This document shows, one piece after another, positions 1 through 64,000 of a stretch of DNA of 64,000 bases (its first letter is position 1; each line of letters opens with the position of its first letter). Made by a program: the position numbers and the translations under genes. The notes below the pieces were generated by a model. That model was not told where the DNA came from. It made no database searches and saw only the letters and a program-made list of their open reading frames with translations. The DNA is from an uncultured Lachnospiraceae bacterium (GTDB lineage: Bacteria > Bacillota > Clostridia > Lachnospirales > Lachnospiraceae): contig CANQVH010000011.1 of the NCBI GenBank assembly GCA_947627245.1, positions 1-64,000 of the forward strand, written 5' to 3'.

Positions 1-164
1 TGTCTGATTTGCTCCCGGATACCGTCCCAGTTCTCTTTGATGTAATCGCCGAGTTCCCCAACTGTCACTTCGTCCACCCCACCTGCACCTTTGTTCGCAC
101 AGACTCTTTTGTAGGCGGCGTTCATGTTGTCTTTGGACAGTATCTTTTCCAACAGCTCTGACAT
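1..164 (-). CDS. ltrA: Group II intron reverse transcriptase/maturase, N-terminal fragment
   Basis: Only the first ~54 residues are inside the window. The protein starts MSELLEKILSKDNMNAAYKR and continues with a KGAGGVDEVTV stretch, which matches the conserved N-terminus (RT-0 region) of intron-encoded reverse transcriptase/maturases. Such proteins splice the intron RNA and drive retrohoming. The start at 164 is the first in-frame ATG. An AAGGAG lies about 15 bases upstream, farther than ideal. The catalytic YADD box and maturase domain would lie to the left of the window, so intactness cannot be judged. Confidence 0.85.
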   Translation of the reverse strand, partial: MSELLEKILSKDNMNAAYKRVCANKGAGGVDEVTVGELGDYIKENWDGIREQIR

Positions 165-670
165 TGCTTTGTGTGCTTTCTCCTTTCCGTTCCCATGGAT
201 TCACCTTAGGTGATGCAGTACCTGCTCATCTACGTTTCGCCCTTCCTGCCGTCAGGTATTCCATGGGGCATACATTTGATTGCACGGTTACGTTGTTCAG
301 CCCTTCGGCATTTCTACCTACTATGGCGTCTGCTGACTTCTCACGATAAATCGTTTTCAACCACCGGCGGGATATTTCAACCAATACCTGTGTCCGTGAG
401 ACCTCGCGGGATAAGCCGCCAGTCTTTCCTCGTCTACCTGCCTGATCTACGCATATGGGTTACGGTTGCCTTTTGGACTTCGCTGTCTTATGCCAGCTTA
501 TCCGCCAGATACGCCTTGTATCAGGTTTCTGTTCGTCAGGCTACGATTTCGCTATCCCTTCTTCTCGCCTACACCTCACGATGCAAACCTTGGGAGTCGC
601 TTTGGGGTTCGTCGGCAACTACGCCCCTTGTGGACTTTCACCACAGACTGACGGCATGCCCGTCATACCC
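1..670 (-). mobile_element. Group II intron, 5' portion (truncated by window edge)
   Basis: Read on the minus strand, about 500 non-coding bases (roughly 670 down to 165) precede the start of an LtrA-type reverse transcriptase. This stretch carries typical group II domain I wording: a GACGGGCATGCCGTC hairpin near 650-664, GGTGAAAGTCCACA just after it, and GTTGCCGACGAACCCC followed by AAGCGACTCCC. The intron 5' end lies near 670 (GGGTATG), directly after the T-tract of a rho-independent terminator, which is the insertion habit of class C introns. The exact 5' base, the class, and domains V-VI cannot be decided because the rest lies outside the window. Confidence 0.82.
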
Positions 671-704
671 AAAAATCCATGAGGAGCGGTTCTTCCGCTC
701 CTCA
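671..704 (-). terminator. Rho-independent terminator of azlCD
   Basis: A perfect 10-bp stem (TGAGGAGCGG / CCGCTCCTCA, 680-704, 5-base loop) is followed on the minus strand by TGGATTTTT. It sits about 60 bases after the azlD stop and immediately before the group II intron. Confidence 0.85.
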
Positions 705-761
705 TTCATGCTTTTCGGAAGAATAATCCTTCCATTCAAATTTTCCTTTCGTCCATCATAC

Positions 762-1085
762 TCAGAACACCACCTGCACCAGCACCATATAGAAGACCGT
801 ACCGGTCAGAATCGACAGCAGCGTGTTGTGCTTCCACTTGTGCAGCAGCGCGGTCGCCGCCACAGCCAGCGCCTCCGGGATCGCGTGCGTGCTGCCTGTG
901 ACGGAAATGTCCTTCAGACAATAGACGACCAGCATGCCCATGATCGCGTAAGGAAGAACCTCGCCCAGATAGAGGACCGTCTTCGGCGTGCCTTTGTGGA
1001 ATACCAAAAACGGCAAAAAACGGATCAGGGCCGTCACACCCGCGATCACCGCGATCAACAACAAGGAATGTACCGGATCAATCAT
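762..1085 (-). CDS. azlD: AzlD family branched-chain amino-acid export subunit
   Basis: A 107-residue hydrophobic protein with about three to four membrane segments (near residues 5-25, 40-60, 68-85 and 90-106), the usual size of AzlD. AzlD pairs with AzlC to form an exporter of branched-chain amino acids and, in some species, their analogues. The gene begins 19 bases after azlC on the same strand with GAGGGGG nine bases before the ATG, so the two are cotranscribed. A strong terminator follows. Substrate specificity is inferred from the family only. Confidence 0.85.
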   Translation of the reverse strand: MIDPVHSLLLIAVIAGVTALIRFLPFLVFHKGTPKTVLYLGEVLPYAIMGMLVVYCLKDISVTGSTHAIPEALAVAATALLHKWKHNTLLSILTGTVFYMVLVQVVF

Positions 1086-1104
1086 GACTCACTTCCCCCT
1101 CTGT

Positions 1105-1815
1105 TCATCTCTTTTTATCGACTTTGGAACTCATTTTCCCCTTGAATAAAAACATCGCCGCCAATATCCCGATCATGGACGGAATCAGGAAGCTCTCCGC
1201 GCCGAACAGCAGACGGCAGACGACGGTAACCACAACGCCCGTGACTGCAGGCAGGTGCTGCTTCGTCTTCTCCCACTGCTCCACGAAGATCACAACAAAC
1301 AGCGCTGTCATCGCGAAATCAATCCCCGCCGAATTGAAGGACAGCGCTGCCCCGGCCGCCGCTCCGATGATGCTTCCCGTGATCCAGTAGCACTGGTTCA
1401 TCAGCGAGAGGAAAAAGTAATAGTTCTTCCGGTCAACGTCCTCCGGCAGATCCGGCGAGCACACGAGGGAGAATGTTTCGTCCGTGAGCGCGAAGATCAG
1501 ATAGGGTTTTCGCCAGCCGGTGTCATTGTACTTTTCCAGCATCGTCAGCCCGTAAAACAGATGCCGGATGTTCACGAGCACCGTCATCAGCGCCGCCGCG
1601 ATCAGCGTCGCCCCGCCGGAGAGCAGATCCACCGCCACGTACTGCATTGACCCCGCGAAAATCGTCACGCTCATCAGCGCGGCCCATAGCCAATTGTAGC
1701 CTTTGTCCTGCAGCAGCACGCCGAATCCGGTGCCGAGCACGATATAACCGGCCATGACCGGAAGGCTGGAAAGAAACGCATATTTCAGTGTACTGCGGAT
1801 GTTTGTTTTTTCCAT
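1105..1815 (-). CDS. azlC: AzlC family branched-chain amino-acid transporter
   Basis: A 236-residue membrane protein with the AzlC signature: an N-terminal GYIVLGTGFGVLLQ segment, the ...AGSMQYVAVDLL... stretch, and LTDETFSLVC in the middle. About seven to eight membrane segments are visible. It is the large subunit of the AzlCD exporter and lies directly upstream of azlD. An AAGGAAGG sits a few bases before the ATG at 1815. It is separated from the crh gene by a terminator, so azlCD is likely its own transcription unit. Confidence 0.88.
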   Translation of the reverse strand: MEKTNIRSTLKYAFLSSLPVMAGYIVLGTGFGVLLQDKGYNWLWAALMSVTIFAGSMQYVAVDLLSGGATLIAAALMTVLVNIRHLFYGLTMLEKYNDTGWRKPYLIFALTDETFSLVCSPDLPEDVDRKNYYFFLSLMNQCYWITGSIIGAAAGAALSFNSAGIDFAMTALFVVIFVEQWEKTKQHLPAVTGVVVTVVCRLLFGAESFLIPSMIGILAAMFLFKGKMSSKVDKKR

Positions 1816-1840
1816 CTTTTATGTACCTTCCTTGTGATGC

Positions 1841-1873
1841 AAAAAAGGGCAATCCCTACGGAATGCCCCTTTT
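1841..1873 (-). terminator. Terminator after crh
   Basis: On the minus strand AAAAGGGGCA and TGCCCTTTTT form a 10-bp stem with one G-U pair, closing a short loop and ending in a T run. It separates the murB-rapZ-whiA-crh unit from azlC. Confidence 0.75.
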
Positions 1874-1895
1874 ACCCGTATTGTCTGTATCGTTG

Positions 1896-2153
1896 TCAGT
1901 GTAAGGTGCTCAGATACTCCTCTATATTATGAACCGCTTCAGCCTCGTCCGCCCCGTTGGCAGTCACTGTAATCTTTTCACCGGCAGTGAGTCCAAAGGT
2001 CATCATGCCCATGATACTCTTCGCGTTGACCGTCTTGCCCTCGCTCTCCAGATGAATCTCGCTCTGGTACTGGCTCGCCACCTGTACCAGCAGCGCCACA
2101 GGTCTTGCTTCCAGATCGCTGGGAAGCTGAACCGTGATTTCCTTCTTTGTCAT
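1896..2153 (-). CDS. crh: HPr-like protein Crh (catabolite repression HPr)
   Basis: An 85-residue HPr-fold protein right behind whiA, the same place crh has in Bacillus. The start at 2153 is preferred over the ATG two codons earlier because GGAGG is 9 bases from it but only 3 from the upstream ATG. With this start the numbering matches HPr exactly: Ser46 in AKSIMGMM is present, so HPr kinase could phosphorylate it. Position 15, the PEP-phosphorylated His of true HPr (HARP), is Glu here (LEARP). The protein therefore should not carry PTS phosphate and would act only as a regulator, for example a CcpA corepressor (inference). Confidence 0.85.
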   Translation of the reverse strand: MTKKEITVQLPSDLEARPVALLVQVASQYQSEIHLESEGKTVNAKSIMGMMTFGLTAGEKITVTANGADEAEAVHNIEEYLSTLH

Positions 2154-2155
2154 AA

Positions 2156-3118
2156 TCATATTCCTCCTTGTTTAACCCTTGAATCCTCTGCCAGACGGCT
2201 CAGCTTCCGCAGCCTGTGATTCACGCCCGATTTCCCGATGGGCGGCACAAGCATCTCCCCCAGCTCCTTCAGCGAAGCATCCGGATGAGCCAACCGCAGC
2301 AATGCAATATCCGCCAGCCCTTCGGGCAATGTCTCCACATCTCTGTGTTCCATCAGATAACGGATATCTTCCATCTGCCTTACCGCCGCGCCTACCGTTT
2401 TGTTGATATTCGCGGCCTCACAGTTCACCTTGCGGTTCACCGTGTTTCTCATGTCCCGGACGATCCGGATGTTCTCCAGATTCATCAGCGAGACATGCGC
2501 TCCCATAATGTTGAGCATATCGACGATCTGCGCTCCCTCTTTAATATACACGATAAAATATTTTTTACGCTGTACAATTTTGGCATCCGGGCCAAAGGCA
2601 TGTATCAGCGCGCCAAGCTGCCGCGCACGCTCCTGCGAAGCGCATGCGATCTCGAAATGATAAGACCGCTCCGGATTGCTGATCGAACCGGAAGCCAGAA
2701 ACGCGCCCCGGATGAAAGCTCTCCTGCAGCATGACTTTTGCACCAGAAGCTGATTCGCCGGCGAGACCTGCTCTGCAACCTCTCCCTCCTCATCGAGAAG
2801 CTTCAGCGCGCGGAGAATGTTCCTCACACTCTCATGATCCCTTACCAGCAACGTGTATATCTGGGTACCGTTTTTGCCGCCTTTATGTAAACGTACGGAA
2901 ACGTCACTACATATATTAAATGTTTTTCGCAATAATGTAAAGCATTTTCTTGCCACACTGATATTTTCTGTGTGAAATTTCAGACTCCAACGACCCGAAG
3001 CCGAGATGCAGACCGAGCCGCACATGCCTGTAATCGCCGCCAACTCGGCCAGTTGACAGTGTCTCGCCTCCGAAATCAGATGCGACAGTTCTTCCTTAAC
3101 TTCTCCTGAAAATGACAT
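2156..3118 (-). CDS. whiA: DNA-binding protein WhiA
   Basis: A 320-residue protein of normal WhiA length: an N-terminal LAGLIDADG-like fold that has lost nuclease activity in this family, and a C-terminal helix-turn-helix (KELGEMLVPPIGKSGVNHRL near the end). In Firmicutes WhiA affects cell division and chromosome segregation; in Streptomyces it is a sporulation regulator. The start at 3118 (MSFSGEVKEELSH) has GGAGG six bases upstream and matches family N-termini; an open frame continues upstream but would overlap rapZ. It is two bases from crh, so the genes are translationally coupled. Confidence 0.95.
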   Translation of the reverse strand: MSFSGEVKEELSHLISEARHCQLAELAAITGMCGSVCISASGRWSLKFHTENISVARKCFTLLRKTFNICSDVSVRLHKGGKNGTQIYTLLVRDHESVRNILRALKLLDEEGEVAEQVSPANQLLVQKSCCRRAFIRGAFLASGSISNPERSYHFEIACASQERARQLGALIHAFGPDAKIVQRKKYFIVYIKEGAQIVDMLNIMGAHVSLMNLENIRIVRDMRNTVNRKVNCEAANINKTVGAAVRQMEDIRYLMEHRDVETLPEGLADIALLRLAHPDASLKELGEMLVPPIGKSGVNHRLRKLSRLAEDSRVKQGGI

Positions 3119-3152
3119 CTTTGCCTCCGCTTTTCTCAGACACGGACGGGCT

Positions 3153-4010
3153 TCAGCCCCGCATGTCCCGGTGCTCCAGCTTGACCCCGTACTCAAAATG
3201 ACGGCTCAGCCTCTGATACAACTGTTCCGCGATCGTCACAGAACGATGCTGGCCGCCCGTACAGCCGATGCTGATGACAAGCTGGTTTTTCCCCTCGTCC
3301 ACATAATATGGCAGGGAAAATTCGAGCAGATCCGCAAGCTTCTCGAGAAACTGCCCGGCGATCCCGGTCTGCATCACGTAATCCTGCACCTCTTGATCCT
3401 TCCCGTTCTTCGGTCTCAGCGTCTCCACATAATACGGATTCGGCAGGAAGCGCACGTCGAACACCAGATCCGAATCCTCCGGAATCCCGTATTTAAATCC
3501 GAAGGAAAGGATCGTGACATAAATATTGCGGTAATCTCTGCTGTCCACGAAGATCTTTTCCATCTCGCCGCGCAGCTCCCTCGTCAGCAACGTAGACGTA
3601 TCAATAATATAATCCGCCCGCCGTTTCAGGAAAGCAAGCTCTCCGCGCTCTTGCGCTATCCCCTCGTCGATCCTTGCATCCCGCGCCATCGGATGGCTGC
3701 GCCGCGTCTCCTTGTATCGCCGCAGCAGCACGGTATCACTCGCGTCGAGAAACAGGATCTCACAGGAGATTCCCTGCCCGGCCAGACGCTCCAGCATCAG
3801 TCGCACCGCTTCCTCCGTAAGTCCCGTGCGGCTGTCGATCCCGAGCGCGACCTTATCATGGCCGCCCTCCTGCATCACGGAAAGCTCGGCAAACTTCTCC
3901 ACAAGCGGAAGCGGAATGTTGTCCGCGCAGAAATATCCTTTGTCCTCCAACACCTTTAATGCAGTTCTTTTTCCGGCCCCGGACATCCCGGTCACAATCA
4001 CAAACCTCAT
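3153..4010 (-). CDS. rapZ: RNase adapter/nucleotide-binding protein RapZ (YvcJ)
   Basis: A 285-residue P-loop protein with the RapZ layout: N-terminal Walker A region GMSGAGKRT (residues 8-16), GYFCADNIP, and a C-terminal domain with SFGFKYG, VRFLPNPYY and SIGCTGGQHRSV. RapZ binds UDP-GlcNAc and controls GlmS-related RNA decay in E. coli; in Firmicutes YvcJ hydrolyses nucleotides and affects competence. The P-loop has Arg directly after the Lys where Ser/Thr is usual, with Thr one position later. It follows murB by 27 bases and precedes whiA by 34; the yvcK gene often found between rapZ and whiA is absent. Confidence 0.93.
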   Translation of the reverse strand: MRFVIVTGMSGAGKRTALKVLEDKGYFCADNIPLPLVEKFAELSVMQEGGHDKVALGIDSRTGLTEEAVRLMLERLAGQGISCEILFLDASDTVLLRRYKETRRSHPMARDARIDEGIAQERGELAFLKRRADYIIDTSTLLTRELRGEMEKIFVDSRDYRNIYVTILSFGFKYGIPEDSDLVFDVRFLPNPYYVETLRPKNGKDQEVQDYVMQTGIAGQFLEKLADLLEFSLPYYVDEGKNQLVISIGCTGGQHRSVTIAEQLYQRLSRHFEYGVKLEHRDMRG

Positions 4011-4037
4011 CTTATCTCCTGTTTTTCTATCATCGGA

Positions 4038-4955
4038 CTATTCTTCAGAAAACTCCCCGAGCAGCTTTACCTCCGGCTCCAGCGTGACGCCGGAATGCTC
4101 CCGCACGCGCGCGGCCACCTCCCGGATCAGCCTGTACACGTCCTCCGCCGTCGCCTTGCCTCTGTTGACGACAAACCCGCAATGCTTCTCGGACACCTGC
4201 GCGTCCCCGACCGAAAATCCCCGCAGGCCCGCTTCCATGATCAGCTTGCCGGCGAAATGCCCCTCGGGGCGCTTGAACGTGCTTCCCGCGCTCGGCACAT
4301 CCAGCGGCTGCTTCGCCACACGCTGCTGCCTCAGCTCCTCCATACGCGCGCCGATCTCCCGGGAATCTCCCTCTTGCAGTCTCAGTCTCGCGCCAAGCAC
4401 GATCCAGCCTCTCTCCGGGATCACGCTGTGTCGATAACCGAGCTCCAGCTCTTTCGCCAGCACTTTTTGCACCGCCCCATCGCCGGTCAGCACCGTGATC
4501 TCTTCGAGTACATCCTTCATCTCTCCGCCGTACGCCCCGGCATTCATCACCACGGCGCCGCCGACCGTTCCCGGTATCCCGGACGCGAACTCAAAGCCTG
4601 TCAGTCCATGCTCAAGCGCCCGCTTCGCCATCACGGAAAGCATCGCGCCCGCCTGTACGGTCATAGTATCTCCGTCAACGGAAATCTCACTCAGATTTTT
4701 GTAAATCTGCAGGATCACCCCGCGGTATCCGAGATCAGACACCAGAAGGTTGCTGCCGTTACCGATCACATAGAAGGGCACGCCCTGCTCCCGGCAGATC
4801 CGCACGATCTCCGTGGCCTCCTCCACCGTCCGCGGCACCGCGAAGACGTCCGCCGGACCGCCGATTCGAAACGTCGTATGGCGGCTCATGCTCTCGCTCG
4901 TCGAAATGCGATCCTCACCCACCGCGTGTATCAGCAATTCCGCTATATTCTGCAT
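4038..4955 (-). CDS. murB: UDP-N-acetylenolpyruvoylglucosamine reductase
   Basis: A 305-residue cytoplasmic flavoenzyme that reduces UDP-GlcNAc-enolpyruvate to UDP-MurNAc with NADPH, the second committed step of peptidoglycan synthesis. FAD-binding signatures are visible: HTTFRIGGPAD near residue 25, IGNGSNLLVSD near 75, SGIPGTVGGAVVMNAGAYGG near 125. The catalytic Ser lies in PSAGSTFKRP and the Glu in LEPEVKLLG near the C-terminus. The length fits the shorter (type II) MurB of Firmicutes. It heads the murB-rapZ-whiA-crh unit. Confidence 0.96.
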   Translation of the reverse strand: MQNIAELLIHAVGEDRISTSESMSRHTTFRIGGPADVFAVPRTVEEATEIVRICREQGVPFYVIGNGSNLLVSDLGYRGVILQIYKNLSEISVDGDTMTVQAGAMLSVMAKRALEHGLTGFEFASGIPGTVGGAVVMNAGAYGGEMKDVLEEITVLTGDGAVQKVLAKELELGYRHSVIPERGWIVLGARLRLQEGDSREIGARMEELRQQRVAKQPLDVPSAGSTFKRPEGHFAGKLIMEAGLRGFSVGDAQVSEKHCGFVVNRGKATAEDVYRLIREVAARVREHSGVTLEPEVKLLGEFSEE

Positions 4956-4996
4956 CTATTTCCCCCTGTTAAAACCAGCATTAGACTAATATATTT

Positions 4997-5401
4997 GTGT
5001 ATAGTTCAATACGATATACGGACGCCCGACAGGAATTGTCGATGCCAGTGCAAACACGCTTCCGCTCGAATCGGTCACGTAGCGGTGCATAAGCTCGCAT
5101 TCGCTCGCTAAGCACCGACGGCCCTCAACGGTTTGCCCTTGGCATCGCAATTCCCTGTTCGGGCTATGCGTAGTCTGCGAACGGAACAGCCGCAAAAGAG
5201 CCGGATGTTGCCTGCCCGCAAGCAAACGATAGGCAGTTCGACGCGGATTCGTGAGCATAGCGACAACTGTCGGAGCATGTTTGAGCGTAGCGAGTTTGCG
5301 GAGACAGTTGTCAATAAGCGGCGCAACGAATCAAGGAAAACAACTTGTTTGCGGTGGGCAGGCACATCGGCTCTTGCGGCGTCCGGTTGTTCACTATACA
5401 C
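4997..5401. repeat. 405-bp structured palindromic element with inverted terminal repeats
   Basis: No gene fits this 450-base gap. Its ends are inverted copies: GTGTATAGT at 4997-5005 and ACTATACAC at 5393-5401, then CGGACGCC at 5019-5026 against GGCGTCCG at 5378-5385. Inside are two long arms. Left arm: 5028-5055 (GGAATTG, TCGATGCCA, GCAAAC) pairs with 5131-5158, capped by a CGGTGC/GCACCG hairpin. Right arm: 5189-5225 (GCCGCAA, GAGCCG, TGCCTGCCC) pairs with 5344-5380, then GGATTCGT with ACGAATC, then GACAACTGTC (5262-5271) with GACAGTTGTC (5303-5312). A small hairpin (5157-5180) lies between the arms. This could be a non-autonomous mobile element or a structured RNA; no target duplication is obvious. 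Confidence 0.75.
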
Positions 5402-5405
5402 GAAC

Positions 5406-6578
5406 TTAGTGTACCCGCAGGATCCCGCTCTCGCGAATACTCTTCACAGCCTCCTCAAGCTTCTCCGGCGGCAGCACGAGCGCCAGCCGCACGTAGCCCT
5501 CGCCGAGACTTCCGAAGCTCGTACCCGGCACGCAGATCACGCCGGACTTTTCCATCAGCTCCAGACAGAATTTTTCTGAATTCGTATAACCCTCCGGAAG
5601 CGGAGCCCAAGCGAACATCGTACCCTCGCTGTCCGGGACGTTCCAGCCGATCTCACGCAGCCCTCCGCACAGCGCCTTGTTGCGCTCCTCGTATTTCGCG
5701 CACTGCTCGATCACGCAGTCGAACGGCCCTGTCAGAGCCGCGATCGCGCCGTACTGCACCGGCAGGAACGTCCCGTAGTCGAACTGCGTCCGTATCGCCT
5801 TGAATTTCTGAATGATCGCGGCGTTTCCGATCGCGAAGGAGACGCGCGCCCCGGTATAATTGAACGTCTTGGAGAGCGAATAAAACTCGATTCCCACGTC
5901 CTTCGCGCCTTCGTGATTCAGGAACGAGCTGCCGCGCTTGCCTCCGAACACCAGATCCGCATACGCGTTGTCGTGCAGAAGAACGATATCGTACTCCTTC
6001 GCGAAGGCGATCAGTTCATCATAGAAGCTGTCCGGAGCCAGCTTGCACACCGGATTGCCCGGATAGCTGAACACCATCAGCTTCGCATCGCGCGCGACGT
6101 CCTCCGGGATTGCCTTCAGATCCGGCAGATAACCGTTCTTCTCATACAGCGGATACTCCCAGATCTGCGCGTCGCATAGCTGCGGCCCGATGCTGAAGAT
6201 CGGGTAACCCGGATTCGGCACCAGCACCAGATCCCCCGGATTGCAGAGCGTCCATGCGATGTGCGTCATGCCCTCCTGCGATCCGTACAGCGCCATGATC
6301 TCATCCTGCGCAAGATCCAGATCAAACCTCCGCTTGAAAAAGCCCTGCGCCGCTTCGAGAAGCTCCGGAAGCTCCACCAGCGCATACTTGTAATTTTCCG
6401 GCTTCTTCGCCGCCTCGCTGACCGCGTCGATGATGTGCTGCGGAGGCCGGAAATCCGGAGTCCCGACCGAAAGATTGTAGATCGTCTTTCCCTGCTTTTC
6501 CAGTTCGTTTTTCTTTGCGTTCAGGACGGCAAAAATTCCTGTCTCGATTTGCATTGCCTTGTCTGAAAAGTTTCCCAT
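5406..6578 (-). CDS. PLP-dependent class I/II aminotransferase (internal start within the fused frame)
   Basis: Starting at the internal ATG at 6578 (MGNFSDKAMQIETG) gives 390 residues, the normal size of a free aminotransferase of the DapL/AspC type. AAGGAG lies 11 bases upstream. Visible motifs: PDFRPPQHI near residue 38, PNPGYPIFSIG, the SYPGNPVCK pocket, LHDNAYADL, and the PLP lysine in SLSKTFNYTGAR. C-terminal arginine region EGYVRLALV. It transfers amino groups between an amino acid and a 2-oxo acid; the substrate cannot be read from the sequence. Whether it is made as a separate protein, as a fusion, or both is open. Confidence 0.7.
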   Translation of the reverse strand: MGNFSDKAMQIETGIFAVLNAKKNELEKQGKTIYNLSVGTPDFRPPQHIIDAVSEAAKKPENYKYALVELPELLEAAQGFFKRRFDLDLAQDEIMALYGSQEGMTHIAWTLCNPGDLVLVPNPGYPIFSIGPQLCDAQIWEYPLYEKNGYLPDLKAIPEDVARDAKLMVFSYPGNPVCKLAPDSFYDELIAFAKEYDIVLLHDNAYADLVFGGKRGSSFLNHEGAKDVGIEFYSLSKTFNYTGARVSFAIGNAAIIQKFKAIRTQFDYGTFLPVQYGAIAALTGPFDCVIEQCAKYEERNKALCGGLREIGWNVPDSEGTMFAWAPLPEGYTNSEKFCLELMEKSGVICVPGTSFGSLGEGYVRLALVLPPEKLEEAVKSIRESGILRVH

Positions 6579-9518
6579 ATGTCCCGTTTCTCCTTCTTTA
6601 GATTGATCTGCAAGCCTGATGCGGCTTCGTTTCTCCAGTATTCCCGAAATCATATAAAGCGCCGCGCACAACAGCGAGAGGAAGGTGCCGGCCCACAGCC
6701 CTTTCGGCGTGTATTTCATCCGGATCTCGTGTATCCCGGCCGGAAGATGTACGCCTGTGAGCGCTTTTCCGACGGCGTAGCTCTCCGTCGTCTCGCCGTC
6801 CACCGTGATGCGCCAGCCGGTGTCGTAAGGGATCGTCAGCAAAAGCGTCCCGTCCTCCTTTGCATCCACGTTTCCGCTGACACGGTTGCCGTCCACTCTC
6901 ACGCTTGTGAGCTGGCTCTCGGCGAGCTTGTCACGCACCTGCTCATAAACCTCGTTCGCGCAGGTGTAGACCTGCGCCTGCACCGTCGACTGCCCGTCCT
7001 TCAGCGTCACCGTAAAGTCTGCCAGATCGCTCTCGTCCGACGCGTTAATCACATAGAGATGATCGGTAAAATCGTCAAACGACTTTGTGTACTCCGGCGT
7101 GTTCAGATTGATGTTTTCCACTCTCGTGTCGATGCAGAGGTAAACCTGTTTGTCCTCCGGGATCTTGATCCCGTAATTCTCCCCGTCCTCCATGTCGATG
7201 TAACGATCCAGCACGTAAATCGGCTCAAGCCCCGTCGCAAGCTCCACGAAGCTGTTCTGCACCTGAAGCGGCTCACCGGCCTCGATATCCCAGTCAGCGA
7301 TATCGTCTTTCACCATGAACCCGAGCGAGAGCGCGTTGTCGTTCTTGTACAGCGCGAGCTCCCCGTCCTCCGCGACACGCTCAAACTGATACATTGTACG
7401 CGCGACCTTCGACGGAGATGCCAGATAACGGATCCCGAGCACATCATTGACAAGCTTCGTCACGCCGAGGTATCCGTTCTTGTTCGTGCGCGCCTCGATG
7501 CCAAGGCTGTCGCAAAAATCGATGACCGACTCCTGCATCGTGGAATTGAACATCACCATCGCGTTTCCGCCCGCGTACATCGTCACATTGCGCATCCGCT
7601 GCCGGTCTACCTCGCTGCGGAAGAATTCGTCGTCATCCTGCTGCGCCATCATCGTCCGGTATGATTTCTGATCGTCGATGTAAATGCTCCGCGTCACGCC
7701 GTCGTTGCAGATGATCCCGTAGACCGCGTTGGCCGACACCTCGATCAGCGCCACGCCTGAGACGATTCCGCAGAAGATTTTAAACCGCACGCGTTTCGCC
7801 AGACGGCCGAAGAGCAGCAGGGCAAAATACAGCGTGAGCATGCCGAACGAAATGTAATAGACATAATCCTTGATCTCCCCGGTGCGCTGCATGTAATCCA
7901 CGGCGACAAACCCGGCCGTCGCGACCCACGAAAAGATCAGCTCCGGAAGATGGAAACTGCGGATGTGTCCCAAGGCATCATACGCCATCACAAGCAGAAC
8001 GGCGATATAGAGAAAGGCAAAGCGGTTCGGGAGTCCGTTCTGCACATGGAAGCCGTGCCAGATGTAATTCAGCATGTTGAACGAAAAACTGAGCAACAGC
8101 AGCGCGCACAGCCCCAGATGCGCCATCCGTTCGCGCAGGCGGATCTTTCCGTCAAAGACATAGAGCACCGCCAGCAGCACCGAGAGCATGCCACAGTATA
8201 CATTAAGGCCGACCTGAGAGTTGGAGATGTTGATCGGCGTCATGAACGCCATATGATTCTCGAGCAGTCCCCAAAGGCTCTCGTAGAATTTCACCGTCGT
8301 CGGGAAGGTGTTGCTCTGCATGGATTCGGACGCGCTCAATCCGGCATAGGCCGGGAGCAGCACAAGCGCCGCCATTCCGCCAGCCAGAAGCGCGTACCAC
8401 GCGAACGTCAGGCTGCTTCGCAGAACCTTTTTCGCGGTGATCCTGCGGCATGAGAGCCACCGCACGAGGTAATACAGGCACGAGAAGATACAGAGCATGA
8501 ATCCGATGTAATAGTTGCACCAAAGTCCGTAAAACAGGGACAGCCCGAACATCCGGCCGCTCTCACCCCTGACGATGCGCTCAATCCCCATCATGATGAG
8601 CGGCAGCATCGCAATACTGTCGAGCCACATGAGGTTGAAATAATATCCGATCACGAAATTGCTCAGAGCGAACATCATGCCGAACACGACCGGCAGATAG
8701 TTTCTCTGCGGATCCCTGCGGTGCAGATACCATGAAAAGCAGCCGCCGCAGAGTCCGATCTTGAACAGGATCACAAAATCCATGAAATCGCAGACATTCT
8801 CCCGCGGGATAAACGCCATCAGGAAATTCAGCGGGCTTGCCATATAGTACGCGTAGGTCGACCAGAAATTATACCCGAGTCCTCCCGAAAACGAATACAG
8901 AAGCGACTGGCTGTCCTGCAGCTTCCCCTGAAAGTCCGTATAAAACGGAAGGTACTGGTGCAGGGAATCGATGATCAGCACCGTGTTGTCCCCGAACGGC
9001 CACATACCGAACGCGACAAAACCGGCTCCCGCCACCAGCGCGGACAAAACGAATCCGGCCGCGAAAAATCTCCGACCGCGCCTTTTCTCTTCCTGCCTTT
9101 CGGCCGAGTCGGCTCCGGCATCCTCGTCCTTGAAGACTACGAAACGGCTGATCAGATAGTTCAGCACCATGATCACGACCTGAATGATCAGCTTTGCGAC
9201 CATGTCCTGCAGTCCCCAGACGCTGCTTAGCAGCACGACGCCGAACACTTCCACGACCATCGTCCCGAGGCGCATCCCGATAAAGCTCGCGGCTTCTTTG
9301 ACAAGCGCTCCCGCGGACGCCGCCCTGTGTTCAAACACAAACAGCTTATTTACCACATAGGCAAAGAGGATCGACAACAAGACCGCCACGGTATTTGCCA
9401 CCGTGACGTTCAATCCCGCCAGATTGCGCATTACATAGGTAAGCGCCAGATTCACAACGGTCGTACAGCCCCCGAAAAAAATGTAGCGGACTGCCTGATT
9501 TTGTACGAATTTTTTCAT
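5406..9518 (-). CDS. GtrA-YfhO membrane glycosylation protein fused in frame to an aminotransferase
   Basis: One uninterrupted 1370-codon frame. Residues 1-135 are a GtrA/GtcA-type four-helix flippase-like domain. Residues ~150-960 are a YfhO family polytopic protein (about a dozen membrane segments, then a large extracytoplasmic part and a final membrane helix); YfhO glycosylates lipoteichoic acid with GtrA-type partners in Bacillus. From residue ~981 the frame continues without stop into a complete class I/II aminotransferase. The linker encodes a Shine-Dalgarno sequence, so the aminotransferase may also be made alone (see 5406-6578). Either the upstream stop was lost or a base error hides it: a TAA exists in another frame just before the junction. 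The ATG overlaps the addA stop (ATGA), so it is in the addBA operon. Confidence 0.75.
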   Translation of the reverse strand: MKKFVQNQAVRYIFFGGCTTVVNLALTYVMRNLAGLNVTVANTVAVLLSILFAYVVNKLFVFEHRAASAGALVKEAASFIGMRLGTMVVEVFGVVLLSSVWGLQDMVAKLIIQVVIMVLNYLISRFVVFKDEDAGADSAERQEEKRRGRRFFAAGFVLSALVAGAGFVAFGMWPFGDNTVLIIDSLHQYLPFYTDFQGKLQDSQSLLYSFSGGLGYNFWSTYAYYMASPLNFLMAFIPRENVCDFMDFVILFKIGLCGGCFSWYLHRRDPQRNYLPVVFGMMFALSNFVIGYYFNLMWLDSIAMLPLIMMGIERIVRGESGRMFGLSLFYGLWCNYYIGFMLCIFSCLYYLVRWLSCRRITAKKVLRSSLTFAWYALLAGGMAALVLLPAYAGLSASESMQSNTFPTTVKFYESLWGLLENHMAFMTPINISNSQVGLNVYCGMLSVLLAVLYVFDGKIRLRERMAHLGLCALLLLSFSFNMLNYIWHGFHVQNGLPNRFAFLYIAVLLVMAYDALGHIRSFHLPELIFSWVATAGFVAVDYMQRTGEIKDYVYYISFGMLTLYFALLLFGRLAKRVRFKIFCGIVSGVALIEVSANAVYGIICNDGVTRSIYIDDQKSYRTMMAQQDDDEFFRSEVDRQRMRNVTMYAGGNAMVMFNSTMQESVIDFCDSLGIEARTNKNGYLGVTKLVNDVLGIRYLASPSKVARTMYQFERVAEDGELALYKNDNALSLGFMVKDDIADWDIEAGEPLQVQNSFVELATGLEPIYVLDRYIDMEDGENYGIKIPEDKQVYLCIDTRVENINLNTPEYTKSFDDFTDHLYVINASDESDLADFTVTLKDGQSTVQAQVYTCANEVYEQVRDKLAESQLTSVRVDGNRVSGNVDAKEDGTLLLTIPYDTGWRITVDGETTESYAVGKALTGVHLPAGIHEIRMKYTPKGLWAGTFLSLLCAALYMISGILEKRSRIRLADQSKEGETGHMGNFSDKAMQIETGIFAVLNAKKNELEKQGKTIYNLSVGTPDFRPPQHIIDAVSEAAKKPENYKYALVELPELLEAAQGFFKRRFDLDLAQDEIMALYGSQEGMTHIAWTLCNPGDLVLVPNPGYPIFSIGPQLCDAQIWEYPLYEKNGYLPDLKAIPEDVARDAKLMVFSYPGNPVCKLAPDSFYDELIAFAKEYDIVLLHDNAYADLVFGGKRGSSFLNHEGAKDVGIEFYSLSKTFNYTGARVSFAIGNAAIIQKFKAIRTQFDYGTFLPVQYGAIAALTGPFDCVIEQCAKYEERNKALCGGLREIGWNVPDSEGTMFAWAPLPEGYTNSEKFCLELMEKSGVICVPGTSFGSLGEGYVRLALVLPPEKLEEAVKSIRESGILRVH

Positions 9519-12500
9519 AATAAAATTTCCTCCCGCAGATGGAACGAGTAAATGATCCGCTCCTTCACCGGGTAACCGGTCAGTTGCTCGAGTGCGCGCG
9601 CATAGTAGTCCAGTTGCGCCTTGTACTTGTCCGCAAGCATCTTTGCCTGATCCACGCGGTCTGTCTTGTAGTCCAGCACAACGATCCCGTCCTCTTCCAT
9701 AAAGTACGCGTCTATGATCCCCTGTACAAGCACCGTCTCCTGTGAACTGTAACCGCTTCGGATCCGGTCCGCGGGAACGCCGATCACAAAAGGCCGCTCC
9801 CGGAACAACTGTCCGGCAAGCGCCGCCCTGCGCATCCGCTCTCCGACTTTGCTGTGCAGGAACAAGTCAATATCCTCAAGAGAAAGCGCCGCGGCCTCCT
9901 CCTCGGACATTTTACCACAACTTATCATTTCTTCCAACTGTATTTGCAATTCTTCTTCCGCGGTAAAATCGAGGTTTTCCATAAACGCATGGTAAACCGT
10001 GCCGCGGGCCGCTCCGGTGACCGCTTCCTTCTCCCGTCGGAAGCCCGGAATCAATGGGATCACGGTCTCCTCACGGTATAACTGATCCATCTCCTCTTCC
10101 TCGGGCAGACGGGACAGCTTCTTCAGCTCCGAGACCGACAGCTTCCCGGGGATTCCTGCGTTCGCCGCGTAACGGTACTCGGATTCAAACACCCTGCGCA
10201 GATGATCGCGGGCCGCCTCATCATAGCAGACTTCCGCATCGAGCGCAAGCAGTTCTCCAAGCCGCAGCGTTGCGGCGCTGTCCTCCTGCTGCTGCTCCTC
10301 TTCCTCCTCGCGGATATCCGCAATCCGCAGAATGAACGGAGCGTTCTCTGACGAATCCCGCAGAAGCGCCGGCACGACCCAGTCCGTGTAGGAGGACGCC
10401 GCGGACAGCCACGCGTAGGAAAGCTGCTCGCCATGACCCAACGCCGCGGCGTGCCACCGTTCCATCCTGCCCTCCAGATCGCCGACGCTCCCCGTCAGGA
10501 TCAGTTTTTCTTTCGCGCGCGTCATCGCCACATACAGCACCCTGAGCTCCTCGCCCAAATTCTCCTCGATCGTCTTCTGCCGGATCGCGCGCTTCAGAAG
10601 CGTCGCGCGGCGCGTCCGAAGCTCCGGATCCACGTAATCACAGCCTATTCCAAATTCCGGATGCATGATCAGCCGGCTGCGCGCGTCCGTCTCGTTGAAC
10701 TGCTTGCCGAGACCGCTCACAAAGACGATCGGGAACTCCAGACCCTTGCTCTTGTGGATGCTCATGATCCGAACCGTATTGCCCGCCTCTGAATCGGTGT
10801 TTGCCTCTCCGTAATCGACCTCGTATTTTTTCAGGTTCTCTATATAGCGCACGAAATGGTACAGTCCGCGATAGCTCGTCGCCTCATACGCGATCGCCTT
10901 CTCCACCAGCATATCAAGGTTCGCCTTTCGTTGTCGTCCCGCCGGAAGCGCCTCCGCGTACGCCCCATAACCGGTCACGTCAAGGAGCTCCCACAGAAGC
11001 AGATGCACCGGCGTGTGCGCGCATTTATCCCGCAGTTGCTCAAACGTCGCAAAAAACCGTTCCAATTTTTGACGAAGCTTCCGGTCTTCTCCGGAAGCGC
11101 GATACTCCTGACAACAGTCGTAATAATACCTTCTCTGCGAAAAAACACGGATCTTCGCAAGCTCCTCGTCGTCAAAGCCCCCGATCGCGCTGCGCAATAC
11201 GGCTGCAAGCGGAATGTCCTGTATCGGGTTGTCCAGAATCTGCAGATACGCCAGCACCGTCCTTATTTCGACGGCGGAGAAATAACCCTTCTGTGAACCG
11301 GTCACGCAGGGAATTCCCATGTCCCCAAGCACCTCGCCGAAGGTCTCCGCCCAGCCGCTGACGGTGCGCAGAAGGATCACGATATCCCCGTACCGGACCG
11401 GGCGGTACTGCCCTGTCTCTCTGTCCAAGACGACCGCGCTGCCGACCATCTGCCGTATGCGGCGTCCTACAAGCGCCGCTTCCTCGCGCTGCCGCTGCCC
11501 GCTTTCGCTCTCCAGCAAAAGAAGCTCCGGCGTGAGGAAGGATTCCTCCGCGCCCTCGGCGAACTCCGCTCCCGGATACAGCGCGGCATCCTCGTCGTAG
11601 ACGATTCCTCCCGGATGCTCCGTCATAATCTGACGGAAAACATAATTCACGCCGTCCAGCACCTGCGACCGGCTGCGGAAATTCCGATGCAGATCAATAC
11701 GGCAGCCCTCCGGCGCCGTCCCGGATTGCGTCTTTGCGCTCTGATACGTCCTGTATTTCTCCATGAAAAGCTCTGGTCTCGCCAGCCGGAACCGATAAAT
11801 GCTCTGCTTGACATCGCCCACCATAAACACATTGTGAGCGCCGCGCCCCTTGCCCGCAACACTGTTCAGGATCAGCTCCTGCACCGAATTGCTGTCCTGA
11901 TACTCGTCGATCATGATCTCCTCGAACATTTCCGCGTACTCCCGCGCCGCCGCGGTGGGCGTATCCATGCCGTCCTTCCTCTCTACGAGAATACGGAGCG
12001 CCAAATGTTCCAGATCTCCGAAATCCACAAGATTCTGCTCGGCCTTTTTCTGCGCGAGCCGCTCCATAAAGCACTCCGTAAGCTGCGTCAGAACGCGCAC
12101 CACAAGCCCGCTCTCTTCGTGTTCCTGCTGCAGCTCCTTGGGCTTTCCGTAATAATAACATTTCCGAAGCGCGGCAAGCGCCTCCTTGACGCCGCCCCGC
12201 ATATTCTGTACCTGCTGCTTTTTCGCCGGATTGATCGAATCATCCCTCTTTGCGGCAAGCCTTTCGAACGGCTCTGCCTGAGCGAATGCGCGGGCATAGC
12301 CTTCATAGTTGCCGCCCTCTGCGAGCCTGTCCAGAAGCTCCAGATCCGATTCCAACGCAGCGATATAAGGATACGGTCCGTCCGGCTCCTGTGCGATCCG
12401 CTTCGCCTCCTCGATCTGCGCGCGCATGTCCGAGAGCAAGCGGGCCGTATCTTCCAGAATGTATGCAAGCCAGACCGGCGTGTCCGTTTTCTTTCGTCTC

Positions 12501-13204
12501 GTTTCCTCACAGGCGCAGCCCGCCGCCTGCTCTGCCGACGCTTCTTCCTGAGAATCCTGTTCTCCGTCGTCTTCGGATCCCGCAATGCGATCGGTCTGAT
12601 ATCTCTCCCGGCATTCCCTCAGCCAGTCCTGCGGCCACGGCTGCCCAAGCGCGAAATGATAGATCTGCAGGATCGTCTCCTCGATCGCGCGATCGCTCTT
12701 TCCCGTTGTGAACAGCTCCAGAAAGCGGTAAAACTCCCCGTCCGCATCCTTATCTGCTTCCTCGTACGCGGCGTCTACCGTCTCCTTCGCCGTATCCTGC
12801 TCGAGCAGCAGCACCTCTCCTTCGTCGGCCACCCGAAATGCGGGATCGATACCGATCGTCTGAAAATGACTGCGCAGCACATGCAGGCAGAAGCTGTGGA
12901 TCGTCGTGATCTTCGCGTTGTGCACCAGCACGAGCTGCCGCTGAAGATGCTCGTTCTCCGGCTCCTCCTCGGCACGCTGCTCCAGCGCGTCGCGAATCCG
13001 CTCACGCATCTCGGCCGCCGCCGCATTCGTAAAGGTCACCACAAGCAGCCGGTCGATATCGACCGGCTTTTCTCCCGTGATCATATCCAAAATGCGTGCC
13101 ACCAGCACCGCCGTCTTGCCCGAACCTGCCGCAGCAGATACCAGAATGTTGCAGCCGCGCGTGTCTATGACCCTCTGCTGTTCTTCCGTCCACTGTACTG
13201 CCAT
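9515..13204 (-). CDS. addA: ATP-dependent helicase/nuclease subunit A
   Basis: A 1229-residue UvrD-family 3'-5' helicase with a C-terminal nuclease domain. Walker A AAAGSGKTAVL is at residues 24-34, the motif II DEYQDSN about 400 residues in, the motif SIHKSKGLEFPIVF in the second RecA half, and the PD-(D/E)XK nuclease core VLDYKTDRVD near the C-terminus. AddAB processes double-strand breaks for RecA loading, stopping at Chi. The start at 13204 (MAVQWTEEQQ) gives the family N-terminus and lies 4 bases after the addB stop; a longer open frame upstream overlaps addB. Confidence 0.96.
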   Translation of the reverse strand: MAVQWTEEQQRVIDTRGCNILVSAAAGSGKTAVLVARILDMITGEKPVDIDRLLVVTFTNAAAAEMRERIRDALEQRAEEEPENEHLQRQLVLVHNAKITTIHSFCLHVLRSHFQTIGIDPAFRVADEGEVLLLEQDTAKETVDAAYEEADKDADGEFYRFLELFTTGKSDRAIEETILQIYHFALGQPWPQDWLRECRERYQTDRIAGSEDDGEQDSQEEASAEQAAGCACEETRRKKTDTPVWLAYILEDTARLLSDMRAQIEEAKRIAQEPDGPYPYIAALESDLELLDRLAEGGNYEGYARAFAQAEPFERLAAKRDDSINPAKKQQVQNMRGGVKEALAALRKCYYYGKPKELQQEHEESGLVVRVLTQLTECFMERLAQKKAEQNLVDFGDLEHLALRILVERKDGMDTPTAAAREYAEMFEEIMIDEYQDSNSVQELILNSVAGKGRGAHNVFMVGDVKQSIYRFRLARPELFMEKYRTYQSAKTQSGTAPEGCRIDLHRNFRSRSQVLDGVNYVFRQIMTEHPGGIVYDEDAALYPGAEFAEGAEESFLTPELLLLESESGQRQREEAALVGRRIRQMVGSAVVLDRETGQYRPVRYGDIVILLRTVSGWAETFGEVLGDMGIPCVTGSQKGYFSAVEIRTVLAYLQILDNPIQDIPLAAVLRSAIGGFDDEELAKIRVFSQRRYYYDCCQEYRASGEDRKLRQKLERFFATFEQLRDKCAHTPVHLLLWELLDVTGYGAYAEALPAGRQRKANLDMLVEKAIAYEATSYRGLYHFVRYIENLKKYEVDYGEANTDSEAGNTVRIMSIHKSKGLEFPIVFVSGLGKQFNETDARSRLIMHPEFGIGCDYVDPELRTRRATLLKRAIRQKTIEENLGEELRVLYVAMTRAKEKLILTGSVGDLEGRMERWHAAALGHGEQLSYAWLSAASSYTDWVVPALLRDSSENAPFILRIADIREEEEEQQQEDSAATLRLGELLALDAEVCYDEAARDHLRRVFESEYRYAANAGIPGKLSVSELKKLSRLPEEEEMDQLYREETVIPLIPGFRREKEAVTGAARGTVYHAFMENLDFTAEEELQIQLEEMISCGKMSEEEAAALSLEDIDLFLHSKVGERMRRAALAGQLFRERPFVIGVPADRIRSGYSSQETVLVQGIIDAYFMEEDGIVVLDYKTDRVDQAKMLADKYKAQLDYYARALEQLTGYPVKERIIYSFHLREEILL

Positions 13205-13208
13205 GCTC

Positions 13209-16200
13209 TTATTCCCACTCTCTATTTTCCGATGTTTGCTTTTCTTGCTGTTCTCTGTCTGCCGGGGCTGCGCCCTCATCGCCGGCCGGCGCTGTTTTTG
13301 CTCCGTCAACCGCATTCTCCGGATCGTTCTTCTGCATCTCCGCCGCGATCCGTTCCCAAGCCTCGTCCTTTGTCAACTGCGCCGTCCGCTTCCTGTACAT
13401 TCCGGGGATCTTGCGGTCAAAGCCGCAGACGTCCGCATACACACAGAAATCGCAGGCGCTACGCGTCTTGTCCTCAAAGGGATTGACTTCGATCCTTCCC
13501 TGCAGGATCTCCCCCGCCATATCCGCCATTTTCTTCGTCACGAACCCGGAAAGCTGTCCGAACTGCTCCGTCGTCACCGCGGCAGAAGCCGCTTTCAGCG
13601 TCCCGTCCTTCTTCAGTCCCGCCGGGATCACCAGAGAATCCCCGGACAGTTGTCCGTCCAACATGCAAAGCACCTTCGCGTCGCTGTTGAGCAGCCCGTC
13701 CGGACGCAGCTTTTTCAGAAGCTTCTCCCGCATCTGCGCATCGGTCGCGTCCTCCTCGCGCTCAAGCACCGGATCGTCCAGATGATAGTAAAAGATGCCG
13801 GCGGGAACCACCTGCGTATTCCCTTCTGTCGGCGCGGCTTTTGCAGCCTCCGCCAGCCGCCTGCGCTCCAACTCAAGCGCCGCATTCAGATAAACGACAA
13901 GCTGGAGCTGCATTCCGTAATAGAGAGAAACAGGGTCAAATCTCGTCGTCCCCGACTTGTAATCCACGATCTTAACGTACACGACGTCATCCGCCTTTGC
14001 CGTATCAATGCGGTCGATCCGTCCCTGAAGCCGGATCGTCGCCCCCTCGCCGAAACGCACATGCACGGCCTCGAGGTTGCCCGCATCCGCGAACGACACC
14101 TCAAATCCTGTCGGGCGGAACTGCCCTGCGCGCAGTTGCTCATGCATCGCCCATGCGGCGCGGCACAGGATGCGTTTGACCCGGCGCACCGTATATTCCT
14201 CCCGTGCGCTTCCGTGCAGCGCACCGGCCGCGTACTCCTGTGCAACCGCATCCACACATTCGCCCATCAGCGCATTCTGTTCCTCGCTTGTGACGTCCGC
14301 CCAGTCACGTTCCTCGCCGTACAGCCTGAGCGAAAACAGCTCCATCGCACGGTGAAAGATGATGCCGAGATCCACCGCGCGGATCCCGTAGAGCTCCCGT
14401 TCGGAGAGCCGCAGCCCATAGGTGGCGAAATGCGCGAACGCACACGCCGCAAACTGCTCCAGCCTCGTCACGCTCGCCGTCATCGCCTCTCCGTACAATT
14501 CCTTAGACGTATGATACGACAAGCTTCCCTGTCTGCCGTTCGCGAACGCCGCCCTCACAAGCTCGCGCACACGCTCCCGATACCGTCCGTCCCGCAGATA
14601 GGAAGCGTACAGCTCCAGCCACTTCGGATCTGTCTTTCCCTCCCGGAGCTCCTGCAGCCCGCGCGTCAGATACAGCATTCCGTTCTCCTCCGACGTCACC
14701 TGATAGACACTGCTTCCGGCATCCGGCTCCTGCGTCGTCTGTATCTCGGGAAACAGCCTGCGGATCACGGGCACCAGATAGGACGGGCGCAGAGCCTGTC
14801 CGTCCCCGCTTGCGGCGCACCACGACAAATACAGGTGATCCTGCGGTTTCGTCAGATTCTGATACAGGTAAAAGCGCTGCGTATAGCTGTTTTCCCGTGC
14901 GGAAGGCGCGAGCTCGACCCCGGAGCCCCGAAGCAGCTCCCGCTCCATATCGGACACGATCCCTCCGCCGTCCGTTCGCGAGGGAACCCAGCCGTCGTTC
15001 AAGCCCAGAAAAAACAGCACCTTCACATGGGCGAGCCGCGAACGCTCAATGTCGCCCACCTGCACCTGATCAAGCCCCGGTGGGATGATGCCGACCTGCG
15101 CCTCCGAAAAGCCCGCGTCAAGAATCTCCGAGAACTCGCTTTCGGTGATTGTTTCGTCTCCAAGCAGATCGACCATCTCATCGAGAAGCGCGATCAATAT
15201 CCCATAGATCTGACTGTATTCCCGCGCCTCCTCCCGCGCGCCGGACGCCTCGAGAAAAAGCTCCCGGTCCTTCAACTGCTGCTGTACTTGGCATGTCTCC
15301 AAAAGCTCGCACAGCGCGTCCGCGTACTGCCGCAGGGTTGCGTCTTTTTGGCGCATTTTGTGCGCGAACGGCATAAGCGCAGCCGCCGCGCGCTCCCGCA
15401 GCGCATTGCAGCGCTCCAGCTCCTCCAGACTCATTCCGTGCGGAAGATACGTCCATTCCTTCTCCCAGAGACCTCGTCCGCGGATTCCCGCGGCTAGCAC
15501 ATAATTCTCCAGCCGATCCGTCTCTGTCTGCGTCAGACCGAGCATCCCCGTGCGCAGACAGCGAAACACCGTCTCGCAGGAGAAATCCTTCTCCGCCGCG
15601 TTCAGCGCGCCGCGCACGAATTCCAGACACGGGTTCAGCAGAATGTGTCTGGTCTCGTCGAGGAACGCGGGAATCCCGTACATTGGGAATATTTTTTTAA
15701 TATAATTATCATAGGAACTCAGATTGCCCGTGATCACGGCAATATCCCGATAGCGATATCCCTCCTCGCGCGTCAGGCGGCTAATCGTGCGCGCTGCGAA
15801 GTGCACCTCCTGCGCCGGTACGGAGGAGGTGTGCAGGGAGATTTCCGCCTTTTCCTCCCCTGCTTGCGATGCTTTCCCCTTGCGGTAGATCTCCCGCTTC
15901 CCGCGGAACAGATTCCGCTCCAGATGAAGAAGCATCCCTCCCTCACGAAAGCGCGGAATCCCCCTTCTGCCGAGCACAATGGGTTCCTCGATCGTCGTGG
16001 CGTCCTGCGCCGCATCGCTGACACCGCGGATCATCTTCTTGCTGAGCGCGAAAAGCTCATGCTCCCGAATCTCCCCGTAAAACGCCTCGCGCGCGTCGAT
16101 CGTCACCGTCACCCACACGCGGGGACACAGCACAAGCAGCTCGCGCAGCACCTTCATCTGGGACGGCGTAAAGCCAGTGAATCCGTCAAAGGCAAGCGTG

Positions 16201-16790
16201 CTTCTGCGCAGGAGCGCAGAATCCGCCGCCACCTGACACAGCACGTCCATCAGCTCTTCCGGCTTCATGAATCGCTCTCTCTGATATTCCATGAAGGCGC
16301 TGTAAAGCACACGAAGATCCTCGAGCTTCGCGGCAAGCAATGGTCTCGCGCCTGCAAACTCTATCATTTGCCGCATCTCAAAGTCCGTAATCTCATACTG
16401 CATCAGCTCAGACAGCATGGACTTGACCTCTGAGACGTAACCGGGCCGGTTCATCCGGCTGCCGAGCACCTGCAGAGACTCCTTCTGCTCCATCGCCACC
16501 TTGCGCAGCATCAGATTCTTTCCGGTCTCCGTGAGTACGCTCCGCCTGTCCGCCCCGACCTCCTCAAAGATACGGTGCGCGAGCCTGCGAAAGCTGAGGA
16601 CGTCAATATTCATAATGCCCCCGTCCGGGTGCGCCATGACAAAGTCTCTCTGCGTCTGCATCGTAAACTGCTCCGGCACGATCACTATGTAGTTGTGCTC
16701 CGGATGCCTGCGCGACTCCTCGATCAGAGTCCGGCAGAGCAACTGCGATTTCCCGCTCCCGGAGCTGCCGAAAATGAATTGAAGGGACAT
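13209..16790 (-). CDS. addB: ATP-dependent helicase/deoxyribonuclease subunit B
   Basis: A 1193-residue partner of AddA. The N-terminal P-loop GSSGSGKSQLL (residues 8-18) is followed by a helicase-like body and a C-terminal nuclease domain with VDYKSGTT. A cysteine set (one upstream Cys plus CDFCVYADVC near the C-terminus) fits the 4Fe-4S cluster typical of AddB. The ATP site and iron-sulfur cysteines are intact, so the complex should be functional. The gene order addB-addA on one strand is the usual Firmicute arrangement. Confidence 0.96.
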   Translation of the reverse strand: MSLQFIFGSSGSGKSQLLCRTLIEESRRHPEHNYIVIVPEQFTMQTQRDFVMAHPDGGIMNIDVLSFRRLAHRIFEEVGADRRSVLTETGKNLMLRKVAMEQKESLQVLGSRMNRPGYVSEVKSMLSELMQYEITDFEMRQMIEFAGARPLLAAKLEDLRVLYSAFMEYQRERFMKPEELMDVLCQVAADSALLRRSTLAFDGFTGFTPSQMKVLRELLVLCPRVWVTVTIDAREAFYGEIREHELFALSKKMIRGVSDAAQDATTIEEPIVLGRRGIPRFREGGMLLHLERNLFRGKREIYRKGKASQAGEEKAEISLHTSSVPAQEVHFAARTISRLTREEGYRYRDIAVITGNLSSYDNYIKKIFPMYGIPAFLDETRHILLNPCLEFVRGALNAAEKDFSCETVFRCLRTGMLGLTQTETDRLENYVLAAGIRGRGLWEKEWTYLPHGMSLEELERCNALRERAAAALMPFAHKMRQKDATLRQYADALCELLETCQVQQQLKDRELFLEASGAREEAREYSQIYGILIALLDEMVDLLGDETITESEFSEILDAGFSEAQVGIIPPGLDQVQVGDIERSRLAHVKVLFFLGLNDGWVPSRTDGGGIVSDMERELLRGSGVELAPSARENSYTQRFYLYQNLTKPQDHLYLSWCAASGDGQALRPSYLVPVIRRLFPEIQTTQEPDAGSSVYQVTSEENGMLYLTRGLQELREGKTDPKWLELYASYLRDGRYRERVRELVRAAFANGRQGSLSYHTSKELYGEAMTASVTRLEQFAACAFAHFATYGLRLSERELYGIRAVDLGIIFHRAMELFSLRLYGEERDWADVTSEEQNALMGECVDAVAQEYAAGALHGSAREEYTVRRVKRILCRAAWAMHEQLRAGQFRPTGFEVSFADAGNLEAVHVRFGEGATIRLQGRIDRIDTAKADDVVYVKIVDYKSGTTRFDPVSLYYGMQLQLVVYLNAALELERRRLAEAAKAAPTEGNTQVVPAGIFYYHLDDPVLEREEDATDAQMREKLLKKLRPDGLLNSDAKVLCMLDGQLSGDSLVIPAGLKKDGTLKAASAAVTTEQFGQLSGFVTKKMADMAGEILQGRIEVNPFEDKTRSACDFCVYADVCGFDRKIPGMYRKRTAQLTKDEAWERIAAEMQKNDPENAVDGAKTAPAGDEGAAPADREQQEKQTSENREWE

Positions 16791-16814
16791 ATTCCTACCT
16801 CTGTATCATGCCGC

Positions 16815-16876
16815 AGAAACAGGAACATCTCCGGGTGGACGCCCCTATAGGTCCTTCCCGGAGACGTTCCTGTTTC
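16815..16876. terminator. Long hairpin between the AI-2E family gene and addB
   Basis: GAAACAGGAACATCTCCGGG (16815-16834) pairs with CCCGGAGACGTTCCTGTTTC (16857-16876) over about 20 bp with one mismatch; inside, GGAC/GTCC forms a smaller stem. It lies after the AI-2E family gene stop (16914) and probably ends its transcript, though only TTTC follows the stem. Confidence 0.6.
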
Positions 16877-16913
16877 CTGCGACTGTCAGCTTATTTTCAA
16901 CAGCTTCAGTTAA

Positions 16914-18086
16914 TCACTGAGTCTTCCTGTCCGGCTCCTGCGCGATGTAGGACTCTGTCTCTACCGGAAGATCCTGTTTGCGCAGGGAGTGCTCCGCGAG
17001 GCGCTTAATCAGGTAGTACAGCGTCGCGAAGAGCGGCACGCCCACGATCATGCCGAGGAATCCCAGCAGCTTCCCGAAGAGCAGCATCGAGACCGTCACG
17101 TACAGCGCGGAGAGTCCGGTCGAGTTGCCGAGGATCTTCGGGCCGATAATATTGCCGTCGATCTGCTGAAGGATGACGACAAAGATGATGAAGATCACGC
17201 ACTTTGCGGGCGATACCAGAAGGATCAGAAACGCGCTCGGAACCGCCCCGATGAACGGCCCGAACATCGGGATAATGTTCGTCACTCCGACGATCACACT
17301 CACGAGCAATGCATAAGGCATCCGAAGAATCGTGAGGCAGACGAAGCAGATCACGCCCACGATCAGGGAGTCAACCAGCTTACCCGAGATAAAGCCGCTG
17401 AAGATGCGGTCGGTCTGTCCCACCGCCTCCAGCACGGCGTCATTGAACCTCTTGTTGCGGCTGACCGCGAAGAACAGCTTGCGGCACTGCGCGATGTAGC
17501 GCTCGCGGTCCAGTAGCAGATAGATTGATACGATGACCGCAACCACAAGGCTGACCATCATCGAGCCGATTGAGAGCACCTGTCCGGAGATCGTAGATAC
17601 CGTTGAGAGCAGATTTGTCTTGATCCAGTCCGTCAGATAAGTCTCGGCGGATTCCAGCATCTGCATCACCGCTGCGCCCGCCTCGCTGTCGGACTTGAGA
17701 TATGCGCTGATCCTGTCAAGCTGCGCCTGCACCTGCCCGGGCAGTACCTTGACAAGCTCGCTCACGCTTCCCGCCAACTGCGGAAGAACGATCGCGCAGA
17801 ACAATGCAAGCACCGCGAACGCTAAGATCAGCGTGGCAAATACGGCCGCAGTCCGCGCGAATTTTCCGAGCTTCCGAAACGCCTTCTCCAGAGACTTCGC
17901 GACCGGGCACAGCAGATACGCCAGCACCATGCCGATCAGCACCGGCTCAAGCGCCGACAGAATGACCGAGAACATCCCGCCGATCTCTCCCATGCGGAAG
18001 ATCAGAAAAAAGAATACGATCGTCGCCGACAGGCTCAAAAAAATCGTCAGTCCGAGCTTCCGATAATCCTGATTTTTCTGTTCCAT
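16914..18086 (-). CDS. AI-2E family transporter (TqsA/YdbI/YtvI type)
   Basis: A 390-residue membrane protein with about eight segments, including the family's conserved late region FGPFIGAVPSAFLILL followed by IDGNIIGPKILGNSTGLSALYV. Despite the name, family members have varied roles (autoinducer-2 export, Na+/H+ exchange), so the substrate is unknown. The start at 18086 is chosen because GGGGG is 9 bases upstream; the ATG three codons earlier abuts the ribosome site. Divergent from the ABC transporter operon at 18335. Confidence 0.88.
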   Translation of the reverse strand: MEQKNQDYRKLGLTIFLSLSATIVFFFLIFRMGEIGGMFSVILSALEPVLIGMVLAYLLCPVAKSLEKAFRKLGKFARTAAVFATLILAFAVLALFCAIVLPQLAGSVSELVKVLPGQVQAQLDRISAYLKSDSEAGAAVMQMLESAETYLTDWIKTNLLSTVSTISGQVLSIGSMMVSLVVAVIVSIYLLLDRERYIAQCRKLFFAVSRNKRFNDAVLEAVGQTDRIFSGFISGKLVDSLIVGVICFVCLTILRMPYALLVSVIVGVTNIIPMFGPFIGAVPSAFLILLVSPAKCVIFIIFVVILQQIDGNIIGPKILGNSTGLSALYVTVSMLLFGKLLGFLGMIVGVPLFATLYYLIKRLAEHSLRKQDLPVETESYIAQEPDRKTQ

Positions 18087-18255
18087 AACACACATCCCCC
18101 TTGTTCTATGATGTCACAGAGTTTTGTTCTCTGTATAATACGGTATAATGCTTCGAGACGAATATCGAAATCATTGTACACCAGATAGCGGTTCCAATGT
18201 TTTAATTTTTTATTAAATTGGGCGCATTTTAATGATTCTGTATCCTCAAAAAAAC

Positions 18256-18284
18256 TTGACAAGAAAAAAGCATTATTTTATTAT
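18256..18284 (+). promoter_or_regulatory. Sigma-A promoter of the amino-acid ABC operon
   Basis: TTGACA (18256-18261), a 17-base AT-rich spacer and TATTAT (18279-18284), about 50 bases before the substrate-binding protein gene. Confidence 0.8.
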
Positions 18285-18334
18285 TTATTTTGTAGGCAAA
18301 TCTGCCGAGTATTTTTTGAAGGAGGATGATTATT

Positions 18335-19159
18335 ATGAGAAAATTGACAAAAGCATTCGCTGCACTTGGACTTGGCGCCGCGCTCGCGGTTACCGCTGTC
18401 GTCCCGGCCATGGCCGACGAGGGGAAGACATGGGTCATCGCGACCGATACCGTGTTCCGTCCGTTTGAGTTCACGAACGAAGACGGCGAGTTCGTAGGCA
18501 TCGACGTCGACATCGTAGCTGCGATCGCAGAGGATCAGGGTTTTGAGTACGAGATGCAGAGCCTCGGCTGGGATTCCGCCATCGCTGCCTGCCAGTCCGG
18601 TCAGGCGAACGGCATGATCGCCGGCGCTTCCATCACGGATGAGAGAAAAGAGAGCGGCTGGATCTTCTCCGACGGCTACTACAACGCCACCCAGTGTATG
18701 ACGGTTCAGGAAGGCTCCGATATCGCAAGCTTTGCGGATCTCGAGGGCAAGACGGTCGGCGTTAAGACCGGCACGCAGGGCGCCAGCTATGCGGAGAGCC
18801 TGAAGGAAGAGAACGGCTTCGAGATTACATACTTTGAGGATTCGCCGACGATGTATCAGGCGGTGCTCGGCGGTCAGGTTGTAGCCTGCTTCGAGGACAC
18901 GCCGATCATGGCGGACTCCATCAAGAGCGGCAACCTCGCTCTGCAGATCGTAGAGGGTTCCGAGAATGAGGGCGCGCCGTACGGCTTCGCGATCTTCAAC
19001 GAGGACAATCAGGAGCTGCTTGACATGTTCAACGCCGGTCTGAAGAACATCAAGGAGAACGGCGTATATGACGAGATCCTTGCGAAGTACCTCGGCGATG
19101 CTGTGGAAGCTGAGACAGAGTCCGAGCTTGAGACCACGGCGGCGGAGGTCGAAGAGTAA
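18335..19159 (+). CDS. Polar amino-acid ABC transporter substrate-binding protein
   Basis: A 274-residue SBP_bac_3 family protein. A signal peptide (MRKLTKAFAA then a hydrophobic stretch) ends in AMA-D, a signal peptidase I site. There is no lipobox cysteine, unusual for a monoderm binding protein. The mature part shows the FRPFEF ligand pocket region, the GxDVDIVAAIA stretch and the KTVGVKTGTQG hinge loop. An acidic tail (EAETESELETTAAEVEE) closes the protein. The start at 18335 has GGAGG nine bases upstream. Substrate likely a polar amino acid; not resolvable further. Confidence 0.9.
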   Translation: MRKLTKAFAALGLGAALAVTAVVPAMADEGKTWVIATDTVFRPFEFTNEDGEFVGIDVDIVAAIAEDQGFEYEMQSLGWDSAIAACQSGQANGMIAGASITDERKESGWIFSDGYYNATQCMTVQEGSDIASFADLEGKTVGVKTGTQGASYAESLKEENGFEITYFEDSPTMYQAVLGGQVVACFEDTPIMADSIKSGNLALQIVEGSENEGAPYGFAIFNEDNQELLDMFNAGLKNIKENGVYDEILAKYLGDAVEAETESELETTAAEVEE

Positions 19160-19199
19160 TTTTCAGAGAATTACACTGATTACAATGTCGTAATCCAAG

Positions 19200-19231
19200 G
19201 GGCACTGAGGTTTTGCTCAGTGCCCTTTTTT
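19200..19231 (+). terminator. Intra-operon terminator between binding protein and permease
   Basis: GGGCACTGAG and CTCAGTGCCC form a perfect 10-bp stem with a 6-base loop, followed by T6. It lies 15 bases before the permease start. Partial read-through would give more binding protein than membrane parts, a common design in such operons (inference). Confidence 0.88.
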
Positions 19232-19245
19232 GAAAGGAGCTGCTT

Positions 19246-19920
19246 ATGGCTAAAATTATCACAGTCTACGGCCCTCTTCTGCTGCGCGCGATGGGCCAGA
19301 CGCTGCTGCTTGCCCTCTGGGGACTGTTCTTCGCCTGTATCATCGGCATGATCTTCGGTCTGCTGGGCGTCGTGAAGAGCAGGATCTGCAACATCATTGA
19401 GAGCGTGTTCGTGGATGTGATCCGCGGCGTTCCGCTGATCGTTCTTGCCTACTTTATCTATTTCGGCGTGCCGTACGGCGTCAACAATCTTCTGGGGGCG
19501 AGCGGCTTCACGCTCTCGGCGCTGCAGGCCGGCACCGCTTGTCTCGCTTTGAACTGCGGCGCATACATGGCGGAGATCATTCGCGCGGGCATTCAGTCGG
19601 TCGACGCAGGCCAAATGGAAGCGGCAAGAAGCCTCGGTCTTCCTTACTGGCGCGCGATGGTACGCGTCGTTCTTCCGCAGGCGATCCGCACGATGATCCC
19701 GACGATCATCAACCAATTCATCATCACGCTGAAGGATACCTCGATTCTTTCCGTCATCGGCTTCCCGGAGCTCGTCAATACGGCAAAGAACGTCGTCGCG
19801 ATCACGTTCATGTCCTTCCAGACTTGGCTGGTCGTCGGCGTCATGTATCTGATCGTCATCACGCTTCTGTCCTTTGCGGCAAAGCGTCTGGAGAGGAGGC
19901 TGAACCGTGGGCGTCAATAA
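19246..19920 (+). CDS. Polar amino-acid ABC transporter permease (HisM/GlnP type)
   Basis: A 224-residue permease with five or so membrane segments and the EAA loop that docks the ATPase ([20 protein letters not shown], then [18 protein letters not shown]). Preceded by AAGGAG seven bases from the ATG. It overlaps the ATPase gene by 14 bases, so the two are coupled in translation. Confidence 0.93.
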
Positions 19921-20653
19921 AGACAACGTAAAAATCCATGTATCGCACCTGAAGAAATCATTCGGCAGTCTGGAAGTGCTCAAGGACATCTCCCACGACT
20001 TCTATGAAGGGGAGGTCGTCGTGATCCTCGGACCGTCCGGCTCCGGAAAGTCCACATTCCTGCGCTGCCTCAACCGTCTGGAGGACATCACCGGCGGTCA
20101 GGTCGTCGTGGACGGCATCGACATCACTTCGAAAAAAACAAATATCAATAAATATCGCGAGAACATTGGCATGGTATTCCAGCATTTCAATCTGTTCCCG
20201 CATATGGACGTGCTGCGCAACATCACGCTCGCTCCGGTGGATCTCAAAAAGATGACAAAAGATGAGGCGGAGAAGCGCGCGATGGAGCTTCTGAAACGCG
20301 TCGGTCTGGAGGAAAAGGCAAAGGTCTATCCGCCCCAGCTCTCCGGCGGTCAGAAGCAGCGTGTGGCGATTGCCCGCGCGCTCGCGATGAATCCGGACAT
20401 TCTGCTCTTCGATGAGCCGACCTCGGCGCTCGACCCTGAAATGGTCGGAGAAGTGCTGCAAGTCATGAAGGAGCTCGCCGCATCCGGCATGACGATGCTG
20501 GTCGTCACGCATGAGATCGGCTTCGCGCGAGAGGTTGCCAACCGCGTGATCTTCATGGACGGCGGCTACATCGTCGAGGAAGGGACGCCGGACGAAGTGT
20601 TCAATCATCCGAAGGAAGCGCGCACGATCGACTTCCTGAACAAAGTATTATAA
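19907..20653 (+). CDS. Amino-acid ABC transporter ATP-binding protein (GlnQ type)
   Basis: A 248-residue ATPase with Walker [10 protein letters not shown] (near residue 45), Q-loop [11 protein letters not shown], signature LSGGQKQR, Walker [13 protein letters not shown] and the switch histidine in VVTHE. The start is a GTG at 19907, inside the permease gene, with GAGGAGG seven bases upstream. It energises the permease at 19246 and the binding protein at 18335. Confidence 0.94.
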
Positions 20654-20664
20654 AGGAGATTCCC

Positions 20665-21249
20665 ATGAAAAAGATAGTCACGATCAGCCGTGAATTCGGC
20701 GCGGGCGGCGGCACGATCGGCTACCGTCTCGCCGAGGAGACCGGTCTGGAATATTACGACAAAGAACTGATCCTGATGCGGGCCGGAAAGGGAAATGTAG
20801 ATCTCTACAGCCTGATCAAGTGGGACGAGAGCGTGCCGATCAACTTCGGCTTCACGCAGAGCCTCTTCGATTTCTACAACCGGCCTTTGAGCGAGCGCAT
20901 CTTTCAGGCGCAGAAGGAAACGATCCAGCAGGTTGGCGAAAAGGGCAACTGCATCATCGTAGGCCGCAACGCCAACACGATCCTGAAAGAATACGACAAG
21001 ACCCTGCATGTCTTCATCCACGCGAGCATTGATTTCCGTCTGGCACGCATGAAAAAAGAAATGCCGGACCAGACGGATCAGCAGATCCTCGACCGCATCC
21101 GCAGGGTAGACAAGCAGCGCAAAAAATACTGCACCTACCACACGCACACGGAGTTCGGCGATTCGAGATATTACGACGTCTGCCTTGACTCCTCCCGCTT
21201 CGGCCTCGACCGCTGTGTGGAGATTTTGAAGGAAATGATTCTTGAGTAA
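20665..21249 (+). CDS. Cytidylate kinase-like family protein
   Basis: A 194-residue protein of the cytidylate_kin2 family. The N-terminus has the P-loop-like ISREFGAGGGTIGYRLA where bacterial Cmk has a GxxGxGK loop; YYDKELI and IIVGRNANTIL follow as in the family. Its substrate is unproven; many clostridial genomes carry several paralogues. It starts 11 bases after the ATPase gene with AAAGGAG upstream, so it is probably the last gene of the transporter operon. The functional reason for that placement is not evident. Confidence 0.82.
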   Translation: MKKIVTISREFGAGGGTIGYRLAEETGLEYYDKELILMRAGKGNVDLYSLIKWDESVPINFGFTQSLFDFYNRPLSERIFQAQKETIQQVGEKGNCIIVGRNANTILKEYDKTLHVFIHASIDFRLARMKKEMPDQTDQQILDRIRRVDKQRKKYCTYHTHTEFGDSRYYDVCLDSSRFGLDRCVEILKEMILE

Positions 21250-21283
21250 GACATTTATTTGAGACTTTTCGCATACACAAACG

Positions 21284-21314
21284 CCGCCGGATTATCACCG
21301 GCGACGCTGTTTTA
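21284..21314 (+). terminator. Terminator after the cytidylate-kinase-like gene
   Basis: GCCGCCGG and CCGGCGACGC form a GC-rich stem around ATTATCA, followed by TGTTTTAT. It lies in the gap between convergent genes. Confidence 0.55.
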
Positions 21315-21368
21315 TGAAAGAAATTCATCTGTATAAATCTACTGCTTTTAATCTGTTATGTAGGAGTT

Positions 21369-22880
21369 TCAATCCTCTAAGCCCTTCTCCTGCTCCGCCT
21401 GAATCTCCGGGAACATGGAGAGCATCGGCTTCTCGTTCTTGCCGTGGAGCCTGCGGTCCACATAGTTCTTTGTACACTTCATGACGACCGGCGAGAGCAC
21501 GAGCACACCAATCAGGTTCGGCACCATCATCAGGCCGTTGAACGTATCGGAGATATCCCATGCGAGCTGCGCTTCCATCAGAGAACCCGCGAGCACGATC
21601 ACCACAAAGATCACGCGGTACACGATCACGGACTTTGTCTTGAAGAGGTACTCGCACGCGGTCGCGCCGTAATGGCTCCAGCCGAGCACCGTCGAGTACG
21701 CGAACAGCAGGATCGCCAGTGTGATGAACCACGCGCCCGGAGCGCCGAAGGTCTCCGAGAACGCTTCACTGATCAGGGCGTTGCTGTTGATCGCGGCGCC
21801 CGCCTCCGTGAGCTTTCCGGTATCAAGGTCGACCAACCCGGAGGTAAGAAGCGTCAGCGCCGTCAGCGTGCAGACGATGATCGTGTCCGCAAACACCTCG
21901 AAGATACCCCACATACCCTGACGGACCGGTTCCTTGACGTTGGAGCTGGAGTGTACCATAACGGACGAACCTAAGCCTGCCTCGTTCGAGAACACGCCGC
22001 GCTTCATCCCCTGCTGGATCGCCAGGGCGATGCCCGAGCCGACCACGCCGCCGCCGACCGCTTTCATCGCGAACGCGCCCTTGAAAATCGCCGCGAACAC
22101 GGCCGGAACCGTTTCGAAATGTACAGCGATGATGACCAGCGTGCCGACCACGTAGATGACGACCATGAACGGAACAAGCTTCTCCGTCACGGACGCGATC
22201 ACCTTGATGCCGCCGATGATCACGAGTCCCACCGCGATCATCAGGATGATGCCGATCACATAGACGCGGAGATCAGGCGATTCCGTCTCAGGAATCTTGA
22301 GCACATTCTTCACATTGCCCACCATGCTGTTGACCTGACTCATGTTGCCGATGCCGAACGACGCCAGCAGGCAGAAGCAGGAAAACAGGACTGCGAGCAC
22401 CTTGCCGATCGTCTTGCAGCTCGGCTTGCTGCCGAGGCCGTCGCGCAGATAGTACATCGCGCCTCCGCACCACTCGCCCCGCTCATTCTTGTGGCGGTAC
22501 AGGATACCGAGCACGTTCTCGGAGAAGTTCGTCATCATCCCGAAGAACGCGATCAGCCACATCCAGAACACGGCGCCCGGTCCGCCGACCACGATCGCGC
22601 TCGCCACGCCGACGATATTGCCGGTGCCGACGGTCGCCGCCAGAGCCGTACACAGGGACTGAAACTGCGAGATCGACCTATCCTTCGTGTGCTTCGTGAC
22701 GCTGCGGTCGCCGAAGATTGCGCCGATCGTGTTCTTCATCCAGTGCCCGAAATGTCCCAACTGGAAGAACTTCGTCAGGCAGGTCATCAGCACGCCGACG
22801 AACGCCAGCAGGATCAGCGCCGGCCAGCCCCAGACGATGCCGTTGATAGTACTGTTTACTTTGGTGATCCAATCAATCAT
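21369..22880 (-). CDS. alsT: Sodium:alanine/glycine symporter (AGCS family)
   Basis: A 503-residue membrane transporter with about eleven segments. Family signatures are clear: TGNIVGVASAIVVGGPGAVFWMW near residue 90, GxGSSVMVHSSSNVKEPVRQGMWGIFEVFADT, and TTVLGWSHYG-like ATACEYLFKTK late in the protein. It imports alanine or glycine with Na+. The tandem glycine riboswitch upstream points to glycine as a physiological substrate. Confidence 0.95.
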   Translation of the reverse strand: MIDWITKVNSTINGIVWGWPALILLAFVGVLMTCLTKFFQLGHFGHWMKNTIGAIFGDRSVTKHTKDRSISQFQSLCTALAATVGTGNIVGVASAIVVGGPGAVFWMWLIAFFGMMTNFSENVLGILYRHKNERGEWCGGAMYYLRDGLGSKPSCKTIGKVLAVLFSCFCLLASFGIGNMSQVNSMVGNVKNVLKIPETESPDLRVYVIGIILMIAVGLVIIGGIKVIASVTEKLVPFMVVIYVVGTLVIIAVHFETVPAVFAAIFKGAFAMKAVGGGVVGSGIALAIQQGMKRGVFSNEAGLGSSVMVHSSSNVKEPVRQGMWGIFEVFADTIIVCTLTALTLLTSGLVDLDTGKLTEAGAAINSNALISEAFSETFGAPGAWFITLAILLFAYSTVLGWSHYGATACEYLFKTKSVIVYRVIFVVIVLAGSLMEAQLAWDISDTFNGLMMVPNLIGVLVLSPVVMKCTKNYVDRRLHGKNEKPMLSMFPEIQAEQEKGLED

Positions 22881-22957
22881 TTACAACCCTTCCTCTCTGC
22901 TGCGCGATTGTTTTTCGTCAAACAACCGCCTTTTCATAATCTCCTCAGAAGAATCCC

Positions 22958-23048
22958 AATCGAGTAGGGCGGATTTCCCATACTCGTTGCGCGACCCGCA
23001 TGCTGCGATAGCAGCAAATTTTGCCTCTCGCAGGTCTGCGCATAAAAA
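22958..23048. repeat. Dispersed two-hairpin repeat, copy 1
   Basis: On the plus strand this begins AATCGAGTAGGGC, continues CTCGTTGCGCGACCCGCATG, then CTGCGATAGCAG, and ends GGTCTGCGCATAAAAA. It is clearly related over ~90 bases to 41125-41215. It lies between the riboswitch terminator and alsT, inside the alsT leader. Confidence 0.8.
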
Positions 23049-23073
23049 GGACAGATGAACCTCTCATCTGTCC
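23044..23073 (-). terminator. Riboswitch-controlled terminator in the alsT leader
   Basis: On the minus strand GGACAGATGA and TCATCTGTCC (23049-23073) form a stem around a 5-base loop, followed by T5. The 3' arm plus T-tract, TCTGTCCTTT, is fully complementary to AAAGGACAGA at the 3' end of the second aptamer (23116-23107), so aptamer folding and terminator are mutually linked. Confidence 0.8.
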
Positions 23074-23103
23074 AAACAAACGCACCAGAAATAATCTGAA
23101 ACC

Positions 23104-23345
23104 GTCTCTGTCCTTTCGCCTGAGAGATTCGCGCACCGCGCTTTGCACCTTCGGCACCCACTCCTTCGTGGGATTCTCCAGAGTGCAGTCCGTATCCGGT
23201 CCCGTCAATCCGCCGCCTTTTCGTCCGCCTGCCTGAACGCATTCTCCTGTAAGATCGCGCTTCTCAGACTTCCGATCCGGCCGGATGACCCCTGTAAGTG
23301 TAACTCCTTCGGGCGGCTCTCGCCTGTCTCCCGGGTATTTCATCC
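23104..23345 (-). ncRNA. Tandem glycine riboswitch (gcvT type)
   Basis: The second aptamer (about 23185 to 23104 on the minus strand) is textbook: GGAGAATCCC, GTGCCGAAGGTGCAAAGC, then CTCTCAGGCGAAAGGACAGA. The first aptamer (about 23345 to 23190) has GGGAGACAGGCGAGAGCC and GCCCGAAGGAG but a longer, less typical right half. The 3' strand of the second aptamer can pair perfectly with the terminator 3' arm; glycine would hold it in P1, release the terminator and stop transcription. This predicts that excess glycine turns alsT off. Confidence 0.88.
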
Positions 23346-23369
23346 TGCACATATTCAATTTACAACATT

Positions 23370-23398
23370 AAAATAGCACAGCGGGAAATAGTTGTCAA
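23370..23398 (-). promoter_or_regulatory. Promoter of the riboswitch-alsT transcript
   Basis: On the minus strand TTGACA, 17 bases, TATTTT, with TGC directly before the -10 hexamer (extended -10). It lies just upstream of the first glycine aptamer. Confidence 0.8.
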
Positions 23399-23472
23399 TG
23401 TTTTCTCGAAAAAAGGACCATCAGGCGGTACAGTGATCCCGGAAAACAAAGCCGAATCCCCGGAGATCTGCT

Positions 23473-24543
23473 CTATACACGAAACACCAGCTTTTGCTGG
23501 ATCTTATAGCTGACAAAGAACAGAACCGTGTCCACGGCAATTTTCGGCAGAAGCTCCGGAAATGCCGGAAGCGCTTTGACGAGCACCGTGACGAGCACCG
23601 CGCTGCACATCATCTGCAGCACAGCCAGAATCAGGTACCTCAGACCGGACACCGCCACCTTCTCTCTGCTTCGGAAAACGACTTTGTAATTGATCGTGTA
23701 ATTATATATCGCAGAAAAGATCCGCGCGGCAACCGTAGCGATCCCCGCATACAGTCCGGGATATTTTTTCTTAAATACCATGCAGAACAGGCTGAACAGG
23801 ATCAGATCCAGTATGCTGGAGGACAACGACGAAAAAATAAACTTCAGAAATCTTCCGGCAAAAATCCTGTAGATCCGCAGCGAATCCCGGATCGGTTTGA
23901 AGTGTGTCTGATGATTCTCCTCGGAGTCGTAGATCGTCTCGATCGGAACCTCTACGATCGGGATCGTTCCGGCGGCCTCCAGCAGCATCCTCGTCTCAAA
24001 CTCAAAACGATCGCCCTTCACATCCAGCAGCCCTTTCAGGAAAGCGCGGGGTATCCCCCTGAGCCCCGTCTGGGTATCGCTCACATGGACGCCCGAGCTG
24101 TACGCGAACACTTTTTCCGTCAGGCTGTTTCCGAATCTGCTCTTCCACGGGATGCCTCCTCCCTCGAATTGCCGGACGCCCAGCACAAGCGCCTCCGGCT
24201 CCTGTCTCATCCGGTCCATGACCCTGATAATGCTCTCCGGCGTATGCTGTCCGTCGGAATCCGCCGTCACCACGCCCGGCGCTTCGGGACAATTCTCCAG
24301 AACGTAAGCAAAGGCTGTCTTCAGCGCTCTTCCCTTCCCCATATTTTCCGTATGGAGCAGAAGACGGCCGCCGGTCTCCCCGACAATCTTATCCGCCCGC
24401 GCAAAAATATCCTGATAAGCCTCTTTGCTGCCGTCGTTGACAAGGATGATCGGTCCCATATCGGCCTCATGCAGTTTTTCAAGCAAAACGAGCAGTCTCT
24501 CGTCCGGCTCGTACGCGGGTATTATGACCGGGATCTCATTCAT
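23473..24543 (-). CDS. Glycosyltransferase family 2 with C-terminal GtrA domain
   Basis: A 356-residue protein. Residues 1-215 are a DPM1/YfdH-like GT2 domain: VIIPAYEPDE, ILVNDGSK, ENMGKGRALKTAF and the metal-binding TADSDGQH. The second half (about 230-356) has four membrane segments of the GtrA type ending in KIQQKLVF. Such fusions make a polyprenyl-phosphate sugar and help move it across the membrane for surface glycosylation. The next gene upstream ends two bases before its start, so both are cotranscribed and may form one pathway. Confidence 0.9.
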   Translation of the reverse strand: MNEIPVIIPAYEPDERLLVLLEKLHEADMGPIILVNDGSKEAYQDIFARADKIVGETGGRLLLHTENMGKGRALKTAFAYVLENCPEAPGVVTADSDGQHTPESIIRVMDRMRQEPEALVLGVRQFEGGGIPWKSRFGNSLTEKVFAYSSGVHVSDTQTGLRGIPRAFLKGLLDVKGDRFEFETRMLLEAAGTIPIVEVPIETIYDSEENHQTHFKPIRDSLRIYRIFAGRFLKFIFSSLSSSILDLILFSLFCMVFKKKYPGLYAGIATVAARIFSAIYNYTINYKVVFRSREKVAVSGLRYLILAVLQMMCSAVLVTVLVKALPAFPELLPKIAVDTVLFFVSYKIQQKLVFRV

Positions 24544-24545
24544 CG

Positions 24546-26270
24546 CTACATCTCCCTGACGATTACCGTATTTCCCGCCTGTTCCGGATAGTTGTCCCGG
24601 ATCCAGTCTTGGATCACAGTGTTCTCTGAATCAAATACAAGAATATATTTTGCGTCGGTACCGTACAGATCGTCCCGATTCTTTACGGCTATCGCTTCCA
24701 CATCATTCGACTGGAAAATGTACTTTTCAAGATAATATACGTACCCTGCCGAACTTGCATTCTTTACCAGAACACAATATGATTCACCGTTGGGAATCGC
24801 ATACTCTTCTCTCGTCTGCTCTATCCAGTTCCTCGCCATAGGATCGTCGTTATCCTGAAGCGCAAATCTGACCGCTCCCATCGAGAGCTGCATATACGCA
24901 CAGGGGAGCGCGAATATCACGACCGCAGCCGCGGCGGCCGCAAGCTTTCCCACGCTGCAATCCGCCAGAATTTTCACAAACAAGAGCAACGCAATATAGA
25001 GGAGCGCGATCAGAATGGTCTTGACATACCTGTCGCTTCCCGCTAAGGATGCTGCCTCCTCTCCCGGCATTGAAAACAGATACATGCCGAGCATACCGAG
25101 CTGGTAGGAAACATACATGGCGGCGCAGAGCAGGAGCGCCCTGACCCAGAGACGCCGATGCTCCCTGCAAAGCAGCGCGGTCAGCACGCCTGCCAGCAAT
25201 AGTATCCCGAACGTGATCCACACGTCCTTGTAAGTAACGGAAAGCTTCAAAATCGCGGCGCAGATCGCTTTGATCTCCTCCGCCGATTTTGAGCCGAAGA
25301 CGGATCTGTAATTGTCCGCCGTCATCGCATGTTTTGAAACTGCCGCGTTTGCAAATACATACCTGCAGTGTTTCTGCCAAAGAAACAGGGAGCAAAACGG
25401 GAGGCAGACCGCGACCGCTCTTGCTTTCCAGTCTTTTCTCTTATAGCCCTTCCAGAGAATCCAAATGACGGCGATCAAGACAAAATAAATTCCCGAATTC
25501 TTGATCTGAATGATCTGCGTCAGATACGCCGCGGACAGGCAGAGCGCCGTCCGGTCTTTCGTTTCACCGTCGCAGTACATCCGGACGTAGAGAAGCGCAC
25601 ACATGCCAACGATGGGCAGCAGGGTGTCGACCAGCAAATTTGTCACAGTGATATTATACACAAAGAAAAAATTGGTGAAGCTCAGCCCGACTGCCAGCGC
25701 CGCCGCCTTGTTTTTCTTCGCAAAACAGAATACCGGCATGATGCACGCCGTCATCATATAGACTTGGGCAAGCATCTGGATGTGCTCTCCCATGTTCACG
25801 ATCTTGGAGAAAAAGTAGATATAAGTGGCGCTTCCAAGCGGATATTCCTGAAACGTAATGATCGCATCCTCAAAATTGGGATAGCGGTTCGTTTCCAGCA
25901 TGCGCTTCACCACAAGCGCCCAGTGGGAAAAGTTGTCATAGCGCACAAAAACCTTTCCCTTTACATAGATCAGCATCGCGACCATCGTAACCGCGCAGAA
26001 AATATAGCCGACATTCAGATAATTTTTCAGGAACGCGATACCCCGATCCCTGACAATCGCAACGCACAGAACACCCACTCCGAGGATCCACAAGACTGCC
26101 GCGGCCTCTTTCAGCAGATTCAGGATTCCGGCCGCAAAAAAAAAGGAGATCTGAAGAGCGATCGTCAGGCTCGGAAAGAAACAGATATCAATCTTTGTCT
26201 TCCGACGAAGCAGTTCCCACATTCCTAAATTAGATAAAATAAAGAGCAGCAATCGGAAAACTGTTGTCAC
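24546..26270 (-). CDS. Polytopic membrane protein, GT-C glycosyltransferase-like
   Basis: A 574-residue protein with about twelve or more hydrophobic segments and a C-terminal extracytoplasmic tail (roughly residues 480-574). The position, two bases before a GT2-GtrA gene, suggests a sugar-transfer or O-antigen-ligase-like role using a lipid-linked sugar from its neighbour. No diagnostic catalytic motif was recognised, so the function is an inference from topology and context. Confidence 0.6.
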   Translation of the reverse strand: MTTVFRLLLFILSNLGMWELLRRKTKIDICFFPSLTIALQISFFFAAGILNLLKEAAAVLWILGVGVLCVAIVRDRGIAFLKNYLNVGYIFCAVTMVAMLIYVKGKVFVRYDNFSHWALVVKRMLETNRYPNFEDAIITFQEYPLGSATYIYFFSKIVNMGEHIQMLAQVYMMTACIMPVFCFAKKNKAAALAVGLSFTNFFFVYNITVTNLLVDTLLPIVGMCALLYVRMYCDGETKDRTALCLSAAYLTQIIQIKNSGIYFVLIAVIWILWKGYKRKDWKARAVAVCLPFCSLFLWQKHCRYVFANAAVSKHAMTADNYRSVFGSKSAEEIKAICAAILKLSVTYKDVWITFGILLLAGVLTALLCREHRRLWVRALLLCAAMYVSYQLGMLGMYLFSMPGEEAASLAGSDRYVKTILIALLYIALLLFVKILADCSVGKLAAAAAAVVIFALPCAYMQLSMGAVRFALQDNDDPMARNWIEQTREEYAIPNGESYCVLVKNASSAGYVYYLEKYIFQSNDVEAIAVKNRDDLYGTDAKYILVFDSENTVIQDWIRDNYPEQAGNTVIVREM

Positions 26271-26374
26271 GTGATCATCCCCCTGTTTTCATCCTGTCAG
26301 AGTATTTCTCCCGTCTGTATTATCTCTTCTGTATGCATGTTTTGTCAATCATATTTTTCGCTTGATTTTCCCAT

Positions 26375-26430
26375 GAAAAAACAGGGTCCTTACACAATGC
26401 AGACATGCGCTGCCGTGCAATGACCCTGTT
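26375..26430 (-). terminator. Terminator of the second amino-acid ABC operon
   Basis: On the minus strand AACAGGGTC and GACCCTGTT enclose a ~35-base loop that itself holds a GCGC-centred hairpin, followed by TTTT. It lies 20 bases after the ATPase stop. Confidence 0.75.
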
Positions 26431-26450
26431 CTATCGTTTTAAGGAAACAG

Positions 26451-27194
26451 TTATCCCCGCATAAAACGGCTCAGGAATTCCTTTGTCCGCGGATTCTGCG
26501 GGTTGCTGAAAATCTGCGCGGGATCGCCCTCCTCCGCGATGACGCCGTCCGACATGTAGACGACGTGGTTGGAGACGTCGCGCGCGAACGCCATCTCGTG
26601 CGTCACGATGATCATCGTCATGCCCTCCTGCGCGAGCTGTTTCATGACGTCAAGCACCTCGCCGACCATCTGCGGGTCGAGCGCGGACGTCGGCTCGTCG
26701 AACAGCAGAAGCTCCGGCTCCATCGCCAACGCGCGCGCGATCGCGACACGCTGCTTCTGCCCGCCGGAGAGCTGGCGCGGCTTCGCGTTGATGTAGGGTG
26801 CCATGCCGACCTTCTCAAGAAAACGCAGGGCGTTCTGCTTCGCCTCTTCCTTCCCTTTTTTGAGTACCTTGATCTGCCCGACCATGCAGTTTTTCAGCAC
26901 GGTCATATTGCTGAAGAGATTGAAACTCTGGAACACCATGCCGACCTTTGCGCGGTAGGACGCCGCGTTCATGTGCGGCCCTTCGATATTCTGTCCGTGA
27001 AAGAGGATCTCGCCGGTCGTCGGCGTCTCAAGCAGGTTGATGCACCGCAGCAGCGTGGACTTGCCGGATCCGGATGCGCCGATGATGCAGGTCACATCGC
27101 CTGTGGAAACCGAGAAATCAATGTCGCGAAGCACGACATTCTTGCCGAAGCTTTTGCTCAGATGATTGATCGCGATCACTTGTTCTCTGTCCAT
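26451..27194 (-). CDS. Amino-acid ABC transporter ATP-binding protein
   Basis: A 247-residue GlnQ-type ATPase: Walker [10 protein letters not shown] (near residue 40), Q-loop [11 protein letters not shown], signature LSGGQKQR, Walker [13 protein letters not shown], switch VTHE. Its start overlaps the permease gene by 19 bases. Last gene of the operon 28840-26451. Confidence 0.94.
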
Positions 27195-27979
27195 TCGTCC
27201 TCCTCCTTCCCCGGATAGTTGTACATGCCGCTTGTATGCGCGAGCGTGTCTGTCGTCGCCAGATCATAGCTGTCCGCGCCGTCCATCTTGTTCTCCCAGA
27301 AACGCAGGATGCGCGAGCACGCAAAGGTCAGCACGAAGTAGACGACCATCGCCACCGTGAACGACTCAAAGTAGGTGTAATACGCGCCCGCCACGCTCTT
27401 GGCCGCGTAGAAGAGCTCCACGATGCCGATCACGGAGAGCACGCAGGTATCCTTGATATTGATGATCAGATTGTTGCCGATCTGGGGCATGATGTTGCGC
27501 AGCGCCTGCGGCAGAATGACATAGAGCATTGTCTGCACATGCGTCATTCCGATCGCCTTCGCGCCCTCGGTCTGCCCCGGATCGATCGAGAGAATACCGC
27601 CGCGGACCGTCTCGGCCATGTAAGCGCCGGTGTTGATCGACACAATGAAAAACGCCGCGAACCACATCGACATGTTGATGTTAAACAGCACCGACGAGCC
27701 GAAATAGATAAACATCGCCTGCGCCATCATCGGCGTGCCGCGGAACACCTCCACATAAGCGTTCAGGATCAACCGCACAATCCAGAGCAGTCCGCGTTTG
27801 ACCACACTGTCGTTTTTGCTGACCGGGATCGTCTGCACAATACCGACTGCAAAACCGATCAGACAGCCGATCAGAGTGCTGACGACCGCAATGATCATTG
27901 TATTCTTGGCGCCGTCCAGATAAGAAAGACCGCGCGTCTGCAGAATATAGACGATTCTGCCGAAAAAGTCCTGTGGCAT
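27176..27979 (-). CDS. Amino-acid ABC transporter permease
   Basis: A 267-residue HisM/GlnP-type permease with about five membrane segments and a clear EAA loop ([20 protein letters not shown], then [18 protein letters not shown]). A charged cytoplasmic tail of ~40 residues (from [12 protein letters not shown] on) is longer than in the permease at 19246. It sits 12 bases after the binding-protein gene and overlaps the ATPase gene. Confidence 0.93.
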
Positions 27980-27991
27980 ATAAATTCTCCT

Positions 27992-28840
27992 TTACTCCTC
28001 CGCGTCAGAGAGCGGCTGCACGGAAATTGCCTCGTTCATCATTTCCTCATAGTCCTCCACGGTCATATCCGCAAGCACGCCGTTGATCGCGTCAAGCAGT
28101 TCCGTGTTGCCCTTCTGCAGCGAAATGCCGATGTTGATCTCCTCCTCGGACACCTCAAAATCGTCGTCCGAATCCGTGAAGTCGAGCAGCTTGAAATCCG
28201 GATAAGCCACGCACGCAGCCATACCGGTCGGCATATCGGTCACAACGATGTCGCACTTGTCCGCCTCGAGCGCAACGAGCATTGCCGGCGCGGACTCCTG
28301 TGCCGGAAGAATGTTCGCGTCCGGAATCTGCGGCAGGCATACGTCGTACCATACCGTGTTGAGCTGAGAGGTCGCCGTCGCACCGGAAAGATCCTCGACG
28401 CCCTTTGCATCTGCGTAATCACTGTCCGCCTTTGTCAGCGTGATGATGGATGCGTAATAGTACGGCTCCGTGAAATCTACCATCTCAAGACGCTCGGAAG
28501 TGATCGACTGACCCGCGATCACACAGTCCACCGTGCCGGACTGCACTGCCGGTACGAGAGAATCCCAGTCGAGCTTCACAATCTCCAGATCCCAGCCAAG
28601 CTCCTCGCAGATGTGCTTCGCCATCATAACGTCGTATCCGTATGCATACTCCGTGCTGTCCGCGATCGGCACGGCGCCGTTGGAATCGTCCGCCTGTGTC
28701 CAGTTGTACGGCGCGTAGCCACACTCCATCGCAACGCGGAGCGTCTTTGTCTCCTCGTCCGCAAATGCCGTCATGCTCATTGCGGCTGCCATAGCTGCTG
28801 CACACAGCAGACCCGCTGCCATCTTAACATTCTTCTTCAT
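27992..28840 (-). CDS. Amino-acid ABC transporter substrate-binding protein
   Basis: A 282-residue SBP_bac_3 protein. The signal peptide (MKKNVKMAAGLLCAAAMAAA, then MSMTAFA-D) has a signal peptidase I site; its only Cys is not in a lipobox. The mature domain shows CGYAPYNW, YGYDVMMAKHICEELG and DCVIAGQSITSERLEMVDFT. An open frame runs 60 codons further upstream, but the start at 28840 has GGAGG eight bases before it and begins a proper signal peptide. The upstream promoter and leader terminator are listed separately. Confidence 0.9.
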   Translation of the reverse strand: MKKNVKMAAGLLCAAAMAAAMSMTAFADEETKTLRVAMECGYAPYNWTQADDSNGAVPIADSTEYAYGYDVMMAKHICEELGWDLEIVKLDWDSLVPAVQSGTVDCVIAGQSITSERLEMVDFTEPYYYASIITLTKADSDYADAKGVEDLSGATATSQLNTVWYDVCLPQIPDANILPAQESAPAMLVALEADKCDIVVTDMPTGMAACVAYPDFKLLDFTDSDDDFEVSEEEINIGISLQKGNTELLDAINGVLADMTVEDYEEMMNEAISVQPLSDAEE

Positions 28841-28872
28841 AATCTTCTCCTCCATCTTTCTGATTTTCCTGC

Positions 28873-28916
28873 AAAAAAAGGACAAAGCGCCCCTTTCAAT
28901 CGGGGCTTCTTTGTCC
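28873..28916 (-). terminator. Strong hairpin-T7 terminator in front of the binding-protein gene
   Basis: On the minus strand GGACAAAG, AA, GCCCC pairs with GGGGC, G, CTTTGTCC and is followed by T7. It lies 33 bases before the start codon of the binding protein. It could end the Rpn gene transcript (stop at 28980), but a good promoter (28929-28957) lies upstream of it, so it may attenuate the ABC operon. Confidence 0.85.
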
Positions 28917-28928
28917 CTTGCGTTCACT

Positions 28929-28957
28929 AATATAACATAGAATCGCGGAGAATACAA
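28929..28957 (-). promoter_or_regulatory. Candidate promoter of the second ABC operon
   Basis: Minus strand TTGTAT, 17 bases, TATATT. The expected start point is close to 28922, just before the hairpin terminator. Confidence 0.55.
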
Positions 28958-28979
28958 TTCTTTTTTGTTTGTCAAAAAA

Positions 28980-30002
28980 TCATTTTTTCGGCCAATATCG
29001 CGCCACCAAAGCCTGCGCATCTTCCGGCGAAAGCGAATAGTTCTGGATAAGCGTTTCCACCGCTGTCTCCATGGTCTGCCCGAATTTCCTGCAGGATTCT
29101 ATCAAAATCTGCATCCCACGGGCTCTTTCGGATACTGCGCCTTCTTGTCTGGCATTCTCCCGCTCCTCATTCACTATCTGCTCAAATCCGCTGATCATCT
29201 TCTTCTCCCCCTTCCGGAAGCATTCCCGGATGAACGCCTGCTCCTTCTCGCCGAACTTCCCTTCCAGTACATTCGCAAACCATGTCTCCAGCAGGTTCTT
29301 CTCATCCGCCGGAAGCTCCGCTACCCGGTCCATCATTTCTTCTACTGCCCGCAGGAAATCTTCCTTCTCTTTCGCCCGGTCCAGATAAAATATGTTGTCG
29401 ATCACTGTGTTGCTGCTCAGGATCAACTCCTCCGCCAGCCGCCGCACGTCGATCAGGGCGTACTCAAAGTTCACACCGTATTCCCCGAACATGTCCCCGT
29501 CCCGCAGGTAATCCCGGAACCGGCGCAGCGCGGTCCAGCCTTCCTTTCCGTTGTACAGCACCATCGGGACCACCATCGGCAGACGGAACTCCTTCAATAC
29601 CCGCTTGTCCTCCGGCACATTTCGGAAATACTGTTCCCATAAGTTCACCATGTAGACCAGCAGCCGAAACGGCATTGTAAAGTCCATCCCCGACTGCAGC
29701 TCCATCAGCAGGAACAGATAGATCTCCTGCTCCCCGCGCCGGATCCGGCAGATCAGGTCGGACTCATATGTATGGAAATAGTCCGTGACGAATTCCTTGT
29801 CCTCGAACTCAATGTCTTCCTCCCGGATATCTTTTACCCACGCAAAATCCGTGTACTTGCGTAGCATGTGCAAAAGCACGCGGCGGTTTTTGAGCACGCG
29901 CTTGTATCCTTTGTCGTGGGGGTTGTTGACCTTTTCCGGCGTTTCGGCGGTCCCTCCTGCTGTCGTTCCTGCTGTATTCTCTAATCTCTTTTCTTCCGGC
30001 AT
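28980..30002 (-). CDS. Rpn family recombination-promoting nuclease/putative transposase
   Basis: A 340-residue PD-(D/E)XK protein of the YhgA/Transposase_31 type. After NPHDKGYKRVL and the TDFAW stretch come the nuclease core residues ESDLICRI (Asp), then LLMELQSGMD (ELQ). Such proteins cut DNA and stimulate RecA-independent recombination in E. coli; they are abundant and often variable in Clostridia. The start at 30002 has GGAGG 8 bases upstream. There are no flanking inverted repeats to suggest it moves by itself. Confidence 0.85.
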   Translation of the reverse strand: MPEEKRLENTAGTTAGGTAETPEKVNNPHDKGYKRVLKNRRVLLHMLRKYTDFAWVKDIREEDIEFEDKEFVTDYFHTYESDLICRIRRGEQEIYLFLLMELQSGMDFTMPFRLLVYMVNLWEQYFRNVPEDKRVLKEFRLPMVVPMVLYNGKEGWTALRRFRDYLRDGDMFGEYGVNFEYALIDVRRLAEELILSSNTVIDNIFYLDRAKEKEDFLRAVEEMMDRVAELPADEKNLLETWFANVLEGKFGEKEQAFIRECFRKGEKKMISGFEQIVNEERENARQEGAVSERARGMQILIESCRKFGQTMETAVETLIQNYSLSPEDAQALVARYWPKK

Positions 30003-30172
30003 TTTTTCGGCCTCCTTCGCATATAATAGAAATTATATGCAGGGGCTTGGAAAAATATACCTCAAAAGCATGTAAAATATTTCTTTGTATTTTATTTTAT
30101 CACGATTCATGAAAAGGCGCCACCGAAATTTCTCTTTCCGAAAGAACAGAAAAAGGACTTCCCATCCGATCT

Positions 30173-31153
30173 CTACATCGTGAATTCGATCTGAATGCGT
30201 CCGTTGTGCGTCTTCGCCAGAAGCGTCTTTGTCCGTCCCGGCTCGCTCACATTCTCCAAGTTGTTCATGCCGTTTCGTGTCGTGCTGTTGATATTATAGT
30301 CGGCCGGATTTCCGATAACCGTGCCGGATACGACGCCGTTGAATGTCTGCATGGAAATGTGATCGCTGATCAGATTGCGTCCGGACACCGCCCCGTTTTG
30401 TGTCTGCAGCGACAGCTTCTCCGGGAAGCTGCACTCCTTCGCCGAGACCAGACCGTTCCCCGCCGACGCCTCAAGCTCCTCTCCGCGCACATTGGAGAGC
30501 TCGATGCGGGCATTGTTGGACGTGATGTGTAGCCGTCCGGCCTGACAATTCTCCATGCGGATCGTCCCGTTGTTGCTTCTGACCTCTCCTGCCGCAAGGT
30601 TCGCCAGCCCGGCAGCCTTGATCGTGCCGTTCGTCGTCCGCAGGCTAAGCGTTCCCGCATAGTTCATCGGAAGCTCCAGCACAAGGATATTGTCGTCCCA
30701 GAGGAAATTGAGCCAGTTCAGATGAACGGATCCCTTCATCTCGTGGCAGAACGAAAATACTCCGTCCTTCTCTTCAAAAGTAATGATATCTCTCCCCTCT
30801 TTCGGCTTGAAGAACACACGCACAGGTCCCTCTGCCACGGTGCGGACGCGGATGCGCAGATTCTCCGTCTCTACCTTCACCGTATGGATCAGCGTGGACG
30901 ACTCATACTCCTGCGCGTTCTCTTTGCTCGCGGACTTTGCAGTGTAGACCATCAGGCCGCCGTACTCGGCGCGGATCTTCTTCGCAACCTCCTCCGGCGT
31001 CTCCAGACGAGCAAGGATTTCCTCCTCCGAGTATCCCTGATCCATCCCGTCATAGATCAACTCCTCATAAAAGTCCTCAATCTGCTCCAGATCCTCGGCC
31101 GGAAGATCGATCAGCTCAAATTTCAGTTTTTTCAAATATTCCTCTCTTTTCAT
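30173..31153 (-). CDS. HAAS (DUF1700)-DUF4097 protein
   Basis: A 326-residue protein. Residues 1-65 form the HAAS helical domain (MKREEYLKKLKFELIDLPAE, then EDFYEELIYDGMDQGYSEEE) that typically accompanies PadR regulators. Residues ~110-326 are a DUF4097-type parallel beta repeat (TTNGTIKAAGL, SNNGTIRMENC, SNNARIELSNV, TQNGAVSG, TFNGVVSG, THNGRIQ). No signal peptide or obvious membrane segment is seen, so a cytoplasmic adhesin-like beta solenoid is likely. It overlaps padR by 4 bases (ATGA). The function is unknown; a link to envelope stress is only suggested by related systems. Confidence 0.85.
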   Translation of the reverse strand: MKREEYLKKLKFELIDLPAEDLEQIEDFYEELIYDGMDQGYSEEEILARLETPEEVAKKIRAEYGGLMVYTAKSASKENAQEYESSTLIHTVKVETENLRIRVRTVAEGPVRVFFKPKEGRDIITFEEKDGVFSFCHEMKGSVHLNWLNFLWDDNILVLELPMNYAGTLSLRTTNGTIKAAGLANLAAGEVRSNNGTIRMENCQAGRLHITSNNARIELSNVRGEELEASAGNGLVSAKECSFPEKLSLQTQNGAVSGRNLISDHISMQTFNGVVSGTVIGNPADYNINSTTRNGMNNLENVSEPGRTKTLLAKTHNGRIQIEFTM

Positions 31154-31584
31154 GGTCTTACCTCCTCGCCCTTTTCTCTGTCTTCATCTGCGGACGTATC
31201 ATCCGACTCCGCCGCGCATACTTCCTGTCCTGTCTCTGCCTGTCTCTGTCCTGTAGACTCCGGCTCCAGCACCTGTGCGTTCTGCTCCGCGACAAACTGG
31301 TACATCTCGCGCAGCTCATCCCACTCATCCAGAAATGCGTCGATCTTGCGCTGGCCGCCCTGTGTCAGTCGATAATATTTGCGCATTCGACCGTTGTACT
31401 CCATGCGGTACGTCTCAAGGCTTCCTCCCTGTTCCAGACGCTTCAGGATCGGGTACAGCGTCGACTCCGAAATGTCCACGCAGCGCTCAAGCTCCCGAAT
31501 GATCAGGTATCCGTAGGACGGGCCCTTCTTCAGCACCGCAAGGACACACACCTCAAGGATTCCCTTTTTTCTCTGAACATCCAT
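31150..31584 (-). CDS. PadR family transcriptional regulator
   Basis: A 144-residue regulator. The winged helix covers residues 1-85: KGILEVCVLAVLKKGPSYGY, then ESTLYPILKRLEQGGSLETY and the wing RKYYRLTQGG. A Glu/Asp-rich tail follows. It is cotranscribed with the HAAS-DUF4097 gene. A nested palindrome overlaps its promoter (31612-31665), which points to autorepression. Confidence 0.92.
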   Translation of the reverse strand: MDVQRKKGILEVCVLAVLKKGPSYGYLIIRELERCVDISESTLYPILKRLEQGGSLETYRMEYNGRMRKYYRLTQGGQRKIDAFLDEWDELREMYQFVAEQNAQVLEPESTGQRQAETGQEVCAAESDDTSADEDREKGEEVRP

Positions 31585-31611
31585 GCAAATCCCTCCTGCT
31601 TTGTAGAAATT

Positions 31612-31665
31612 ATACTATGCATTGTATATTATGTTTAATATACTATTTATTGCATAGTATGTCAA
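31612..31665 (-). promoter_or_regulatory. padR promoter with nested palindromic operator
   Basis: The promoter is near consensus on the minus strand: TTGACA (31665-31660), 17 bases, TATATT (31642-31637). The same bases hold two concentric perfect palindromes: ATACTATGCA (31612-31621) with TGCATAGTAT (31651-31660), and inside them GTATATTA (31624-31631) with TAATATAC (31636-31643). The outer arms touch the -35 and the inner arms cover the -10, so a bound PadR would block RNA polymerase. Confidence 0.85.
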
Positions 31666-31681
31666 GAGGGAATTTCATTCT

Positions 31682-31744
31682 CTGCTCAAGGCTATCCGCT
31701 GCTATCGCAGCTCCTGTCTGTGGCTGATGGGCGTTCCGCCCATC
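31682..31744. repeat. Possible degenerate copy 4 of the two-hairpin repeat
   Basis: Read on the minus strand: a hairpin GATGGGCG/CGCCCATC (31744-31726), about 14 bases, then GAGCTGCGATAGCAGC. The order of hairpin, spacer and CTGCGATAGCAG matches copy 1, but the long outer stem is missing. Confidence 0.4.
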
Positions 31745-31748
31745 ATAC

Positions 31749-31803
31749 GAAAAGGGAAAAGCATCCCTCCGCAGATAAATCTGCTCGGCTACCTTCCCCT
31801 TTT
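31749..31803 (-). terminator. Terminator of argS
   Basis: Minus strand AAAAGGGGAAGG pairs with CTTTTCCCTTTT (imperfect) around a GCAGATTTATCTGC hairpin. It starts 24 bases after the argS stop. Confidence 0.65.
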
Positions 31804-31826
31804 CCATGCATGGCAAAACTGTTGAT

Positions 31827-33593
31827 TCACATCCTCTCGGGCGCCTCGAAGCCCAGCAGGTCGATGCTCGTCTCGAGCACCTCGCGCGTCAGATCAAGAA
31901 GCTCGATCCAGCTCGTCTGCTGCGCGGCGTTCTCCTCGCCGAGAATTCTCGTCTCGTGATAAAAACGATTGAACGCGTTCGCAAGGTCGTAGATGAACGC
32001 GCAGATCTTGTGCGGCGCAGTCTCCTCAAACGCCTGCTCGATCACGCTGTTGAATTTCACGAGCTCCATCATCAGGCTCTTTTCACCCGCGTTCGCCGGA
32101 GCCGCGATATGCCCCTTCTGTACGCTGCCGCCGTTCTCGCGGTACTTCGTCAGGATCGACTTGATCCTTACGATCGTGTAGAGAATGTACGGGCCTGTGT
32201 TTCCCTCAAAGGACGTGAACTTGTCCATATCGAAAACATAGTCCTTCGACGCCTGATTCGAAAGGTCGCCGTATTTGATCGCGGAAAGCCCGACGATCTC
32301 CGCCGTCTTCTTCGCCTCCTGCGGCTCTGTCTCGTGGTTCTCGGTGATCTTCCGGTACATCTCCGCGTTGATGTCCGCGATCAGCGTTTCCAGCCGCATC
32401 ACACCGCCCTCACGCGTCTTGAATGGCTTGCCGTCTTTGCCGTTCATCGTCCCGAAACCGAGGAACACAAGCTTCGTGTCCTTCTTCACGATCCCTGTCT
32501 TGCGCGCGCAGCGAAACACCTGTGTGAAATGCATCTCCTGCCGCTTATCCGTGAGATAAAAGATCTCGTCCGGCTGATAGAGCTTCATGCGCTCCACGAT
32601 CGTCGCCAGATCCGTAGTCGCATACAAAAACGCGCCGTCCGACTTCAGAATGATACAGGGCGGGATCTCCTTGGCATCGCTGTCTTCCTTTACGTCCACC
32701 ACCAGCGCGCCCTGATCCTCGTAAGCGTACCCTTCGTCTTTCATGCGCTGCACCATATCCGCAATGTACGGCTTCGCGTCCGATTCTCCCTTCCACAAAT
32801 CAAAATCCACGTTCAGCCGCCCGTAATTCCTTTTCAGATCCGGAATGGAAACCTTCATGATATGATTCCAGAGCGCCTGATAGCCGCGGTGCCCCTGCTG
32901 CAGCCGATATGTAGCTTCCAGCGCCGCCTCGCGGTACGCAGCGTCCTCCTTCGACTTCGCGCTCGCGGTCGGATAGATCTCCTCCAGCTCGGAGAGCGTA
33001 AACGGCGCCTCCTGCGGGTATTCTCCATCAAAATTCTCGTCAAAATACGGAAGCTCCGGCTGACGGCAGCGCACCTCCGTGATGATCAGCCCCATCTGCA
33101 GGCCCCAGTCGCCGAGATGCACGTCGCCGATCACCTTATGTCCCACAAAGCGCGCGATGCGCTTCAAACTCTCGCCGATGATCGCGGAGCGCAGATGACC
33201 GACGTGAAGCGGCTTCGCCACGTTCGCTCCACCGTAATCCAGAACGATCGTCTTGGGCTCCTGTGTCTTCTCGACCGACAGATCTTTATCCGACTGCATC
33301 TTCAGAAGATAATCCGCCAGAAACTCACCCGATACCCGGATATTGATAAAACCCGGATTGACGGCGCTTACCTCTGTAAAGGCCTTGTTGCCCTGCAGCT
33401 TCTCTGCCACCTCCTGCGCGATCGCGATCGGCGCCTTCTGGTAAACCTTTTTCGCCGCCATCGCTCCGTTGCACTGATATTCGCACAGATCCGGCCGATT
33501 CGATATGCCGGTCTTCCCGTAGGCAGCGTCATAACCGCAGGCCGCAAACGCATCCATAACTTCTGCGCTGATCAGATCCAAAATTTTCTTCAT
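31827..33593 (-). CDS. argS: Arginyl-tRNA synthetase
   Basis: A 588-residue class I synthetase that charges tRNA-Arg. The N-terminal Arg_tRNA_synt_N domain is followed by the HIGH-type motif in AKPLHVGHLRSAIIGESLKR (near residue 130). The KMSKS loop is degenerate, as is usual in ArgRS (FGTMNGKDGKPFKTREGGVM). The anticodon-binding DALR domain occupies the C-terminus and ends LLGFEAPERM. Its ATG overlaps the stop of the upstream GerAB-like gene by 4 bases (ATGA). Confidence 0.96.
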   Translation of the reverse strand: MKKILDLISAEVMDAFAACGYDAAYGKTGISNRPDLCEYQCNGAMAAKKVYQKAPIAIAQEVAEKLQGNKAFTEVSAVNPGFINIRVSGEFLADYLLKMQSDKDLSVEKTQEPKTIVLDYGGANVAKPLHVGHLRSAIIGESLKRIARFVGHKVIGDVHLGDWGLQMGLIITEVRCRQPELPYFDENFDGEYPQEAPFTLSELEEIYPTASAKSKEDAAYREAALEATYRLQQGHRGYQALWNHIMKVSIPDLKRNYGRLNVDFDLWKGESDAKPYIADMVQRMKDEGYAYEDQGALVVDVKEDSDAKEIPPCIILKSDGAFLYATTDLATIVERMKLYQPDEIFYLTDKRQEMHFTQVFRCARKTGIVKKDTKLVFLGFGTMNGKDGKPFKTREGGVMRLETLIADINAEMYRKITENHETEPQEAKKTAEIVGLSAIKYGDLSNQASKDYVFDMDKFTSFEGNTGPYILYTIVRIKSILTKYRENGGSVQKGHIAAPANAGEKSLMMELVKFNSVIEQAFEETAPHKICAFIYDLANAFNRFYHETRILGEENAAQQTSWIELLDLTREVLETSIDLLGFEAPERM

Positions 33594-34855
33594 ATATTAT
33601 CTCCACCTTTTCTGTATCGCATCAATGTCCGAAAACCCGCGTTTTCACGCTGTTCAGTCAGTATAGCACACTCATTTCCGGCATTGCAACTGTTTTTTGC
33701 CGACAGGGCCGCATAGAACACCAGCATAACCGGAACAAGGATCTGTACATTGTACGCCCGGTAAAACGTGATCGCGGAAAATGCGTCGGCAAAACCGGCC
33801 GTCAGCAGATAGACCGCCAGCAAGACGAGCCACCGCCGGATACGCGCGACGGTACGTCCGTCCGGAACCCTTTCGCCGCAATACCACGTCTTTCCCGCCG
33901 TATACAGATAACCGACGCACTTCTGCGTATACCAAAGGCCGCCGACCGCCGTCATAAACAGCCCTGCCAGCAAAAGCAGCGCAAGCACGGTCTCCAGCCG
34001 TCCCGCGTTGTAGCCGAACGGCCGCAGGACGCGCATAGCCGCGATCGCAGGAAAATCGGACGCCCACCGTTCCCTTGCAGTGAGGAGAAAACCGGACGCC
34101 GCGCAAAACGCTCCTGCCGCTGCGGCGCAGATACAGCCCGTCCGGCGGACGGCCATGTTTCGCGCGCCTGCAATGTCCTCGTTTCTCTCCGGCGCTCTGC
34201 CCGTGTCCGCAGCCTGTCCGGCGATCAGATGTCCCGACAGGAACGGCAGGAACACCCCGCCGAGACAGAGAAACACTTCGCACGCGCCGCCTGCGACCCC
34301 ATGCACAGCCTGAGCGTTTTCCGGCAAAATCCTCGGCACGACGCTTCGGTACGCTCCGACCGGCACCTCGTTTCCCGCAAGGCAGGCAAGACCTGCCGCC
34401 AAAACAAGCAGCGCGATTCCCGCGTGCCTGCTCACGCCGACGCGGAAGCTCAGCCCTTTTTCCAGATATACATGCCCTGCCGCCAGAGGAAGCACGCACA
34501 GAACCGCCGCCGGAACGAACGGCATGAAATACGTCCGAAAAAGCTCCGCCCAAAGTCTCGCGAACACCGCAGTATGCGCAAGAAAATACCAAAGACTCAC
34601 CGTGCAGAAGATCGCCGCCGTCGTTTTGCCCGCGCGCATCTCAATCGCCGAAAAGAGATCCTGTCCCGGCCTGACCCACCGCAGCACAATGCCGATCGCA
34701 AAGCACCACAAAAGAACGCCGAGTGCAATGCTTCTCACCATATCTCCGAGGCTCAGTCCCGCCAGTATGACCGGAAGTAAAATACACAGCTTCGCCGGCC
34801 ACTCCGCCAGCAGCAGATATTTAGCGCCTCTTTCCGGAATCTGTTCTCTGTCCAT
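33590..34855 (-). CDS. GerAB-like endospore germination permease (APC superfamily)
   Basis: A 421-residue protein with about ten membrane segments. The spacing and wording of the late part (DFPAIAAMRVLRPFG, then RLETVLALLLLAGLFMTAVG) resemble GerAB-type spore germination permeases, the membrane subunit of nutrient germinant receptors. No gerAA or gerAC gene is next to it, so it may be an orphan or diverged member. It is translationally coupled to argS by an ATGA overlap, which is an unexpected pairing. Family assignment is moderate. Confidence 0.55.
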   Translation of the reverse strand: MDREQIPERGAKYLLLAEWPAKLCILLPVILAGLSLGDMVRSIALGVLLWCFAIGIVLRWVRPGQDLFSAIEMRAGKTTAAIFCTVSLWYFLAHTAVFARLWAELFRTYFMPFVPAAVLCVLPLAAGHVYLEKGLSFRVGVSRHAGIALLVLAAGLACLAGNEVPVGAYRSVVPRILPENAQAVHGVAGGACEVFLCLGGVFLPFLSGHLIAGQAADTGRAPERNEDIAGARNMAVRRTGCICAAAAGAFCAASGFLLTARERWASDFPAIAAMRVLRPFGYNAGRLETVLALLLLAGLFMTAVGGLWYTQKCVGYLYTAGKTWYCGERVPDGRTVARIRRWLVLLAVYLLTAGFADAFSAITFYRAYNVQILVPVMLVFYAALSAKNSCNAGNECAILTEQRENAGFRTLMRYRKGGDNI

Positions 34856-34872
34856 CTGTCGTTTCCTTTCTG

Positions 34873-34905
34873 AAAAAAATAAAGGGATATCCTTCGATAT
34901 CCCTT
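34873..34905 (-). terminator. Terminator of the ispE-gntR unit
   Basis: Minus strand AAGGGATATC and GATATCCCTT form a perfect 10-bp stem with a GAAG loop, followed by TATTTTTTT. Confidence 0.9.
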
Positions 34906-34927
34906 AGTATAGACACAGTTTCCGTAT

Positions 34928-35602
34928 TTATTCCTTCGCGCCAAGCATCTGAAGGATGTACTCCTTCTGACATTCGATGTGGTGCGCCGTCATCCGGACG
35001 GCAAGCTCCTCATCCCTGTTTTCGAGCGCCCGCAAAATCCCGTCGTGCTCTTCGATCAGATTTTTATGAGATTTTCGATCCTTCAGGTATTCCATGCGAT
35101 AGCGGTACATCTGCTCCCGCAGATTGTTTAGGATCTGTACCAGACGGCTGTTCCCGGTAGCCTCATAGATCGCGTCATGGAATCTCATATCCGCCTGCGC
35201 GCAGGCCGCAACGTCGTCCCCCGAAAGCGTATTCCTGAACTCCCCGGCCAGTCTCCGGATCTCCTCGAGCTGTCCGGCCGTAACACTGTGGCAGGCATGC
35301 TTGACCGCCAATTCTTCAAGCGCCATACGCACCTCCAGCACATCCTCCAGATCCGAGACCGTAATTTCCGCGACAACCGCGCCTCTGCGCGGGATCATCA
35401 GCACCAATCCCTCCAATTCGAGCTTTCGGATCGCCTCGCGCACCGGCGTGCGGCTGACCCCGAGCTGCTGCGCCAGATGAATCTCCATCAGGCGCTCCCC
35501 GGGCTTCAGCTCCCCGCGCAGGATCGCCTGCCGCAGCGTCTGAAACACAACGTCACGCAGCGGAAGGTACTCGTTCATTTGTAATTGAAATGTCTCTACC
35601 AT
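34928..35602 (-). CDS. GntR family regulator, FadR/FCD subfamily
   Basis: A 224-residue regulator: N-terminal winged helix (residues ~12-78, with LRGELKPGERLMEIHLAQQL and GVSRTPVREAIRKLELEGLV) and a C-terminal FCD ligand-binding domain with a metal-site pattern (RFHDAIYEATGN, then EHDGILRAL and TAHHIE). Members sense small organic acids; the ligand here is unknown. It starts 15 bases after ispE with GGAGG 11 bases upstream, so it shares the ispE transcript. Confidence 0.9.
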   Translation of the reverse strand: MVETFQLQMNEYLPLRDVVFQTLRQAILRGELKPGERLMEIHLAQQLGVSRTPVREAIRKLELEGLVLMIPRRGAVVAEITVSDLEDVLEVRMALEELAVKHACHSVTAGQLEEIRRLAGEFRNTLSGDDVAACAQADMRFHDAIYEATGNSRLVQILNNLREQMYRYRMEYLKDRKSHKNLIEEHDGILRALENRDEELAVRMTAHHIECQKEYILQMLGAKE

Positions 35603-35617
35603 AGTTTCCGTTTCCTC

Positions 35618-36517
35618 CTAAGGCTGCCAAACCGCCTTTTTCTCCCTTTTCCGATTGTGGAAAAACCTTGTAAGAAATACGCTTCTCGCCAAGTCACCGC
35701 GGCTCAGCTCATCGTAGGATCTCCGCGCTTTTGTCTCGTCGTCGAAGAGTCCGAACACCGACGGGCCGCTGCCGCTCATCATCGCGTTCACCGCTCCCGC
35801 GCGCATCATCTGATCCTTGATCTCTGCAACAACCGGATAAGCCGGTATCGTAACGGTCTCCAGCACATTGCCCATCAGCTCCGCCATCCGATACGCGTCG
35901 CCGTCCCGGATCGCCTGCGCCTGCGCGTCGATATCCGGGTGATAAGCAAGCGCGTCGGCCTTCAGATTCCCATAGACGAAGCCTGTGGAAACATGCACCG
36001 CCGGCTTCGCCAGAACCACATGCAGATCCGGCGCGTCCGGAAGCCGCGTAAGCCGCTCTCCGATCCCCTCCGCCAGCGCGGTCCCGCGCATCACGCAATA
36101 CGGAACATCCGCTCCGATCCTGACCGCGCGCGCCATCAGCTCCTCCTGCGTAAGCCCGAGATCGTACATCCGGTTGACCCCGACCAGCACCGCCGCCGCG
36201 TCTGAGCTGCCGCCCGCCAATCCCGCCGCCACGGGAATATGCTTCACAAGCTCGATCTGCAGACCCTCATCGACCGAAAATTCGTCCATCAGAAGCTTCG
36301 CCGCGCGGAAAACGAGATTATCCTCGTTCACCGGCAGATAGCTCAGATTGGTCTGCACGGAGATCCCTCCGGATCCCTGCCTCCGCAGCGTGATCTGATC
36401 GTACAGGTACACCGTCTGCATGATCATCCGCAGATCGTGATACCCATCCTCCCGTTTGCGCAGAACGTCCAACCCGAGATTAATCTTCGCCATCGCCTTC
36501 AGCTTCAGCTCATTCAT
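35618..36517 (-). CDS. ispE: 4-diphosphocytidyl-2-C-methyl-D-erythritol kinase
   Basis: A 299-residue GHMP kinase of the MEP isoprenoid pathway; it phosphorylates CDP-ME with ATP. The N-terminus KAMAKINLGLDVL carries the substrate-binding Lys, the ATP loop PVAAGLAGGSSDAAAVL sits near residue 95, and the C-terminal GHMP motif is AMMSGSGPSVFGLF. The start at 36517 has AGGAG 8 bases upstream; the ATG ten codons earlier lacks a ribosome site. Confidence 0.95.
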   Translation of the reverse strand: MNELKLKAMAKINLGLDVLRKREDGYHDLRMIMQTVYLYDQITLRRQGSGGISVQTNLSYLPVNEDNLVFRAAKLLMDEFSVDEGLQIELVKHIPVAAGLAGGSSDAAAVLVGVNRMYDLGLTQEELMARAVRIGADVPYCVMRGTALAEGIGERLTRLPDAPDLHVVLAKPAVHVSTGFVYGNLKADALAYHPDIDAQAQAIRDGDAYRMAELMGNVLETVTIPAYPVVAEIKDQMMRAGAVNAMMSGSGPSVFGLFDDETKARRSYDELSRGDLARSVFLTRFFHNRKREKKAVWQP

Positions 36518-36581
36518 CTTTTGCACTCCTATGCATTTTGTATACAATCTTGTTTCATTTTACATTTTTTCCCGCGCTGTG

Positions 36582-38147
36582 TCAACATGCCCGGACACTT
36601 TTCATCAAAATAAGCCGGTCTCCTTTTTTCAGAGTCTCGGACTCAAGTCCGTTCATCTCCATGATCTGTGCCGGCGTCAGATAGTACTGCTTCGCGATGT
36701 CCCAGAGGGTCTCGCCGCCCTGCACGATATATCCGGTGATCCCGGGCACCGCCTCAAGCCGCCCCGGCTCATATTCCTTCTCATGTATTTCATGGATGCA
36801 CTGCTGTTTCTGCGGACGGGCCACAAAAACATCCAACCCTACCGAGGCCTTTACCTCAATTTCCTCGCTGTCCGCCATCGTCGCGGAGAGCTGATCCATG
36901 CCTGTCAGGATCGTATAGCGGCAGTCCGCGTCGATCCCCGGCACGCGCGCCAGATGCGAGAACGGCACGATTCCCTCCAGCACCGCAAACGGCATCGCGT
37001 CGTCCGACGAAATATACAGGATCGACACCGGGATCGCGCCCTCGATCTGAATTCCCTCCTCCACGATCCGCGTGTTGTCGACCTTAATGCTCCCGTTGCT
37101 GTTGCAGATCTGCAGAATCCTCGGCTTCGCACTCTGAATCCTTATCTTTCCCCCGCACTTGCATTTCGACTCGTTTTTCATAACAAGGCTCTCATAGATT
37201 TCCTCGCTCGCAACGAGCTCCAGATCCTTCTCCGGAGAATAAACATCCTCAAGGATCTCCGCCTCCTCCGTCCCGTACAGCCGGATCTCCAGCTCCAGAA
37301 CGCCTTCTATATGGAAAAGTCTAAGCTCCCCGTCGTTGTCCTCCTTCGCGGTCAGCTCCGCCTGCGCCAGTGTGACACCGATGTCCGGGATCAGCTCCGG
37401 CGCGCATCCTCCGCAGCGGATCTCTCCTTCAAACGGAAGCGTCTGCTCCATCCACTGCACCGTCTGTGCGTCGTCCTGCGCACGATACAGAACAAACAAA
37501 AACAGATTCCCCTGTGCAAAAAGGCTGCCGTCCCGCAGCGAGATCCGGCAACTGCGAAGCTGAATATTATCCCAAAGGATCTCCTCGATGTTCGGCTTGT
37601 TTGAGGGTACCTGAATCTCCTCTTTCAGTCTTAAAATATCCTTGTTCTGCACTTCGAGCTGCATCAGCTCCAGCTTCCGGCGGCGTTCGCACAGCTCTAT
37701 GGGCGACTGCGTCTCCACCGCGGCGGACATGTCGTAAATCTCGTCAACCGAAGCCTCGAAGCGTAAAAGACTGCGGATCGCCAGCTTTCTCGAATTGATC
37801 AGCGCCACGCTCAGATCCTCCGTCTCATGGCGAACCCGCACATTGTCTCCGGCCTCCAGACCTTCCATGCTGATCGATTCGTCGAAGGCGAGCTTCGTGT
37901 CCAGCCTGTGGATCTGCCGCTCCTTCGTGTCGTCCATGTAGAGCACGCCGACCTCCAGATATCCGTCGAGGAACAGTCTGCCTGCCTCCGCGCGCGTATG
38001 TTCGAGCACCACGTGCTCTCTGCTCTGAATGATCATCTCTACGTCCGGTTTCACGTCGGGGACATTCAGGTCTTCATCTAAGGTGATCTGCGTCTCCGCA
38101 TGCTTTGCCTGCCTGCACATATGTATGTTTTTCATCAAAAGTTCCAT
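36582..38147 (-). CDS. SipL/SpoVID-like spore coat morphogenesis protein (DUF3794 repeats + LysM)
   Basis: A 521-residue protein with three SPOCS/DUF3794 domains (repeated wording VPDVKPDVEMIIQ near residue 30, VPSNKPNIEEILWD near 175, and AKPRILQICN near 345) and a C-terminal LysM domain (YIVQGGETLWDIAKQYYLTP). This is the layout of SipL, which anchors the spore coat to the forespore via SpoIVA in Clostridioides. The start at 38147 has GGTGG 7 bases upstream and matches family N-termini. Supports an endospore-forming host. Confidence 0.85.
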   Translation of the reverse strand: MELLMKNIHMCRQAKHAETQITLDEDLNVPDVKPDVEMIIQSREHVVLEHTRAEAGRLFLDGYLEVGVLYMDDTKERQIHRLDTKLAFDESISMEGLEAGDNVRVRHETEDLSVALINSRKLAIRSLLRFEASVDEIYDMSAAVETQSPIELCERRRKLELMQLEVQNKDILRLKEEIQVPSNKPNIEEILWDNIQLRSCRISLRDGSLFAQGNLFLFVLYRAQDDAQTVQWMEQTLPFEGEIRCGGCAPELIPDIGVTLAQAELTAKEDNDGELRLFHIEGVLELEIRLYGTEEAEILEDVYSPEKDLELVASEEIYESLVMKNESKCKCGGKIRIQSAKPRILQICNSNGSIKVDNTRIVEEGIQIEGAIPVSILYISSDDAMPFAVLEGIVPFSHLARVPGIDADCRYTILTGMDQLSATMADSEEIEVKASVGLDVFVARPQKQQCIHEIHEKEYEPGRLEAVPGITGYIVQGGETLWDIAKQYYLTPAQIMEMNGLESETLKKGDRLILMKSVRAC

Positions 38148-38212
38148 CGATCTTCCACCTTTCTTTTTCTTCATACCGGATTTTCCATTCGCCTGCCCAT
38201 GCGCATGGCCGC

Positions 38213-38635
38213 CTATTGGATCATGACCTTCTTATCGCGCGCCTCGATCTTGACGACAAGGCAAGGATAGGACGGATCCTTGGAAAGCCCTTCCTCCTCC
38301 GTCGGTCCGATCAGTCTGGTATCAAACAGGATCGTCGTGTCGTCCTCCGTACACTCCGCGACCGCAATGCTGTATCCCCCTGTCTTTTGCTCTCCGTAAC
38401 CGCGTACCAAATACATATCCTCCCCGTCTATGTACGTCATCCGTATCTCCTTTTTCTTGTTTTCCTCAATCGCGTGCGACAGTTCCTCAGGAAGCTTTCC
38501 CGGCTCCGCGACGGTATAGTCGATCTCTCTGCGGTTCGTCTTCGCATTCTCCCCGGACGACGCGCACCCGACCGTCACCGCCGCCAGCATCAGGATCAGA
38601 AATGCCAGAACTCCGATTCGTTTCACGCACAGCAC
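38213..38635 (-). CDS. Lipoprotein with PrcB-like C-terminal domain
   Basis: A 140-residue exported lipoprotein. Signal peptide with lipobox TVGC around residue 24. The C-terminal ~85 residues contain GYGEQKTGGYSIAVAECTED, a pattern of the PrcB_C domain seen in secreted clostridial proteins. Its role is unknown. It lies 65 bases upstream of the SipL-like gene on the same strand and diverges from malQ. Confidence 0.7.
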   Translation of the reverse strand: MLCVKRIGVLAFLILMLAAVTVGCASSGENAKTNRREIDYTVAEPGKLPEELSHAIEENKKKEIRMTYIDGEDMYLVRGYGEQKTGGYSIAVAECTEDDTTILFDTRLIGPTEEEGLSKDPSYPCLVVKIEARDKKVMIQ

Positions 38636-38685
38636 CAGCTTATCGTTTTATACTATTGTTATTTCAGCCGCCCGCAAAATATGCC

Positions 38686-38714
38686 TTGTCTTTGCCCCGT
38701 CCATCTTATATAAT
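38686..38714 (+). promoter_or_regulatory. malQ promoter
   Basis: TTGTCT (38686-38691), 17 bases, TATAAT (38709-38714), 38 bases before the malQ start. Confidence 0.75.
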
Positions 38715-38751
38715 TAAAGAAAAGATTCTATACGAAACGAGGCACACTACT

Positions 38752-40293
38752 ATGAACAATGTACAGATCATGGAAGAAGCGAAGGCCGCGGAGGAAACCA
38801 AAAAACGCGAACGGGTCTCCGGCATTCTGGTGCATCCGACCTCCTTCCCTTCCCCGTACGGGATCGGCGATCTCGGTCCCGGCGCTTACGACTTTATTGA
38901 CTTTCTCGAACGCTCCGGCCAGCACCTGTGGCAAATCTTGCCGCTCGGCCCGACAGGGTTCGGCGATTCCCCCTATCAGGGATTTTCCGCGTTCGCGGGA
39001 CAGCCTCTGCTTGTCAGCCCGGATAAGCTGATCGACCTGAAGCTGCTCACGAAAGACGATCTCGGCGACATGCCAAAGTGGGACCCGACGAGAGTGGACT
39101 ACGGTCCGGCGATCGAATACAAGACCTCCCTCCTGAAAAAAGCATGGCAGGCTTTTTATCACACGCCGGACAAAACGCTTCTGGAGGAATTTGAACTCTT
39201 CTGCGAGGAAGAGAAAGACTGGCTCGACGATTACACGCTGTTCATGGCGTGCAAGGATTATCACGGAGGTAAGTGTTGGCTGGAATGGGAGGACGAGATC
39301 GTAGACCCGACCGCCGGGACGAAAGCCCTCTGGCGTGAAAAGCTCGCCGAGCGCATCCACTACTACAGCTTCGTGCAGTTCATGTTTCAGAAGCAGTGGA
39401 TCGAGCTGCGCGACTACGCGCATGAGAAGGACGTGGAGATCATCGGGGACATCCCGATCTTCGTGGCGCTCGACAGCGCCGACGTATGGGGAAACAAGAA
39501 GCTGTTCCAGCTCGATCCGACAGGCCATCCGATCAGCGTAGCCGGCGTGCCGCCGGACTATTTCAGCGCGACCGGACAGCTCTGGGGCAACCCGCTCTAC
39601 GACTGGGATTATCACGCGGAGACCTCTTATCAGTGGTGGATCGCCCGCATCCGTCGGCAGCTTACCCTGACCGACTACCTGCGTATCGACCACTTCCGCG
39701 GATTCGAGGCCTACTGGTCCGTTCCGGCCGATGAGGAAACCGCCGTGAACGGAAAATGGGTCAAAGGTCCCTGCGAGGATCTGTTCGAGGCGATTAGCAA
39801 AGAGCTCGGTGACGACCTTCCGATTCTTGCGGAGGATCTCGGCATCATCACACCGGAGGTAGAGCATCTGCGCGATACGTTTGGGTTCCCGGGCATGAAG
39901 GTGCTTCAATTCGGTTTCGGCGACATGGGCGACCACAATTACATACCGCATTTCTACACGACGACGAACTGCGTCTGCTATACCGGGACGCACGACAATG
40001 ACACGACGCTCGGCTGGTATCAGACTCAGCCGGAGGACGTCCGCGACCGCATCCGCCGCTACGGAAATACGGACGGCAACTGCGTGAGCCTCGACTTCAT
40101 CCGTTTCTGCATGGCGAGTATCGCGAAATTCGCGATCTTCCCGATCCAAGACCTGCTGCAGCTCGGCAGCGAAGCGCGCATGAACACGCCGGGTGTCGCG
40201 ATGGCGAACTGGGCTTTCCGCTACCGCGCGGAGGATTTGGAACCGTGGCGTCAGGACTGGCTGCTGAAGACAACGCAGCTTTTCGGACGCTGA
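38752..40293 (+). CDS. malQ: 4-alpha-glucanotransferase (amylomaltase)
   Basis: A 513-residue GH77 enzyme that moves alpha-1,4-glucan segments between chains, used in maltodextrin and glycogen breakdown. SGILVHPTSFPSPYGIGDLG at the N-terminus, the nucleophile Asp in YLRIDHFRG, the acid Glu in PILAEDLG and the third Asp in GTHDNDTT are all present. The start at 38752 has no strong ribosome site; an open frame extends 50 codons upstream across the promoter and is not credible. Lies near glgC/glgD. Confidence 0.95.
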   Translation: MNNVQIMEEAKAAEETKKRERVSGILVHPTSFPSPYGIGDLGPGAYDFIDFLERSGQHLWQILPLGPTGFGDSPYQGFSAFAGQPLLVSPDKLIDLKLLTKDDLGDMPKWDPTRVDYGPAIEYKTSLLKKAWQAFYHTPDKTLLEEFELFCEEEKDWLDDYTLFMACKDYHGGKCWLEWEDEIVDPTAGTKALWREKLAERIHYYSFVQFMFQKQWIELRDYAHEKDVEIIGDIPIFVALDSADVWGNKKLFQLDPTGHPISVAGVPPDYFSATGQLWGNPLYDWDYHAETSYQWWIARIRRQLTLTDYLRIDHFRGFEAYWSVPADEETAVNGKWVKGPCEDLFEAISKELGDDLPILAEDLGIITPEVEHLRDTFGFPGMKVLQFGFGDMGDHNYIPHFYTTTNCVCYTGTHDNDTTLGWYQTQPEDVRDRIRRYGNTDGNCVSLDFIRFCMASIAKFAIFPIQDLLQLGSEARMNTPGVAMANWAFRYRAEDLEPWRQDWLLKTTQLFGR

Positions 40294-40380
40294 GCGTTTT
40301 CGCAGAATTCCGAAAGATGCGCCTCGGCCCTGTCCGATGCCGGTACGCGCATCGATACATAAGAAAGGATATCCCTTGCA

Positions 40381-41118
40381 ATGATACGCTTCATTTTGAC
40401 CGTTATACTCGTTGTTTCTTTCCTGATCCTGTCTATCCCTGTCTTTCTGGCGGAATGGCTCATCGGGAAATTTCGCCCCGACTGGCGCGACATAAGCTCC
40501 CTGCGCATCGTACAGGGAGCCTTCAAGTGCGTCATCCGCCTCTCGGGCGTGAAGCTGACCGTCATCGGAGAGGAACGCATCCCGAAGGACGAAGCCGTGC
40601 TCTATATCGGCAACCACCGCAGCTATTTCGACATCGTGCTGACTTACGCGCGCTGCAAAAGGCTCACAGGCTACGTCGCGAAGAAGGAGATGCTGAAGAT
40701 CCCGCTGCTCTCGCGCTGGATGAAATTCCTGTACTGTCTGTTTTTGGACCGCTCCGATATCCGTGAAGGGATGAAGATGATCCTTACGGCGATCGACCAT
40801 ATCAAAAACGGAATCTCCATCATGATCTTCCCGGAGGGTACGCGCGGCACAGCCGAGAGCGAGCTGGAGATGCTTCCGTTCCACGAGGGTTCCTTCAAGA
40901 TCGCGGCGAAGACCGGTTGTCCGATCATCCCGGTCTCCATCCACAATTCCTCCGCGCTCTTCGAGGATCATCTGCCCCGCATAAAGCCGGTTCCGGTCAC
41001 GATCGAGTACGGCGAACCGATCCGCCTGAAGGAGCTGCCGAAGGATGTGCAGAAATTCCCCGGAAGCTATGTGCAGCAGATCATTCTCGAGACCCTAAAA
41101 AAGAACGGTGCTGCCTGA
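40381..41118 (+). CDS. plsC: 1-acyl-sn-glycerol-3-phosphate acyltransferase
   Basis: A 245-residue membrane-associated acyltransferase making phosphatidic acid. An N-terminal membrane anchor (IRFILTVILVVSFLILSIPV) is followed by the NHX4D catalytic motif GNHRSYFD (near residue 78) and the acceptor motif FPEGTRG (near 150). It starts 88 bases after malQ with AAAGGA upstream, so cotranscription with malQ is possible. Confidence 0.93.
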   Translation: MIRFILTVILVVSFLILSIPVFLAEWLIGKFRPDWRDISSLRIVQGAFKCVIRLSGVKLTVIGEERIPKDEAVLYIGNHRSYFDIVLTYARCKRLTGYVAKKEMLKIPLLSRWMKFLYCLFLDRSDIREGMKMILTAIDHIKNGISIMIFPEGTRGTAESELEMLPFHEGSFKIAAKTGCPIIPVSIHNSSALFEDHLPRIKPVPVTIEYGEPIRLKELPKDVQKFPGSYVQQIILETLKKNGAA

Positions 41119-41124
41119 ACAATC

Positions 41125-41215
41125 AATCGAGTAGGGCTGGTTTTCGCCCTACTCGCTGCGCGACCCGCGTGTTGCGACAGCAACAGAATACCTCACGCGG
41201 GTCTGCGCATAAAAA
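41125..41215. repeat. Dispersed two-hairpin repeat, copy 2
   Basis: Hairpin 1: CGAGTAGGGC (41128-41137) with GCCCTACTCG (41146-41155). Hairpin 2: TGCGCGACCCGCGTG (from 41157) pairs with CACGCGGGTCTGCGCA (to 41210) over about 14 bp with one bulge, capped by TTGC-GACA-GCAA. It starts directly after the plsC stop and is followed by a terminator. Confidence 0.85.
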
Positions 41216-41248
41216 TACCGGACAGGCTTTCTGACCCGTCCGGTATTT
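41213..41248. terminator. Bidirectional terminator between plsC and spoVG
   Basis: AAATACCGGAC (41213-41223) pairs perfectly with GTCCGGTATTT (41238-41248); A5 on one side and TTT on the other serve the two converging genes. Confidence 0.85.
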
Positions 41249-41264
41249 AATAGTTAGAGATCAT

Positions 41265-41540
41265 TTATGCTTCTTCTGGTGATTCCGCCGCCGCCTTCTC
41301 GTACTCGTCGAGAATGATCTGCTGGATCTTCTCGCGCGTCTCTGAGTTGATCGGATGAGCGATATCTCTGTATTCCCCATCCGAAGCCTTACGGCTCGGC
41401 ATTGCTATGAAAAGACCTTTCTCTCCTTCAATCACCTTGATGTCATGCACTACGAATTCGTCGTCAAGCGTTATGGACACGACGGCTTTCATTTTGCCGT
41501 CCTTTGCCACTTTTCTAACTCTTACATCTGTTATCACCAT
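41265..41540 (-). CDS. spoVG: Septation protein SpoVG
   Basis: A 91-residue nucleic-acid-binding regulator, very close to Bacillus Spo[62 protein letters not shown]. It affects asymmetric septation and capsule or virulence genes in relatives. The start at 41540 has GGGGG 8 bases upstream and matches the family; an ATG five codons earlier has AGGAG only 3 bases away. Confidence 0.96.
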
Positions 41541-41628
41541 AATATTTACCCCCATGGTCTCCTAAGATTTTTCATTTGACAACATCATTCGGAAGCAATT
41601 CGGGGGGCTGTACCCCGTATATTATGTC

Positions 41629-42747
41629 TTACAGGACGTAGCGTTCGTTTGATTCGACCACAATCTTAATCCCATCCTCACCGGTGTAACGCGAATTTGC
41701 CCGAATGGTATCGCGGCTCTCAACGATACAATTTTCGAGATATACATTATCGCCGAGATACACATCATTCAATACAATAGAATTTTTGATCACACATCCT
41801 TCCCCTACGAATACTTTCTTGAAGATTACCGAGTTCTCCACATATCCGTTGATGATCGATCCGTTTGCCACCAAGCTGTTTTTCACCATGCTGCCCGGAT
41901 TGTATTTCGCCGGCGGATTGTCGTCAACCTTGGAATGTACGTCCGGATACTCGCGGAAGAAGTAATCCCGCACCTCTTTTTTGAGAAAGTCCATATTCGT
42001 CTGATAATAGGACTCGACCGAGGCGATATTGCTCCAGTACTCCTTCATCTTGTATCCGAAGATCCGCTTCACGTCCTTGTAGCGGATCAGAACATCTTTG
42101 ACAAAATCATGTCTGCCTTCCTCCACAGACTTCTCGATCAGCTCAATGAGCTGGCGCCTGCGGATCACGTAGATGCCGCACGAAACGGTATGCGAGGCTG
42201 CCGCCATCGGCTTCTCGTCGAACTGGGTGATCCGGCTCTCCTCGTTCATCTGCAGGATACCGAATCTCGTAACATCCTCGGACGCCGGAACATCCTTGCA
42301 CACAACCGTGATGTCCGCCTTCTTCGCAATGTGGTATTCGAGCACCTTCGCGTAATCCAGCTTGTAGATGCCGTCGCCGGAAGCGATCACCACATACGGC
42401 TCGTGACATTCCTTGAGGAAATCGAGGTTCTGGTGAATCGCGTCGGCCGTGCCTCTGTACCAGAAGTCATTGTCCGAAGTCACCATCGGCGGGAATACGA
42501 AAAGTCCGCCCTGCTTTCTGCCGAAATCCCACCACTTGGAGGAACTCAGGTGCTGGTTCAGCGATCTGGAATTGTACTGCGTCAGCACCGCAACCTTTTG
42601 AATGTTCGAGTTCGACATGCTGCTCAATGCAAAGTCGATGCTCCGGAAGCTGCCCGCGATCGGCATTGCGGCGATCGCTCTCTTGTTTGTCAATTCTCTC
42701 ATCCGAAAGCTGTTGCCTCCGGCCAAAATCATACCTACTGCTCTCAT
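41629..42747 (-). CDS. glgD: Glucose-1-phosphate adenylyltransferase regulatory subunit
   Basis: A 372-residue nucleotidyltransferase-like protein: [23 protein letters not shown] replaces the catalytic GxGxRL...K pattern of GlgC, a hallmark of GlgD. The C-terminal hexapeptide (left-handed beta helix) region holds [20 protein letters not shown] and [15 protein letters not shown]-like repeats. GlgD boosts GlgC activity in Firmicutes. Its ATG overlaps glgC by 4 bases. Confidence 0.93.
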
Positions 42748-44018
42748 TGGACATCACCTGCCTTATCTAATGTTTCCCCGCTCTCAAGAACTCCATTCGG
42801 ATAATCCTCCGGCTCGGTGACGCCTGTAACAGCGGTATTCTTTCCTATTCTGACGTTCGAAGGGATCACCGCATTCTCCCCGATCACCGCCAGACCGAAC
42901 GCATAGACCGACGGCTTCACCTTGTTCGGAAGCTCTTCGCCGATACCGATCTGCGCGCCTGCGCCGATCACCGCGTTCTCCGCAATGATGCCCTTCTCTA
43001 CGACCGCGCCCGCGCCGATCACCGCATTCTGCATGATGATCGAGTCCCGCACGACCGCGCCCTTCTCAATGACGACGCCGCAACCGATGATGGAATTGTA
43101 CACTTCTCCGTAAATCTCCGAGCCGTCGCCGATCAGGCTGCGCTCGATCACGGACTCCGCGGACACAAACTGCGGCGGCAGGATGTCGTTCGTCGTGTAG
43201 ATCTTCCAGAATTCCTCGTAGAGATTGAATTCCGGAATGATGTCGATGAGCTCCATGTTCGCCTCCCAGTAGGAGCCGAGCGTCCCGACGTCCTTCCAGT
43301 AGCCGTTGTACTCGTAAGCGACAAGCGTCTCGCCCTTCTCGTGACAATACGGGATGACATGCTTGCCGAAGTCACAGTTGCTCTGCTCCGAGAGCGAGAT
43401 CAGCGCCTCGCGAAGCGCCGGCCACGAGAAGATGTAGATACCCATGGATGCCAGATTGCTCTTCGGCTCCTTCGGCTTCTCCTGAAACTCCGTGATCTTG
43501 CCGTTCTCGTCCGCGACCACGATGCCGAAGCGGCTCGCTTCCTCCTGCGGCACCGGCATCACGGCGATGCTGACGTCGGCGTTGTGCGCTTTGTGGAAAT
43601 CCAACATCACTTCATAATCCATCTTATAGATATGATCGCCGGACAGGATCAGCACGTAATCCGGATTGTAGGATTCCATGTAAGCCAGATTCTGGTAGAT
43701 CGCGTTGGCCGTGCCCGTGTACCACTCGGTCTTCCCTACCTTCTCATAAGGCGGAAGCACCGTCACGCCGCCCACATTGCGGTCCAAATCCCACGGGATG
43801 CCGATGCCGATGTGCGTATTCAGACGCAGCGGCTGGTACTGAGTCAGGACGCCGACCGTGTCAATACCGGAATTGATGCAGTTGCTCAGCGGAAAGTCGA
43901 TGATGCGGTATTTCCCGCCGAACGCGACTGCCGGCTTCGCCACCTTCGATGTGAGCACGCCGAGGCGGCTGCCCTGCCCGCCTGCCAGAAGCATGGCTAT
44001 CATTTCTTTTTTAATCAC
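42744..44018 (-). CDS. glgC: Glucose-1-phosphate adenylyltransferase
   Basis: A 424-residue enzyme forming ADP-glucose from ATP and glucose-1-phosphate, the committed step of glycogen synthesis. Catalytic loop [20 protein letters not shown] near residue 10, [15 protein letters not shown], the [12 protein letters not shown] metal site, and FQEKPKEP. C-terminal beta-helix repeats are complete. The start is a GTG at 44018 with AGAGG 9 bases upstream. Two promoters are visible upstream. Confidence 0.96.
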
Positions 44019-44051
44019 CTGTTATCACCTCTTGCTGTATTAATTTAAACC

Positions 44052-44080
44052 ATTATAGCACAGCTTTTCCAATTAGTGAA
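44052..44080 (-). promoter_or_regulatory. Proximal glgC promoter
   Basis: Minus strand TTCACT, 17 bases, TATAAT, with TGC directly before the -10 (extended -10). About 34 bases before the GTG. Confidence 0.75.
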
Positions 44081-44164
44081 CATTTTTTACAATTATTTCT
44101 TTTATTTTTCCTGTTTTTTTATTATAAATACCACATATATACTTGAACTCCTACATCTTGTATC

Positions 44165-44193
44165 ATTATAATTTGATTAATTTGATATGTCTA
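44165..44193 (-). promoter_or_regulatory. Distal glgC promoter
   Basis: Minus strand TAGACA, 17 AT-rich bases, TATAAT. It would give a leader of about 140 bases. The 423-base gap between glgC and murC otherwise holds only promoters and AT-rich sequence. Confidence 0.55.
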
Positions 44194-44304
44194 TTCGATT
44201 ATTTTTGTTAATTATCACTGTTTCCCGCGTTTTCTCGACAGATTTGCACGAAAATAACGACAATTTGCATTATTGTCTCACAGTTTGGCTGACACGGAAA
44301 AGTC

Positions 44305-44333
44305 TTGGATTTTTTCGGGGAAGAGCGTATACT
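44305..44333 (+). promoter_or_regulatory. murC promoter
   Basis: TTGGAT (44305-44310), 17 bases, TATACT (44328-44333), giving a leader of about 100 bases. The leader contains a GC-rich hairpin (CAGCCGGGCC with GGCCGCGCTG, about 44373-44404) and GGGAGG at 44355 with no good start codon behind it. Confidence 0.7.
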
Positions 44334-44441
44334 GTAGTAGAAGATTTTATTCGGGAGGATTTACATAGGTTGCAGCCGGGCCATCTGCCTGAGCGGCCGC
44401 GCTGTGAACGTACATATTAATCAGATAAAGGAGATTTTCAA

Positions 44442-45818
44442 ATGTATCAGATAAATTATGACCGGCCGGTGCATGTACATTTTATCGGAATCGGAGGCAT
44501 CAGCATGAGCGGGCTGGCGGCCGTGCTTCTGCAGCGCGGCTTTACCGTGAGCGGTTCCGACACCCACGAAAGTCCGCTGACCGTATGGCTTGACGGGCTC
44601 GGGGCTTCCGTCTCTTACCCGCAAAGCGCCGGCAACATCCATGACGACATTGACGTGGTCGTGTACACGGCCGCGATCCATCCGGACAATCCGGAATATC
44701 AGGCGGCAAAGGAAAAAGAAATTCCCATGCTGACGCGGGCGGAGCTTCTCGGTCAGCTCATGAACAATTACGGCTCCTCCATCGCCGTATCCGGTACGCA
44801 CGGAAAGACGACGACCACCTCCATGCTCTCGCATATTATGATGCAGTGTGGGCTGGATCCGACGATCTCCGTCGGCGGAATCCTCCCCTCGATCGGCGGC
44901 AACGTCCGCATCGGCGCCTCAGACTATTTCCTGACGGAAGCCTGCGAGTACACAAACAGCTTTTTAAGCCTGTTCCCGACCATGGGGATCGTTCTGAACA
45001 TCGACGCGGATCATCTCGACTTTTTCAAGGATCTTGACGATATCCGCCATTCCTTCCGGCGCTTCTGCGAACAGATCCCGGCAGGCGGCGCGCTGGTTAT
45101 CAATGCGGAGATCCCGCGCCTTGACGAGCTCACGCAGGGGCTTTCCTGCCGTGTCGTCACCTACGGCGTCGGCTGCGGCGACTATCAGGCAATCAATATC
45201 TCTTACAACGAGCTCGGAGCCGGCAGCTTCGATCTGCAAAAGGGCGATGATATCCTCGGGCATTTCACGCTCTCCGTCCCCGGCAGACACAATGTCGCAA
45301 ACGCATGCGCCGCGCTCGCCGCAGGCTTTTTGCTCGATCTTCCTGCCGACCAAATGGCGGAGGGGCTTATAGAATTTAAAGGAACCGACCGCCGTTTCCA
45401 GAAAAAGGGAGAGATCGGCGGCGTGACGATCATCGACGACTACGCGCATCATCCGACAGAGATCCGCGTCACACTCGAAGCCGCGAAAAAGCTGCCGTAC
45501 CGTCAGGTATGGTGCGTGTTCCAGCCGCACACCTACACCCGCACAAAGGCCCTGATGGACGATTTTGTAAAGGCGCTCTCGATCGCAGACAAGATCGTGC
45601 TCGCCGACATCTACGCGGCGCGCGAGACTGACACGCTCGGGATCAGTTCCGATCTACTGCGTCGGAAGCTTGCCGACATGGGCAAGGACGCGTGGTACTT
45701 CCCGACCTTTGACGAGATCGAGACCTTCCTGCTCGAACACTGCGCGTCGGGCGACCTGCTGATCACGATGGGAGCAGGCGACGTCGTCCGAATCGGCGAG
45801 AAGCTGCTCGGAAAATAA
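44442..45818 (+). CDS. murC: UDP-N-acetylmuramate--L-alanine ligase
   Basis: A 458-residue Mur ligase adding L-Ala to UDP-MurNAc. The N-terminal Rossmann part has HFIGIGGISMSGLA; the ATP loop GTHGKTTTTSML is near residue 112; ACEYTNSFLSLFP, NIDADHLD and DDYAHHPTEI follow in order. AAAGGAG lies 9 bases before the ATG. A single gene on its own promoter. Confidence 0.96.
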   Translation: MYQINYDRPVHVHFIGIGGISMSGLAAVLLQRGFTVSGSDTHESPLTVWLDGLGASVSYPQSAGNIHDDIDVVVYTAAIHPDNPEYQAAKEKEIPMLTRAELLGQLMNNYGSSIAVSGTHGKTTTTSMLSHIMMQCGLDPTISVGGILPSIGGNVRIGASDYFLTEACEYTNSFLSLFPTMGIVLNIDADHLDFFKDLDDIRHSFRRFCEQIPAGGALVINAEIPRLDELTQGLSCRVVTYGVGCGDYQAINISYNELGAGSFDLQKGDDILGHFTLSVPGRHNVANACAALAAGFLLDLPADQMAEGLIEFKGTDRRFQKKGEIGGVTIIDDYAHHPTEIRVTLEAAKKLPYRQVWCVFQPHTYTRTKALMDDFVKALSIADKIVLADIYAARETDTLGISSDLLRRKLADMGKDAWYFPTFDEIETFLLEHCASGDLLITMGAGDVVRIGEKLLGK

Positions 45819-45836
45819 AAAAACTTTTGAACATTT

Positions 45837-46043
45837 TTATCCACACCGAAGATCACTGCCTCCGCGCATGATTTTCGGTGTTTTCCACATTATCCACAGA
45901 TTTATGCACATTTTGCTCCGTCGGGATCGTCCTTTCCTTTGTGGAAATGAGCGTTGACATAACTTTTCGACATAGATCCTGTCAATTCTGCATTTTTTTC
46001 ATGGTCCTTTGTTATTGTCAACTTCTTATCCACATTATCAACA
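45837..46043. promoter_or_regulatory. Cluster of DnaA boxes upstream of the primosome operon
   Basis: The gap 45819-46166 holds three perfect TTATCCACA boxes (45837-45845, 45890-45898, 46026-46034), plus TTTTCCACA (45881-45889) and TTATGCACA (45902-45910), both within the TTWTNCACA consensus, and a weaker TTATCAACA (46035-46043). Two pairs are directly adjacent. All lie on the same strand. An inverted repeat GTTGACATAAC (45953-45963) / GTTATTGTCAAC (46012-46023) lies between the two groups. The downstream genes encode DnaD- and DnaI-like proteins, so DnaA control of primosome supply, or a DnaA-titration site, is plausible. Confidence 0.8.
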
Positions 46044-46088
46044 CGCTCCACACAACGCCCGGCAGGGACAACTCCGCAAAACTGCCTG

Positions 46089-46117
46089 TTCTCATTTTCG
46101 GCAAACTATGGTATACT
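46089..46117 (+). promoter_or_regulatory. Candidate promoter of the dnaD-dnaI-prs operon
   Basis: TTCTCA, 17 bases, TATACT (46112-46117). The -35 is weak, consistent with a regulated promoter; the last DnaA boxes end 45 bases upstream. Confidence 0.5.
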
Positions 46118-46166
46118 AAATCATGTTTAGCGTACCGGTCTATACGGACGCCCGGAGGGAGAAAAC

Positions 46167-47255
46167 ATGAAGATCTTCACGGATGCCCCGGAGGGCATGA
46201 CGGTCGTGCAGAACGCCTTCATCGACCGCTTCATGCCGCATGCAAACGGGGAATTTGTTAAAGTATATTTGTATCTGCTCAGATGCGCCGATACGGGACA
46301 GGAGCTTTCGCTCGCCTCGATCGCGGACGTTTTCGATCATACGGAAAAGGATGTCCGCCGCGCGCTTTCCTACTGGGAGAAGCAGCAGCTCCTGAAGCTG
46401 AAGCTGTCGCCGGAGGACGTGATCGTATCCGCGACATTCCTTACTCCGCCTTCGGAGGAGCGCGCCGCCGACGTCCGTCCGGATTCCGACAGTCCGAAAA
46501 AGCAGGCCAAGGCCGCAAAGATGTCTGACGAGACGGCGCTACACGAGGACAAGCCTTCCTCTGCGGCAAAGATACAGATGCCCAGCCGCGCCCGCGTCAA
46601 GGAATTCTCCTCTCAGGAGGAGATCCGGCAGTTGTTCTTCGTCGCGGAACAGTATCTGAAGCACACGCTGTCCTCGGCGGAGCAGAGCGATCTCATCTAC
46701 TACTATGATACGCTCCACTTTTCGCCGGACCTGATCGAATACCTGATCGAGTACTGTGTCTCGAAGGATTCCACGAGCCGTCATTATATGCGGAAGGTCG
46801 CGCTCGGTTGGGCCGAGGCCGGCGTCTCCACGGTAGCTCAGGCGAAGCACGATACAAACCTTTACAACAAAAATTACTATGCCGTCCTCAATGCCTTCGG
46901 CATCAAGGGACGGGCTCCGGCAGAACCGGAACAGGAAAAGATGGCGCGCTGGTTCGGCGAATTCGGTTTCTCCATCGATCTTGTCTTGGAAGCATGCAAG
47001 CGCACGATCCGCAGCACCCATCAGCCCAGCTTTGAATATGCGGACAGTATTCTCACGAGCTGGCATGAGCTCGGCGTAAAATCAATGGAAGACATCGTTC
47101 TCCTTGACGCGCAGCACAAGCAGAAGCAAAAGAAGCCCGCCGACAAGCAGACGGCTCCCGCCGCTTTTAACCGCTTCAACAATTTTTACCAGCGGAAATA
47201 CGACTACAGCCAGCTCGAAAAGAAGCTTCTGAAGCCGACAAACAACACCACCTGA
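46167..47255 (+). CDS. DnaD domain-containing replication-initiation protein
   Basis: A 362-residue primosome protein. N-terminal winged-helix part (residues 1-90, FIDRFMPHANGEFVKVYLYL...), a charged linker (~95-150), then two DnaD/DnaB-type DDBH2 helical domains: LFFVAEQYLKHTLSSAEQSD to GWAEAGVSTVAQAK and ARWFGEFGFSIDLVLEA to SWHELGVKSMEDI. Such proteins recruit the helicase loader at origins and stalled forks. GGAGG lies 10 bases before the ATG. It is followed 15 bases later by the loader gene. Confidence 0.9.
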   Translation: MKIFTDAPEGMTVVQNAFIDRFMPHANGEFVKVYLYLLRCADTGQELSLASIADVFDHTEKDVRRALSYWEKQQLLKLKLSPEDVIVSATFLTPPSEERAADVRPDSDSPKKQAKAAKMSDETALHEDKPSSAAKIQMPSRARVKEFSSQEEIRQLFFVAEQYLKHTLSSAEQSDLIYYYDTLHFSPDLIEYLIEYCVSKDSTSRHYMRKVALGWAEAGVSTVAQAKHDTNLYNKNYYAVLNAFGIKGRAPAEPEQEKMARWFGEFGFSIDLVLEACKRTIRSTHQPSFEYADSILTSWHELGVKSMEDIVLLDAQHKQKQKKPADKQTAPAAFNRFNNFYQRKYDYSQLEKKLLKPTNNTT

Positions 47256-47270
47256 CCGGAGATTACAGCT

Positions 47271-48296
47271 ATGGGTCTGACCAATACACAATACAACACA
47301 ATCATGAGGGATTATCAAAGACAGCAGGCCACGAACCAGCGGGAGCTCGCCGCGCGCATCGAGGAGGTCTACGGACGTTTCCCGAAGCTGGCCGAGATCG
47401 ACGGGCGCATTGCGTCCGCCAGTACCGCGTGCGCACGCCGTCTCCTGTCGCACGATTCCGCTTCTCTGGAGGAACTGCGCTCCCAGATCGCATGGTATTC
47501 CGGGCAAAAGAAGATCATCCTTCAGGATGCCGGCTATCCCGACGATTATCTTTCCATGAGGTACCGCTGCCCCGACTGTCAGGACACCGGCTATATCGGC
47601 TCCAAGCGCTGCCACTGTTTCAATCAGGCCGCCATCGATCTGCTGTACACGCAGTCGAATCTCCGCGAGATCCTGAAAGAAGAAAATTTCTCTGCTTTTT
47701 CTATGGAATACTATTCCAAGGAGGTCAAGGACCCGCTCACCGGCCTTTCCTCTTTCCAGACCGCGGAACACGCGCTGAAGGAGTGCAAGCGTTTTGTGCA
47801 GGATTTTGACCGGAATTTCGAAAATATATTCCTTTACGGAGACACGGGGCTCGGCAAAACCTTCCTCGCGCACTGCATCGCGAAGGAGCTGCTGGAGAGC
47901 GCGCATTCCGTGGTCTATTTCTCCGCTTTCGGTCTGTTTGAGCTCTTTTCCGACTCTGCGTTTCGGAAGAAAGATACCTATGAGCAGTCGATCGAGGAAG
48001 AGCATATTTTTGACTGCGATTTTCTCATTATTGACGATCTCGGCACAGAGCTCGTGAACGCTTTCGTCTGCTCTGAGCTGTTCCATGTGATCAATGAACG
48101 GATCCAGTACAAAAGAAGCACGCTGATCTCGACGAATCTTCCGTTGATGACATTCGCCGACACGTATTCGGAGCGTATTTTTTCACGTATTTCGAGCAAT
48201 TATATCATGCTCAAAATGGTCGGCGACGACATTCGCCTGAAGAAAAAATTATCACACAGGGAGGGGCATACCGATGGAATTCCAATCCGCAAATGA
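47271..48296 (+). CDS. dnaI: DnaC/DnaI-type helicase loader ATPase
   Basis: A 341-residue AAA+ protein. An N-terminal helical region, then a zinc-binding set CPDCQDTGYIGSKRCHCF (residues ~98-115), then the ATPase: Walker A GDTGLGKTFLAHCIA (near 190), Walker B FLIIDDLGTE, sensor I STNLP. The zinc element before the AAA+ core is typical of DnaI-like loaders of Firmicutes. It loads the replicative helicase, with the DnaD-like protein encoded just upstream. Its end overlaps prs by 23 bases. Confidence 0.9.
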   Translation: MGLTNTQYNTIMRDYQRQQATNQRELAARIEEVYGRFPKLAEIDGRIASASTACARRLLSHDSASLEELRSQIAWYSGQKKIILQDAGYPDDYLSMRYRCPDCQDTGYIGSKRCHCFNQAAIDLLYTQSNLREILKEENFSAFSMEYYSKEVKDPLTGLSSFQTAEHALKECKRFVQDFDRNFENIFLYGDTGLGKTFLAHCIAKELLESAHSVVYFSAFGLFELFSDSAFRKKDTYEQSIEEEHIFDCDFLIIDDLGTELVNAFVCSELFHVINERIQYKRSTLISTNLPLMTFADTYSERIFSRISSNYIMLKMVGDDIRLKKKLSHREGHTDGIPIRK

Positions 48297-49452
48297 GAGA
48301 AACCTTGAAATGATTCCGGTCGGAGAACTTGGCATTATCGCGTTGAAGAGCTGTGAGACGCTCGGAAAAAAGATCGACGCGCATATCGTTCAGTGGCGCA
48401 AGGAGCGCGAGCATGAGCATTTGGGAAGTCCGCTTCTGCAGACGTACTCCAGAGACTCCTACCTCGTCGACACCAGCGTTCCCCGCTTCGGCACCGGTGA
48501 AGCGAAGGGCATCATCAACGACTCGGTCCGCGGCGATGACCTCTATATTCTTGTGGACGTCTGCAATTACAGCCTCACCTATTCGCTGTGCGGGCACACG
48601 AATCATATGTCCCCGGACGATCATTTTCAGGACTTGAAACGAATCATTGCGGCAGTCGGAGGCAAAGCCCGACGGATCAACGTCATCATGCCGTTTCTCT
48701 ATGAGAGCCGCCAGCATCGCCGCACCGGGCGCGAATCGCTTGACTGCGCGCTTGCACTCCAAGAGCTCGTCAAGATGGGCGTGGACAATATCATCACCTT
48801 CGACGCGCATGATCCGCGCGTCCAGAACGCGATCCCGCTGCACGGCTTCGAGACAGTGCAGCCAATCTACCAGTTCATCAAGGGATTGTACCGCGCCGCG
48901 CCGGATCTCAAGGTCGATCCGGATCATCTGATGATCATCAGCCCGGACGAGGGCGCCGCCGGCCGCGCGATCTATATGGCGAACCTGCTCGGGGTAGACA
49001 TGGGAATGTTTTATAAGAGACGGGACTACGCGCATATCGTAGACGGCCGCAATCCGATCGTGGCGCATGAGTTCCTCGGCTCCGATGTCAGCGGCAAGGA
49101 CGTCGTGATCCTCGACGATATGATCTCCTCCGGCGACAGCATGATCGACGTCGCCACGGAGCTGAAGAAGCGCAATGCGTCCCGGATCTTCATCTGCTCG
49201 ACGTTCGGCCTTTTCACGAACGGTCTTGAGAAGTTCGACCGCGCGCACGAGGACGGCCTGTTCTACGCGATGCTGACGACCAATCTGGTCTATCAGACGC
49301 CGGAGCTTCTGCAGAAGCCGTACTATATCGGCTGTGACCTGAGCAAATACATCGCGCTTCTGATTGACACGCTGAACCACGACGGTTCGGTGAGCGATCT
49401 GCTCAACCCGGTCGACCGCATCAATGCGTTTCTGGCGAAGCACAGGGGATAG
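48274..49452 (+). CDS. prs: Ribose-phosphate pyrophosphokinase (long clostridial form)
   Basis: A 392-residue enzyme making PRPP from ribose-5-phosphate and ATP. It is longer than the ~315-residue bacterial standard. Motifs: [20 protein letters not shown] for ATP binding, [24 protein letters not shown], and the PRPP loop [22 protein letters not shown] lies 7 bases before the start, inside the end of dnaI. Its last 32 bases overlap the convergent nfo gene. Confidence 0.93.
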
Positions 49453-50278
49453 CGTCCTCTTCTCTCAACAATCTGATCTCTGCCGCATAGCCGGGAAGCT
49501 CGTTCGGAGTCTCAAGGCAGAACGGCAGATCCGCAAGCAGCGGATGGTGTACGATCCGGCGAAGCGCTTCCAGTCCGAGGAAGCCTTCGCCGATTTTTTC
49601 ATGCCGATCCTTATGGCTGCCAATCGGATTCTTCGAATCATTGACGTGGACGGCCCGCAGCCGCCTTAGCCCGATGACACGGTCAAATTCCGAAAGCACC
49701 TCCTCCAGATGTCCGACGATATCATAGCCCGCGTCGTAGACGTGGCAGGTATCCAGACAGACACCCAGCTTCTCCTTTCGTTCCACGCGCTCAATGATCT
49801 CCGCCAGCTCTTCGAAGCGTCCGCCGACCTCGGAGCCCTTCCCAGACATCGTCTCAAGCAGAACAGTCGTGTGCAGCTCCGGCGTCAGGATCCGGTTAAG
49901 CTGTTCCGCGATCAACGCAATCCCGCGTTCGATTCCCTGTCCCACATGACTGCCCGGATGAAAATTGTAGAGGTTCCCCGGCAGATATTCCATGCGCTTC
50001 AGATCATCGCACAGAGTCTGATGCGCAAACTCCCGCACGCGCTCGTCCGCCGAGCATGCATTCAGCGTGTACGGCGCGTGAGCGACGATCGTCCCGATCC
50101 CATGCTCCTTCGCAAAGGCCAGATACGCCTCCACGTCCCGCACATCCAGCTCCTTCGCCCTGCTGCCGCGCGGGTTCCTCGTAAAGAACTGAAAGGTATT
50201 CGCCCCGATTGAGACAGCTTCCTGTCCCATATGTAAAAATCCTCCGGCGGATGACAAATGACAGCCTATCTTCAACAT
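49421..50278 (-). CDS. nfo: Deoxyribonuclease IV (AP endonuclease)
   Basis: A 285-residue TIM-barrel endonuclease that cuts at abasic sites in base-excision repair. [12 protein letters not shown] at the N-terminus; zinc ligands in [58 protein letters not shown]-type stretch and LETP near the end. The start at 50278 has GGAG 7 bases upstream; the ATG 13 codons earlier does not fit the family. The 3' end overlaps prs. Confidence 0.95.
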
Positions 50279-50349
50279 CACGTCTCTCCTGTTTTCAAAT
50301 ATCAATATTTCCGTCACGTACCCGGCGCTTCCCGCCGCGGCATGGTTAC

Positions 50350-52104
50350 TCAGTGAATTCTCTCCAAAATCTCCCGCTCACGCTTCTGGCAGGTGAAAAG
50401 GATCACCTGACGGCCGCTGTTCTTCAGCCAGCGAAGCGCCGCCTCCAGCCTTTCGTCGTCGTAAAGGGCAAACGGCTCATCCAGAAGGATCGGCAGACGA
50501 TTCTCCCCGCAAAGAAGCTCGGCCGCGGCCATGCGCAGAGCAAAGCAGATCTGCTGCATGGTTCCTCCGCTTACCTGATGAAGTCCCAGCACGCGGGACG
50601 GCGTATGGATCCGGACCTCCGCGGTCTCATCCAGAAGGATGCGGCAGTAGCGCCCTCCGGTCAGCTCGGAAAGGATCTCGGAAGCCCGCCTGTTCAACTG
50701 CCGCCCGGACTGCGCATAGATGCCGGAGGACAGATCGCAAATCCGGTCGATCGCCAGCGTCAGCGCCGCGATCTCCGTGTCCGCATCCTCCGGCCTGACA
50801 TGTCTTTGATACAGCAGTTCCAGCTCGTCCTGAAGCTTCCGGTACGCCTCCTCGCGCCTGCGGATCTCCTCGGCGAGATGCCTTTGTCGCTGTCCCGTAT
50901 CCGCGTATCCGTTCGCTCCCCACGATCCCTGCACGTTTCCCGGATATCCCGGAGGCGCCCCTTCCGGTCCATATTCCGGACGGATCCGCGGATCGTCTTC
51001 TCTCTTTGGATCCTGCTCTTCCTCTGAGCGGAACATCAGCTTCACGGGAGCGATCAGAGCCAGAAAAAGGACGCCGCAAATCCCCAGAAAGATCCGTACC
51101 CGGATATCCCTCAGCAGCCAAACCGCCGCAAGACAAAGCGCTCCCGTGAGAAACAACAGCAGCCGAATCGCCAGACGGCTTCTACGGTAGAACGCCTCAT
51201 CGTCCGCCTTCGCCCGCGAATTGTCCGTCCCGTCTCCGTCCGCAAAATTCCCGGAATTGTCCGGATAGCCGTCCCTGCCCGCGATCTCCCCGGGGCTGCC
51301 CGGATAGCCGCCTCGGCCTGCAACGTCCCCGGGTCTGTCCGGATAGCCGCCTCGGCCTACGACATTTCCGGGACTGCCCGGATAGCTACCTCGGCCTGCA
51401 GCATCCCCGGCCCTTCCCGGATAGCCGCCTCGACCCGCCGCGCTTCCATACTGCCCTTTCAGCAGATCGATCTCACCCCGCAGTTGCTCCGCCTTCGCCT
51501 GCTTTTCCCCGATCCGGGCTTCCATCGCCTCATCGTCTTTTTTCTTCTGCTGCTCCACCTGCTTCTTGCGTTTGCGCAGGCTCTGCAGCGCCCGCGAGAC
51601 ATCCATCTGTCCGCCGGGACCGCCGTCGCTGTTGACCATGTAACGCCGCAGCTCCTGCGCAAGCGCCTCCGTCGTCTCTGCTCCGGACTGCGGAATGCAC
51701 AGCGTGTTGACAAAAGCCGCCTCTCCGACGCCTCCGAGCAGCACGTCCATCGCCTGCTCCGGCTGCGGCGACTCCCACAGCGTCGTCTCGCAGGTCACCG
51801 AAAGCGGCTTCGCGCTCCGGTCAAAGCACCGGTCGATCCGATAGACCTGTCCCTTGCTCTCGATCTTCATGCTTCCGAGAAAAGCGCCCGGAGCATCCCA
51901 CGGCTGGCGAAGCTGGTACTCGTCGCTTCTGGCCGCCTTTCCGCGCGCACGGGGAAGCCCGAACAGCATCGCACGGATAAACGAATGAATGGTCGTCTTT
52001 CCGGTCTCGTTGCCTCCGTAGATGATGTTCAGCCCCGGCTTGAGCGTGATTCTATGATTTTCGAATTTTCCGTAGCGCTGCAAAAACAGCTCCCGTATTT
52101 CCAT
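50350..52104 (-). CDS. YhaN-like SMC/Rad50-type AAA ATPase with glycine-rich repeat insert
   Basis: A 584-residue ATPase. Residues 1-60 hold the Rad50-like nucleotide site ([33 protein letters not shown]). A short coiled coil (~175-215) leads into a Gly/Pro/Tyr repeat (~221-286), then two membrane segments (~305-350). The C-terminal half has the signature [15 protein letters not shown] and Walker [14 protein letters not shown]. YhaN proteins are usually longer with more coiled coil. The start at 52104 shares a base with the stop of the nuclease gene (TAATG), so the two work as a pair like SbcC/SbcD. Confidence 0.82.
51246..51443 (-). repeat. 39-bp minisatellite inside the YhaN-like gene
   Basis: About five tandem 39-base units, each encoding a 13-residue motif like [13 protein letters not shown] (variants [44 protein letters not shown]). 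The period keeps the reading frame, so unit gain or loss would change protein length only. The repeat stands between the coiled coil and the membrane segments. Confidence 0.9.
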
Positions 52105-53159
52105 TATTTCTCCTCCGCGTACAACAGCGCCTCCAGTCCGTAGCAAAGCGCCTTCTCCTCGATCAGCCCCCGCGGAGCCTCCCCAAAGCTCTCAATATAA
52201 TTCCCGATCAACTGTCCGCGGTACTGCCTGCGCAGTTCCTCCGGATGAAACGCCGGGACCGTCCGATCCGTGATCTCCAGAATCCGCCCGCATTTCATGT
52301 ACTCGCGGATGTCCGGTCGAAACTGCGGATGACGGCCGCCGGTCAGCGTGATCCGGTACATGTGCTGCGTCCCGCAGCGGCGGATCAGCTCTGAGAGCTT
52401 TTCCCTCACCGAGTACGTGGTATCCTCCTCCGTGACCGCGAGCTCTTCCTGCCGATACTGGCGTCCGGCGCTCTCCACAAAAGAAAGCCGCACACCATGT
52501 CTGTGCGTTTCTCCGATCACGTAGCCGTGCGGCCCCGGATCGTCGCGATCGATCGGCTCAAGCGCGCCCGCGTACATCGCGAGATTCCGGATATACACCT
52601 GCGGTCTGTGAATGTGTCCCAGCGCGATATAATCAAAGCCCGCCGCTGCAAGGCTTTCCTTCCGCATCGGAATATGCTCTGCATCGCCGCCGTGCGCCAG
52701 CAGGATCTTGAAATAATCGCCATCCTCCGCGCGCAGGTTGTCGTACTTCGGCTCCGGGATCTCCTGCGCATGATAGCTCAGCCCATAGACCTCCGTGCGC
52801 AGTGACGGAAGCCGGACGCGCTCGCACTCCGGCGAGAACAGACCGATCACGTTCTCATTCCACGGGAACCCGAGATAAGGAGAGCCGGGCTTCAGATAAT
52901 CATGGTTCCCCGCGATCATCACCACAACGGTCTGCTGCAGCGTCGAAAACAGATAATTCACCTCGCGAAGCTCAGAGAGCTCCGGCTGGCGGTGAAACAA
53001 ATCCCCCGCGATCAACAGCAGATCGATCTTTTTCTCATTCGCATCCTCAATGCAACGCCGAAAGCTCTCCCACAGCTCCCTGCCGCGATCCTTCGCCCAC
53101 AGAAAGCCGTGATCCGGCGCGGCGCCTAGGTGCACATCCGCAATATGCATGAAACGCAT
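52104..53159 (-). CDS. YhaO-like DNA repair exonuclease (SbcD/Mre11 family)
   Basis: A 351-residue calcineurin-like phosphoesterase. Metal-binding motifs in order: MHIADVHLG (residues 4-12), IAGDLFHR, IAGNHDYL, LLAHGGD, LGHIHRPQ. A C-terminal ~150-residue cap follows. In Mre11/SbcD-type pairs it processes DNA ends with the ATPase encoded just downstream. The start at 53159 has GGGAGGG 5 bases upstream; the frame runs on 21 codons upstream without a ribosome site. Confidence 0.9.
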   Translation of the reverse strand: MRFMHIADVHLGAAPDHGFLWAKDRGRELWESFRRCIEDANEKKIDLLLIAGDLFHRQPELSELREVNYLFSTLQQTVVVMIAGNHDYLKPGSPYLGFPWNENVIGLFSPECERVRLPSLRTEVYGLSYHAQEIPEPKYDNLRAEDGDYFKILLAHGGDAEHIPMRKESLAAAGFDYIALGHIHRPQVYIRNLAMYAGALEPIDRDDPGPHGYVIGETHRHGVRLSFVESAGRQYRQEELAVTEEDTTYSVREKLSELIRRCGTQHMYRITLTGGRHPQFRPDIREYMKCGRILEITDRTVPAFHPEELRRQYRGQLIGNYIESFGEAPRGLIEEKALCYGLEALLYAEEK

Positions 53160-53291
53160 GGTATCCCTCCCAGATTCAGCCAAGCATGACAAAAAGTTTT
53201 TCCTTTTTATCAAGTATATCATAGATTTTTATATACAACCATGTTATAATCAGAAATATTAGCACAAATATTGGGAAAAAGGGAGGTACTT

Positions 53292-53735
53292 ATGAGCAAA
53301 ATATTTCAGGAATTCAAAACATTTGTGATGCGTGGAAACGTCATCGATATGGCGGTCGGTGTTGTGGTCGGCGGCGCGTTCAGCAACATCGTCAATTCTC
53401 TGGTAAACGACGTCGTGATGCCTGTCGTCTCTCTCGTCACCGGAAAGATCAACTTCGCCGATATGATGATCGCGCTTGACGGCGGCAAATACGCGTCTCT
53501 CGCGGCGGCACAGGAAGCGGGCGCGCCGGTAATCGCGTACGGCAATTTCATCCAGATCGTCGTGCAGTTCCTTTTGACCGCTTTCGTGCTCTTCATGGTC
53601 ATCAAGGGGATCAACAAGCTGCACAAGCCTGCGCCGGAGCCAGCTCCGACCACCAAGATCTGCCCGTTCTGCAAATCCGAGATCCACATCGAGGCAGTCA
53701 AGTGCCCGCACTGCGCGTCCGAACTGCAGGAATGA
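53292..53735 (+). CDS. mscL: Large-conductance mechanosensitive channel with C-terminal zinc ribbon
   Basis: A 147-residue channel that opens under membrane tension to release solutes. TM1 region FKTFVMRGNVIDMAVGVVVGGAF is classical MscL; TM2 is near residues 80-103. The C-terminus does not end in the usual helix bundle but in CPFCKSEIHIEAVKCPHC, a four-cysteine zinc ribbon. The start at 53292 has GGGAGG 5 bases upstream. A TATAAT at 53245-53250 is the likely -10. Confidence 0.95.
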   Translation: MSKIFQEFKTFVMRGNVIDMAVGVVVGGAFSNIVNSLVNDVVMPVVSLVTGKINFADMMIALDGGKYASLAAAQEAGAPVIAYGNFIQIVVQFLLTAFVLFMVIKGINKLHKPAPEPAPTTKICPFCKSEIHIEAVKCPHCASELQE

Positions 53736-53749
53736 TATTTTCGGGATAA

Positions 53750-53840
53750 CGATCGGGCAGGAAGCGCTTTCTCCTCCTGCCCGACTGCGCGGTCCGCATG
53801 CTGTGTCAGCAGTTGATTTCCGCATACAGGCCCGCGTAAT
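53750..53840. repeat. Dispersed two-hairpin repeat, copy 3
   Basis: Hairpin 1: CGGGCAGGA with TCCTGCCCG (about 53754-53783). Hairpin 2 region: CTGCGCGGTCCGCATGCTG then CAGCAG, and GGCCCGCG to close. The order and the CTGCGCG..CCGCRTG core match copies 1 and 2, though the first hairpin differs in sequence and keeps its pairing. Directly after mscL, before a terminator. Confidence 0.65.
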
Positions 53841-53844
53841 ATAT

Positions 53845-53878
53845 AACACCGCCTCTGCAGATTGGCAGGGGCGGTGTT
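53845..53878. terminator. Bidirectional terminator between mscL and the HD-GYP/GGDEF gene
   Basis: AACACCGCCTCTGC (53845-53858) pairs with GCAGGGGCGGTGTT (53865-53878) over 14 bp with one wobble. ATATAT flanks one side. Confidence 0.85.
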
Positions 53879-53893
53879 CATTATAAGGATGAC

Positions 53894-56479
53894 TCAGTTT
53901 TTGCTGTTTTCCTCCGCAAGCTTCATGTCCGCCACTTCATAGGAAGCCTCCATCATCTCGCCGTGATAGTGTTTGAGATAATTCTCGATGATGCGGCTCA
54001 TCACCGGCCGGATGTTGTTTTCCCCGATGTTCGCGAACACAACGAGGAACTGCAGACCGCTGTACCGCGAGCAGATATCCGTGCTGCGGATCGTGGAGCG
54101 GATCGCCTGCTCCATGCACGCCATCGCCTTCTCCTGCTCATCCACCCTCACCGCCGTCCGCGGCTCCAAGGTGACGAGCGCGAGGTTGAATTCGTATCCG
54201 TAGCGCTTCTCCAGATTCTTTATGTACTTGTACAGCTTCGTAAACAGAGGATACTCCACATCGAGGGCCCCTTGATAATTGCCGCTGTTCTTCAGTCTGT
54301 GGATCAGGCGGTCCATGTCCACTTTCGAGATCTCGTTCGCGCGCTCACTCTTCCTCTGATACGTATAATAACCGGATTTTCCGTTCTGCTTGACATAATA
54401 GAGCGCCTTTTCTGCCCTCTTCTGGACGCTGCTGAAGGTATCCTGTTTTCTGCAGGAGCAGATTCCCACGGACAAAGATACCTCCTGCAGCAGTTCGTCG
54501 TCTCTCTTCTTTTTCTCAAAGCTCTCCAGCAGCTCGTTCACGATCTCTTCTGCCTGCGTCTTGTCCGCACCCAAAATGAACATCTGGAACTCATCCCCGC
54601 CGGACCTGCACAAAATGCTACTCTCCTCATATTGCTTCAGAAGGTCTCCGATCTCCTTGAGCACATGATCCCCTGCCAGATAGCCATTCCTGTCGTTCAG
54701 TTTTTTGAGGTCGTCGACGTCGATCACGCAAAGACAACCGATCATATCCTGCATTGCGTCGTCGATCGCTTTCTCGCCCTCATAGCGGAGCATCAGACCT
54801 GTCAGCGTGTCGCGCTCCCTCACCTTCTCTTCCTTCACGCTCTTCATGATCTCACGCAGGACGTTCTGCGCTTCCTCTGCGTCGATCCGCTCGATCGCGC
54901 TGTCCTCCTCCTGAAGTTTCCCCTCGTCAAACAGACGCAGGAATACCTCCGTAAAATCCGGGTCAAACTGCGTGCCTTTTCCCTTCACCAGCTCCTCGCG
55001 GATCTTCTCCGATGAAAGGCTGTTGCGGTATACTCTCCTCGAGCTCATTGCGTCGTAGGCGTCGGCGATGCACACGATACGCGCGATCTCCGGAATCTCC
55101 TCGCCCTTCAGTCCTTCCGGATATCCCTTGCCGTCGTAGCGTTCATGGTGATAACGCGCCGCCTCCTTCAGTCCCGGAAGCACGGAGATGTTGCTCAGGA
55201 TATCTCCGCCCACCGCGGCGTGCGACTTGATTACCTCGTACTCGATGTCCGTGAGCTTATCCGGCTTGTTCAGCACGGAATCCGGAACGCTGACTTTCCC
55301 GATATCGTGCAGCAGCGCGACGTTGCGCAGATTGCTCAGCTCCTCCTCGGAATAGCCCAGCTCCTTCGCAAGACGCACCGCGTAACGGGCCACGCGCGTG
55401 GAATGTCCCTTCGTATACTTATCCTTCGCGTCGATCGTATCCGCCAACGCGCGCACGACCTGAATCGACATCTGCTCCATCTTTCTGCCGCGCTCTTCCA
55501 GCTTGCTCGTCTGGATCGCCACCTCATGCTCGAGATGCTCCTCGTAGTGATAGCTGTCCGTTACGTCTTTGAACAGGCACAGGTAGATCTTCCTGCCCTT
55601 CTTCGGCTGCATTTCCTGCCGCTCCGGCTTATATACCTTGTCTTCCTTGAACAGATATTCCTGCCCGAACACCTCTTTGGACATCTCGGGGACAAGCTCC
55701 GTCCCCAGCTTGTTCCGATACAATACCTGATATTCCTCGTCCAGAATGATCAGGCCGTCGCTGAGCTGATTCATGGAATATTCCTTCGCCTCGACGACCA
55801 TGTCCAGAAAATCATAGCGCGTCATTCCCCAGAGCAACAGCAGGGAAGCAACCGCATAGGCAACCGCCGTCGTGTCATAGCCTCCCGTGATGCCTGCCAA
55901 CACAAACCCGAGACCCGCCGCGGCGATCAGAAGCGTCACAAACATCCCCAAGATCTGATGTTTCCTGTGCATACTGCGCTCACTGCGATACTTCCGGATG
56001 AGGCACACGCCTGCAACGCAAAAATACACGACCCCGGCGCCAATGAACACATAATACGCCGGCCCGTGTGCTATCACGAGATGCGGAAAGATTCCCTCAT
56101 CCGTAAAACCGATATCTGTATAAAACAATTTGTGATGTTCGCAGGACAGGACAAGTCCCCAGATTGCGAAATGGAAAAACGCAAGAGCGGAATAGATCGC
56201 ACTTGAATAACGAACGCCGCAGTAATTCACGGCAAACATCAGAATCAAAAGCGGCATAAAGGATTTGCCGAGATAGCAGATCTTCGTCCCGATCAGGGCC
56301 GCTTCTTTTGTGGTAGATACAATTTCGACAAAATAACCGGCGTTGTTGACCCATGCCGCAAGCGTCAGCAGCATGAGAATCGTCCGATGTCGTGAATATG
56401 CATGATGAAAAATATATAGGAATTCGACGAAAACAACAAGAGTCGTCAATCCCTGCAGTCCGAGAAGAAAGTAATACAT
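53894..56479 (-). CDS. Membrane c-di-GMP protein: 7TM receptor, HD-GYP and two GGDEF domains
   Basis: An 861-residue protein. Seven membrane segments (residues ~5-225, HisKA_7TM-like), a PAS-like segment (~235-320), and an HD-GYP phosphodiesterase (~330-520, with NVALLHDIGK, then HHERYDGKGYPEGLKGEEIP). Next a GGDEF domain (~535-700) with an intact RSGGDEFQ active-site loop. The last ~130 residues look like a second, degenerate GGDEF (CSRYSGLQFLVVFANI). It could both make and break cyclic di-GMP in answer to an outside signal. The ribosome site is a run of nine G, listed separately. Confidence 0.9.
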   Translation of the reverse strand: MYYFLLGLQGLTTLVVFVEFLYIFHHAYSRHRTILMLLTLAAWVNNAGYFVEIVSTTKEAALIGTKICYLGKSFMPLLILMFAVNYCGVRYSSAIYSALAFFHFAIWGLVLSCEHHKLFYTDIGFTDEGIFPHLVIAHGPAYYVFIGAGVVYFCVAGVCLIRKYRSERSMHRKHQILGMFVTLLIAAAGLGFVLAGITGGYDTTAVAYAVASLLLLWGMTRYDFLDMVVEAKEYSMNQLSDGLIILDEEYQVLYRNKLGTELVPEMSKEVFGQEYLFKEDKVYKPERQEMQPKKGRKIYLCLFKDVTDSYHYEEHLEHEVAIQTSKLEERGRKMEQMSIQVVRALADTIDAKDKYTKGHSTRVARYAVRLAKELGYSEEELSNLRNVALLHDIGKVSVPDSVLNKPDKLTDIEYEVIKSHAAVGGDILSNISVLPGLKEAARYHHERYDGKGYPEGLKGEEIPEIARIVCIADAYDAMSSRRVYRNSLSSEKIREELVKGKGTQFDPDFTEVFLRLFDEGKLQEEDSAIERIDAEEAQNVLREIMKSVKEEKVRERDTLTGLMLRYEGEKAIDDAMQDMIGCLCVIDVDDLKKLNDRNGYLAGDHVLKEIGDLLKQYEESSILCRSGGDEFQMFILGADKTQAEEIVNELLESFEKKKRDDELLQEVSLSVGICSCRKQDTFSSVQKRAEKALYYVKQNGKSGYYTYQRKSERANEISKVDMDRLIHRLKNSGNYQGALDVEYPLFTKLYKYIKNLEKRYGYEFNLALVTLEPRTAVRVDEQEKAMACMEQAIRSTIRSTDICSRYSGLQFLVVFANIGENNIRPVMSRIIENYLKHYHGEMMEASYEVADMKLAEENSKN

Positions 56480-56488
56480 ACGCGTTTG

Positions 56489-56497
56489 CCCCCCCCC
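56489..56497 (-). promoter_or_regulatory. G9 homopolymer acting as ribosome binding site
   Basis: On the minus strand nine consecutive G lie exactly 9 bases before the ATG at 56479. No other Shine-Dalgarno sequence is present. Slippage in such a run would alter the spacing and strength of the ribosome site. Confidence 0.65.
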
Positions 56498-56545
56498 GAT
56501 AGTTTTTTCTCCGGTTTTCTCCTTTTCAATGATTTTTTAACACAA

Positions 56546-56570
56546 AACAGACGGCTCAGCGCCATCTGTC
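56546..56570 (-). terminator. Terminator after the acidic secreted protein gene
   Basis: Minus strand ACAGATGGC and GCCGTCTGT form a stem with a GCTGA loop, followed by TTTGTG and A6. It lies about 85 bases after the stop. Confidence 0.6.
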
Positions 56571-56652
56571 CGAAACTCTTTATTCGATCCCTTTATCTCT
56601 CCGGCGTCCTGATGTATTTGTCCTTAGTTTGCTGTATCCCTGCCGCCCTCTC

Positions 56653-57315
56653 TTACATTGCGAAATTTACGGAGCTCATGTTGCTGCCTTCTTCGGTCTG
56701 AGCCGTTACGTTGTTCACACCCGTCTCGTCGATGCTCAGGATCTCCTGCGTCTCTACCGCGCTGTCGATCTGAACCGTCTTGAACTCTACCTGTACGTAT
56801 ACGCTGCCGTCTGCAAGCTCTACTTCGTTTCCGTCTACCGTGAAGGTCACATCGTAGAAGCTGTACTGTGCATCCTCGCCCGCCTCGGTGTTCGCTGCCG
56901 CCGCTGCCTTCGCTGCCTCGTACTCTGCGCTTCCTTCCTCGAGCTTTCTTACCTGCATCTCGATGTTCTCCGGAAGCTCCGCTGCTGCCTGTGCGTTGAT
57001 GATCACTTCGTCATTCTCGAAGCTGAAGCTCTGTGCCTCGGTGTTCTCCTCGGTCTGTGCTACTGCGTTTGCCTCGGTCTCGGCTGCCTCTGCTGTCTGC
57101 GCTGCCTCTTCCGGAACCTCTGCCGTCGCAACCGTCTCAAGTCCAAGAACCTCGATCTCGATTGCCGGTGCTTCCATCTCGACTGCCGTCTCTTCTGCTG
57201 CTTCGAAGGACTCCTCGATGATGACGTCCGCTTCTTCTGCCATTGCCGGTGCGTATACCATGAATGCTGCCATTGCTGCGGTAAGGATCATCTTCTTTAC
57301 GTTTGCTTTCATCAT
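56653..57315 (-). CDS. Small acidic secreted protein with surface-protein module
   Basis: A 220-residue exported protein. Signal peptide MKANVKKMILTAAMAAFMVY ends at AMA-E. Residues ~25-90 are an Ala/Glu-rich, repetitive stretch. Residues ~95-185 (ENDEVIINAQAAAELPENIE... SFYDVTFTVDGNEVELADGS) look like the module seen near the N-terminus of large clostridial surface proteins, here standing alone with no LPXTG or repeats behind it. AGGAGG lies 8-11 bases before two possible ATGs. The function is unknown. Confidence 0.75.
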   Translation of the reverse strand: MMKANVKKMILTAAMAAFMVYAPAMAEEADVIIEESFEAAEETAVEMEAPAIEIEVLGLETVATAEVPEEAAQTAEAAETEANAVAQTEENTEAQSFSFENDEVIINAQAAAELPENIEMQVRKLEEGSAEYEAAKAAAAANTEAGEDAQYSFYDVTFTVDGNEVELADGSVYVQVEFKTVQIDSAVETQEILSIDETGVNNVTAQTEEGSNMSSVNFAM

Positions 57316-57368
57316 CGCTTTGTCCTCCTTCTATGTTATTTCGAAATCGTTTTCGTTTTGTTGAGTTA

Positions 57369-57397
57369 AGTATAGCATGCAAACTCTTTCGCAAATT
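57369..57397 (-). promoter_or_regulatory. Promoter of the acidic secreted protein gene
   Basis: Minus strand TATACT with TGC directly before it (extended -10); AATTTG 17 bases upstream is a weak -35. Confidence 0.6.
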
Positions 57398-57454
57398 ATT
57401 TCGTCTGAAACTTTTTTTGCTCTTTTTCCATAAAAATGAAATAATTTTTTGAAT

Positions 57455-57480
57455 TAAAAATGCGGCGCATAAGCGCCGCA
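57455..57480 (-). terminator. Terminator of metY
   Basis: Minus strand TGCGGCGC, TTAT, GCGCCGCA, T5. Perfect 8-bp GC-rich stem. Confidence 0.92.
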
Positions 57481-57507
57481 CTATAAAAAATCTCTGCCTT
57501 TTCTCTT

Positions 57508-58920
57508 TTAGAAAAACTCCTCCGGAGGCTTAACGTCATAAAATTGCTTGCCTACGTGATGAAGCGTGCCTGCAGCAACTCCTCCCAAATCATCATTGGA
57601 GAGCTCGCCCGCAGCGCCGTCCGGTCGCTTCTGCGGCTCCTCCGCCTGCGCCAGCGCCTGTTCCAGATCGGCGATGATATCCTTCACGTTCTCGATACCG
57701 ACCGAAAGCCGGATGAGCCCCGGCGAGATCCCGGCCTCGGCGAGCTGCTGATCCGTCATTTGGCGATGCGTATGGCTCGCCGGATGCAGGACGCAGGTCT
57801 TCGCGTCCGCGACGTGCGTCACGATCGACGCAAGCTTCAGGGAATCCATGAAACGCACCGCCGATTCCCTGCCGCCCTTGAGCTCAAACGAGATGACGCC
57901 GCAGGTGCCCTTCGGCATATATTTCTGCGCGAGTGCATGGTACTTGTCCCCCGGAAGTCCGGCAAAATTCACCTTTGCCACCTTCTCGTGCGCATCCAAA
58001 TATTCCGCGACCTTCTGCGCATTGTAGCAATGGCGCTCCACGCGCAGCGGCAGCGTCTCAAGCCCGGCGTTCAGCAGGAAGCAGTTCATCGGAGACGGAA
58101 TCGCGCCGAGATCTCGCATGAGCTGCGACGTCGCCTTCGTAATGTAAGCAGCCTTGCCGAACTTTTTCGTATAAATAATTCCATGGTAAGACTCGTCCGG
58201 CGTCGTGAGCCCCGGATACTTGTCCGCGTGCGCATCCCAGTCGAAATTACCGCTGTCCACGATCGCCCCGCCGACCTGCAGCGCGTGACCGTCCATGTAT
58301 TTTGTCGTCGAATGGGTCACGATGTCCGCGCCCCACTCGAACGGACGACAGTTCACCGGGGTTGCAAACGTATTGTCCACGATCAGCGGAACGCCGTGCG
58401 CGTGCGCCAGACGCGCCATCTTTTCAATATCCAAGACAACGAGCGCCGGATTTGAAATGCTCTCTGCGAACACCGCCTTCGTGTTCGACCGGAACGCCTT
58501 TTCAAGCGTCTCCTCATCCGCGTCCACATCGACAAAGGTACACTCGATACCGAGCTTCTTCAGCGTAACGCCCAGAAGATTGAAGGTCCCGCCGTAAATC
58601 GCGGAGCCGCAGATCACATGGTCTCCCGCCTCGCAGATATTGAACACCGCGTAGAAGGTGGCCGCCTGCCCGGACGCCGTGAGCATTGCCGCGACGCCGC
58701 CCTCCAAGTCCGCGATCTTCGCCGCAACCGCATCGTTCGTCGGGTTCTGCAGTCTCGTGTAGAAATAGCCGTCGTCCTCCAGATCGAACAACCTGCCCAT
58801 CTGGTCGGTCGTGTCATACTTGAACGTCGTGCTCTGATAGATCGGAAGCTGCCTCGGCTCTCCTGTCTTCGGCTGCCAGCCCGACTGAATACACTTCGTC
58901 TCAATCTCGTAATTGCTCAT
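57508..58920 (-). CDS. metY: O-acetylhomoserine aminocarboxypropyltransferase/cysteine synthase family
   Basis: A 470-residue Cys/Met-metabolism PLP enzyme that makes homocysteine from O-acetylhomoserine and sulfide. YTRLQNPTNDAVAAKIADLE near residue 52, VDNTFATPVNCRP, and the PLP lysine in THSTTKYMDGHA (near 208). The catalytic body ends near residue 427; a ~45-residue tail (from EEPQKRPDGAAGEL to PPEEFF) is extra compared with the usual ~430. It follows the dnaJ-like gene by 42 bases on the same strand. Confidence 0.93.
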   Translation of the reverse strand: MSNYEIETKCIQSGWQPKTGEPRQLPIYQSTTFKYDTTDQMGRLFDLEDDGYFYTRLQNPTNDAVAAKIADLEGGVAAMLTASGQAATFYAVFNICEAGDHVICGSAIYGGTFNLLGVTLKKLGIECTFVDVDADEETLEKAFRSNTKAVFAESISNPALVVLDIEKMARLAHAHGVPLIVDNTFATPVNCRPFEWGADIVTHSTTKYMDGHALQVGGAIVDSGNFDWDAHADKYPGLTTPDESYHGIIYTKKFGKAAYITKATSQLMRDLGAIPSPMNCFLLNAGLETLPLRVERHCYNAQKVAEYLDAHEKVAKVNFAGLPGDKYHALAQKYMPKGTCGVISFELKGGRESAVRFMDSLKLASIVTHVADAKTCVLHPASHTHRQMTDQQLAEAGISPGLIRLSVGIENVKDIIADLEQALAQAEEPQKRPDGAAGELSNDDLGGVAAGTLHHVGKQFYDVKPPEEFF

Positions 58921-58962
58921 CGTAGAATCCTCCCTCTGTCTTCTTATTCACTAACTTCGTGT

Positions 58963-59661
58963 TCAGCAGCACAGCACCGGCCGGCCGCAGCAGCATCCGC
59001 AAAACGCGTTCAGCATACACAGCCGCATGCACCAGTCGCCCTGTCCGGCCATCGGGCTACCATATGTCTCGCCCATCGCGCGGTACCACTGTCCGCCATT
59101 CTCAAGCTGCGAAAGGAACTGCTGATACAGCGCGTTGTCCGGCTCCATCGACACGGCCCGCTGCGCGTGCTCCTTCGCGAGCACATTGTTGCCCTGTCCG
59201 GCGTTCGCCATCGCGCTTAAATAAAACCAGCGCGCGTTATGCAGGTCGATCTCCGAGAGCACATGCAACGCCTCCGCGAAATGGCGGCTCCGGATATAAT
59301 TCTCTGCCGCCTGCATACGGACGTCCTCCTCGGACCAGTTTGCGTCCTGTCTGGCGTTCCCGCCGAAGCCTCCAAAACCGCCAAAGCCTCCGAATCCTCC
59401 GAAATCCCCGGCGCCGCCGTAGCCGCCGTAGCCTCTCGAGCTGCCCGGCCCGTAACCGCCGTAGCTGCCGCCCTCACGCTCCTGCATGATCTGCTGGTAC
59501 GCCTGCTGGATCTCCTTGAACTTCTCCTCGGCCTGCGCCTTGTTTGGATTGTTGATGTTTGCGTCCGGGTGATATTTTCTGCTGAGCGCGCGGTAGGCTT
59601 TCTTGATCTCCTCCTCCGACGCGCTCTCCGGCACACCCAGTACCGTATATGGATTTTTCAT
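58963..59661 (-). CDS. J-domain protein with Gly-Phe region and cysteine-rich tail
   Basis: A 232-residue DnaJ-type co-chaperone. J domain residues 1-65 with the HPD loop ([10 protein letters not shown]). A Gly/Tyr/Phe region (~66-105, [14 protein letters not shown]) follows as in DnaJ, but there is no DnaJ zinc-finger or C-terminal peptide domain. Residues ~110-185 look like tetratricopeptide-type helices ([39 protein letters not shown]). The tail [16 protein letters not shown] plus the last residues has eight cysteines. It overlaps the DUF5685 gene by 4 bases (ATGA), so they act together. It would stimulate an Hsp70 on an unknown client. Confidence 0.85.
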
Positions 59662-60650
59662 AATATTTTGTCTTCCTCTGCCGCCCTGTCACTTCCGGCG
59701 GGTTTTCCCATCCTTTTCTTTTCCTGTCCGCGTCCGGGTCTTTCCCCGGCCTTTCCCGAGCGGACATTCTGCCCCGTCCGCCGGCTTCCCTGTCTGCTTC
59801 GAACCCTGTCCGTCTCATTTTTCCGCTCTGCCTGCACCCGCAGCGCCGCATACTTGCACCAGACTCCGGAATACAGGATATTACGGATGATCTCCGCGTG
59901 CTCGATTACCGGCAGCCGCTCGAACGCGCGCGCCGCGCCCGCCATCATATCGATCAGAATCGCCTCGGTCTCTTTTTCCCGGGCAGTGCCCCAGACAGGC
60001 CCGGCCTGTGAGAACAGATTGTAGTTCCCGTGTTTCGCGTCCTTCTCCTGATCCTCAAGCGCATCCATCAGATAGATGAATTTCCCGATGTAAAAGCCCA
60101 TCGTCCGAAGGTCTTCCGCCCAGACATCCTCTTTCCATACAAAGATCTCTGCGAGGAACTGACCGGTCAATCCGGCTACCGCGTCGATGTCGTACAGACC
60201 GTTTTGCTCCGCCTCATGAAGCGCCCGGATGTTCTCCTCAAGCGCTTTTGCCTGCCGCGGATAAGTCTCCGCCAGACGCCGGTATGCCGGATGCAGCCGC
60301 GCCGCCGCTGCACGCCGGACTGGCCTGCGCTCATCCTCCCAGTCGTCCTGCAGCTTCTGCCACGAGAGCAGGACGCACATATCCGCCGCATAATCGACCG
60401 CGGCGTTCGACGACATCTGATGTCTGTGCGCCGGGTGCGGCACGCAGCGGTGCATCTCGTGCTCTGTCTGCGGCTCATAAAGCCCCGTCAATAGCAGCGC
60501 AAGAAATGTCAGGTCATAGTTTAACATCATCTGGGCGGTCCGTCCATACCTCAAATGCAAATTACGGCATAATCCGCAGTAAAAGCTGCGGTATGCCGTA
60601 TATTCCCTTAATTTGAGCTCCTGCTCGTTCACGTAAATATATCCAAACAT
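59658..60650 (-). CDS. DUF5685 family protein
   Basis: A 330-residue protein of unknown function found with J-domain proteins in Clostridia. The N-terminus [20 protein letters not shown] is followed by [13 protein letters not shown]; later come a further Cys/His group ([14 protein letters not shown]) and [18 protein letters not shown]. The residues suggest metal binding, and the long helices resemble isoprenoid-synthase-like bundles, but no activity can be assigned. A basic, Arg-rich tail ends the protein. The start at 60650 is chosen by family likeness; the ribosome site is weak. Confidence 0.75.
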
Positions 60651-60724
60651 TTTCCCGGCTCTTCTTCCCGAATCTGCGTCCGCATCCAAAACCCGAAATA
60701 TCCTGCGCTTCGGATCCACAGCAT

Positions 60725-61120
60725 TCAGCTCTTCTTCTCAAACTCGTTCCGGCACTTCGGGCAGGTGATGCGGATCTTGCCCTTGCCGCGCGGAATGCGG
60801 ATCTTCTGTCCGCAGGACGGACATTTATAAATATGGAAGTCCTTGCTCTGCTCGATGCGGTATTTCCTCTTCGCGAACCAGTCGCGCGCCCCCTGTGTCG
60901 CTTCCAGATAGCGCCGGTTTTCCTCGCTGCGCTTCGCATAATTCCTCGAAAACATGCGAAAATAGCAGACGCCGAGGATCACTAAAGACAGCAGGTACAA
61001 AAGCTGCCACCGCGTAAAGATGTTCAGGACCAGACAAACAATCACGACGATCAGCATAAATTTTGAAAGCTGATCCGCGCCGTACCTCCCGGCCATAAAC
61101 TCCATAAAACGTCTTTTCAT
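60725..61120 (-). CDS. Small membrane protein with C-terminal zinc ribbon
   Basis: A 131-residue protein. Two membrane segments (~20-38, 40-58), a charged middle, and a C-terminal CPSCGQKIRIPRGKGKIRIT-CPKC zinc ribbon. Similar short proteins are common in Lachnospiraceae, without known function. It is 74 bases upstream of the DUF5685 gene on the same strand, so a three-gene module with the J-domain protein is likely. Confidence 0.8.
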   Translation of the reverse strand: MKRRFMEFMAGRYGADQLSKFMLIVVIVCLVLNIFTRWQLLYLLSLVILGVCYFRMFSRNYAKRSEENRRYLEATQGARDWFAKRKYRIEQSKDFHIYKCPSCGQKIRIPRGKGKIRITCPKCRNEFEKKS

Positions 61121-61227
61121 AAAGAATCGCCTCGCCGATCATACAGATTTCTCAATGCTACGATGGTTCAAATTTACTGCGAACCGCTCCAAATGTCAAT
61201 GTTCTCAACCTTAAATTAAGAGAAATT

Positions 61228-63555
61228 TTAGATAAGCGGGAACCGGATCGTCACACGGAACAGATCGTAATCCGCCGTGATTTCAAACGTCCCGCCGTGC
61301 AGCTCGACCAGACTCTGCGCAATCGAAAGTCCCAGTCCGCTGCCCTCCGTGCTCCTGCTCTTGTCGCCGCGCACAAAACGTCCGGCAAGCTCCTGCGCGT
61401 CCATGGTCAGCTTCTCGCGCGAGGTGTTCTGCAGCGAGAGGACCGCTTCTTTGTCCTCCGTATACAGATCGATATAAATGCGGGTTCCCTCCGCCGCGTA
61501 CTTGTAGATGTTTCCGAAAAGATTCTCCAGAATCCTCCATAACTGTCTGCCGTCCGCCATGATACAGACTGGCTCCTTCGGAAGCTCCCACAGCGGGGTC
61601 AGGCCACGCTCCTCGAAACGGTCCTGAAACTCCCCGTACGCCTGTTGCAACATACTCTGCAACTGCATCCGAACCATCTGAAGCTCAATGTTCCCGGAGC
61701 TGATCTTGCTCGCCTCCACCAGATCTTCGGTCAACTGACGAAGCCTCTGGGACTTTTGATCCAGCACCTCAATGTAGCGCTGCACGCGCTCTCCCGGAAG
61801 ATTCTCCCGCTTGAGCAGATCGACGTAGTTCACGATCGACGTGAGCGGCGTCTTGATATCGTGGGACACGTTCGTGATCAGCTCTGCCTTCAGACGCTCG
61901 TTGCGCACGATCGCATCAACCGCCTTCTGCAGCCCATCGCCCATCTCGTTGACCGCCTTCGCCATCTCGTAGGTCTCGCCCTGCAGCGCGGCCGTGTCGA
62001 TCTTGTAGGTGAGATCCCCTTTGGAAATCTGGTGGATCCCGTCGTAGACGCTCTGCTTGCCCGCCATATCGCGCAGCAGATAGAGAAGCACCGCCATATC
62101 AAGCACAAATACCATGAAGATGCCGACCTTCCCGAACAGGAGGAACGTAAAATTCAGAATAAAAAAGATCACGTAGAAAAACAGCAGTTGGCCGGAAGCC
62201 GCGCGAGCCGCCGTGACCTTCTTCCACGTACGCACAAGAAGAAATACGACACTGTTCTTCCAGATGGTCCGGGTCTTGATCCGCCGCGCAAAGCTGAGCG
62301 CGCCGGCGAGAATCGTCAGATATCCTGTCATCGCTACCAGAGAGGCCGGCAACATGCCCCTTTCGTCCAACTCGTCCTGCCGCGCGGTGATCCGGAAAAA
62401 CAGGAAAACGAACAGCACCAGCAGCAATACAAGCACACCAAGCGCCAGCTCGACCGGTATCCCGTCCGCCTTCGTCATCCGGACATTTTCCGACTCCCTG
62501 CTCCTCCCCGCGCCGTACACGGACAGGACAAATCCGACCGCCAGAAGCAGCGTGCTCAGGATTACCCCCGTGAGAGAAAGCACTATGATGTTTTCCCTGT
62601 GCGCAAAAATGTCGGCATACGTCCGCAGCTCGTCCTGTACCGGATACGCTGTATTTACCGCGAAAAAGATCTTCTCATTCGAACCGACGAAGCGCTCCGC
62701 CATAAACCAGTCCGACGCTTCCTCATTCAGCAGGTTCTCGGGATTGGTCGTCATGATATTGAAACTCCGCTCTCCCTCGTACAGACTGACAAAATCCGTG
62801 TCCCTGCGCACTTTTTCCAGCGCAGCTTCATAGCTGTCCGCCCCAATATTCGTATACAGATCGCCGGTCGCCGTATTCTCCACGCAGTAACGCAGGTTGC
62901 TCGGGGCCGCCTGCGACCAGTCCTCCTTCTGCACGGTCGTATACTCCACATACCGCGCGTACAGTTCCTCGCAGACCTCGTCCAGCCGGATATACATATT
63001 CAGCACGAAATTCGCAGAATCCGAGTACCATCGGGAGCACTCGGACAAAGAGATACCCGTGACCGGCAGGATCGTCTCCAGCTCCGCCGACTGCTCGTCA
63101 AGCCGCTCCCCGGCGTCCCGCCCGTTTTCGCCCTGATGCTCTACCGCGTCCTCGATCGCCTTGTGCAGCCGCTCGCGTCCCCCGCTCTCCGCAAAGTCCA
63201 GCAGATCCTTCATGCGATAGGTCGTGTTCATATCCTGCACGGAGCTCGTGTCCACGCCGTAAGATTGAATATCGATCCCCTTTTCCGGATCAACTGCGCC
63301 GTCCTGTTCAAACAGCTCATTGTTCTGCTGACCGCGGATCTTGTTCGTAATGATCTGATCCACCTGCCGGAAAAACAGATCCGTCTCCTCATAGCTCTTC
63401 GACATCTCGCGCAGGCTGTAATTACCCTCCGTCCAGAAGCCGATGTTCAGCAGGCTGTATGCCAGAACGCCGGCAAGGATCACCTGAAGAACGATCAGGA
63501 TGAGCTTTATTCTCTTGTTATATATGAGGTTTCTCATGTTTTCTCTTATCTGCAT
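61228..63555 (-). CDS. Membrane sensor histidine kinase
   Basis: A 775-residue kinase. First membrane segment ~17-37, a long extracytoplasmic sensor (~40-310), then about five more membrane segments (~315-495). A HAMP-like linker (ISKGDLTYKID) leads to the HisKA domain with the phospho-His in NVSHDIKTPLTSI, then the ATPase domain: N box ENLFGNIYKYA, G boxes RSTEGSGLGLSIAQSL. The response regulator gene lies 21 bases upstream on the same strand. The signal is unknown. Confidence 0.92.
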   Translation of the reverse strand: MQIRENMRNLIYNKRIKLILIVLQVILAGVLAYSLLNIGFWTEGNYSLREMSKSYEETDLFFRQVDQIITNKIRGQQNNELFEQDGAVDPEKGIDIQSYGVDTSSVQDMNTTYRMKDLLDFAESGGRERLHKAIEDAVEHQGENGRDAGERLDEQSAELETILPVTGISLSECSRWYSDSANFVLNMYIRLDEVCEELYARYVEYTTVQKEDWSQAAPSNLRYCVENTATGDLYTNIGADSYEAALEKVRRDTDFVSLYEGERSFNIMTTNPENLLNEEASDWFMAERFVGSNEKIFFAVNTAYPVQDELRTYADIFAHRENIIVLSLTGVILSTLLLAVGFVLSVYGAGRSRESENVRMTKADGIPVELALGVLVLLLVLFVFLFFRITARQDELDERGMLPASLVAMTGYLTILAGALSFARRIKTRTIWKNSVVFLLVRTWKKVTAARAASGQLLFFYVIFFILNFTFLLFGKVGIFMVFVLDMAVLLYLLRDMAGKQSVYDGIHQISKGDLTYKIDTAALQGETYEMAKAVNEMGDGLQKAVDAIVRNERLKAELITNVSHDIKTPLTSIVNYVDLLKRENLPGERVQRYIEVLDQKSQRLRQLTEDLVEASKISSGNIELQMVRMQLQSMLQQAYGEFQDRFEERGLTPLWELPKEPVCIMADGRQLWRILENLFGNIYKYAAEGTRIYIDLYTEDKEAVLSLQNTSREKLTMDAQELAGRFVRGDKSRSTEGSGLGLSIAQSLVELHGGTFEITADYDLFRVTIRFPLI

Positions 63556-63576
63556 ATGATTTCATCCGGTATGCGC

Positions 63577-64000
63577 TTAAAGATTTTCCACCTTATATCC
63601 GATCCCCCAGATTACCTTCAGATACCGCGGGTTCTTCGGATCGATCTCAATCTTCTCACGGATATGACGAATGTGAACCGTCACCGTGTTGTCCGCGCCG
63701 TACGCATCCTCCTGCCAGATCTGCTCATAGATCTGATCGATCGAAAATACCTTGCCCTTGTTCTGCACCAGAAACAGCAGGATATTGTATTCGATCCTCG
63801 TCAGCTTCACGCGCTCGCCGTCCACCGTAACTTCCTTGCGATCGTCGTTGATCACCAGTCCGCCCGTGCTGTAAATTCTCTCGGACTGCGGCGCTTCAGA
63901 CGCCGAACCGAAGCTCGTGTAACGGCGGATCTGCGACTTCACACGCGCGATCAGCTCAAGCGGGTTGAACGGCTTCGCGACATAATCATCCGCTCCGAGA
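63577..64000 (-). CDS. OmpR/PhoB-type response regulator, C-terminal part
   Basis: Cut by the right edge; about 140 residues are visible. The end of the receiver domain is present (GADDYVAKPFNPLELIARVK, including the conserved Lys-Pro), followed by a linker and a complete winged-helix DNA-binding domain (LTRIEYNILLFLVQNKGKVF, then NTVTVHIRHIREKI and the wing YLKVIWGIGYKVE). The phospho-Asp lies outside the window. It pairs with the kinase at 61228. Confidence 0.95.
   Translation of the reverse strand, partial: LGADDYVAKPFNPLELIARVKSQIRRYTSFGSASEAPQSERIYSTGGLVINDDRKEVTVDGERVKLTRIEYNILLFLVQNKGKVFSIDQIYEQIWQEDAYGADNTVTVHIRHIREKIEIDPKNPRYLKVIWGIGYKVENL

Follow-up and report, generated by a model that had tools for sequence, protein, structure and literature searches.

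The window analysed here is a 64,000-nucleotide stretch of an uncultured Lachnospiraceae genome (assembly GCA_947627245.1, contig CANQVH010000011.1), in which the gap between murB and a gene with an aminotransferase domain contains a 411-bp palindromic element. The features of the locus are as follows:

4994..5404, no strand assigned: whole element, 411 bp, with a pair of terminal inverted repeats (TIRs), copies elsewhere and an empty site in genomes G042 and G039
4994..5005, plus strand: left TIR, TTTGTGTATAGT
5393..5404, minus strand: right TIR, reading ACTATACACGAA on the plus strand
5023..5165, no strand assigned: left hairpin arm (module A), from an alignment of 21 representative copies
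5183..5383, no strand assigned: right hairpin arm (module B), from an alignment of 19 representative copies
5262..5312, no strand assigned: inner hairpin, GACAACTGTC...GACAGTTGTC
5406..5408, minus strand: TAA stop codon that closes the upstream ORF, which carries an aminotransferase domain; it is 1 nt off the element, an instance of the -1 register described below
4038..4955, minus strand: murB, with its ATG at 4955 and 38 nt between start codon and element

A preliminary description had seen in this gap a palindrome with matching ends, two long imperfect hairpin arms and nested perfect 10-bp palindromes. All of these were located, with each of the true ends (4994 and 5404) 3 bp outside the position first given. 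The 12-bp TIRs are 92% complementary, and the pairing segments of the arms are 79% (5029-5047/5140-5158), 90% (5189-5198/5371-5380) and 82% complementary (5255-5271/5303-5319), the last containing the perfect 10-bp arms GACAACTGTC (5262-5271) and GACAGTTGTC (5303-5312). The predicted fold energy is -183.4 kcal/mol on the plus strand (z -6.97) and -174.2 kcal/mol on the minus strand (z -7.17), and none of 100 shuffles folded as stably on either strand. The GC content of the element is 54.5% versus 55.6% for the window, and mechanically called ORFs lying entirely within it do not exceed 97 aa. The upstream ORF (5406-9518, minus strand, 1370 aa) encodes GtrA, YfhO and class I/II aminotransferase domains with no stop between them.

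BLAST of positions 4990-5405 revealed dispersed homologues, with 28 matches in the organism's own genome (3.84 Mb). Eight of these are near full length (408-467 bp, 80-100% identity), six of the seven other than the window element being 88-98% identical to it; the other 20 are partial, and some represent two pieces of one element. Within the genus, 11 of 47 genomes gave a BLAST match (E<=0.001), the own genome counted, and the TIR pattern TTCGTGTWTAGTTCAY with up to one mismatch gave at least 212 matches in 15 of the 47, whereas the reversed control gave 5; in four of these 15 genomes there is a single match, which is the control level, and for G042 the sites considered are those among the matches listed. 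An exact 16-mer of the TIR region was found in one of 397 genomes sampled from the family (one match), a strict query that misses even the window's own genome with its variable ends, in a sample that includes two genomes of the genus. Of 42 stretches that a search with a 19-20-base form returned across 84,980 species genomes, Lachnospiraceae MAGs named 'Lapin' account for 38; the remaining four, in unrelated records, were taken as chance, as were eight stretches with the exact 16-mer in viral contigs. Phage and plasmid records did not match the element, which is likely restricted to this one Lachnospiraceae clade. The copies adjoin different ORFs and, in G000, occur in both orientations relative to the neighbouring gene end, four presenting the right-arm end (L001, L002, L003 and L005) and three the left-arm end (L004, L006 and L012). 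Genome G028 carries a sister subfamily whose TIRs start as in the window element and whose interiors are its own (e.g. L174, L179 and L190). This subfamily probably breaks the assembly, because a contig end is found no more than about 100 bp from many of its TIRs.

Locus comparisons were made with one genome per species, that is, between species. A joined-flank query of the window locus found matches in 44 of the 47 genomes, and the site is empty in G042 (87% identity) and G039 (84%). It holds an element of about 60 bp in G040 and the beginning of a related element followed by the contig end in G033, and in G038 the contigs break just within the TIRs. A comparison of 24 further sites with nine genomes, using 40 stretches taken among the matches listed, identified additional empty sites (L115 and L108, each empty in both G035 and G000) as well as remnants, namely a TIR-only 32-bp hairpin in G039 at site L120 and solo TIRs in G033 at L121 and in G035 at L007. 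A coding scar is present at site L019, where the gene in G038 ends ..GTT CGC GTA TAA and that in G000 reads ..GTT CGT GTA TAG, running into the element.

The 42 elements measured range from 76 to 578 bp. At sites judged orthologous from their shared flanks, unlike interiors are found between the same ends, as in L002, L030 and L113 (411, 547 and 422 bp), L004 and L127 (413 vs 191 bp), and L109 and L119 (573 vs 492 bp); alternatively, unlike interiors at one site could be independent insertions. A unit of the Rfam family GA-cis (RF02987) lies inside the element in 6 of 19 related loci (59-62 bits, cut-off 34.7). It sits as an insertion in the left arm, according to an alignment of five arms with it and four without, the latter comprising three from relatives and that of the window element; at the window copy (4500-6000) neither RF02987 nor any other known RNA family matched at E<=1. 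Another hairpin module (GCAACGAGCC..., its arms being CTCGAAAAGCC/GGCTTTTCGAG) was observed in L014, L020, L153, L238 and L251, recurring between, or next to, the same ends as the element family.

GA-cis is also found outside the element. RF02987 matches occur in 24 of the 47 genus genomes (up to 62 in one, and none in the window's own genome) and in none of 14 control genomes, the copies (L296-L325) being dispersed and sometimes tandem. Eight of 22 copies inspected have confident coding DNA on both flanks, and seven of these, L311 being the exception, lie inside a single gene, in frame and free of stops. The genes affected encode oligoendopeptidase F, MurF, GH3 and arylsulfotransferase. In L312 (975-2204, minus strand) the insert is exactly 25 residues absent from oligoendopeptidase F 2h1j, and in L314 (1266-2792, plus strand) the alignment with MurF is interrupted between residues 84 and 120. 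The listed type of RF02987 is 'Gene; sRNA'; Rfam regards the family as a cis-regulatory candidate.

Many element ends are associated with gene stop codons. Distances to stops were taken from coding calls based on codon usage, trained on 27 window ORFs, in place of those from the longest ORF, which were biased. Merging of 195 distinct boundaries gave 167 clusters, and the 70 lacking a confident call were set aside. Each element could contribute both of its ends as separate boundaries, and the set probably includes a few TIR-like sites that arose by chance. The 97 confident boundaries comprise 48 gene 3' ends and 49 gene 5' ends. The TIR itself supplies the stop at 18 of the 48 3' ends (+11, inside the TIR) and the stop lies exactly 1 nt before the element (-1) at nine, the remaining 21 stops occupying 17 different distances between -92 and +20. 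One frame is common to 35 of the 48 stops (binomial p 2e-8) and is shared by 17 of the 30 outside +11 (p 0.007). Selection can explain the +11 peak, because no other frame runs into an early stop within the TIR. Frame selection does not account for the -1 peak, which contains nine of the 22 retained stops that fall no more than 20 nt away (post hoc p 4e-7 relative to a uniform distribution) and suggests a site preference. In the flanks, 23 of 36 sites have T at position -4 and the same number have A at -3, in part reflecting the stop codons themselves. In our reading, protein tails are swapped between orthologues (EDLEHIRV* vs EEIEQL* and EDTEA*; VNGFRV* vs VNEKE*).

Among the loci collected, no intact autonomous copy was recognised and no transposase was found between paired TIRs. 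Five TIR pairs are 650-6000 bp apart, three of them representing one stretch, and the sole wide pair with a long ORF (L244) was rejected as an autonomous copy, a nearer partner 191 bp away suggesting two elements. Inspection of single TIRs with no near partner, among the matches listed, recognised no transposon. Three transposase candidates were discarded as the source: PF01797, present in 25 of the 47 genomes but absent from the element-bearing G028, G033, G036, G039 and G040; PF01609, present in 4 of 9 element-bearing genomes; and an intact DDE transposase on G028:C26, which lacks such ends. The sister subfamily provides a lead. An open C-terminal transposase fragment of 164 aa on G028:C75 has its best match to NCBIfam IS701 (E 3.7e-16; 59.4 bits vs a cut-off of 150; Pfam DDE_Tnp_1, 22.6 vs 23) and is followed downstream by non-coding DNA resembling the G028 elements and then by the terminus TTCGTGTTTTCAAGAATTGAGTATTTCATACGATGCCCC, similar to the ends of those elements, which read TTCGTGTTTAATTCAAGAACTGAGTATTTCATACGATGCCCC. 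Besides itself, the fragment has one weak match in the 47 genomes, in G026. The G028 elements share the TIR of the window element yet have no BLAST match to it, so the window element is linked to the IS701 remnant by its ends only and the connection is a lead. A scan of 38 elements for target-site duplications, in 72 combinations of length and offset, detected none (best z 2.32), seven of 45 elements having been dropped as orthologous or near-duplicate sites; duplications may have been lost with age.

Like miniature elements of the MITE type, the family consists of short, dispersed, multi-copy repeats (BLAST copies, TIR-pattern matches, 76-578 bp) with TIRs and with empty sites in relatives; it departs from them in showing no target-site duplication (38 elements) and in not being AT-rich (54.5% GC), a trait listed for MITEs. 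Variable internal modules between constant ends are a feature of BOX-type repeats. As described in PMC3049150, BOX elements of Streptococcus pneumoniae likewise have composite modules between ends, a tight fold and TIRs in duplex, and of the 58 CDSs that overlap a BOX repeat, 36 take their stop codon from it. The likeness is by description, and the present family differs in that its interiors vary at orthologous sites and include the GA-cis unit, and in that its stops fall at two fixed registers, -1 and +11. QMITE1 and QMITE2 of Coxiella burnetii, likened by description and from a different host group, also involve gene 3' ends, functional genes being hit there with overlaps of a few bp (PMC5896051). 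The Rickettsia palindromic elements, as a review presents them (PMC10969869), are similar as short palindromic repeats and, in being in frame inside genes, resemble the GA-cis module of related elements, whereas the window element is intergenic and not an in-frame insertion in an ORF. The resemblance to IS701 (PMC2266710) lies in the G028 transposase remnant and in its terminus, which is like the G028 element ends, but the 4-bp duplications of IS701 are not seen here and the remnant scores below the curated cut-off. A search limited to open-licence literature found no published account of this repeat. The element is a new family of a known kind, with the duplication and AT-richness of MITEs lacking.

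We therefore consider it probable (roughly 75%) that the window element is one copy of a composite, non-autonomous MITE/BOX-like family of palindromic repeats belonging to one Lachnospiraceae clade. The non-autonomous mobile element offered in the preliminary description is supported by the dispersed copies, the TIRs, the empty sites, which are in relatives rather than strains, and the lack of a transposase found inside; loss scars, the presence or absence of modules and ends at gene stop codons were likewise observed. Fixed TIRs (TTCGTGTWTAGTT...) enclose swappable hairpin modules, and in the proposed mechanism a transposase, perhaps of the IS701 type, would recognise the TIRs and move the element in trans; a complete IS701-like source element would carry TTCGTGTTTAGTT ends. 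Insertions at gene ends may be retained since they cost the host little and since the TIR supplies a stop in one frame (nTT CGT GTW TAG). Turnover of the interiors would involve nested insertion and deletion, together with recombination or template switching that acts between arms and between copies and would also maintain arm complementarity. An influence on murB mRNA, if any, would be a secondary consequence.

Complementarity of the arms bears on the alternatives to this reading. In 21 representatives out of 43 left-arm sequences, 96.3% of cells pair and both sides have changed in 16 of 39 pairs. The left-arm covariation score (0.305 vs 0.186 in shuffles) was equalled by none of 500 shuffles and was at most 0.108 when the alignment was slid; one measure, 'further pair types', was lower than in all shuffles (28 vs 32.9), the other four being higher. 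The right-arm alignment holds 19 of 25 sequences (21 representatives were chosen and the two longest omitted), and in it both sides have changed in 5 of 65 pairs, a number equalled by 49 of 500 shuffles, with a covariation score (0.083) above all 500. Arm covariation is explained by maintenance of the palindrome as DNA no less well than by selection on RNA.

One alternative holds that the complementary changes arise by mutation, through template switching at quasi-palindromes, with no selection on structure, and that the repeat is inert debris left by old insertions. Template switching is reported to be a source of hairpins (PMC8794818), the changes are strand-symmetric, and the scars and TIR-only remnants represent decay. 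However, the 88-98% identity of six of the seven further near-full-length copies suggests some recent spread, and we regard this explanation as unlikely on its own terms, while compatible with a mobile repeat family as its last step. We judge it similarly unlikely that the element is a functional structured RNA that stabilises or attenuates transcripts from a 3'-UTR or intercistronic position, its fold being under selection and its copies arising by duplication. In its favour, left-arm covariation exceeds all shuffles and slides, the window copy would be in any shared transcript because it lies between two co-directional genes, and the right-arm consensus folds better on the plus strand (-92.6 vs -70.8 on the minus strand). 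The left arm leans the opposite way, though (-25.1 vs -32.2), orthologous sites differ in interior and length, and no promoter- or terminator-like match was found for the element. As GU-permitting folds favour whichever strand is folded (GU/AC in the left arm 52/13 on plus, 10/47 on minus), strand-neutral pair sets were relied on. These gave mixed counts, 5/10 and 17/8 in the left and right arms for pairs common to both folds and 57/50 and 58/64 for unions of folds, so that a consistent one-strand RNA signature (GU/AC mismatch asymmetry) was not found. Since the copies also adjoin different ORFs and keep no constant strand relative to the gene, the large RNA specific to the murB leader that had been proposed beside, or together with, a mobile element finds no support, whereas the mobile part of that proposal stands. 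The remaining possibility, chance palindromes in a single-copy spacer with neither homologues nor covariation, is refuted by the copies, with fold z-scores and covariation also against it, and carries practically no weight.

The preferred reading of a mobile composite family can be extended, tentatively, to a nested arrangement in which TIR pairs form a stop-tracking docking frame at gene ends and may take over the stop codon of the gene, hairpin cassettes are swapped between them, and the GA-cis cassette is an in-frame, protein-inserting palindrome, so that end-of-gene and in-gene parasites would be combined in one structure. In these genomes GA-cis, an Rfam family, appears to be a dispersed palindrome that often codes in frame, and its annotation may need revision; strong covariation need not imply a functional RNA. 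The family shows how a composite palindrome can be remodelled without leaving its site, with stop codons of host genes supplied by its ends.
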